Shown one piece after another: positions 1 through 32,502 of a DNA stretch of 32,502 nucleotides; the stretch's first letter is position 1, and every line of letters starts with the position of its first letter. The stretch comes from Deltaproteobacteria bacterium. GTDB taxonomy: Bacteria; Myxococcota_A; Polyangia; Haliangiales; Haliangiaceae. Both the position numbers and the translations under genes were made by a program. The DNA is taken from positions 5,358-37,859 of the forward strand of contig VBLP01000186.1 of the NCBI GenBank assembly GCA_005887925.1, read 5' to 3'. The notes beneath the pieces are model-generated. The model did not search any database. It was not told where the DNA came from and was given only the letters and a program-made list of their open reading frames with translations.

Positions 1-242
1 ATGGTCTGGATCGACGCCGAGCGCGCCACGTGATCGGGTGCGATCGCCTGCGCGCCGATCTGGGCGTCGACCGACGCGCTCTCGATCACGATCTCCTGGG
101 CCAGGTGGGACGGCGCCGCGGCCGCGCTGCGAGCGCGGTGGTTGCGGGCGCCGTTCTTGCGAGTGCCGTTGTTGCGCGCGCCGTTCTTGCCGCGCGGGCC
201 GGCCTTGCGCGTCGGGCGGGTCTTGGTGGTCTTGCTCGCCAT
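1..242 (-). CDS. Hypothetical protein with Lys/Arg-rich N-terminal tail (partial)
   Basis: The minus-strand frame opens with ATG at 242, 7 nt after the stop codon of the Rieske gene, and stays open to the left edge, so only about 80 N-terminal residues are visible. Residues 2-36 are strongly basic and low in complexity, with five-residue repeats of the type K/N-N-G-A/T-R. After residue 37 the composition becomes ordinary, with an A-Q-E-I-V-I-E stretch. I do not recognise the family. The very short spacing suggests co-transcription with the upstream dioxygenase alpha subunit. A basic tail like this could bind nucleic acid or another polyanion, but that is inference. A dioxygenase small subunit cannot be excluded because the informative part lies outside the window. 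Confidence 0.6.
   Translation of the reverse strand, partial: MASKTTKTRPTRKAGPRGKNGARNNGTRKNGARNHRARSAAAAPSHLAQEIVIESASVDAQIGAQAIAPDHVARSASIQT
148..192. repeat. Three tandem 15-bp units inside the left-edge gene
   Basis: Three consecutive 15-bp units lie at 148-162, 163-177 and 178-192. They share a GYGCCGTTSTTGC core and differ at a few positions. On the minus strand they encode the five-residue repeats K/N-N-G-A/T-R of the basic tail. The period is a multiple of three, so copy-number change would keep the reading frame. Confidence 0.7.
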
Positions 243-249
243 GGTCGAC

Positions 250-1545
250 TCACTGCGCGTCCGTCATGTACTGGGACCACGCACGAAACTGATTGCGCAT
301 CACGGCTTCCGAGGTGCCGTTGTTGGAGTAGATCACACCGCCGTTCTCGGTGTCGCCGCCGTAGTTGCGGTGAAAGCTCACCCAGTCGCCGCCCTCGGAC
401 TCGAGCCCCCACTGCGCCTTGGTCCAGTTCTCGAGGTCGTCGGCATTGACCATCGTCGCCGGCGAGTTCACCAGGTTGTAGTACCAGAGCGATCGGCGGT
501 AGATCGCCTCGGGCGCACCCTTGAGCCGGAAGTGCCAGATCTCCGACAGCGTCCTCCCGGGGCCGAGCGGACGCAGGCAGCGCAGCTGCTGCAGCGGCGA
601 CTGCACCGAGAGGTAGGGATAGACCAGCACGTGGTGGATGCCGCGCGACAGGTACTCCTCGGTCTTCTCGGCGCCGTAAGCCTTGACGAGCAGGTCCTCG
701 TGGGCGCGGGTGTCGGGGTCCTGCGGGCGCAGCCCCATGTAGGCCTTGAGGATGCCGTGACCGCGCGGGAAGTTGATCGTCTGCACGGCGTCCCACTGCT
801 CGAACTTGGACGCGAATGCCGACAGGTAATGATAATACAGCGGTGCCGCGCCGGTCTGGTCCTTGATCTTGCGCTCGACGCGGCTGGCCGCCACGCCCGT
901 GGACTGGTGGGTCACCGACGGGTGGAGCGCATCGAGCTGGTTCTCCATGAACAGCTTCCAGTTCGATTGCTGGATCACGCGGTGGCAGATCGGCACGACC
1001 TCGACCTCGCCGAGCGGCGACCGATCGCACATGTCGTCGAACGCCACCTTGGCCTCGCCGAGGAACTCGCCGAGGGATGGCCCGGTCGGCGACAGGCTGG
1101 CGAACACGAAGCCGCGGTACGAATCGACGCGTGCGGCCGGCTTGACGCTGCAGTCGGGGTTCTCGGCGCTGACCCGCGTGCCGTCGTAGCCGTGCTGCAG
1201 CGGGATGCTGCGCAGCCGGCCATCGAGGTGAAAGCTCCACGCGTGATAGGAGCAGACCAGCGCGCTGCCGACATTGCCCCTCTGGTTGCCGCACAGCTGG
1301 ACACCGCGGTGCGGACAGCGGTTATGCAGCACGCGAATCTGGTGATCCTTGCCGCGCACCATGAACATCGGCTGGCGGCCGATCTGGAATGCATGGTAGT
1401 CGCCGGGCTGCGGCACCTGGGTCTCGTGCCCGCAATAGACCCAGACGCGCTCGAAGATCTGCGTCATCTCGCGGTCGAAGATCTCCTGATCGGTGTAGAC
1501 CCGTCTGTGGACCCGATCGGGCTCGACCAGTTGGCTGACGTTCAT
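250..1545 (-). CDS. Rieske [2Fe-2S] aromatic ring-hydroxylating dioxygenase, alpha subunit
   Basis: This is the catalytic large subunit of a non-heme iron oxygenase, which would add dioxygen to an aromatic or similar substrate using electrons from a separate reductase/ferredoxin. Numbering is from ATG 1545 (431 aa, normal for the family). The Rieske cluster ligands are C77-x-H79 and C98-x2-H101. The mononuclear iron motif E201-x3-D205-x2-H208-x4-H213 fits the family consensus, including the Asp that links the two metal centres. The start is set by a strong GGAGGTGA Shine-Dalgarno five bases upstream; a GTG three codons earlier overlaps that site and is less likely. It lies in a minus-strand run with a formamidase-like hydrolase upstream and an unknown gene 7 nt downstream. 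No reductase, ferredoxin or recognisable beta subunit is visible. The substrate cannot be assigned; the benzoate/anthranilate/phthalate group is possible. Confidence 0.93.
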   Translation of the reverse strand: MNVSQLVEPDRVHRRVYTDQEIFDREMTQIFERVWVYCGHETQVPQPGDYHAFQIGRQPMFMVRGKDHQIRVLHNRCPHRGVQLCGNQRGNVGSALVCSYHAWSFHLDGRLRSIPLQHGYDGTRVSAENPDCSVKPAARVDSYRGFVFASLSPTGPSLGEFLGEAKVAFDDMCDRSPLGEVEVVPICHRVIQQSNWKLFMENQLDALHPSVTHQSTGVAASRVERKIKDQTGAAPLYYHYLSAFASKFEQWDAVQTINFPRGHGILKAYMGLRPQDPDTRAHEDLLVKAYGAEKTEEYLSRGIHHVLVYPYLSVQSPLQQLRCLRPLGPGRTLSEIWHFRLKGAPEAIYRRSLWYYNLVNSPATMVNADDLENWTKAQWGLESEGGDWVSFHRNYGGDTENGGVIYSNNGTSEAVMRNQFRAWSQYMTDAQ

Positions 1546-1550
1546 CGCGG

Positions 1551-1558
1551 TCACCTCC
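1551..1558 (-). promoter_or_regulatory. Strong Shine-Dalgarno for the Rieske gene
   Basis: On the minus strand the bases read GGAGGTGA, with five bases before ATG 1545. This decides the start at 1545 rather than at the in-frame GTG at 1554, which is itself part of the site. Confidence 0.75.
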
Positions 1559-1631
1559 GACGGCAGGCGGTGAGGTTACGTAGAAAACATCGCAGCTTCA
1601 AGCAGTTCTGCGCGCCGCGCCGGGCCGGGCG

Positions 1632-2453
1632 TCACGCGCGGGTCAGCGCCACGATGCGGTCGAACAGGGCGCCGGGCCGGGTCAGCTCGTCGACCACCGT
1701 GAAGTGGTGGGTGCCGGCGATCGACAGGTACTCGGCCGCGACACCGGCCGCCGCCCATCGCTCGGTCAGCGCGCGGCTCTGGCGGTGGAACTCGGGCGTC
1801 TCGTCGGCGCCGACCGCGGCGATCAGCGTGCGGCCGGGCGGTGGCGGCGGCCACAGCATCGGGCTGGCGTCGCGCGCGGCCGCGTGATCGAGCTGGAGCG
1901 CGCGGTTCATGGTGGTGGGGATGAGCGGCGCGAGCTCGAACACGCCGCTGATCGCACAGCCGGCGCGCACGAGGTCGGCGGGCACGCCGGGCCAGCGGCG
2001 CCAGTCGGTCGCCAGCATCGCCGCGGTCAGATGGCCGCCCGCGGAGTGGCCGGCGACGACGGGGTGCTTGCCGGTCGCGGCCCAGAGCACCGCCAGGCAG
2101 CGCCGCAGCTCGTCGATGATCTGCATCACCGAGACGGCCGGACACAGCGAGTACGACGGGATGGCGATGTCGATGCCCGCCGCGGCGAACGCGCGCGCGA
2201 CGAAGGCGGTGTCCTCGCGGCCGCCGAGCTGCCAGTAGCCACCGTGGATATAGACGAGCAGCGGGGCCGCCGGCGAGCCGGCGCGGAACAGGTCGTAGCG
2301 CTGGCGGTCCGCCGGGCCGTACGGCTGGTCGAGATCGGCGCGCGCCGTCGGGCGATACGCCGCCGACGCCGCCTGCCAGCGCGCCACGATCGACGAGAAC
2401 TCGGCGATCCGTGTGCGATTGTTGTATTCGGCCTCGTGGTCGATCGCGGTCAT
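1632..2453 (-). CDS. Alpha/beta hydrolase, kynurenine formamidase-like
   Basis: A 273-residue hydrolase of the hormone-sensitive-lipase/arylformamidase type. The oxyanion-hole motif YIHGGYWQ is at residues 68-75, the nucleophile elbow GHSAGG at 135-140 (Ser137), a likely acid residue sits in the GADE stretch near 215, and the catalytic His lies in the AGTHHF stretch near the C-terminus. HGGYW is characteristic of kynurenine formamidase-like enzymes, which hydrolyse N-formylkynurenine, but related carboxylesterases share the fold. No signal peptide is seen, so it is probably cytoplasmic. It sits 72 nt after the GNAT gene and about 86 nt before the Rieske gene on the same strand, consistent with one transcript. 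A link to tryptophan degradation through anthranilate is attractive but unproven, since no kynureninase or dioxygenase of that route is in the window. Confidence 0.85.
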   Translation of the reverse strand: MTAIDHEAEYNNRTRIAEFSSIVARWQAASAAYRPTARADLDQPYGPADRQRYDLFRAGSPAAPLLVYIHGGYWQLGGREDTAFVARAFAAAGIDIAIPSYSLCPAVSVMQIIDELRRCLAVLWAATGKHPVVAGHSAGGHLTAAMLATDWRRWPGVPADLVRAGCAISGVFELAPLIPTTMNRALQLDHAAARDASPMLWPPPPPGRTLIAAVGADETPEFHRQSRALTERWAAAGVAAEYLSIAGTHHFTVVDELTRPGALFDRIVALTRA

Positions 2454-2525
2454 GGCTGCGGCGGGGCCAGCCCGCGCACGCAGCTTGCCGCATGGCGCCG
2501 CCGGGGCGCAATGTCCGGCCGGCGG

Positions 2526-3581
2526 TCACGCCGGCGGCAGCGGGATCGTGGGGCGATCGGCCTTGACGCCGGTGACGGGGCGGCGCGGCGCCGGCTGCAC
2601 CTCGAGCGTGTCGAGGTCCGAGTCGGCGCCGGTGTAATACCAGCGATCGGGATCGAGGAACCGGCGATCACCCGGCGTGGGGATCATGCACAGGAACGGC
2701 TTGCTCTCGCGCTCGGTGAAGCCCAGCCGCCAGAGGTGGCGGCGGCGGCCGTCGTTCGCGAACAGCTTGATCTCGACGCGGTCGGCGCGGGTGTGCTCGG
2801 CGCAGTAGCGCACGATCGCACGCAGGCCGGCGTGCCAGGCGCCCGGGACGGTGACGAGGTCGACGATGGTCAGCACGGTGCCGCCACGCGTCGGCTCCAG
2901 CGCGCATGCGCCGATCGCCCGGCCGCGCTCGACGATGACGAACGGGCGTTGCCGCCGGGTCGGCGCTTCCAGGAACCGCCAGGTATAGAACGCCGCGTCG
3001 CGCACTGCTGCCAGGCGGAGATCGCGCCGGGCCTCGGCCCAGACCTCGTCGACGCGCGCATCATGGCGCCGCATCGCCTCGAGCTCCGCGCCGCCGCTCG
3101 GCGCCACCGTGAAGCTGCCCAGCAGCGGCCCGCGCAGCCCCAGCGCGGCCGCGCGCACCGGGCGGACCCAGCGCACGACATGGCCGACCTCGCACGAGCC
3201 GCCGCGCTTGAGCGGCGTGACGTTCATCGCGCCCGGCGCGCCGTACATGCAGCCGATGCGGTGGGCGGGCATGGCATGGCGGGAGGCGTCGTGCAGCGCG
3301 CCGCCGATGCCATTGCGGCGAAACGCGGGCCGCACGTAGCCATCGCCACCGAGGGCGGCGCGGACGACTTCACCGTCGAGCCAGAGCCGGAACGGGAAGA
3401 ACGATGTGCAGCCGGTCACGTGGTGGCCGGTGGTGGCGATCCAGGTCAGCGCCTGGCCGCCGGGGTTGGTCTCGTAGAGCCACCGCCAGCGAGCCTCGGC
3501 GTCGATGCCCGGGATCATTTCCCGGATCAATGCGAAGATCTCGGAGCGGTCCGCGAGCGCGGCAGCACGTACGTCAGACAT
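2526..3581 (-). CDS. GNAT-family N-acetyltransferase
   Basis: A 351-residue protein with a GNAT acetyl-CoA-binding region at about residues 78-98. There the beta-strand G-D-G-Y-V is followed by R-P-x-F-R-R-N-G-I-G-G-A-L, matching the R/Q-x-x-G-x-G/A pyrophosphate-binding loop. The length is about twice that of a single GNAT domain, so the C-terminal half (about 180-351) may be a second, degenerate GNAT fold or a separate substrate domain. A second beta-rich part carries V-T-V-P-G-A-W-H near residue 245. The ATG is at 3581 without a clear Shine-Dalgarno. It is the first gene of the minus-strand run leading to the hydrolase and Rieske genes, so the promoter should lie in 3582-3726. The acetyl acceptor is unknown. 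Confidence 0.75.
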   Translation of the reverse strand: MSDVRAAALADRSEIFALIREMIPGIDAEARWRWLYETNPGGQALTWIATTGHHVTGCTSFFPFRLWLDGEVVRAALGGDGYVRPAFRRNGIGGALHDASRHAMPAHRIGCMYGAPGAMNVTPLKRGGSCEVGHVVRWVRPVRAAALGLRGPLLGSFTVAPSGGAELEAMRRHDARVDEVWAEARRDLRLAAVRDAAFYTWRFLEAPTRRQRPFVIVERGRAIGACALEPTRGGTVLTIVDLVTVPGAWHAGLRAIVRYCAEHTRADRVEIKLFANDGRRRHLWRLGFTERESKPFLCMIPTPGDRRFLDPDRWYYTGADSDLDTLEVQPAPRRPVTGVKADRPTIPLPPA

Positions 3582-3726
3582 GACAGGAGCTGTAGCAACC
3601 AGCGTTCCTGCTAGGCCATTTCGCTAAGGGGATTTCCTTTCGCCCTGGGCGGCCAGCGTGAGCCCCACCGGACGATTCGTGGGCGCGCGGTGTGTCGCGC
3701 CGGTCGAGCGTTCGAGCCGCGCTCAG

Positions 3727-5829
3727 CTATTTCTGCGAATAGATGAACCGGAATGCCGTACATACCGGCGTCGCCTTGCCATTGATCACGTACGGGCGAT
3801 AGCGCCAGTCCTTGCGGATCGTAGTCGCGATCTTGGCGTCGTAGGCGGGGAAGCCGGTGCCCTTGAGCTGCGTCACGTTGGCGATGGCGCCCTCGGCGGT
3901 GATGCAGACCTTGAAGCTGCTGATCAGCTTGTCCGCACCCGCCCGGCTGATCGCGCCCTGCGTGGTCTCGTCGGGGGCGATGCTCTTGTCGCCGGAGATC
4001 CGGAAGCCGTCGAGCGCCGTCGGCGCGACGACCTGGGGCACCATCGGCGCGGGCGGCGCCGCCGCCGGCGTCTCCGCCGGAGGGACCACCGGCTGTGTCA
4101 CGCTCTGCGGCGGCGGTGGTGGCGGCGGCAGGACAGGTGCCGGGCGGTGCTCCGGCTCGGCGATGGGCTCGCTGCGGGGCGGCGGCTCCGGCGGCGTCGC
4201 GACCGCGATGCGGGTCGGGCGCTCGGGCTTGGCGCTGGGAGGCGACTCCATGGTGGTCCGGGTCACGGTGCGCACCGTCGGCCCGGGCGGGGTGGGGCGG
4301 CCCTTGCGAGGCGGCGGCTCGGGCTCGCGGATCGCCATCCGCGGCGGCGGGCCGGCGGAGTCCGTCGCGGCGGGGTCGGGGGTCGGGCTCTCCGAGCTCG
4401 GAGCGCTCGCCCCCGGCGCGGTGGTCGCGAGCGCCGACGGCGGCGGCGCCGGCGGCGGCTGGGCGGTGGGCGGCGGTGCCGGCGGCGTGGCGGGCGGCGC
4501 TGCGACCGGCGTGATGTTGCTCCGGGTCATGCTCACGACCAGCCAGATCGCGGCGCCCATCGCGAGCGCACCGCCGATCATCGCGGCCTTCTGCACCGGG
4601 AACGTGCGCGGCGCGAAGGTGCGCGACTGGTTCTCCCAGCCCATGCGCGAATCGGTCGCGGGCGGCGCACTGGGCAGCGGCGTGAACGACGGGCGCTGCG
4701 GCGCTCCGAGCCGCGCCGTGGCGTCGGGCGCGGCGTCGCCGGGGATGACGGGAACCTGGCCGCTCTGGACCGGGATCGAGCTGGTGCGGCGGGGGTCACC
4801 GTCGCTGCGCGGCAGCTCGGTCCAGCTGTTGCTCGGCATCGACTCCTCGATCGACATCTGGACGTCGACGAGCGCGCCCGACGGCTGACCACCGAGCTCG
4901 AGCCACGGCTCGGGCCGCTGACCGAACTGCTGGCGCATGTACGCCCCGATCGCCGAGCTCGATGCGGTGAGCCCCGCGGTGGCGGCGAACTGGTCGAGCG
5001 CGGCGCGGAGCTCCTCGGCGGTCGCGTAGCGGCGGTCGCGATCGGTCGCGAGCGCGCGCATGATGATGTCCGACAGCTCGGTCGGCAGGCCGGGCCGGCG
5101 GGCGTGCGGCGGCGAGATCCGGCCGGTGACGATCTGCTCCATCACCAGGTAGTCGTTCTCGCCCCTGATCATCCGCGTCGTGGTCGCGAGCTCGTAGAGC
5201 ACCACGCCGAGCGCGTAGACGTCGCTGCGGCGATCCACGATCGCGCCCTTGCACTGCTCGGGCGACATGTACGAGAGCTTGCCCTTGAGGCTGCCCGAGC
5301 GGGTCTCCTGCCGCATCGAGGCGGTCGCGATGCCGAAGTCGACGACCTTGATCGAGCCGTCGTAGCCGACGATGATGTTCGACGGCGACACGTCGCGATG
5401 CACGATGTTGAGCGGCTGCTTGTCGTTGCCGCGCCGCTCGTGCGCGTAGTGCAGGCCGGCCGCCGCCGACGACACGATCGCGATCGCATGACCGAGCGGG
5501 ACGTAGCTGCGCTGCTTGGCCGCCGCCGACAGGATCCTGCGAACGTCCTCGCCGTGGACGTACTCCATCGCGATGAAGTACTCGCCGCTGGCCTCGCCGA
5601 CGTCGTAGACCTGCACGATGTGCTGGTGATGCAGCGTCGCCGCGACGCGCGCCTCGTCGAGGAACATCCTGATGAAGCGCTGGTCGCGCGCGAGATCGGG
5701 GCGGATCCGCTTGAGCACGACGTGGCGCTCGAAGCCCTCGATCCCGTCGCTCCGCCCGAGCACGACGTCCGCCATCCCGCCTGATGCCAGGTGCTTGAGC
5801 ACAACATATCGGCCTAAACGAGCGCCCAT
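3727..5829 (-). CDS. Transmembrane Ser/Thr protein kinase with proline-rich linker and TonB C-terminal-like domain
   Basis: Numbered from ATG 5829 (700 aa). Residues 5-280 form a complete Hanks-type kinase: glycine-rich loop L-A-S-G-G-M-A-D-V (14-22), Lys40 in V-V-L-K-R-I, HRD at 144-146, Asn151, DFG at 164-166 and SPE near 189-191. A juxtamembrane stretch is followed by one hydrophobic helix at about 415-435, a proline-rich region at about 440-605 and, at about 625-700, a domain resembling the TonB C-terminus (G-x-I-x-N-V pattern, W-R-Y-R-P-Y, and a final F-R-F-I-Y strand). The layout implies a cytoplasmic kinase and a periplasmic TonB-like tail. The membrane helix lacks the conserved His of energised TonB proteins, and no exbB/exbD is nearby, so a sensory role is more likely than transport energisation. 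The start at 5829 is chosen because G-A-R-L-G-R-Y typically begins such kinases; an ATG at 5874 is possible. It is divergent from a TonB-dependent receptor. Confidence 0.88.
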   Translation of the reverse strand: MGARLGRYVVLKHLASGGMADVVLGRSDGIEGFERHVVLKRIRPDLARDQRFIRMFLDEARVAATLHHQHIVQVYDVGEASGEYFIAMEYVHGEDVRRILSAAAKQRSYVPLGHAIAIVSSAAAGLHYAHERRGNDKQPLNIVHRDVSPSNIIVGYDGSIKVVDFGIATASMRQETRSGSLKGKLSYMSPEQCKGAIVDRRSDVYALGVVLYELATTTRMIRGENDYLVMEQIVTGRISPPHARRPGLPTELSDIIMRALATDRDRRYATAEELRAALDQFAATAGLTASSSAIGAYMRQQFGQRPEPWLELGGQPSGALVDVQMSIEESMPSNSWTELPRSDGDPRRTSSIPVQSGQVPVIPGDAAPDATARLGAPQRPSFTPLPSAPPATDSRMGWENQSRTFAPRTFPVQKAAMIGGALAMGAAIWLVVSMTRSNITPVAAPPATPPAPPPTAQPPPAPPPSALATTAPGASAPSSESPTPDPAATDSAGPPPRMAIREPEPPPRKGRPTPPGPTVRTVTRTTMESPPSAKPERPTRIAVATPPEPPPRSEPIAEPEHRPAPVLPPPPPPPQSVTQPVVPPAETPAAAPPAPMVPQVVAPTALDGFRISGDKSIAPDETTQGAISRAGADKLISSFKVCITAEGAIANVTQLKGTGFPAYDAKIATTIRKDWRYRPYVINGKATPVCTAFRFIYSQK

Positions 5830-5874
5830 TGGAACCCAACGGTAATGAGTTACGACGAAATCGCCAATCATCAT

Positions 5875-6470
5875 TTATCGCGAAATACCCCATCGTTACC
5901 TCAGTGACATTCAGGTCCGCGATCTCTCTCAGCTTTGTGCTGTGATGGGACTTCACGGCGACACGTCCGCACATCTGCGCGCGCGTCGCTGCGAGGCGAC
6001 ACCGCCGCAGTCGGTGCGCCGGGTGCGCGGTGCTTGCGCGCTCGCTATACGGAGCAGCCGCATCAGCCCGGTGCGACAGGGCTCGTCGACGGGGCGGCGC
6101 GCGCCGGCTGTCGGGCGCTGACCGAGCCCGCCGCGCGCCACCGGGGCGCGCCTCGGCAGCGGCATGAACCGCTGGTTTCGCAGCGGTTTCCGCCCTGGCG
6201 GGTCGCGCGACCGCCGAGCCCGTCGAGCCCGGTCGCGCGGCCTGCGACCCGCGGGACTCACACTGCCTATCTGCCGGGCCGTCCGGCGCTCTAAGAGATC
6301 CGCTGATCGCGAAGATCGATAGTCCGAAACTCCTGAGCCTACAGGCACACACGTGTCGAGTATCAAAAAACCATGCTCGACAAACAACACTGGCCTCTGC
6401 TAACAATGAATATGTACATTTCGGGGGAGGCGTATGGGAGAGTCTCATTGCGAATTGGGAAGTAGGTAAA
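5875..6470. other. Divergent intergenic region between kinase and receptor genes
   Basis: About 600 bp without a convincing gene; a plus-strand frame at 5935-6294 looks like composition noise. The middle (5940-6300) is GC-rich and carries several inverted repeats, listed separately. The last 170 bp before the receptor start are much richer in A+T, as expected of a promoter zone. There, 6405-6420 is an imperfect palindrome (AATG...CATT, six of eight pairs) that could be an operator. No clear -35/-10 pair could be picked. Promoters for both divergent genes should lie here. Confidence 0.6.
6133..6239. repeat. Cluster of three consecutive stem-loops
   Basis: Three perfect inverted repeats follow one another about 15 nt apart. 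The first is GCGCGCC/GGCGCGC at 6133-6151 (loop 5). The second is AACCGCTG/CAGCGGTT at 6167-6188 (loop 6). The third is CGCGCGACCG/CGGTCGCGCG at 6204-6239 (loop 16), whose arm sequence GGTCGCGCG also occurs as a direct repeat at 6201-6209. A 12-bp palindrome sits just before them at 6095-6106. None is followed by a T-run on either strand, so they do not look like simple terminators. High GC raises the chance level for the first and third. Confidence 0.55.
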
Positions 6471-9467
6471 ATGATCCGGACGAATGCTGTGGTTTGTGGC
6501 ATGTGTCTGATCGCCGCCGGCATCACGCCAGCCGTCGCCGATATCAACGCGAATTCACCGAAATCGCTGCACATGCGATCTCGGCCTGCGACGCCCGGGT
6601 CGCCGGTGCGCACGGGGAGGAAGGTCGCGCAGGTGCCGGCGCCGGATCCGCAGCCTCCCGCCGGGGATCCGGCCGCCGATCGCAGCGGAAATCCGCCGGC
6701 CCCACCGCCGGCGGCCGCGGAGCCCACTCCGGCGGCCGCGGAGCCCGCGCCGGCGGCCGCGGAGCCCGGACCGGCCGCCGACACCGCCGCCGAGCTCAGC
6801 GACGCCGAGTTCGCCAAGCTCGCCGAGCAGGAGTCCAAGGAAGAGGTCATCATCGTCACCGGCTCGACGATCGGCCGCAAGAGCCTCACCACGCCGGCGC
6901 CGCTCAGCATCCTGAACCGCGAGCTGCTCAACGCCGCCGGCCGCCCGACGGTCGGTGACATCATCCAGACCCTGCCGGCGCAGACCAACGGTATCAACGC
7001 GCAGACCAACAACGGCGGCGACGGCTCGACCCGCGTCGACATCCGCGGCCTCGGCGCCGCCCGTACGCTGACGTTGATCAACGGCCGCCGCGTCGTGCCG
7101 AGCGGCAACGGCGCCAACTCGTCGGTCGATCTCAACACGATCCCGCTCGCCGTGATCGATCGCGTCGAGGTCCTCAAGGACGGTGCGTCGGCGGTGTACG
7201 GCTCGGACGCGGTCGGCGGCGTGGTCAACATCATCACGCGCGGCGACTTCGAGGGCACCGAGGCCACGCTGTACAGCGGCGGCACGTCGCGCGGCGACGG
7301 CATCGCGTACGACGCCAGCTTCGTCACCGGCTACAACTCGGAGAACAAGCAGGGCAGCATCCTGTTCTCGGCCGGCGTCCAGCGCCAGAGGCCGGTGTTC
7401 GCCGGCGATCGCCCGTTCTCGTCGTACGACAAGACCTACGACTTCGGCAACAGGGTCGAGGTCCGGAGCGGCTCGACCGCGGTTCCCGGCGGTCGGATCA
7501 ACTCCCTGGCCATCGACCTCAACGGCGACCGCAAGCCCGACCCCATCAACGTGTGCGGCCAGCCGGTCAATTACCTCTACACGCCGTCGTCTCGCTACAA
7601 CCTGTACAGCTCCGGCTCGTACAAGCTGCGGCCCGGCATCGGCACGTTCTTCGAGGGCAGCTACATGAACCGCAAGAGCGATCAGCAGCTCGCCTCGGAG
7701 CCGTTCAGCAACGCGGTGACGATCTCCAAGGACAGCATGTACAACCGGATCGGCGGAGACATCCTGGGCTACCAGCGCCGCCTCGACGAGTTCGGTCCCC
7801 GAAGCTCGGTGCAGAACATCAACAACTTCCGGCTGGTCGGCGGCTTCCAGGGCACGATCCCGAGCGACGCCGAGGTGTTCAAGAACTTCAAGTGGGAGCT
7901 GTCGTACAACTACGGCCGCAACGACGGCGAGCAGACCAACCAGGGCAACCTGATCAAGAGCCGGCTCGCCGCCGCGCTGGGTCCGAGCTTCATGAGCTCT
8001 GCCGGTGTTCCGACCTGTGGCACGCCGGCCAAGCCGATCGCGGGCTGCATCCCGATGAACATCCTCGGCCCGGTCGGCACGATCGACCCCGCGGCCGCGG
8101 CGTACGTGACCTACACCGGCGTGCGGAGCGGCTTCAGCGAGCAGCAGGCGCTGCTCGCCCAGGCGCACGGCCGGCTCGCCGCGCTGCCCAACGACGGCGA
8201 TCTGTCGCTCGCGATCGGTGGCGATGTCCGCAAGGAAGCCGGCGGCAACACGCCCGACCCGCTGACCGCGACCGGCGACACCACGGGCAACGCGTCGACT
8301 CCGACGGCGGGTTCGTACAACGCCGTCGAGGCGTTCGGCGAGCTCTCGCTGGTGCCGGTCAGCGGCAAGCAGTTCGCCGAGTGGGTCGAGATCAACCTCG
8401 CCGCCCGCGCGTTCCGCTACAACAACTTCGGCAGCGGCGTCACCTGGAAGACCGGCGCGCTGTTCCGCACGGTCGGCGGCGTCGCGTTCCGCGGCACGTA
8501 CTCGACCGCGTTCCGCGCGCCGTCGGTGATCGAGCTCTATCAGGGCCGGGCCGACACCTTCCCGACCACCGCCGACCCGTGCGACACCAAGCCGCGCGGC
8601 ACGACGATCATGCTCGACCCGGACGTCGCGGCCCAGTGCTCGGCGCAGGGCGTTCCGGCCACCGCGGCGTTCGGTTCGATCCAGCAGCGCGCGGTGGTCG
8701 GCGGCAATCCGAGCCTCAAGGCGGAGACCGCCAAGGTGCTCACGGCGGGCATCGTGCTCGAGCCCCCGGCCGTCAAGGGGCTGTCGTTCACGGCTGACTA
8801 CTGGCGGATCAACATCACGCACGCCATCCAGGCGCTCGGCGCCACGGTGATCCTCGCGAACTGCTACAACCACGGAATCCAGTCGTACTGCGATCAGATC
8901 CACCGCAATCCGGCGCTCGGTTATGCGATCGACTTCATCGACAACCCGATCGCCAACGTCGGCGGCGCGGCGACCTCCGGCGTCGACTTCGCCCTGGCCT
9001 ACGACCACAGCTTCGGCGCCGCCGGCCGGCTCCGCGAGCAGCTCGAGTGGCAGAACCTGTTCAAGTACAACGTCGACAACACGGTGCAGATCCTGCACGG
9101 CCTGAGCCGCTACGATCTCGGCGCCCGGCCCAAGAACAAGGCGAACTTCTCGACGGTGTGGCAGCATCCGAGCGGCCTGGGCACCGGCTTCAACATCCGC
9201 TTCGTCGGCACGTTCAAGGAGTGCGACCAGAACAACTGCAACGGCGGCGCACCGTCGCGCGATGTCGCCCGGTGGTACAAGGCCGATGTGTTTGCCATGT
9301 ACGGGCTCAAGACCCGCGCCGGCACCACGACGCTCACGGTCGGCGTCAACAACGTGATGAACCAGAACCCGCCGCTGATCTACATCGGCATCCAGGGCGA
9401 CTCCGACGCGGCGACCTACGACTACATGGGTCGGTTCATCTACGCCCGCATGTCGCAGATGTTCTAG
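6471..9467 (+). CDS. TonB-dependent outer-membrane receptor
   Basis: A 998-residue outer-membrane beta-barrel receptor, long but normal for the family. Residues 1-23 are a Sec signal peptide ending A-V-A-D. Residues 50-105 are a Pro/Ala-rich linker with repeated A-A-A-E-P-x-P units. A TonB-box-like stretch E-E-V-I-I-V-T-G-S lies at 124-132. The plug domain spans about 135-255 with the typical N-G-R-R-V, R-V-E-V-L-K-D-G-A-S-A-V-Y-G-S-D-A and G-G-V-V-N-I-I-T motifs. The barrel fills the rest, with a terminal Phe as expected for outer-membrane assembly. It would import a siderophore, vitamin or oligomer across the outer membrane using TonB energy; the substrate is not evident. It is divergent from the kinase with a TonB-like tail, which may contact its TonB box. 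The stop codon overlaps that of the convergent downstream gene. Confidence 0.93.
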   Translation: MIRTNAVVCGMCLIAAGITPAVADINANSPKSLHMRSRPATPGSPVRTGRKVAQVPAPDPQPPAGDPAADRSGNPPAPPPAAAEPTPAAAEPAPAAAEPGPAADTAAELSDAEFAKLAEQESKEEVIIVTGSTIGRKSLTTPAPLSILNRELLNAAGRPTVGDIIQTLPAQTNGINAQTNNGGDGSTRVDIRGLGAARTLTLINGRRVVPSGNGANSSVDLNTIPLAVIDRVEVLKDGASAVYGSDAVGGVVNIITRGDFEGTEATLYSGGTSRGDGIAYDASFVTGYNSENKQGSILFSAGVQRQRPVFAGDRPFSSYDKTYDFGNRVEVRSGSTAVPGGRINSLAIDLNGDRKPDPINVCGQPVNYLYTPSSRYNLYSSGSYKLRPGIGTFFEGSYMNRKSDQQLASEPFSNAVTISKDSMYNRIGGDILGYQRRLDEFGPRSSVQNINNFRLVGGFQGTIPSDAEVFKNFKWELSYNYGRNDGEQTNQGNLIKSRLAAALGPSFMSSAGVPTCGTPAKPIAGCIPMNILGPVGTIDPAAAAYVTYTGVRSGFSEQQALLAQAHGRLAALPNDGDLSLAIGGDVRKEAGGNTPDPLTATGDTTGNASTPTAGSYNAVEAFGELSLVPVSGKQFAEWVEINLAARAFRYNNFGSGVTWKTGALFRTVGGVAFRGTYSTAFRAPSVIELYQGRADTFPTTADPCDTKPRGTTIMLDPDVAAQCSAQGVPATAAFGSIQQRAVVGGNPSLKAETAKVLTAGIVLEPPAVKGLSFTADYWRINITHAIQALGATVILANCYNHGIQSYCDQIHRNPALGYAIDFIDNPIANVGGAATSGVDFALAYDHSFGAAGRLREQLEWQNLFKYNVDNTVQILHGLSRYDLGARPKNKANFSTVWQHPSGLGTGFNIRFVGTFKECDQNNCNGGAPSRDVARWYKADVFAMYGLKTRAGTTTLTVGVNNVMNQNPPLIYIGIQGDSDAATYDYMGRFIYARMSQMF
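6710..6772 (+). repeat. Three tandem 21-bp units in the receptor gene
   Basis: Units at 6710-6730, 6731-6751 and 6752-6772 share GGCGGCCGCGGAGCCC and differ in the last bases. They encode the A-A-A-E-P-x-P repeat of the periplasmic linker between signal peptide and TonB box. The in-frame period suggests linker length can vary between strains. Confidence 0.8.
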
Positions 9468-10282
9468 GGTATGAAGCTGCTCGGGTCCTCGACGCGCTGC
9501 GCGAGCAGGTGCAGCGACCTCGCGCAGTAGTGGCCGTCCTCGACGCGCTCGTCGAACGTGTAGCGCAGCGTGATCCGCGGCCGGTCGACGAGCCGGCCGT
9601 CCACCGCGACCGGCGCATGGCCGACCTGGCCGATCGTGACGAACAGCGGGCAGTTGCCGTGCTCGTAGAGGTGGTGGTAGGCGGCGTCGATCTTGAGGCT
9701 GCCGAGGTTGGCGACGAAGGCGCTGGCGTACATCGGATCGGTGTCGACCAGCGAGCGCGGCGCGAGGCCCCAGCCGTAGAGCCGCTTCATCAGCCCGATC
9801 AGGAACGCGAGCAGGAAGCCGGGCAGCGCGAGCAAGATCCGGAGCTCCCTGTCGATCGCGGATGGCCGGCTGGACCGCGCGTCGTCGATCTCGCCGGTGA
9901 GCTCGCGCACCATCGCGTCGAATGTCTCGCCGCGCGCGAACTGCCGCTTGACGGTGGCCAGCGGCGCCTCGTCGGACATCTGCTTCTTGGCCGCGAACGA
10001 CAGGAACACGCCGCGGCGCTGGTAGGTCCGCCGCCGGATCGTGAAGCGGTTGAGCCGCTCGCGGTCGTGCAGCACCGAGGCCAGGCAGTGGAGGATCACG
10101 TGGAAGATGGTGATCCGCATGCCGGTCGCCGCGTTGCGCTCGGCGATCCAGGGCAGCGTCCGCGACAGATCGAGCTGCTGCTCGAAGTACACGGCCGACT
10201 CGTTCCGGCCGTGCATCAGAAAGCCCATCATCCGGCGGTACGGCGGCGGCGACACGCGCTCGCCATCGTGGGGATCGAACAT
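9464..10282 (-). CDS. 2-oxoacid dehydrogenase E2 acyltransferase-like protein, catalytic His replaced
   Basis: A 272-residue protein resembling the stand-alone catalytic domain of lipoamide acyltransferases (chloramphenicol-acetyltransferase-like fold). The N-terminal P-Y-R-R-M-M-x-F-L start, the T-I-F-H-V strand near 58-62 and the terminal sheet with L-F-V-T-I-G-Q fit. In E2 enzymes the active site is D-H-R-x-x-D-G; here residues 244-250 read D-E-R-V-E-D-G, so the catalytic His is Glu. A hydrophobic segment at 148-165 interrupts the domain and may be a membrane-associated hairpin. No lipoyl or E1-binding domain is present, so this is not a component of a classical complex. The start at 10282 is chosen because the family resemblance begins there; upstream in-frame sequence overlaps the next gene. 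It may be an acyltransferase with altered chemistry or a non-catalytic relative. Confidence 0.75.
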   Translation of the reverse strand: MFDPHDGERVSPPPYRRMMGFLMHGRNESAVYFEQQLDLSRTLPWIAERNAATGMRITIFHVILHCLASVLHDRERLNRFTIRRRTYQRRGVFLSFAAKKQMSDEAPLATVKRQFARGETFDAMVRELTGEIDDARSSRPSAIDRELRILLALPGFLLAFLIGLMKRLYGWGLAPRSLVDTDPMYASAFVANLGSLKIDAAYHHLYEHGNCPLFVTIGQVGHAPVAVDGRLVDRPRITLRYTFDERVEDGHYCARSLHLLAQRVEDPSSFIP

Positions 10283-10338
10283 GGCCGGATGATATGCGAC
10301 GCGGCGGCGGCGTGCGCTGCGCGGCGTCCCGCGGCGCG

Positions 10339-10691
10339 TCAGCGCTTGAGGGTCACGGTCAGCCGCGCCGCCCCGATCGTGCACGTGGCATCGAAGCTGC
10401 CGGCCTTGTCGAGCTTGAACTGCGCGTTGTTGCGTACCTCGCCGGTGAGCGAGATCGTCGCGCCGTTGCCCATCAGCTGGACGGACGGATCGGCGATCTG
10501 CCAGCTGCACTTCGCCCCGTAGACCGGCCCGGCGCTGGTCCGGGGGGTGGTCCAGATCACCTCGATCTGATCGTAGGGATTGTAGGTCGGCTTGTAGCCG
10601 CCGGTACCGAGATCGATCGACGGCAGTCGCCGCCGAGCATCGCGAGCGCCAGCCCGGCCAACCACAGCGGACGACATGCACGCGTCTTCAT
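10339..10691 (-). pseudogene. Small exported protein, apparently frameshifted
   Basis: From ATG 10691 the minus strand encodes a good export signal, M-K-T-R-A-C-R-P-L-W followed by L-A-G-L-A-L-A-M-L-G-G, but that frame then runs into out-of-character residues. The sensible continuation, beginning L-P-S-I-D-L-G-T-G-G and running about 97 residues to a stop at 10339, is in another frame. The mature part is beta-rich with two Cys (C-S-W and A-T-C-T-I) and no recognised domain. The length from 10691 to 10339 is two bases over a multiple of three. Loss of one copy of a TGCC tandem near 10625-10635 would explain it, as would a single-base sequence error. An alternative start at ATG 10677 avoids the frameshift but gives an Arg-rich N-terminus with no signal peptide. 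Confidence 0.5.
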
Positions 10692-10798
10692 GCGTCTGGC
10701 CAAAGCAAGTGGCGGACCACACACAACCCGGCGATCACACGGCCGCGGCGCGGCGCCATGGGGGGCAATCGCGACATCGCTGTCGTGGAGTGCCGCAC

Positions 10799-12226
10799 TC
10801 AGGGCTTGAGCTGCAGCGACTTGTACTCGAGGAACTCCTCGAGACCGTACTTGCCGGCCTCGCGGCCGTGGCCCGACTGCTTGAAGCCGCCGAACGGCGC
10901 GTTCATGTTGTACGGCCCGCCGTTGACGTCGATCTGGCCCGCGCGCATGCGACGCGCGACGCGCTGGGCGCGCGCCTCGTCCCTGGACCACACGCCGCCG
11001 GCCAGGCCGTAGATCGTGTCGTTGGCGATGCGGATCGCGTCGTCCTCGTCCTTGTAGGTGATGATCGACAGAACCGGGCCGAAGATCTCCTCCTGCGCGA
11101 TCGTCGACCTCGGGTCGACCTTGCCGAACACGGTCGGCTGGACGAAGTAGCCGCCGGCCGCGACGGCCTCGGGCGGCTCGGCGCCGCCGGTCACGAGCTC
11201 CGCGCCCTCGGCGATGCCCTTCTTGATGTAGTCGCGGACGCGGTCGAGCTGCATCTGCGACGACAGCGGACCCAGCCGCGAGGTCTCGGCCAGCGGATCG
11301 CCGGGCACGAAGCTCCGGGCGACGTCCGCCGCGATCGCCTTGGCCTCGGCGTACTGCGCCTCGGGCACCAGCATGCGGGTGAACGCGGTGCAGGTCTGTC
11401 CGGAGTTGAGATAGCAGTTGGTCACGGTGCCCTTGACCGCCGCGGCGAGGTCGGCGTCGTCGAGGATGATCGAGGCCGACTTGCCGCCGAGCTCGAGCGT
11501 GACCCGCTTGACCATCTGCGCCGCGAGCTCGGAGATCCGGCGGCCGGCCCGGGTCGAGCCGGTGAACGAGATCATGTCGACGTCGGTGTGCTTGACCAGC
11601 GCCTCGCCGACCACCGGGCCAAACCCGGTCACCAGGTTGAACACGCCTGCGGGCAGCCCGACCTCGGCCACGATCTCGGCGAGGATGAACGCGTTGAACG
11701 GCGCGATCTCGGAGGGCTTGAGCACCACGGTGCAGCCGGCGGCGAGCGCCGGCGCGACCTTGAGCGCGATCTGGTGCAGCGGGTAGTTCCACGGCGTGAT
11801 CGCGCCGACCACACCGACCGGGTCGCGCACCACCAGGGAGTTGCCGACCTTCTCCTCGAACGGGAACTCGCCGGCCAGCTTGGCGTAATTACTGAACGTC
11901 ATCATCGGCAGCCCGGCCTGGATGCGGGCCGACAGCTTGATCGGCATGCCGACTTCCTGCGCGATCGTGCGGGCCAGCAGCTCGCCGCGCTGCTTGATCC
12001 CGGCCGAGATCTTCGCCAGGTACTCGGCGCGCTCGGCGACCGGACGCTGGCTCCAGCTGTCGAACGCGCGGCGCGCGGCGCGGACCGCGGCGTCGATGTC
12101 GCGCTCGCCGGCGGCGGGCACCTTGCCCATCACCTCGCCGGTGCCTGCGTTGTGCACGTCGATCGTGTCGCTGGTGCTGGGAGCGACCCACTGGCCGTCG
12201 ATGTAGAGCTTGTCGCGAAGCATCAT
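10799..12226 (-). CDS. NAD(P)-dependent aldehyde dehydrogenase
   Basis: A 475-residue member of the aldehyde dehydrogenase superfamily, full length. It oxidises an aldehyde to the acid with NAD(P)+ in the cytoplasm. Visible catalytic parts are P-W-N-Y at 145-148 (oxyanion Asn147), K170 in V-L-K-P-S-E (cofactor binding), E245 in L-E-L-G-G-K-S, and the nucleophile C279 in N-S-G-Q-T-C. The C-terminal P-F-G-G-F-K-Q-S-G motif is also intact. Two adjacent ATG codons (12226 and 12223) are both plausible starts. It is divergent from a zinc alcohol dehydrogenase, with 180 bp between the two starts. The pair could oxidise an alcohol to its acid in two steps, which is inference from adjacency. The substrate is unknown. 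Confidence 0.95.
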
Positions 12227-12406
12227 GGTGAGTCCCCGGGAGTGAGTGGACGCGCGGGTGCGCGGATCGGGAAGCGCGCGGAGTATACAGGATTTCTACG
12301 CGATGACCGGCGCGGGCCCGGGCGCGCTCGCCGCCTCCACCCGCACGCCGCGCGGATCTGCGGCAGACGTATTGCCCGGCGATCCGCGTTGATGGAGGCT
12401 TCGCGC
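12227..12406. promoter_or_regulatory. Divergent promoter region between ALDH and ADH genes
   Basis: A 180-bp gap with both genes pointing outward. A relatively AT-rich patch at 12282-12300 contains, on the minus strand, TATACT at 12287-12282, a fair -10 hexamer about 56 bases from the ALDH start. No convincing -35 box lies at the right distance, and no plus-strand promoter for the ADH gene could be picked. The -10 assignment is tentative. Confidence 0.3.
12395..12399 (+). promoter_or_regulatory. Shine-Dalgarno deciding the ADH start
   Basis: GGAGG lies seven bases before ATG 12407. It overlaps the region just after an upstream in-frame ATG at 12392, so that earlier start is unlikely. Confidence 0.7.
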
Positions 12407-13492
12407 ATGGCACGCACGGGAAAAGCAGTCGTCGCACGAGAGCTCAACAAGCCGGTGGTGGTCGAGGAGGTGACGTTCGACCCGCCGGGGCGCGGCGAGG
12501 CCCTCGTCAAGATCGACGCCGTCGGCGTCTGCCACTCCGACCTGTCGGCGACCAACGGCACGATCGCGCTGCCGCTGCCGCTGATCCTCGGCCACGAGGC
12601 CGCGGGCACCGTGATCGAGGTCGGCGAGGGCGTCACCGAGGTCGCCGTCGGCGATCACGTCGTCGCGAACTGGATCTACATGTGCGGCCACTGCCGCTAC
12701 TGCAACACCGGCCGGCCGGTGCTGTGCGATCAGCAGGGCAAGGCGCTGTTCACGATGCTCGACGGCACCAGCCGCACCCGCGACGCGGCCGGCAAGCCGC
12801 TCAACGTGTTCTCCGGAGTCGGCGTGATGGCCGAGTACGCCGTCACCCACGAGCGCAACCTGGTCAAGTACGACGCCAAGGTCCCCGCCGATCGCGCCGC
12901 GCTCGTCGGCTGCGCCGTCACCACCGGCGTCGGCGCCGCGATCAACACCGCCAGGGTCCAGCCCGGCTCGACCTGCGGCGTGTGGGGCACCGGCGGCGTC
13001 GGCCTCAACGTCATCCAGGGCTGCGCGATCGCCGGCGCCGAGCGCATCATCGCGATCGACACCAGCGACGCCAAGCTCGAGCTCGCCAGGCAGTTCGGCG
13101 CCACCGATCTGATCAAGGCCGCCCCCGGCGAGGACCTCACCAAGTCGCTCAAGAAGCTGACGGGCGGCGGGCTCGACTACGCGTTCGAGTGCGTCGGCTC
13201 CGGCGAGGTCGCGGCCGCCGCCTACCGGGCCGTCCGCCGCGGCGGCCTCGCGGTCATCGTCGGCGTCGCCCCCGCCAGCGCGTCGACCACGCTCGTGACC
13301 CGGTCGCTGCCGTTCGAGGAGAAGACCATCACCGGCAGCTACTTCGGTTCGTGCGTGCCGCGCATCGATTTTCCCCGGATGCTGGCGCTCTACCTGAAGG
13401 GCGAGCTGAAGCTGGAAGAGCTGATCACGCGGCGCTATCGCATCGACGAGGCGGCGCAGGCCTTTGCCGACCTCGGAACGCGCGCGGCGTGA
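12407..13492 (+). CDS. Zinc-dependent alcohol dehydrogenase (MDR superfamily)
   Basis: A 361-residue medium-chain dehydrogenase that would oxidise a primary alcohol to the aldehyde with NAD+ (or a bound nicotinoprotein cofactor). Catalytic zinc ligands are C42 (followed by H43-S-D), H63-E64 and C169. Structural zinc ligands are C93-x2-C96-x2-C99-x7-C107. The nucleotide-binding G-T-G-G-V-G lies at 194-199. The F-x-G-x-G-x-M-A-E-Y stretch near 136-143 and the overall architecture are those of class III / NDMA-dependent-type alcohol dehydrogenases. The start is set by a GGAGG seven bases upstream. It is divergent from the aldehyde dehydrogenase, a natural partner for its product. No formaldehyde/glutathione pathway gene lies beside it, so the exact substrate is open. 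Confidence 0.94.
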   Translation: MARTGKAVVARELNKPVVVEEVTFDPPGRGEALVKIDAVGVCHSDLSATNGTIALPLPLILGHEAAGTVIEVGEGVTEVAVGDHVVANWIYMCGHCRYCNTGRPVLCDQQGKALFTMLDGTSRTRDAAGKPLNVFSGVGVMAEYAVTHERNLVKYDAKVPADRAALVGCAVTTGVGAAINTARVQPGSTCGVWGTGGVGLNVIQGCAIAGAERIIAIDTSDAKLELARQFGATDLIKAAPGEDLTKSLKKLTGGGLDYAFECVGSGEVAAAAYRAVRRGGLAVIVGVAPASASTTLVTRSLPFEEKTITGSYFGSCVPRIDFPRMLALYLKGELKLEELITRRYRIDEAAQAFADLGTRAA

Positions 13493-13695
13493 TCGTGTTC
13501 TAGGTCTAGGGGAGCGGAGGTGGCCGTGCGCAGACCGATGCGCTGGATCAGCCGATCGCGACGCGGCCACGCATCATCGCTCGTGGTTCCCGCCTGGCCG
13601 TTCTGCAAGGGACCCGAGGCCGCAAGGCTTTCGAGAACACGGTCAGCTCAGCGACGCCAGGCCTTGCCCTGGGAACGATGCGTCATCGGCTCTGC

Positions 13696-14403
13696 TCAGC
13701 GATGCCGGCTGGGCACGTCGCGGGCCGAGATCGAGCCATGGCGCTTCCAGGCCTCCCGCAATAGCCACGTCTTCGGCGGAGACACCAGCAGCGGATCGTA
13801 CGTCTCGCGGATCGACCACTCCAGATCCTTGTCCTGCAGCTCCTTCCAGTCCGGAAACGAGATCCCGCTCGAGAACGGATCGACCAGCCACGTGCGCGCC
13901 AGCCCCTGCTGGTCCTCCTTGTGGCGCCGCCAGTTGCAGAGCACATACTTGAGCGCATGATATGCCCGCCGCGGCGACGTGATCACCTCGACGTGATAGC
14001 GATCGGCGAACACCTGGCCACGCCGGCGCCGCTTGCTCGACCCGAGCATCGTGTTGATATGCCGGGCGGCGGAGATCTGGAACCCTTGCATGCCTCGCGC
14101 GAGCGCCTTCGTGTTCTCCGCCTCGACCAGCATATGAACGTGCGTGCGCTGGATGCTCACGTGAACGATCCGAAATCGCTCGCGCAGCGCCGCGGTGATC
14201 GTGGCAGGGTTGCCGACGGCCGACACGACACGCATCCCCACGTGCAGTGCGTGGTACGGCTTGATCTCCGGCCGCCGCTTGTGCGCTGAACCTGCGCGGC
14301 CGTGCTTGGGCTTTCGCCCGGCGCCCTTGCGCTTCCCGCCGTGTCGAAACAGCTCCTGCTGGACGTGCCGCTTCCGCGCTCGCCGTGACTTCGTCCTCGC
14401 CAT
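13696..14403 (-). CDS. REP-associated tyrosine (RAYT / Y1, IS200-like) transposase
   Basis: A 235-residue HUH-type single-strand transposase relative. The N-terminus is very basic and contains H-G-G-K-R-K-G-A-G-R-K-P, a lead-in common to this group. The HUH motif is H88-V-H90 within Q-R-T-H-V-H-M-L-V-E. The likely catalytic Tyr is Y153 in A-L-K-Y-V-L-C-N-W, positioned as in RAYT proteins. The ATG at 14403 is followed by a basic leader; upstream in-frame codons enter an AT-rich patch and are unlikely to be coding. RAYTs are usually single-copy, domesticated genes linked to REP palindromes. Typical REP elements are not obvious beside it, but an inverted repeat lies about 90-135 bp upstream. The C-terminal third extends beyond the core domain and is unassigned. 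Confidence 0.82.
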   Translation of the reverse strand: MARTKSRRARKRHVQQELFRHGGKRKGAGRKPKHGRAGSAHKRRPEIKPYHALHVGMRVVSAVGNPATITAALRERFRIVHVSIQRTHVHMLVEAENTKALARGMQGFQISAARHINTMLGSSKRRRRGQVFADRYHVEVITSPRRAYHALKYVLCNWRRHKEDQQGLARTWLVDPFSSGISFPDWKELQDKDLEWSIRETYDPLLVSPPKTWLLREAWKRHGSISARDVPSRHR

Positions 14404-14961
14404 GCTGTCTCTATAACCACTTCCATAACGGCCGTCCACTTGAATTCTCCGAATTAAATGTAATTCTATGTAATACAATTATCACTGATCAGTATCCCAT
14501 ATGGACGATTCGATACATTCCTGGGATACCCGGGATACTCACCACGATGGTTTGTAAGAATCAAATCCCCCCCCAAAAAAAATCAAGAACAGGAGCATGA
14601 CTGCGTGGGCAAGGGCTGTGGGCAGAGGCGGAGGGCTGTGAGCTGCGCGAAACCTGCCGAAGCTGCTGTACGCGCAGGTCACAGGCCGACCCTCTGTCCA
14701 CAGACCGGGTCGTGTTCTCCCGGACATCCGGAGGGTCAACGGAGCTCCTGGCGACGCCGCGCTCGATCACCGTGCTTGTGTGCTGAGCAACCGGGTTGGT
14801 CAGCCTGGCGTGGCTAGGCGGGTCAGCTGGCCGTCGGATCCGCCGTGCGTGCGCGCGTGCTCTTCTTGGCAGCGACGCACTGCACATCTTCGACCGAGGA
14901 GCATGCCGTTGCGGACACGCGGACGAGCTGGACCATCGCGCGATGACCGGTCGCGATTTCC
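14404..14961. other. AT-rich then non-coding stretch upstream of the transposase
   Basis: No supported gene. 14404-14600 is markedly richer in A+T than anything else in the window and carries short palindromes (ACTGATCAGT at 14484-14493) and an adjoining C8/A8 homopolymer run near 14566-14582. 14600-14961 returns to high GC, with only short noisy frames on both strands. It may hold decayed upstream parts of the CHAT gene fragment that follows. The base composition suggests imported DNA linked to the transposase. Confidence 0.5.
14491..14539. repeat. Inverted repeat with a duplicated arm upstream of the transposase
   Basis: AGTATCCC at 14491-14498 is the reverse complement of GGGATACT at 14532-14539, with 33 bases between. 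A second GGGATAC copy sits at 14523-14529. This may be a transposase recognition structure or a regulatory site; function is inferred only from position. Confidence 0.45.
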
Positions 14962-15564
14962 GTGGTGCGTGCGCGCTGGCCGCAAGGGCAACCGAGCCCG
15001 GCCCACGCTGCCGCGATCGTCCGCCGCCGCCGCTATCGTCCCACGTTGCCGCGCTCGTCTCACGTGCTCGCGAGCCTCGGCCGAGAGGCCCGCTCCATCC
15101 AGGTGGAGCTGGAGCGCACCGGCTGGCGGGATCGCTACGACTTCCTCACGCGATGGGCGGTCGAGCCGCTCGACTTGCCCCGCGAGCTGCGCAAGCTCAA
15201 GCCGACGGTGGTCCACTTCAGCGGCCACGGTAGCCGGAAGGCGGCGATTACACCGCGGGCGGGCCAGGCCGCGCGCCGGGATGTCGTCGTCTACGGCCGC
15301 ATGGATTCGGAAAGCCTGGGGACGAGCCTCCATCAGGTGGGCGACTGCTATGCGGGCCAGGGCAAGTTCGCGGCGGCGCTGTCGTGGTTCGAGCGTGCCG
15401 TCGCCCAGAAGGAGAAGGGTGACCTGCATGGGCATGTGGACCCGGGCAGCCTCGGTGATAGCCTCCGTCGGCTGGGCGACTGCCATGTGAGCCTCGGCAA
15501 GGCCGATGAGGCCCGCGCGTCGTTCGAGCGCGCGTCGATTATCGACTCTGGCAACGAACCATGA
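14962..15564 (+). pseudogene. CHAT-domain fragment joined to TPR repeats (decayed gene)
   Basis: The frame encodes about 200 residues. Residues around 40-92 (L-G-R-E-A-R-S-I-Q, then R-W-A-V-E-P-L-D-L, then V-V-H-F-S-G-H-G-S) match the N-terminal part of CHAT caspase-like peptidase domains, including the catalytic His of the F-S-G-H-G motif. The usual first strand (I-L-F-L-A-A) is not seen upstream, and the second half with the catalytic Cys (N-A-C) is missing. Instead the frame continues into two 45-residue TPR-like units (S-L-G-x-S-L-x-x-x-G-D-C). The result looks like a fusion of two remnants after an internal deletion. The start is uncertain; the ATG at 14962 is only the first in frame. 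CHAT-TPR proteins act as cell-death or defence effectors in other systems; this copy should be catalytically dead. Confidence 0.6.
15301..15543 (+). repeat. Two tandem 135-bp units (TPR-like)
   Basis: The unit starting at 15301 recurs 135 bases later at 15436. Both encode 45-residue repeats of the form M/V-D-x-x-S-L-G-x-S-L-x-x-x-G-D-C followed by a W/S-F-E-R-A helix. The second copy is slightly shorter at its end. Such long units with near-repeat spacing are typical of expandable helical-repeat arrays, so this may be the surviving end of a longer array. Confidence 0.6.
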
Positions 15565-15645
15565 GGCGCGTATCCGAGGATCACCACGCGAATCACGCAC
15601 GCGGATCGCCGCGATCGCGGCTCGCCGCCGTGTCATGCTCGGCGG

Positions 15646-16536
15646 ATGCGATGGCTCGTGGCCACGGGACTGATGCTCGCGATGACGTCTTCCGTTCATG
15701 CCGATTCCGAAGCGCGTGCGATCCTCGACAAGGCGATCAAGAACGAGCGCGACAAGAAGGTGCTCGACGAGTCGCTTGCGGCGCTCGATCGGCTGCTCGC
15801 GAAGACCGCCAAGGACCCGGAGGCGCACTATGCGCGCGGCTGGGTGCTGTCGCGCCTCGAGCGCCCGGCCGAGGCGGTGGCCGAGTATGACCAGGCGCTG
15901 GCGATCGACCCGAAGCTCGCGGACGCGGCGTACAACGCCGGGGTGGTGCTGGGCGGGCTGAAGAAGGAGAAGGAGGCGGTGGTGTACTTCGACAGGGCGC
16001 TGGCGATCAACCCGAAGTTCGTCGACGCGGCCTACAACGCCGGCCAGGGCTACTACAACCTCAAGGACTTCGTGCACGCGGCGGAGCGCTGGATCGCGGC
16101 CGAGAAGCTTGCGCCCGAGGACTTCGCGGTGGCGAGGAAGCTGGTGCAGGTCCATCACGCGCTCCACAAGGATGCCGAGGCTGCGAAGGCGCGCGACAAG
16201 GTGTTCGCGCTGTACAAGGCGGGCAAGGCCGGCGGCGCGAAGGACTTCGTGTTCGATCAGTTCGACGTCGGCAAGCACCACGTCTACGCGGCGGAGACAT
16301 TCGATACGTCGGGGGACCTCGCCTATGTGTATCGCTTCGACGTCGCGGACAGCGACAAGAGGATCGGGAACGTCAACCTGGAGACCAGCGCGGTGATCCG
16401 CGAGCAGGGGGTGCCGTACCTGCTCGGGATGGACAAGGGCGGCACCCACTCGCAGCTGGGCAAGACGTTCAAGACGTTGCCGACCTACAAGGAGCTGAAG
16501 CCGCTGGTGATCGACGCGATCAAGGCGAAGTTCTAG
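15646..16536 (+). CDS. Exported tetratricopeptide-repeat protein
   Basis: A 296-residue protein with a signal peptide (residues 1-19, cleavage after V-H-A before D-S). Three to four TPR units fill about 45-180: A-H-Y-A-R-G-W-V-L, then A-A-Y-N-A-G-V-V-L-G-G-L, then A-A-Y-N-A-G-Q-G-Y-Y-N-L, each with the Ala/Gly/Tyr pattern and the A-I-N/D-P turn. The C-terminal part (about 200-296) is a beta-containing region starting F-V-F-D-Q-F-D-V-G-K with no domain I recognise. It would act in the periplasm or on a membrane surface as a protein-binding scaffold. No strong Shine-Dalgarno precedes the ATG. It is a different TPR type from the 45-residue repeats just upstream and is probably unrelated to them. 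Confidence 0.88.
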   Translation: MRWLVATGLMLAMTSSVHADSEARAILDKAIKNERDKKVLDESLAALDRLLAKTAKDPEAHYARGWVLSRLERPAEAVAEYDQALAIDPKLADAAYNAGVVLGGLKKEKEAVVYFDRALAINPKFVDAAYNAGQGYYNLKDFVHAAERWIAAEKLAPEDFAVARKLVQVHHALHKDAEAAKARDKVFALYKAGKAGGAKDFVFDQFDVGKHHVYAAETFDTSGDLAYVYRFDVADSDKRIGNVNLETSAVIREQGVPYLLGMDKGGTHSQLGKTFKTLPTYKELKPLVIDAIKAKF

Positions 16537-16633
16537 ACGCGGTATCGACGACGGAGCACTACACAACGGGGCGGGGTCGACGCCATAATCGCCGGCGCCG
16601 GCGCTTGCGAGGCCGGCGTGAGGAGACGCGACC

Positions 16634-17098
16634 ATGACGAACATCATCTGCCCGCCGTTCACCCAGGAGACTGCGATCCGCAAGGTCCGCATGGCGGAGG
16701 ACGCATGGAACACCCGCGATCCGGCGCGCGTGGCGCTCGCCTACACCGAGAACAGCCGCTGGCGCAACCGCGACGAGTTCTTCGAGGGCCGGCCGGCGAT
16801 CATCGCGTTCCTCGAGCGCAAGTGGAAGCGCGAGCTGGACTACCGGCTGATCAAGGAGCTGTGGGCGTTCGGTCCGGACCGGATCGCGGTCCGCTTCATG
16901 TACGAGTGGCACAACGACTGTGAGCACTGGTTCCGCGCCTACGGCAACGAGCAGTGGGAGTTCGACGCCGGCGGGCTGATGCGCTGGCGGCAGGCGAGCA
17001 TCAACGACGTGCCGATCCGGGCCGGCGACCGCAAGTTCCTGTGGTCGCAGGGACCGCGGCCGGCCGACGCGCCCGGCCTCACCGAGCTCGGGCTTTGA
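16634..17098 (+). CDS. NTF2-like / SnoaL-fold protein (DUF1348 type)
   Basis: A 154-residue single-domain protein of the nuclear-transport-factor-2-like fold, at the usual family length. The helix [10 protein letters not shown], then [14 protein letters not shown]-x-E-G-R-x-A-I-x-x-F-L-x-x-K-W, and the aromatic-rich strand F-M-Y-E-W-H-N-D are hallmarks of the DUF1348 subgroup. These proteins are small cytoplasmic enzymes or binders of unknown substrate. An AGGAG eight bases before ATG 16634 supports the start. The stop codon overlaps a TTG that is in frame with the following DNA methyltransferase, suggesting translational coupling. Confidence 0.88.
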
Positions 17099-18012
17099 CC
17101 GGATCGCGCGGCGCACGGGCGCGCGCGGGCGAGGACGAAGGGATCGACCGGATCGGGCCGTGGCAGCTCGACACCGTGCACAACGTGGACTGCGCGCGCG
17201 GGCTGGCGGCGCTGCCGGCGGGATGCCTGGACGTGATCGTGACGTCGCCGCCGTACTGGGGGCAGCGCGGCGCGGGCGGGCTGGGCGCGGAGGCGGATCC
17301 GCGCGATTACGTCGCTCACCTCGCGGCGGTGCTCGCCGAGGGGATGCGCTGTCTCCGGCCGTCGGGCACGCTGTGGCTCAACGTCGGCGACGCCTACAAC
17401 ACACCGATCAACTGGCGCGAGGGCGATCACGTGTACAGCTCGCTCGGCGTGGACGGCGCGGGGCTGCCGGCGACGAACTCGGCCTACACCAAGAACCGCG
17501 GCCGGCGGCGCGCGTTCGTGCGCGAGGATGTTGGCTGGCTGCGCTACGGAAACCTGCTGGCGCTGCCGTATCGCATCGTCGTCGCGATGTGCGACCGCGG
17601 CTTTCTGTTTCGCGGCGAGGTGATCTGGGAGAAGTCGCGGCCGATGCCGGAGGGGTTGTGCCGGCGACCGCACCGGCGGCATGAAGGGATCTATGTGTTT
17701 GCCAGGGACGAGCGCCACGCGTTCCAGACCCGGCCGCCGGTGGGCACGGTGTGGCGGCTGCGCCAGACGCCGAACCTGACGCCGCACTGCTCGACGTTTC
17801 CGCTCGATCTGCCGGTGCACTGCATCCGCGCGGCCGGGCTCGCGGCGCCGGGCGCGATCGTGTGCGATCCGTTCATGGGCAGCGGCACGACGGGTCGCGC
17901 GGCGCGCATGCTGGGGCATCGCTTCCTCGGCTTCGAGCTCGATCGCGAGATGTGCCGGCTCGCGAATGCGTACGCCCGCAACGTCCGGGCGCGCTCGCCG
18001 CGCCGGCCATGA
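17095..18012 (+). CDS. DNA methyltransferase, beta class (probable N4-cytosine or N6-adenine), orphan
   Basis: About 305 residues from TTG 17095. The catalytic motif IV is T-S-P-P-Y-W at 50-55 and comes first; the AdoMet-binding motif [11 protein letters not shown] at 257-266, comes last. This order defines beta-class amino-methyltransferases. S-P-P-Y-W leans toward N4-cytosine, but N6-adenine members exist. A likely target-recognition region lies between (about 100-220), with a basic R-R-P-H-R-R-H stretch near 190. The start is inferred: TTG overlaps the TGA of the NTF2-like gene as TTGA, a common coupling arrangement, and no good in-frame ATG lies outside the upstream gene. No restriction endonuclease is adjacent, so it may be a regulatory or protective methylase. 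Confidence 0.88.
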
Positions 18013-18017
18013 TGCCG

Positions 18018-18665
18018 TCAGCCGAGGTTGGGCGCCGTGGCCTTGACGGTCTTGCGCTCGGTCATCATCTGCCACCACAGGTCGAGGCCCTTGAACGGCG
18101 CCATGATCTCGCTCTCGGGCGTGAGCTTCAGGTAGAAGATGATCGGGACGAGGTAGAGGTCCGCGAGGCTCATGTGGTTGCCGGCGAGGAACGTGCTGGC
18201 GCCCTTGATGCGCTCGAACTCCTTCAGGCACAGCTGGGCGCGCGGGATCCCGGCCTTGACGATGCTCTCGTCGGTGCCGTTGGCGAGCAGGGCGGTGAAC
18301 AGGCGCTGGACCACGATCTGCCCGATCATCGACGCGTAGCCGTGATAGTCTATGATACTGATGATCTGATTCATGCGCGCGCGCTGCCGCGGGTCTTCGG
18401 GAGTCAGCGCAGGTCCGGGGAACACCTGATCGAGGTAGCGCAGGATCGGCGAGGTCTCGTAGATCTCGAGCCCATCGTGCTCGAACGCGGGCACCGTGCC
18501 GAACGGGTTGCGCGCCAGGTGCGGCGTTTGCTTGTGCTCCCCTTTGAGCACGCTCACGTCATGTAGCGTGTATTGCGCGCCCTTTTCTTCGAAGGCGATC
18601 CGGACGCTGCGGACATAGGTGCTGAACTCGGTCCCGTAGATGATTGGCGTCACGCGGTCCTCCAT
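18018..18665 (-). CDS. Glutathione S-transferase family protein
   Basis: A 215-residue protein with a thioredoxin-like N-terminal domain (about 5-85) and an all-helical C-terminal domain, the standard GST layout. Visible features are S-T-Y-V-R-S-V-R-I-A-F-E-E-K-G (with possible catalytic Ser/Thr/Tyr), N-P-F-G-T-V-P-A-F with the cis-Pro that binds glutathione, and E-T-S-P-I-L-R-Y-L (gamma-glutamyl contacts). The C-terminal domain contains the N-capping S-L-A-D-L-Y motif. It likely conjugates or reduces small electrophiles in the cytoplasm. The ATG at 18665 is chosen because GST homology starts there; the open frame continues upstream without resemblance to anything. It is convergent with the methyltransferase, five bases apart. 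Confidence 0.9.
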   Translation of the reverse strand: MEDRVTPIIYGTEFSTYVRSVRIAFEEKGAQYTLHDVSVLKGEHKQTPHLARNPFGTVPAFEHDGLEIYETSPILRYLDQVFPGPALTPEDPRQRARMNQIISIIDYHGYASMIGQIVVQRLFTALLANGTDESIVKAGIPRAQLCLKEFERIKGASTFLAGNHMSLADLYLVPIIFYLKLTPESEIMAPFKGLDLWWQMMTERKTVKATAPNLG

Positions 18666-19110
18666 TGTGTGTGTGAGGGAGACGTGGCCGGCAGGCGCGC
18701 GCCACGCCGGCGCGAGGATACGCTCGAACTCCGCGCTCAGGTAAGAGATGAGAATCGCGAGGGAAACATGGAGCCGTCGCGCCGCGCCCGGATCTGCCAT
18801 GGGACCGCTCGCGCCGGCCGCCGCCTCCGTTATCTCGGATCCAAGATGATCGCCGCGCGCTGGCGGATCGATCACACGCTGGAGCTCGAAGCCGTCGTGT
18901 GCGGGGTAGCGCAGCGCCGCATTTTGCGGCAACAGCGACGCGTGGATCTCGCTGTCGTGAATACAATGTTGAGCAGTCTGCCGCGAATATCGTTTAGCAG
19001 TTTGTCGACGGCGAAGATCGGCCTGGGAGCGATCGCGCATCAGTTTTTCGTGTGCCGACCATACTTCTGTTCGGGATCATACTCGCGTTTGTCAGTACGA
19101 CTGAAATAAT

Positions 19111-19123
19111 GCGTATGATACGC
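19111..19123. promoter_or_regulatory. Perfect palindrome next to a -35 box, candidate operator
   Basis: GCGTAT-G-ATACGC is a perfect inverted repeat with a one-base centre. It ends nine bases before a TTGACA hexamer. Position and symmetry fit a dimeric regulator site. The regulator is unknown. Confidence 0.45.
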
Positions 19124-19132
19124 AGAAGGCAA

Positions 19133-19162
19133 TTGACAGCGATCGCGGGGCGGAACTAGAGT
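19133..19162 (+). promoter_or_regulatory. Sigma70-like promoter for the di-heme lipoprotein gene
   Basis: TTGACA at 19133-19138 matches the -35 consensus exactly. TAGAGT at 19157-19162 matches four of six -10 positions, with an 18-base spacer. It would give a leader of about 155 bases before ATG 19325. Confidence 0.5.
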
Positions 19163-19324
19163 CAACTTGCCAGTCGGAACGCCAGGGTTCACTGGTGCTT
19201 TCGGCAGCAGGTCATCGGCGGCTCGCCGTGCTCGTCCGCGCGTGTCCCTGCGGTCGACCCGGTGGGTTCGTCGGAGTTGGCGCGCCGCGCTGCGGCGTGC
19301 GTGGCATCGTAGCCGGAGAGACAA

Positions 19325-20677
19325 ATGCATCGAATGAAAGTGATTCGCAACACGGCGCTCATGACGACTGCGGCACTGGGGGGCGCGATCACCGGATGTG
19401 CGTCACCGCGGGAGGCGCCGGCCGAAGTCGCGACATCGACCACCGAGCAGGCGGTGATCGGCGACGCGCTCGCCGGGATCACGGCGGCCGACTTCGCCGC
19501 GGCCAAGGCCGCGTTCAACACCGTCGAGGGCATCGATGACGGCCTGGGGCCGATCTTCAACGAGAAGGCCTGTGGCAACTGTCACACTCAGGGTGCAGCC
19601 GGCGGTGCCGGCGTCCAGATCGAGCGTCGGTTCGGCAAGTTCGTCAATGGCATCTTCAACAGCCTCGCGAACGAGGGTGGCTCGCTGCGCCAGCTCTTCA
19701 CCCTGGGCACGTTCACCGGGGCGAGCGGCCAGACCTGCACGGTGCCGCTCGAGCACGAGCCGGCCGACGCGACGGTCCACAACGTCGGCCGCCTGACCAC
19801 GCCGCTGTTCGGCCTCGGCCTGGTCGATTCGCTGCCCGACTCGGCGTTCGACGCCGTCGTCGCGAACGAGCCCTCCACCGTCCGCGGTACGGTCAACCGC
19901 GTCAAGGTTCTGCTGCCGGATCCACACGATCCCAGCCAGTCGATCAACAGCACGCGGGTCGGCCGGTTCGGCTGGAAGGCCGGCGTGGCGAACCTGGTGC
20001 AGTTTGCGGCGGATGCCTATCTCAACGAGATGGGGATCACGACCCAGCACTGCTTCAAGGGCACGTCGATCCTGTCGTTCGCGACCGAGTCCAAGCCCAA
20101 CGGCATCGCACAGCCGGTGGGCTGCGACGACCGCGGCGCGGGCGGCGCCGGCATCCCGGCGGGCACCGACGACGGCGTGGGCAGCTGCGCCGGCGGGCTG
20201 ACCGCGATCCAGGACGACGTCGAGCTGTTCACCGACTTCATGACGTTCCTCGCACCGCCGGCGCCCGATCCGACGATCGATCCGGCCGTCGCGCAGGCCG
20301 CATTCGCGATCGGTCAGCGCATCGGCTGCACCGGCTGTCATTTCCCCGGGCCGTTCACGACTCCGGCGGCGCCGGCCAACGGCGTGCCGGGCAACCTGCA
20401 GTTCTTCCCGGGCTCGGACTTCGCGCTCCACGACATGGGCTCGCTCGGCGATCTGATCGGCAACGACGGCGACACCGTCGCGCGGACGCGGATGATGCGC
20501 ACCGCGCCGCTGTGGGGCCTGCGGTTCCGCACCAAGTTCCTGCACGACGGCCGGACGTCGGACCTCGCCACGGCGATCCGCGCCCACGCCGGCCAGGGCG
20601 CCGCCGCGGCCTCGGCATTCAACGCGCTGAGCTCGGCGGATCAGGCCACCTTGATCACAGGCCTGAAGGCGCTGTAG
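19325..20677 (+). CDS. Di-heme c-type cytochrome lipoprotein (DUF1111 / DHOR thiol-oxidoreductase family)
   Basis: A 450-residue exported protein with two c-type heme sites, C83-x2-C86-H87 and C335-x2-C338-H339. The spacing and the motifs around them (G-P-x-F-N-x-x-A-C-G-N-C-H; L-F-G-L-G-L-V-D-S-L-P; R-T-A-P-L-W-G-L; F-L-H-D-G-R) are those of the DUF1111 family, related to bacterial di-heme peroxidases. Residues 1-24 form a lipoprotein signal with C25 in A-I-T-G-C, so the mature protein should be lipid-anchored in the periplasm. A GGAG six bases before ATG 19325 supports the start. In other bacteria members often sit with imelysin iron-uptake genes, but no such gene is seen here. It is preceded by a long leader region with a good promoter. 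A redox or peroxidase role is likely; the substrate is unknown. Confidence 0.9.
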   Translation: MHRMKVIRNTALMTTAALGGAITGCASPREAPAEVATSTTEQAVIGDALAGITAADFAAAKAAFNTVEGIDDGLGPIFNEKACGNCHTQGAAGGAGVQIERRFGKFVNGIFNSLANEGGSLRQLFTLGTFTGASGQTCTVPLEHEPADATVHNVGRLTTPLFGLGLVDSLPDSAFDAVVANEPSTVRGTVNRVKVLLPDPHDPSQSINSTRVGRFGWKAGVANLVQFAADAYLNEMGITTQHCFKGTSILSFATESKPNGIAQPVGCDDRGAGGAGIPAGTDDGVGSCAGGLTAIQDDVELFTDFMTFLAPPAPDPTIDPAVAQAAFAIGQRIGCTGCHFPGPFTTPAAPANGVPGNLQFFPGSDFALHDMGSLGDLIGNDGDTVARTRMMRTAPLWGLRFRTKFLHDGRTSDLATAIRAHAGQGAAAASAFNALSSADQATLITGLKAL

Positions 20678-20883
20678 CGGCTGCCGACAAACCTCGTTGA
20701 TCCGGTTCCTGAAGGCGATCTGATCCGACGAGCCGGACCCAGCCGGCCCGTCCGATGCCTACCCGGCTAGAATCATTACGCTTTGATCGTCAGTTCGGCC
20801 GGAGGGCGCAGGGTGCCGGCCTGGACCGCGCATGCTCGCCGATCATCTCGACGGGTGTCGAATCCGGTCGTACGCTGCCCACC

Positions 20884-21510
20884 ATGTCCGAGGTGACACT
20901 CCACAGTCTTCGCGAGGCGCGCGCCGTCGCGATCCTCCGCGCCAACGACCAAGCGGTCGCCCGCGAGGCGCTCGCCGCCGCGGTGCGCGGAGGGTTTCGT
21001 GCCCTCGAGGTCACGCTGTCGACGCCGGGCGCGATCGAGATCATCGCCGACCTCGCCCGCGACGATCGCCTGCTGATCGGCGCCGGCACGGTGCTCACGC
21101 TCGAGCAGTCCCGCGCGGCGGTGCGCGCCGGTGCGCGGTTCCTGGTCTCGCCGGTCATCGATCCCGAGGTCGTGGTCGAGGGGATGCGGCTCGGCGTCGT
21201 CACGATCCCGGGCTGCGCCACGCCGACGGAGCTGTGGAACGCGCATCGCGCCGGCGCGCCGCTGCAGAAGCTGTTCCCGGCGCCGGCGGGCGGGCCCGCG
21301 TGGCTGCGCGCGGTGCTCGCGCCGATGCCGTTCCTCCGGATCATCCCGACCAACGGCGTCGAGGTCGACAACGCGGCCGAGTGGCTGGCGGCCGGGGCGT
21401 TCGCGGTCGGCTGCGTGCGCTCGCTGTTCGCGCCCGAGGACCTGGCCGCGCGCAACTGGGAGTCGGTCGAGCGCCGCGCGCGCTCGCTGCTGGCCGCCGT
21501 CCTCGATTGA
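20884..21510 (+). CDS. eda: KDPG/KHG aldolase (Entner-Doudoroff aldolase family)
   Basis: A 208-residue class I aldolase, normal length, predicted to cleave 2-keto-3-deoxy-6-phosphogluconate (or 4-hydroxy-2-oxoglutarate) to pyruvate plus an aldehyde. Residues visible: R19 in V-A-I-L-R, E42 in L-E-V-T-L, G-A-G-T-V-L at 66-71, and the Schiff-base Lys K129 in L-Q-K-L-F-P-A. Later the phosphate-binding I-P-T-N-G-V and the F-A-V-G-C glycine region are present. ATG 20884 is chosen because family homology begins a few residues later; an open frame from 20755 adds an unrelated leader. No dehydratase (edd) or sugar-catabolic gene is adjacent, so the exact substrate is not settled. Confidence 0.92.
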   Translation: MSEVTLHSLREARAVAILRANDQAVAREALAAAVRGGFRALEVTLSTPGAIEIIADLARDDRLLIGAGTVLTLEQSRAAVRAGARFLVSPVIDPEVVVEGMRLGVVTIPGCATPTELWNAHRAGAPLQKLFPAPAGGPAWLRAVLAPMPFLRIIPTNGVEVDNAAEWLAAGAFAVGCVRSLFAPEDLAARNWESVERRARSLLAAVLD

Positions 21511-21556
21511 CGCACGCACCCGAGCGACGAGCGACGCGGCCCGCCGCGGGCGCCCG

Positions 21557-22810
21557 TCACAGGGGGGTCGGCGATAGATCGGCGAGCAGGATCTGATCCC
21601 AGGCCGGCTCGATCGGAGAGATCGCGGCGTGCAGCGCGAGCGCGATGCCGACCGCGCCGGTCAGGAGGTCCGCGGATGGCTCCCAGGTCGGGCCGCCCTG
21701 GTCGAACAGCGCGCGCGGGAAGCCGGCGATCGGCTCGCTCCGCCGCATCGCGAGCGTGCGGGCGAACCAGGCGTCGGCGGCGCGCGCGAGCCCGGTGTCT
21801 CCGGTGGACTGCGCGAGCCGGTTGAACAGGTGGGCGACGCCCGCCGCGCCGTGGCACAGCCCGGCGTCGCTGACCAGCGACGATTCGAACGGCCGGGCCG
21901 CCATGTCGCGCGCGAGCTCGAGCGCCTCGCCGCGCCAGTCGCTGCGGCCGGTCGCGTTCGCCGCGGCCATCAGCGCGACGGCGACGCCGAGGTCGCCGTA
22001 GCACCACGCGACGCGGCACAGCCCCTCGGCGCGCGCCGGTAGCCACGCCGCGTAGCGCGAGCCCGGCGTCGGCCCGGCGGCCGAGCGCAGGTAGTCGACG
22101 GCGCCGTCGAGCAGCACGCGCACGCGCGGCACGTCGACGCCGGCGGTGAGGTAGCGCGCCAGGATCGCGACGACGCCGGGCACGCCGTGCGCGAGGCCGA
22201 GGTTGGTGTAGCCCTCGGGCGCGATCTCGCGCTGCCATGACGGCAGGATGTCCGGCGGCGTGAACCACGCGATGCCGGTCTCCGTCGGCCGCGCCAGGCG
22301 CTCGAGCTGATCGAGGATGCCGCGCGCCAGTGGCTCGCTCGCCTGTGATGGCTTGCCGTCGGCGATCCGCTGCAGCACCGGTACCGCGATGCCGACCAGC
22401 CCGCTGATCAGATCGTAGACCTCGGTGGGCTGCGCGAGGAAGCGCAGCAGCGAGCGCTCGATCATCTCGCACGCCATGTCGGCGTCCTCGCCCGCGCTGA
22501 GGTGGCCGACGGCGAACGCGACGCGCGCGGCGCCGCCGTACAGCCCGGGCTCGTGGCGGTCGCCGAGCTTGGCGATCGCCGAGGCCAGCGCCTGGCCGGT
22601 CTCGTCGTCGGGATCGGGCACGGTGTCGTCGGTCGCGGTGTAGATCCGCAGGGTGGCGTAGTCGGTGTCCTCGTCGCTCGTGGTCGCGTGGTCGCCGCGC
22701 CAGGCGTGGACCGCCTCGACGATCTCGACGATGACGGCGGCGATCGCCGCCCGGCGCTCGCGATCGACGATCAGGGGCTGCCATCCAGGCTCGATCGTGC
22801 CGTCCACCAC
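21557..22810 (-). CDS. Stand-alone LanC-like lanthionine synthetase C family protein
   Basis: A 417-residue alpha/alpha-barrel protein of the LanC family. Zinc-site residues are present: C270 in A-W-C-Y-G-D-L-G, and C319-H320 in L-C-H-G-A-A-G. A further conserved His is H208 in L-A-H-G-V-P-G, matching the position of the acid-base His of the nisin cyclase NisC. G-L-x-G repeats (Y-D-L-I-S-G-L-V-G-I-A at 132-142) fit the barrel. The start is GTG 22810 or the next GTG. Cyclases of this family add cysteine thiols to dehydrated Ser/Thr in precursor peptides. Here no LanB/LanM dehydratase, exporter or clear precursor is nearby, so it may act on an unlinked substrate or resemble eukaryotic LANCL proteins, which act on dehydro-amino acids using glutathione. 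Active-site integrity suggests it is functional. Confidence 0.9.
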   Translation of the reverse strand: MVDGTIEPGWQPLIVDRERRAAIAAVIVEIVEAVHAWRGDHATTSDEDTDYATLRIYTATDDTVPDPDDETGQALASAIAKLGDRHEPGLYGGAARVAFAVGHLSAGEDADMACEMIERSLLRFLAQPTEVYDLISGLVGIAVPVLQRIADGKPSQASEPLARGILDQLERLARPTETGIAWFTPPDILPSWQREIAPEGYTNLGLAHGVPGVVAILARYLTAGVDVPRVRVLLDGAVDYLRSAAGPTPGSRYAAWLPARAEGLCRVAWCYGDLGVAVALMAAANATGRSDWRGEALELARDMAARPFESSLVSDAGLCHGAAGVAHLFNRLAQSTGDTGLARAADAWFARTLAMRRSEPIAGFPRALFDQGGPTWEPSADLLTGAVGIALALHAAISPIEPAWDQILLADLSPTPL

Positions 22811-22909
22811 ACAGCTAGCCTACCAGGCCTGGGGCTCCTGCAGGCGGCCGGTGCGATCTGCGCGGCGCACCGCGCGAGGCGGTGTCCGGGGATCATATCC
22901 TGCGCGACC

Positions 22910-25322
22910 ATGACCGTACCCGCGCAGGCCCGCGTCGTCGTGATCGGCGGTGGTGTGATCGGATGCTCCGTCGCCTATCACCTCGCGCACATGGGCTGGA
23001 CCGACGTGGTGCTGCTCGAGCGCGACCGCCTGACCTCCGGCACGACCTGGCACGCGGCCGGCCTGATCGTCACGTTCGGATCGACCTCGGAGACCTCGAC
23101 CGAGATGCGCAAGTACACCCGCGATCTGTACGCGCGGCTCGAGGCCGAGACCGGGCAGAGCACGGGCCTGCGGCAGTGCGGCTTCATCGAGGTCGCCGCG
23201 GATCTGGATCGGCTCGAGGAGTACCGCCGGATCGCCGCGTTCAACCGCTACTGCGGCGTCGACGTGCAGGAGATCTCGCCTCGCGAGGTCCGCGAGCTGT
23301 TCCCACTGGCGCGCACCGACGACCTGCTGGCCGGCTTCTACGTCGCCGAGGACGGGCGCGCCAACCCGGTCGACGTCACCATGTCGATGGCCCGGGGCGC
23401 GCGGATGGCAGGGGCGCTGCACGCCGGCCGGCGACATCGCCTGCGAGTACGTGGTCAACTGCGCCGGGATGTGGGCGCGCCAGCTCGGCGCGCAGGCCGG
23501 CGTCGCGATCCCGCTGCAGGCGGCCGAGCACTACTACCTGATCACCGAGCGCATCCCCGAGGTCGCAGCGCGCGGGGCGAGCTGGCCGGTGCTCGAAGAC
23601 CCCGCGTCGTACGGCTACTTCCGCGAGGAGGTCGGCGGTCTGATGATCGGCCTGTTCGAGCCGGTGTGCGCGCCGTGGAACATCCGCGGCGTGCCGGACG
23701 ACTTCTCGTTCGGCGAGATCCAGCCCGACTGGGACCGCATGGCGGGCTACATCGAGACCGCGATGCGGCGCGTGCCGATCGCGATGACCACCGGCGTGCG
23801 CAAGCTGTTCTGCGGCCCGGAGAGCTTCACACCCGACCTGTTGCCGTGCATCGGCGAGGCCCCCGAGCTCCGGAACTACTTCGTCGCCGCCGGGCTCAAC
23901 TCGATCGGTATCCTGACCGGCGGCGGCCTGGGCCGCGTCGTCGCGCACTGGATCGTCACTGGCCGGCCCGACGTCGACGTCACCGGCTTTCACATCGATC
24001 GCCTGCACGCGTACCAGACCAACCCGGAGTATCGCCGGACCCGCACCGTCGAGTCGCTCGGCATGGTCTACAAGTGCCACTACCCGACGTACGTGATGCA
24101 GACCGCCCGCGGCGCCCGGCGCTCGCCGATCCACGACCGGCTCGCAGCGAGGAACGCGTTCTTCCGCGACGTCAGCGGCTGGGAGGGCGCCGACTGGTAC
24201 GCGCCGCCGGGCGAGCCCGCCACGGTCGACGGATTCTCGTGGGGCCGCCAGCGCTGGTTCCCGTACTGGGCCGCCGAGCACGCGGCGGCGCGCACCGGGG
24301 CGATCGTCATGGACATGTCGTTCATGTCGAAGTTCCAGGTCGAGGGGCAAGACGCCGGGCGCGTGCTCGAGTGGATCAGCGCCAACCGCGTCGACGGGCC
24401 GAGCGGCGTCATCACCTACACGCAGTGGCTCGACGAGGCGGGCAAGCTGCAGGCCGACCTGACCGTGGCCAAGCTCGACGACGAGCGGTTCTGGGTGGTC
24501 GCGTCCGACACCGCGCACCGCCACGCGCTGGCGCACCTCGCGCGCCACATCGGCGACCGCCACGCCTTCGTCGCCGACCTGACGTCGGCGTACGGCCAGC
24601 TCAACCTCCAGGGCCCCAGGTCGCGCGAGCTGCTCCAGGTGCTGACCAGCGCGGACGTGTCCGACGCGGCGCTGCCGTACCGCGGCGTGCGCGACATCGA
24701 CATCGGCTTCGCGCGCGTGCGCTGCATCCGCATCACCTACCTCGGCGAGCTCGGCTACGAGCTGTACATCCCCGCCGAGCAGACCGCGCACGTCTACGAC
24801 CGGATCGTCGCCGCCGGCGAGCGGTTCGGCCTGGTCCACGCCGGGCTCAAGGCGCTCGCCAGCCTGCGCATGGAGAAGGCGTATCGCGACTACGGCCATG
24901 ACATCGACAACACCGACACCGTGCTCGAGGCCGGCCTGGGCTTCGCGGTCGACCTCGGCAAGCCGGGCGGGTTCCTCGGCAAGGAGGCGGTGGCCGCGCA
25001 GAAGGCGAGCGGGCCGCTCGCCCGGCGGCTGGTGCAGGTCCTGGTCGGTGACCCCGAGCCGCTGCTGTTCCACGCCGAGGTGGTGCGCTGCGGCGACCGG
25101 CCGTGCGGCTACCTCCGCGCGGCATCGTACGGCCACACGCTCGGCGGCGCGGTCGGGCTGGCGATGATCGAGGCGCGCGCGATGCACGGCGAGCCGGGGC
25201 GGGCGATCGACCAGAAGGCGATCGACGCCGCGCGCTGGGACGTCGAGATCGCCGGCCGGCGCTATCCAGCGACGGTGTCGCTGCGGCCGCTGTTCGATCC
25301 CGACAACCGGCGGATCAAGTGA
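22910..25322 (+). pseudogene. Dimethylglycine/sarcosine dehydrogenase-type FAD oxidoreductase fused to GcvT domain, broken by deletion and frameshift
   Basis: From ATG 22910 the first frame gives a normal FAD-binding start (V-I-G-G-G-V-I-G, residues 11-18; T-S-G-T-T-W-H with H48, the position of covalent flavin attachment in relatives) and continues to A-R-G-A-R-M-A-G-A near 23420. Homology then resumes in another frame at G-D-I-A-C-E-Y-V-V-N-C-A-G-M from about 23430 and runs to a stop at 25322 through the rest of the oxidase domain and a full C-terminal folate-binding GcvT/aminomethyltransferase domain. In relatives about 25-30 residues lie between these two blocks (recalled pattern, not measured), so around 80 bp appear lost plus a frame change (length is 1 mod 3). 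The intact protein would be about 830 residues and would demethylate dimethylglycine or sarcosine, passing formaldehyde to tetrahydrofolate. As read, the product is not functional. Confidence 0.8.
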
Positions 25323-25360
25323 CACGGCGCGCGCCGGCGGGATGATAGATTCGCCGGCGC

Positions 25361-25624
25361 GTGGACCGCACTGTCGACGATGTCTCGAGCCTCACCGAGT
25401 CCGACGCGCCGGTCCCGGCGATCGTGATGGTGGCGACCGGCAGCGCGCCGGCACAGCTGGTGCTGCCGGTGCCGGCCGAGCTCGGGCGCCGGATCGCGGC
25501 GGCGGGCAAGACCCACGAGGTCGCCGACGAGCGCATGTCACGCGACCACGCGCTGGTGACCACCGATCGCACGCAGCTGTACCGGCTGATGGAGAAGTAC
25601 GGGATCTCGCGCGGTGACGACTGA
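25361..25624 (+). CDS. Small hypothetical protein, weak FHA-like stretch
   Basis: An 87-residue frame with a GTG start at 25361, 38 bases after the preceding stop. It has neighbour-like codon use and few oddities, so it is plausible as a real gene. A short piece (L-G-R-R, then V-A-D-E-R-M-S-R-D-H-A-L-V) recalls the G-R...S-R-x-H core of forkhead-associated phosphothreonine-binding domains, but an FHA domain needs about 90 residues and this frame is too short and lacks most strands. I do not assign a function. No signal peptide or membrane segment is seen. Confidence 0.45.
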   Translation: MDRTVDDVSSLTESDAPVPAIVMVATGSAPAQLVLPVPAELGRRIAAAGKTHEVADERMSRDHALVTTDRTQLYRLMEKYGISRGDD

Positions 25625-25978
25625 CCATCACGCGGTCGCACACAATCGATGGCAAGATTTGGGCGGGCGGGAGTCGTGTCCGGGTGAGCGCATGCGCACA
25701 CTCGACAGGGGTCGTGCGCAGTCTGACCGCACGATTCCAGCGCTCGATAATTCCAGCTGACTTCGACGGCAGGTGCCGCGGAGTGTGGCAGCGCGGTGAA
25801 TGTCCGGGGGTGCAGCAAAATAACCTGCACACGCAATGTGGTGGTCTGACAGGCAATCCAAAGAACTCTGCCGCAGCATGCTGCGTGTACGACGGTTTCT
25901 TGCGAAGTAAGCAACCATAATATCGATTGTCACCGTGATGCGTGGCGCTCCGTGAGGGACGCGCCGTAGCGTACGCGC
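25625..25978. other. Intergenic region with a possible Cys-rich short frame
   Basis: About 350 bp between the small hypothetical gene and the SDR gene. It is less GC-rich than its neighbours. One plus-strand frame (GTG 25684 to stop 25920, 78 codons) has six cysteines, five of them in residues 31-67 including a Cys-Cys pair, but no clear ribosome site and no signal peptide. Base use there does not look like the surrounding genes. A promoter for the SDR gene should lie here; TAAT-rich bases near 25917-25923 might be a -10 but lack a partner. Confidence 0.35.
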
Positions 25979-26653
25979 ATGAACGTCATTGTAACCGGAG
26001 CGAATCGCGGTATTGGACTCGAGCTGGTGCGGCAGCTGATCGCGCGCGGCGATCGCGTCGAGGCGGCGTGCCGGCAGCCCGGCGAGGCCCGCGATCTGCA
26101 GGCGACGGGAGCGCGGCTGCACGCCGTCGACGTCGCCGATGGTGCGAGCGTGGCGGCATTCGCCCACGCGCTCGCCGAGCGACCGATCGATCTGGTGATC
26201 AACAATGCCGGCGTGTTCGGCGGGATGCGCCAGCGCATGCAGGACTTCGATTTCGATGCAGCGACTCACGCATTCGAGATCAACGCGCTCGGCGCGCTGC
26301 GCGTGAGCCAGGCATTCCTGCCTCACCTGCGCCGCGGCACCGGAAAGAAGATCGCATATCTCTCGTCGGTGCTCGGCGCCGTCGGTCAGACCAACGCACC
26401 GGACCATCTCGTGTACCGCATGTCGAAAGCCGCACTCAACATGATCGCGCGGTCGATCGCGTTCGAGCTGCACGACGACCGGATCCTGTCGATCGCGGTG
26501 CACCCCGGCTGGGTGCGCACCGACATGGGCGGGCCGAACGCACCCACCACGGCGAGCGAGGCGGCGCGCTCGATCCTCGGTCAGATCGACGCCGCGACGT
26601 TCGCCGACAGCGGCGAGCTGGTCGACACCAAGGGCGCTCACCTGGTCTGGTGA
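25979..26653 (+). CDS. Short-chain dehydrogenase/reductase (SDR)
   Basis: A 224-residue classical-type SDR, slightly short. The cofactor motif T-G-A-N-R-G-I-G is at 6-13, N-N-A-G at 75-78, and the active-site residues are S130, Y146 and K150 in Y-R-M-S-K. The overall form (no C-terminal extension, H-P-G-W-V-R-T-D-M-G after the active site) resembles C-factor/carbonyl-reductase-like SDRs, a group that includes the myxobacterial CsgA type. It would reduce or oxidise an alcohol/ketone with NAD(P)H in the cytoplasm. The ATG follows a short leader without clear Shine-Dalgarno. It is convergent with a lipoprotein gene, three bases between stops. Confidence 0.92.
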   Translation: MNVIVTGANRGIGLELVRQLIARGDRVEAACRQPGEARDLQATGARLHAVDVADGASVAAFAHALAERPIDLVINNAGVFGGMRQRMQDFDFDAATHAFEINALGALRVSQAFLPHLRRGTGKKIAYLSSVLGAVGQTNAPDHLVYRMSKAALNMIARSIAFELHDDRILSIAVHPGWVRTDMGGPNAPTTASEAARSILGQIDAATFADSGELVDTKGAHLVW

Positions 26654-26656
26654 TGG

Positions 26657-27151
26657 CTAGAAGCTCGGGCGCTCCTTCTTGTACTTCTGCGTGAGGTCCT
26701 GGAGGTAGGTCGCGAGCGCGAGCAGGTCCTCGTCGTTGGTCGCGCGCGAGATGTAGATGTGGTGGAGCTCGCCGGTGCCGTCCTCGCCGCCGGGCTCCTT
26801 GAGCTGCAGGCTGACGTAGCCCTCGTCCTCGTCCCGCTTGCCCGGCTTGCGGTTGGGGATGTCGAGCGCGTCGATCAGCTTCCACAGCTTGCGGGTCTCC
26901 TTGTCGGTGAGGTTGATCGAGCCCAGCTTGTCGGTGGTGTCGTCGCGGCCGTAGCTGATCCACATCGAGCTGCCGGTGACGCGGATCTGCCAGTCATCCT
27001 GCTCGGGCTTGTTGGACACGAAGTCGAAGCGGCGGCCGTTGGTCTCGCCGCGGTCGACCTCGCCGGCCTGCCGCTCGCCCTGGACGTAGGTTCCGCCGGC
27101 GCGCGGGCACGCCGCGAGGAGGCACGCGAACGCGAGGACGAGGCACCGCAC
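26657..27151 (-). CDS. Putative lipoprotein of unknown function
   Basis: From GTG 27151 the product is 164 residues. A short lipoprotein signal, V-R-C-L-V-L-A-F-A, leads to the lipobox L-L-A-A-C with the modified Cys at residue 15. The mature part has a beta-rich half (R-R-F-D-F-V-S-N, then I-R-V-T-G-S-S-M-W-I-S-Y) and a charged helical end (Y-L-Q-D-L-T-Q-K-Y-K-K). I recognise no domain. The open frame extends upstream to 27274 but that part is Arg-rich and does not look like a protein start, which is why the GTG is preferred. It is divergent from the beta-repeat protein gene, with about 120 bases between starts. Confidence 0.75.
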   Translation of the reverse strand: MRCLVLAFACLLAACPRAGGTYVQGERQAGEVDRGETNGRRFDFVSNKPEQDDWQIRVTGSSMWISYGRDDTTDKLGSINLTDKETRKLWKLIDALDIPNRKPGKRDEDEGYVSLQLKEPGGEDGTGELHHIYISRATNDEDLLALATYLQDLTQKYKKERPSF

Positions 27152-27273
27152 GGACGCGATGATAGCAGCCCGGCCTCGGCGGATCGCTGAACCCCGATTC
27201 CGCAGGCATGACCCGGGATTGCGCCAGGGGAGGCCACCGCGGCGCGCTCCGTACCATGTGATACCCTCAAGCA

Positions 27274-27633
27274 ATGTCGGCGAAATCCGAGGAAGATCTG
27301 GAGCAGCACACCGAGGAGACGTCCGACCGGCGTGAGATCTACCTGCGGGAGGGCCGGTCGCTGAGCGTCGAGCACGCCGGCAGCGACGATCTGGTCGAGA
27401 TCCGCAGCGCCTCGGGGCAGGTCGAGGTGCGGATCCGGCTCACCGAGGAGGGGCCGGTGCTGCAGATGGAGAGCGCGCGGCTCCAGCTCAAGGCGAGCGA
27501 GGTGGTCGAGATCGAGTCCAAGCGCGTCGAGATCCGCGCCACCGAGACCGTGCAGCTCGCGAGCGACAACGAGATCAAGGTCGAGGCCGAGGGCGAGGTC
27601 CGCGTCAACGGCAAGATGATCTACCTGAACTAG
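27274..27633 (+). CDS. Small beta-repeat protein resembling a VgrG/DUF2345-like spike
   Basis: A 119-residue acidic protein with no signal peptide. After a polar N-terminus (1-25) it shows a regular short-strand pattern: V-E-V-R-I-R-L, then L-Q-L-K-A-S-E, V-V-E-I-E-S-K-R-V-E-I-R-A, V-Q-L-A-S-D-N-E-I-K-V-E-A-E-G-E-V-R-V-N-G-K-M-I-Y-L. Alternating hydrophobic and charged residues with Gly/Asn turns are what the C-terminal beta-prism of type VI VgrG spikes (DUF2345) and phage tail spikes look like. The ending V-N-G-K-x-I-x-L is also common there. No VgrG core, Hcp or T6SS gene is in the window. It may be an independently encoded tip or an unrelated beta-helix. The position 5' of the giant kinase gene (about 95 bp) could be accidental. 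Confidence 0.65.
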   Translation: MSAKSEEDLEQHTEETSDRREIYLREGRSLSVEHAGSDDLVEIRSASGQVEVRIRLTEEGPVLQMESARLQLKASEVVEIESKRVEIRATETVQLASDNEIKVEAEGEVRVNGKMIYLN

Positions 27634-27717
27634 GGAATCACCGCGGCCGTCAGCAGGGCGGAAATCCGCGCGTCGGGCGCCCAACTCGCCAACCTGGTGA
27701 GGCGAGGGTGATATCGT

Positions 27718-27722
27718 GGAGG
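27718..27722 (+). promoter_or_regulatory. Shine-Dalgarno deciding the kinase-ATPase start
   Basis: GGAGG lies five bases before ATG 27728. An in-frame GTG at 27716 overlaps it and is therefore a poor start. Confidence 0.7.
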
Positions 27723-27727
27723 TCTCG

Positions 27728-30700
27728 ATGGACGTCGGGCACGCCGCGCCAATGCCGATGTTTGGGGCCGGTAGGTTCGAGGTGCGCGGTACGCTGGGGG
27801 CCGGCGGCGCCGGTGTGGTGTACCGCGCCTTCGACCGCCAGCTCCAGCGCGAGGTCGCGCTCAAGCTGCTGCGCCAGGCGTCGGGCCGCGACCTGTACCG
27901 TTTCAAGAAGGAATTCCGCGCGCTGGCCGACATCGCCCACCCCAACCTGGTCGCGCTGCACGAGCTGCATTCCGCCGACGGCGACTGGTACTTCACGATG
28001 GAGTTGGTCGAGGGCGTGTCGTTCATCGACTGGGTCCGGCCATCGCCGCAGGGGGGGCCGAGCCGGGGGCGCCAGGACATCATCGCCGCGCCGGTCGACC
28101 TCGCGCGGCTGCACGGCGCGCTGGTCCAGCTGGTCGACGCGCTGATCGCGCTGCACCGCGCCGGCAAGCTGCACCGGGACCTCAAGCCGTCGAACGTGCT
28201 GGTGACCCAGACCGGCCGGCTGGCGCTGCTCGACTTCGGGCTGGTGTCCAGCGTCGCCGAGGGCGATCCGGAGCGGCTCGCCGTCGGCACGCCGGTCTAC
28301 ATGTCGCCCGAGCAAGCCGCCGACCAGCCGCTGAGCGAGGCGAGCGACTGGTACTCGGTGGGCGCGATGCTCTACGAGTCGCTGCTCGGCCGCCGCCCGT
28401 TCGAGGGCGACTCCGAGCAGGTGATGACCCGCAAGCAGACCGAGCAGCCGCCGTCGCCGCGCCAGCTCGACAGCGGCGTCCCGGTGGAGCTGTCGCGGCT
28501 GTGCATGCTGCTGCTCCAGCCGGCGCCGAGCGCGCGGCCGTCCGGCATGGCGATCCTCGAGACCCTCGGCGCGGCGCCGTCGGAGATCACCCGGACGATC
28601 GGGCGCAGCTACCCGCCGGCGATGTTCGTCGGGCGCGGCGCGGAGACCGAGGTGCTGCGGCGCGCGCTCGGCGATGCGCGGCGCGGCGGCGTGGCGCTGC
28701 TGGTCCGCGGCCGCAGCGGGATCGGCAAGACCACGCTGATCCGGCGGTTCCTGCGCGGCCTGGGCGAGTCGGTGTTCGTCCTCGAGGGCCGGTGCTACGA
28801 GCGCGAGGCGGTGCCGTTCAAGATGCTCGACGGCGTGGTCGACTCGCTGACCGGGGCGATCGTCGGGCTGCCGCTCCTGGTCGCCGAGCAGCTCGCGCCG
28901 CGCGACATCGGCTCGCTGGTCCGGTTGTTCCCGGTGCTGCGCCGCGTGCCCAAGTTCGCCGAGCTCGCCGCGCAGGCGACGGTGCCGCAGGATCCGCAGG
29001 AGATGCGGCGGCGCGGGTTCGCCGCGCTGCGCGCGCTGCTCGCCCGGCTCGCCCGGATGCGGCCGCTGGTGATCTTCGTCGACGACGCGCACTGGGGCGA
29101 CGCCGACAGCGCGGTGTTCCTCGCCGAGCTGATCCACGGCGCCGAGCCGGGCACGCTGATCATCGTCGCGCACCGCCCCGAGGACTACCTCGGCGTGGTC
29201 GCGCAGGTCCGCCGGCCGCCCGCCGGCCACCCGCGGCGCGGCGAGGTCCGCGAGCTCGAGATCGTGCCGCTGTCGGAGGCCGAGGCGACCCAGCTGGTGA
29301 CCCAGCTCGCCGGCGGGACCGGCCGCGCGCCCGAGGTGGTCGCCGCCAGCGCCGGCAACCCGCTGGTCCTGACCGAGCTGGCGCGTGCGCCCGAGCTGAC
29401 CCCGGGGCTGCGGATCGAGGACCTGGTGCGCGAGCGCGCTCTCAAGCTGTCGCCGGACGCCCAGGCGATGCTGGCGGTGTCGAGCATCGCGGCGCGGCCG
29501 CTGCCGGTCGAGATCGCGGCCCACGCCGCCGGCGTGATCGGCGGGCACGACGAGGCGACCCAGCTCTCGGTCGAGCGGCTCGCGACCCTGCGCCAGGTCG
29601 GCGACCAGATGATCCTGCATCCGGCGCACGACCACGTGCGCAATGCGGTGCTCGCGAGCCTCGACGCGGAGTCGCGCGCGGGCTGGCACGAGGCGCTGGC
29701 CCAGGCGTTCGAGACGGTGCAGGGGCCCGAGCAGCTCGACTCGCAGGCAGTGGTCGAGCACTGGCTCGCGGCCGGCCACCCGGCGAACGCGGCGCACCAC
29801 GCGGTGTCGGCGGCGCTGCGGGTCGAGGAGGCATTCGCGTTCCACCGCGCCGCCGAGCTCTACGAGATCGCGCTCGCGTACGGGCCGTGGGACACCGCCG
29901 GACAGCGCGACCTCCTGCGGCGCAAGGCCCACGCATTGCAGTGCGCCGGTCAGCTCGACGAGGCCGCCGCGGTCTATGCCCACGCCTCCCAGCTGCTCGC
30001 CGACGGCGACGCGATCGACCTCGAGCGCCTGCACGTCGAGGTCCTGCTGCGGCGCGGCCGGCTCGACGAGGCGCTGCCGGCGGCCGAGCGGCTGCTCGCC
30101 AAGGTCGGGATCCGCATCCCGCTCGCCGCGCGCGCGTCGCGGACCCGGCTCGCGACGCAGTGGCTGCAGGTCAAGCTGCGCGGCCTGGATTACGTCGAGC
30201 GCGATGCCTCCGCGATCCCGGCGCAGCAGCTCTTGACCATCGACGTCCTGTACTCGATCTCGTCGAGCCTGGCGTTCTCCGACCCCGCGCTCGGGCGCGT
30301 CGTGCAGTCCGAGCTGGTGCGCGCCGCGCTCGACGCCGGCGAGCCCGTGCGGGTGTGCCTCGCGCTCGCCCAGGAGGTCTGCTACGCCGCGGCCGGCGGC
30401 AGCCGCAACCGCGCCGTGGTCGAGGCCGTCGCCGCGCGGCTCAAGACGGTCGCGCTGCGCATCGCCTACCCGCACATCATCGGGCTGGCCGACACCGCGA
30501 TGGGTATCGCCGCCCACATGAACGGCCGATGGGCCGACGCGCGCGGCCACCTCGAGGCCGGGCTGGCGACCCTGCGCGATCACGGCGCCGGGGTTCGCTG
30601 GGAGATCGACATCGGCGACACGTTCTGGCTCGCGACGCTGTTCTACCTCGGCGAGTGGCGCGAGATGGCGCGGCTGACCCAGGCGCTGCTCCGCGAGGCC

Positions 30701-31360
30701 AGCGACCGCGGCGATGTCGTCGCCCAGCTCGGCCTGCGCACCGGCCGCTGCAACTACGCGTGGTTGCTCGCCAACCGGCCCGATGAGGCCCAGGTCCAGC
30801 TCGCCCTGGCGACCCAGACCCTCGGCGCCGGCTTCCACCTGCCGCACGTCCAGGTCATCGTCGCCCAGGTCAACCTCGACCTCTACACCGGGGCGGCGGC
30901 CGCGGCGGCGCACCGGCTGGCCGAGGCGTGGCCGAGCATCGAGCAGATCGGCGTCTTGCGGCTGCAGCAGCCGCGCATCGAGCTGCAGCTCTTGCGCGCA
31001 CGGGCCTTGTTCGGCGATGCGACGCAGCCCGACCGGCTGCGCGCGGTGCGGACGATCGCCGACGACATGCTCAAGGAGGGCGCGGTCTGGGCGTCGGGCC
31101 TGGGCCACCTCCTGCGCGCGGCGGTGGCGGCGTGGAACGGCGACGGCGATGCCGCGCTCGGTGAGCTGGTGCTCGCGGAGGAGCACCTGGTCGCGGCGGG
31201 CATGCTGGGACTGTTGCAGATCGCACGTCGCCGCCGCGGCGGTCTCGAAGGCGGCGCCGGCGGCATCGCACGCGCCGAAGCCGCGCGGGACGCCCTGCGC
31301 GACCTGGGCGCCGTCGACCCCGATCGCGTTGCGGCGCACATGCTGCCCTGGCCGGCCTGA
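27728..31360 (+). CDS. Ser/Thr protein kinase fused to AAA-type ATPase and helical repeat region
   Basis: Numbered from ATG 27728 (1210 aa). Residues 15-280 are a Hanks-type kinase: G-A-G-G-A-G-V-V at 24-31, K46 in V-A-L-K-L-L, HRD at 149-151, DFG at 169-171 and M-S-P-E at 192-195. Residues about 297-640 form an ATPase with the entry motif F-V-G-R at 300-303, Walker A G-R-S-G-I-G-K-T-T at 328-336 and Walker B V-I-F-V-D-D-A-H-W-G-D at 448-458. Residues about 650-1210 are Ala/Leu-rich helical repeats of the TPR type. The plan is that of the PknK/MalT-like kinase-ATPase class, cytoplasmic signalling proteins that sense a partner through the repeats. There is no DNA-binding domain at the C-terminus, so output is likely by phosphorylation. 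No transmembrane helix is seen. A ferritin-like gene follows on the same strand. Confidence 0.93.
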   Translation: MDVGHAAPMPMFGAGRFEVRGTLGAGGAGVVYRAFDRQLQREVALKLLRQASGRDLYRFKKEFRALADIAHPNLVALHELHSADGDWYFTMELVEGVSFIDWVRPSPQGGPSRGRQDIIAAPVDLARLHGALVQLVDALIALHRAGKLHRDLKPSNVLVTQTGRLALLDFGLVSSVAEGDPERLAVGTPVYMSPEQAADQPLSEASDWYSVGAMLYESLLGRRPFEGDSEQVMTRKQTEQPPSPRQLDSGVPVELSRLCMLLLQPAPSARPSGMAILETLGAAPSEITRTIGRSYPPAMFVGRGAETEVLRRALGDARRGGVALLVRGRSGIGKTTLIRRFLRGLGESVFVLEGRCYEREAVPFKMLDGVVDSLTGAIVGLPLLVAEQLAPRDIGSLVRLFPVLRRVPKFAELAAQATVPQDPQEMRRRGFAALRALLARLARMRPLVIFVDDAHWGDADSAVFLAELIHGAEPGTLIIVAHRPEDYLGVVAQVRRPPAGHPRRGEVRELEIVPLSEAEATQLVTQLAGGTGRAPEVVAASAGNPLVLTELARAPELTPGLRIEDLVRERALKLSPDAQAMLAVSSIAARPLPVEIAAHAAGVIGGHDEATQLSVERLATLRQVGDQMILHPAHDHVRNAVLASLDAESRAGWHEALAQAFETVQGPEQLDSQAVVEHWLAAGHPANAAHHAVSAALRVEEAFAFHRAAELYEIALAYGPWDTAGQRDLLRRKAHALQCAGQLDEAAAVYAHASQLLADGDAIDLERLHVEVLLRRGRLDEALPAAERLLAKVGIRIPLAARASRTRLATQWLQVKLRGLDYVERDASAIPAQQLLTIDVLYSISSSLAFSDPALGRVVQSELVRAALDAGEPVRVCLALAQEVCYAAAGGSRNRAVVEAVAARLKTVALRIAYPHIIGLADTAMGIAAHMNGRWADARGHLEAGLATLRDHGAGVRWEIDIGDTFWLATLFYLGEWREMARLTQALLREASDRGDVVAQLGLRTGRCNYAWLLANRPDEAQVQLALATQTLGAGFHLPHVQVIVAQVNLDLYTGAAAAAAHRLAEAWPSIEQIGVLRLQQPRIELQLLRARALFGDATQPDRLRAVRTIADDMLKEGAVWASGLGHLLRAAVAAWNGDGDAALGELVLAEEHLVAAGMLGLLQIARRRRGGLEGGAGGIARAEAARDALRDLGAVDPDRVAAHMLPWPA

Positions 31361-31380
31361 ACTGATGTACCCTGGGCTCA

Positions 31381-31422
31381 TTCGGACGGGGTGATCCGAA
31401 CCAGGTCGTTCGACGTACCTGG
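31381..31422. repeat. Two back-to-back inverted repeats between kinase-ATPase and ferritin-like genes
   Basis: TTCGGA/TCCGAA (31381-31400, loop 8) is followed at once by CCAGGT/ACCTGG (31401-31422, spacer 10). Each has perfect six-base arms. There is no T-run after them, so a rho-independent terminator is unlikely. They lie about 40 bases upstream of the GTG start of the next gene and could be regulator sites or an RNA structure in its leader. Confidence 0.5.
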
Positions 31423-31459
31423 AATGACGGCGCGTTCCGCCTAGTGAGGTCAACGAGAA

Positions 31460-32233
31460 GTGTCAGATATCGCTCAGCACATCGCGGTCTCGCACAAGGT
31501 GCAATTCGAAGATCTGGACTGGGAGAAAGCACGCAGGATCGGGCTGACACAGCACGAGATCGAGAGCCTGACGTACTTCGCCGACATCGAGAGCCAGACG
31601 GTCTACTACTTCCTGGAAGTCGCCAAGCTGCAGGTCTCGCGCGACCCCGAGCTGCTCACGTTCCTGACGATGTGGAACTACGAGGAGTACTTCCACTCGC
31701 ACGCGCTGACGCGGCTCCTCACCGAGTGCGGGGTGCCGGTCGAGAGCGCGACGGCGCGGTCGACCAAGATCCGCGCCGGTGCGCGGCTCAAGGCCAGGCT
31801 CGAGGACATCGTCCAGACCTTGATCGCCAAGGTCATGCCCAGGACGTTCGTCGCGCTGTGGATGTTCTGGGGCTCGCTCCAGGAGTGCCTGACGACACAG
31901 GCGTACGAGGAGCTGGCGCACCAGACCTCGAACCCGGTGCTCGCCGAGCTGTGCCGGCGGATCGCCAAGCAGGAGCGGCGCCACTTCGCGTACTACTACG
32001 GCCAGGCCAAGAACCGGCTCGAGGGCCAGTCGTGGGCGCAGCGCTTCACGCGCTGGATCGCCAAGAAGTTCTACGCCCCGGTCGGCGGCGGCGTGAAGAC
32101 CGATGCCGAGGGTGCCCGGCTGGTCGCGCAGCTGTTCCCGGGCGACCGGATCTTCGAGGTCATGAGCTACATCGAGAAGCGGATGGCCGCCCGCGCCACG
32201 TCGGTGCCGCTGCGGCTGCCGGAAGCGGCGTAG
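31460..32233 (+). CDS. Ferritin-like di-iron protein (acyl-ACP-desaturase-like helical bundle)
   Basis: A 257-residue, all-helical protein with a complete di-iron ligand set in four-helix-bundle order: E44, E76-x2-H79 (in Y-E-E-Y-F-H), E142 and E172-x2-H175 (in Q-E-R-R-H-F). This pattern is shared by soluble acyl-ACP desaturases, ribonucleotide reductase R2-like oxidases and related oxygenases. It is shorter than desaturases and lacks their longer N-terminal region. Aromatic residues are rich near the site (Y-Y-F-L and A-Y-Y-Y). The start is GTG 31460; a GAGG about ten bases earlier is a modest ribosome site, and no ATG is available without losing the first helix. It is cytoplasmic with no membrane segment. 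It could be a hydroxylase, desaturase or oxygen/iron handling protein; the substrate is unknown. Confidence 0.83.
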   Translation: MSDIAQHIAVSHKVQFEDLDWEKARRIGLTQHEIESLTYFADIESQTVYYFLEVAKLQVSRDPELLTFLTMWNYEEYFHSHALTRLLTECGVPVESATARSTKIRAGARLKARLEDIVQTLIAKVMPRTFVALWMFWGSLQECLTTQAYEELAHQTSNPVLAELCRRIAKQERRHFAYYYGQAKNRLEGQSWAQRFTRWIAKKFYAPVGGGVKTDAEGARLVAQLFPGDRIFEVMSYIEKRMAARATSVPLRLPEAA

Positions 32234-32338
32234 GCGACGGTGATCGGGTAGCGCTGCAGCGGTGCTCCGCTGGTGCGGCCGCGGCAGCGTGACCGCGTCA
32301 GCGTCGGCGGTCGGCGCCCGGCGGTCAGCTGCTGGCCT

Positions 32339-32358
32339 CGGCCGACGGCCGTCGGCCG
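32339..32358. repeat. Perfect 20-bp palindrome
   Basis: Bases 32339-32358 are a perfect ten-plus-ten palindrome built on CGGCCGACGG, followed by a further partial GCCGTCGG copy. It sits between the ferritin-like stop and the right-edge gene, which are convergent. Function is unknown; high GC content makes partial matches common, but a perfect 20-mer is less so. Confidence 0.5.
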
Positions 32359-32380
32359 TCGGCATCGGCAGCGTTTCTCT

Positions 32381-32399
32381 GGCCGCTTTTGAAGCGGCC
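32381..32399. repeat. GC-rich hairpin downstream of convergent genes
   Basis: GGCCGCTT at 32381-32388 pairs perfectly with AAGCGGCC at 32392-32399 around a three-base loop. It lies 25 bases after the stop of the minus-strand right-edge gene and about 150 bases after the ferritin-like stop, a position that suits transcript-end protection. It lacks a T-run on either strand, so it is not a classical terminator. Confidence 0.45.
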
Positions 32400-32423
32400 C
32401 CGTCGCCGGGCCGGCTGAAGCGG

Positions 32424-32502
32424 TCAGAGACCGCCAGCGTCAGCAGCAATCTGCACGAGCTGCTTAGCGAGCAGCTCTGAGACCTTCTGCTCCATCGAGG
32501 AC
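32424..32502 (-). CDS. C-terminus of an unidentified protein (partial)
   Basis: A minus-strand frame enters from the right edge and stops with TGA at 32426-32424. It gives 25 residues ending E-L-L-A-K-Q-L-V-Q-I-A-A-D-A-G-G-L, an amphipathic helix that looks like real protein. No family can be named from so little. It is convergent with the ferritin-like gene. If an ATG at 32495 were the start the product would be too short, so the gene most likely begins outside the window. Confidence 0.4.
   Translation of the reverse strand, partial: SSMEQKVSELLAKQLVQIAADAGGL

Follow-up and report, generated by a model that had tools for sequence, protein, structure and literature searches.

A Ser/Thr kinase with a TonB-type C-terminal domain beside a TonB-dependent receptor in a member of the Haliangiaceae, and a separate receptor-kinase gene pair in nine genomes

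The window, a stretch of 32,502 nucleotides from the assembly GCA_005887925.1 of a Deltaproteobacteria bacterium, encodes P0001, a Hanks-type Ser/Thr kinase with a single membrane pass, in which a Pro-rich stalk carries a predicted periplasmic domain of the TonB C-terminal type. The gene of the TonB-dependent receptor (TBDR) P0002 lies next to it in divergent orientation. Within the same genome, another kinase ending in a TonB-like tail directly follows a TBDR on contig C468. Conserved gene order points to a receptor-kinase pairing for this C468-type unit only.

Domain architecture of the kinase P0001 and its divergent neighbor

Coordinates of the features identified in P0001 and P0002 are summarized in Table 1. 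Translation of P0001 probably starts at M1 or at M16 (position 5829), and the gap to P0002 amounts to 596–641 bp depending on the start chosen. The catalytic motifs VLKR (53), HRD (159), DFG (179) and SPE (204) are intact and identify the protein as a Hanks-type kinase. PknB_PASTA was the top NCBIfam match of P0001, located over the kinase part and scoring below its cut-off. C-terminal to the kinase domain, the hydrophobicity peaks at residues of about 429–449, followed by a stretch in which Pro accounts for 59 of 177 residues (449–625). An earlier reading, made from the sequence only, had proposed the order kinase, single helix, Pro-rich spacer and TonB-like tail. This order was recovered and the tail is indeed TonB-like; the helix is located at about 429–449 instead of 415–435, and the tail spans about 616–715 instead of 620–700.

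Table 1. Features of the kinase P0001, the receptor P0002 and the region between them (window coordinates).
Feature	Position	Strand	Evidence
Ser/Thr kinase P0001, 715 aa	3727..5874	-	ORF and translation; Pkinase E 8.7e-36
P0001 TonB C-terminal-domain-like tail, residues 616-715	3730..4029	-	PF03544 borderline, alignment, AlphaFold2, Foldseek
P0001 Pro-rich spacer, residues about 450-620	4015..4527	-	Pro count
P0001 membrane helix, residues 431-449, without histidine	4528..4584	-	hydropathy
P0001 kinase domain, residues 23-287	5014..5808	-	Pfam Pkinase and motifs
Intergenic region P0001/P0002, 596 bp if the start is M1	5875..6470	.	gap between ORFs
TBDR P0002, 998 aa, divergent from P0001	6471..9467	+	Plug and barrel over Pfam cut-off
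P0002 TonB-box-like stretch EEVIIVTG, residues 124-131, just N-terminal of plug	6840..6863	+	sequence
P0002 plug, residues 140-251	6888..7223	+	PF07715, E 2.4e-22
P0002 beta-barrel match, residues 426-962	7746..9356	+	PF00593, E 1.5e-26

Profile searches placed the P0001 tail at the borderline of the TonB family. TonB_C (PF03544) scored 25.1 bits in the genome scan and 21.1 in hmmscan (cut-off 24.6), NCBIfam tonB_Cterm reached 12.1, far below its cut-off of 27.1, and P0001 gave no AgmX/PglI match (NF033768) at E values of 1 or lower. Structure prediction, which the sequence-only reading had named as one check on its claim, yielded a TonB-CTD-like fold: the AlphaFold2 model, based on 53 aligned tails, was of high quality (pLDDT 96, pTM 0.86), and the top 17 Foldseek matches in the PDB were all TonB-type C-terminal domains (TonB, FusB, HasB). 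The best of these, and the sole one below 0.001, was chain D of 6i97, solved with FoxA (E 2.9e-4, TM 0.69 by query length); TonB chains from BtuB and FhuA complexes were also among the matches. Two Cys residues are invariant in all 53 aligned tails. A chance match or another fold as an explanation for the tail is ruled out by the AlphaFold2 and Foldseek results.

The P0001 helix lacks the TonB His, and no ExbB or ExbD matches were found on the window contig C714, both as stated before; the 13 ExbD and 12 ExbB matches of the genome are all located on other contigs. Among the aligned sequences, 13 of 19 operon TonBs have a membrane-helix His, compared with a single one of the 38 kinases, in which it sits at the edge of the helix; another of the 38 sequences ends before reaching the helix. 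Since six of these 19 Oar-type operon TonBs also lack the His, and seven operon TonBs either lack it or fail to display it, its absence is no proof of decoupling. Judged from the missing His and the missing linked exbB/exbD genes, an energized state of P0001 is unlikely.

P0002 showed Plug and barrel matches, in agreement with the earlier claim that the neighbor is an outer-membrane receptor with a TonB box; the box-like stretch is EEVIIVTG. Only Plug and barrel were listed by Pfam for P0002, with no STN signaling domain, and neither FecR-like anti-sigma nor ECF sigma factor genes were detected among the 20 window ORFs scanned. Overlapping frames aside, no ORF in the intergenic region is longer than 145 aa. 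Elsewhere in the window, a further kinase gene (27716-31360, plus strand, 1214 aa) combining Pkinase with an AAA_16 ATPase domain and a DNA methylase gene (16954-18012, plus strand; N6_N4_Mtase, E 1.9e-33) were observed; restriction enzyme matches were absent among the window ORFs scanned.

Relatives of the window genes and origin of the tail

Conserved adjacency of kinase and receptor genes, which had been expected for the window pair, was not found. The plug profile detected no receptor at the best 80 of 459 loci with kinase relatives (82 kinase ORFs, 66 of them with at least 2 kb of upstream and 65 with at least 2 kb of downstream sequence). Likewise, 12 further kinase regions (L173-L180, L187-L190), some of them cut by contig ends, gave no plug match, and a Pfam plug search returned none on the contig that carries the closest P0001 paralogue (C387). 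A conserved P0001-P0002 adjacency is therefore rejected: within the sequence available, no receptor adjoins the orthologous kinases.

The closest relatives of P0001 were found in the genomes G013, G006, G010, G004, G011 and G005. Together with P0001 and the C387 kinase they form one clade (8 rows, SH-aLRT 99) in a kinase tree built by a quick method. In all three orthologues scanned, the tail matched AgmX/PglI (NF033768) over the NCBIfam cut-off, and GltG matched far below its cut-off; two further orthologues are cut before the tail (L012/L174, L013/L176) and the sixth (L178) is AgmX-like by eye. The C387 locus and the orthologue loci have several neighbors in common (all assigned by eye), namely a small second kinase and acyl-CoA-dehydrogenase-like, ABC-transporter and cytochrome-biogenesis-like genes; the P0001 locus has only the kinase in common with the orthologue loci. 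Since C387 keeps the surroundings of the orthologues and the window only the kinase, the window copy is taken as the moved one. Many of the clusters obtained by conserved-neighbor clustering represented shadow reading frames. Several genomes have the small second kinase close to the kinase gene of the ancestral locus (L173:7558-8403, L177:10038-10853, L178:214-972, L091:10927-11928).

Close copies of P0002 in its own genome were found on C472, C104, C33, C196 and C2, representing an expanded receptor set, and relatives occur in three genomes of other genera; at E 1e-60, none of the 15 congeneric genomes gave a match. No kinase directly adjoins the copies in the own genome within the sequence covered; one lies about 4 kb away on C2. 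The same applies to four P0002-like regions of other genera, one of which has a kinase about 6 kb away.

The tail of P0001 is closest to TonB proteins encoded in operons of the order TonB-ExbB-ExbD-ExbD-Oar-like receptor. Its top identities (60–61%) were to TonBs of the same genus, and it is 56–58% identical to the Oar-operon TonB of its own genome. Tail relatives at 58–59% identity were found on three contigs of the own genome, comprising the second kinase on C387, the TonB on C17 and a lipoprotein-like protein (by eye) on C614. On C17, the genes for TonB, ExbB, two ExbD proteins and an Oar-like receptor ('Oar-like' as read from sequence) form an operon. Among 20 family regions around tail matches, ExbB adjoins the tail gene in 19, both ExbB and ExbD are present in 18, and a relative of the C17 receptor is additionally present in 14; five of the six regions without such a relative end at a contig edge, and L221 has none in the 5.6 kb past ExbD. 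This composition equals the Oar-type gene set of Myxococcus xanthus, which comprises tonB1, exbB1, exbD1 and exbD2 with oar according to PMC6434023.

A search of 30 family genomes at E 1e-8 found the tail in every one, for the most part within ORFs shorter than 450 residues. In the tail tree, which is based on few columns and leaves 30 of 50 forks open, the tails of P0001 and C387 group together (SH-aLRT 84) inside an unresolved set of Oar-operon TonBs. Similar tails were also observed on proteins other than kinases: a lipoprotein-like protein (by eye; L093:8846-9703), two proteins with DUF4215 matches, one of them over the cut-off, and one with an aspartyl-protease match (the latter three at L094:9401-10690, L095:3351-4256 and L096:93-1883).

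The C468-type receptor-kinase unit and further tailed kinases

Scanning of the TBDR regions of the own genome revealed the C468 locus (L232:2125-7552), at which a TBDR is followed by a Ser/Thr kinase that has a membrane helix, a Pro-rich spacer and a TonB-like tail. Eight congeneric genomes were found to contain orthologues of this receptor at E 1e-150 (60–65% identity), and the other 308 of 317 class genomes gave no match at this threshold with three candidates scored per genome. At all eight loci with downstream sequence (own genome plus seven), the receptor gene is followed on the same strand by a TonB-tailed kinase, with 3–102 nt to the first Met. For the ninth genome, G008, the receptor is split over two contigs and its C-terminal end just precedes the kinase on the second. 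Hence, the unit is present in nine of nine genomes having a C468-type TBDR (L232, L268-L274, L326). Apart from the pair itself, which was left out of the flank comparison, homologous ORFs (at least 90 aa; blastp E 1e-15, more than 100 bits) are common only to L269 and L270; at L268, L273 and L326, the flank is short or missing on one side. This indicates that the C468-type genes stay together while their surroundings change. The earlier proposal of a TonB-tailed kinase paired with a TBDR is thus supported by the C468-type locus and not by the window pair: C468 and its orthologues have the TBDR followed by the kinase on one strand in conserved order, whereas the window genes are divergent and their pairing is not conserved.

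The tail of the C468-type kinase was also modeled (pLDDT 88.7, pTM 0.78), and its best PDB match was again 6i97 chain D. The two tails scored against TonB_C reached 15.9 and 22.6, below the cut-off of 24.6. The kinase helices contain no His. A PEGA-like stretch is present in five of the nine kinases and exceeds the Pfam cut-off in both scanned. Both receptors scanned carry a CarboxypepD_reg domain, and stretches like NETIVVVGSRTPRTN are located N-terminal of the plug. A tail profile built from the tails of eight carriers, with the G008 tail left out, gave best E-values of 1.1e-38 to 4.3e-46 for these eight genomes, 3.3e-37 for G008, and 6.8e-9 to 2.9e-19 for seven genomes of the same genus lacking this TBDR. 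Accordingly, no tail of C468 grade was found in these seven genomes, two of which are only 59 and 73% complete. Within the own genome, the C20 copy of the C468 receptor (47% identical) is without an adjacent kinase, and the 14 kb examined at the C468-type kinase of C223 contain no receptor.

Five tailed kinases were identified in the own genome (C714, C387, C468, C223, C391), AgmX/PglI-tailed ones being left out. The profile of C468-type tails revealed further tailed kinases across the family, and each of the 18 regions fetched encodes kinase and tail on one ORF. No receptor directly adjoins the kinase in these 18 regions, one of which has a plug about 4 kb away. PEGA-like stretches were found in 17 of the 18 kinases. 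Around these loci (L313-L332 except L317 and L326), an amino-ketobutyrate CoA ligase-like gene (by eye) lies near 13 of 18 and a ferritin-like gene near 12 of 18. Furthermore, three kinases of other Myxococcota records, one of them named Polyangium, also carry a tail. The kinase tree separates the window group, the group of C468 and the family-wide kinases, and the third group of other Myxococcota, which implies either repeated fusion of the tail to kinases or frequent loss of it.

The regions of all 36 Pfam plug places of the own genome, many of them cut by contig ends, were considered; kinase matches directly adjoin a TBDR on C714, C468, C233 and C159. By a rough sum, the number of kinases beside TBDRs is not clearly above expectation. 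The C233 pair (L236:4805-8689) consists of a PEGA Ser/Thr kinase without TonB_C match directly before a TBDR with PEGA and weak TPR ahead of the plug. At the C159 locus (L247:9589-13690), a TBDR has a kinase ORF directly downstream, which is also ATPase-like by eye. The plug profile used here was trained on the receptors of this genome and missed five of the 36 places (C504, C595, C473, C410 and one of three on C578). Moreover, kinases were sought by single query domains, so any of the regions scanned may contain distant receptors or kinases that escaped detection. Of the first-look candidates, three per genome were scored in the search for the C468 receptor, 16 per genome for the tail profile, and 73 candidates for the kinase; absences and counts are thus lower bounds. 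Most of the genomes used for comparison are drafts split into many contigs, and the own genome is 81% complete.

Proposed signaling role and competing explanations

According to PMC11637429 and PMC11658791, TBDRs signal to the cytosol via a signaling domain of their own, followed by an anti-sigma factor and then a sigma factor. PMC11658791 also reports that substrate binding unfolds the TonB box of BtuB into the periplasm and that substrate raised the affinity between FoxA and TonB 17-fold. A kinase with a TonB-type domain could therefore sense loaded receptors. The favored reading of P0001 and the other TonB-tailed kinases is that of a non-energized TonB mimic that senses outer-membrane receptors and signals by its kinase, and we regard this as evenly balanced between right and wrong. 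The tail would span the periplasm and dock on the TonB boxes or plugs of receptors once substrate exposes them; docking would gather or reorient kinase molecules, and the cytosolic kinase domain would then phosphorylate its targets. That a single protein links the occupancy of a receptor to phosphorylation is an inference, as are the steps involved (docking, dependence on ligand, activation of the kinase) and the choice of receptor partner for P0001. This partner may be the divergent P0002 or, with about equal probability, an Oar-type receptor with which the parent TonB works.

Several observations made above were counted against a receptor sensor, namely the AgmX/PglI tails of the P0001 orthologues, the tailed kinases without a receptor and the tails on non-kinase proteins. 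They fit a general periplasmic or envelope-binding module instead, by which the kinase would sense the state of the envelope, e.g., peptidoglycan or another outer-membrane protein, in the manner of the AgmX/PglI gliding-motility proteins; the 18 family regions lacking a directly adjoining receptor point in the same direction. Such a module would not require a receptor-kinase unit kept in nine of nine genomes amid mostly different neighbors, and we consider this explanation unlikely. The relationship of the tail suggests another possibility, which appears rather unlikely as well: P0001 may read an Oar-type receptor, or its Ton complex, with a tail copied from an Oar-operon TonB and the partner kept, P0002 being a neighbor by chance. 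The top identities of the tail to same-genus TonBs, whose regions contain ExbB and mostly both ExbDs and an Oar-like receptor, argue for this, as do the grouping of the P0001 and C387 tails amid these TonBs, the like tail of C387, a contig that yielded no plug, and the membership of P0002 in a receptor set expanded in its own genome. However, identity to the Oar-operon TonB of the own genome is limited to 56–58%, so specificity may have moved, and the C468-type unit indicates that neighboring receptors can be real partners.

Regarding the window adjacency taken alone, a chance neighborhood without functional meaning is considered just as probable as a meaningful one. The genome contains 36 plug matches and 384 first-look kinase candidates (unverified), the pair was chosen because it is striking, and it is divergent, separated by a gap of about 600 bp and not conserved. 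Assuming 1.1 kb per gene and 36 plug places, the rough odds for a given gene to lie beside a TBDR are about 0.0065; calculated after the fact, at least one of four tailed kinases would lie beside a TBDR with about 0.026. Against coincidence stands the fact that two of five tailed kinases in the own genome adjoin TBDRs, for which the same rough sum gives about 4e-4 (at least two of five).

Among the closest known systems is the Oar-type TonB of M. xanthus (PMC6434023), with which P0001 has in common the C-terminal domain fold, the Pro-rich spacer and the single helix, its tail being up to 61% identical to operon TonBs of the same genus; P0001 differs by the cytosolic kinase domain in front, the helix without His and the lack of exbB/exbD matches on its contig. 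Like FecA-FecR-FecI, as outlined in PMC11637429 and PMC11658791, the pair would comprise a TBDR presumed to signal via a single-pass inner-membrane protein to the cytosol. In contrast to that system, P0002 lacks STN, a TonB-type domain takes the place of the FecR-type domain, and the output would be Ser/Thr phosphorylation instead of a sigma factor. PASTA kinases (PknB) also consist of kinase domain, one helix and outside sensor, the sensor of P0001 being a TonB-type domain. AgmX/PglI proteins of myxobacteria (NF033768) represent the tail type of the same-genus orthologues (three of three scanned), whereas the P0001 tail resembles TonB more. A TonB-type domain (TonB_C) also ends certain BlaR1-like M56 peptidases, which are likewise signaling proteins; P0001 differs from them in being a kinase and not a peptidase. 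No description of a TonB-tailed Ser/Thr kinase or of a TBDR-kinase unit was recognized by title or abstract start in literature searches, which mostly did not cover subscription papers and are weak evidence of absence. The review PMC11658791 contains no occurrence of the word 'kinase', and the retrieved portion of PMC9239204 holds nothing on TonB-tailed kinases or TBDR-kinase units. Pkinase-TonB_C architectures may already be catalogued in domain databases.

Taking these results together, we tentatively propose, with somewhat less than even confidence, a new trans-envelope signaling class in which Ser/Thr kinases use a TonB C-terminal domain to sense loaded receptors without proton-motive energy. 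One branch would be locked as a two-gene unit kept amid changing surroundings, and P0001 would represent a duplicate with a tail from an Oar-type TonB that may be gaining a new receptor partner. The conserved receptor-kinase unit makes the signaling idea testable with two genes. If true, TonB-domain kinases would provide a shorter, phosphorylation-based route from TBDRs to the cytosol and would help to account for the inputs sensed by some of the numerous kinases in these bacteria.
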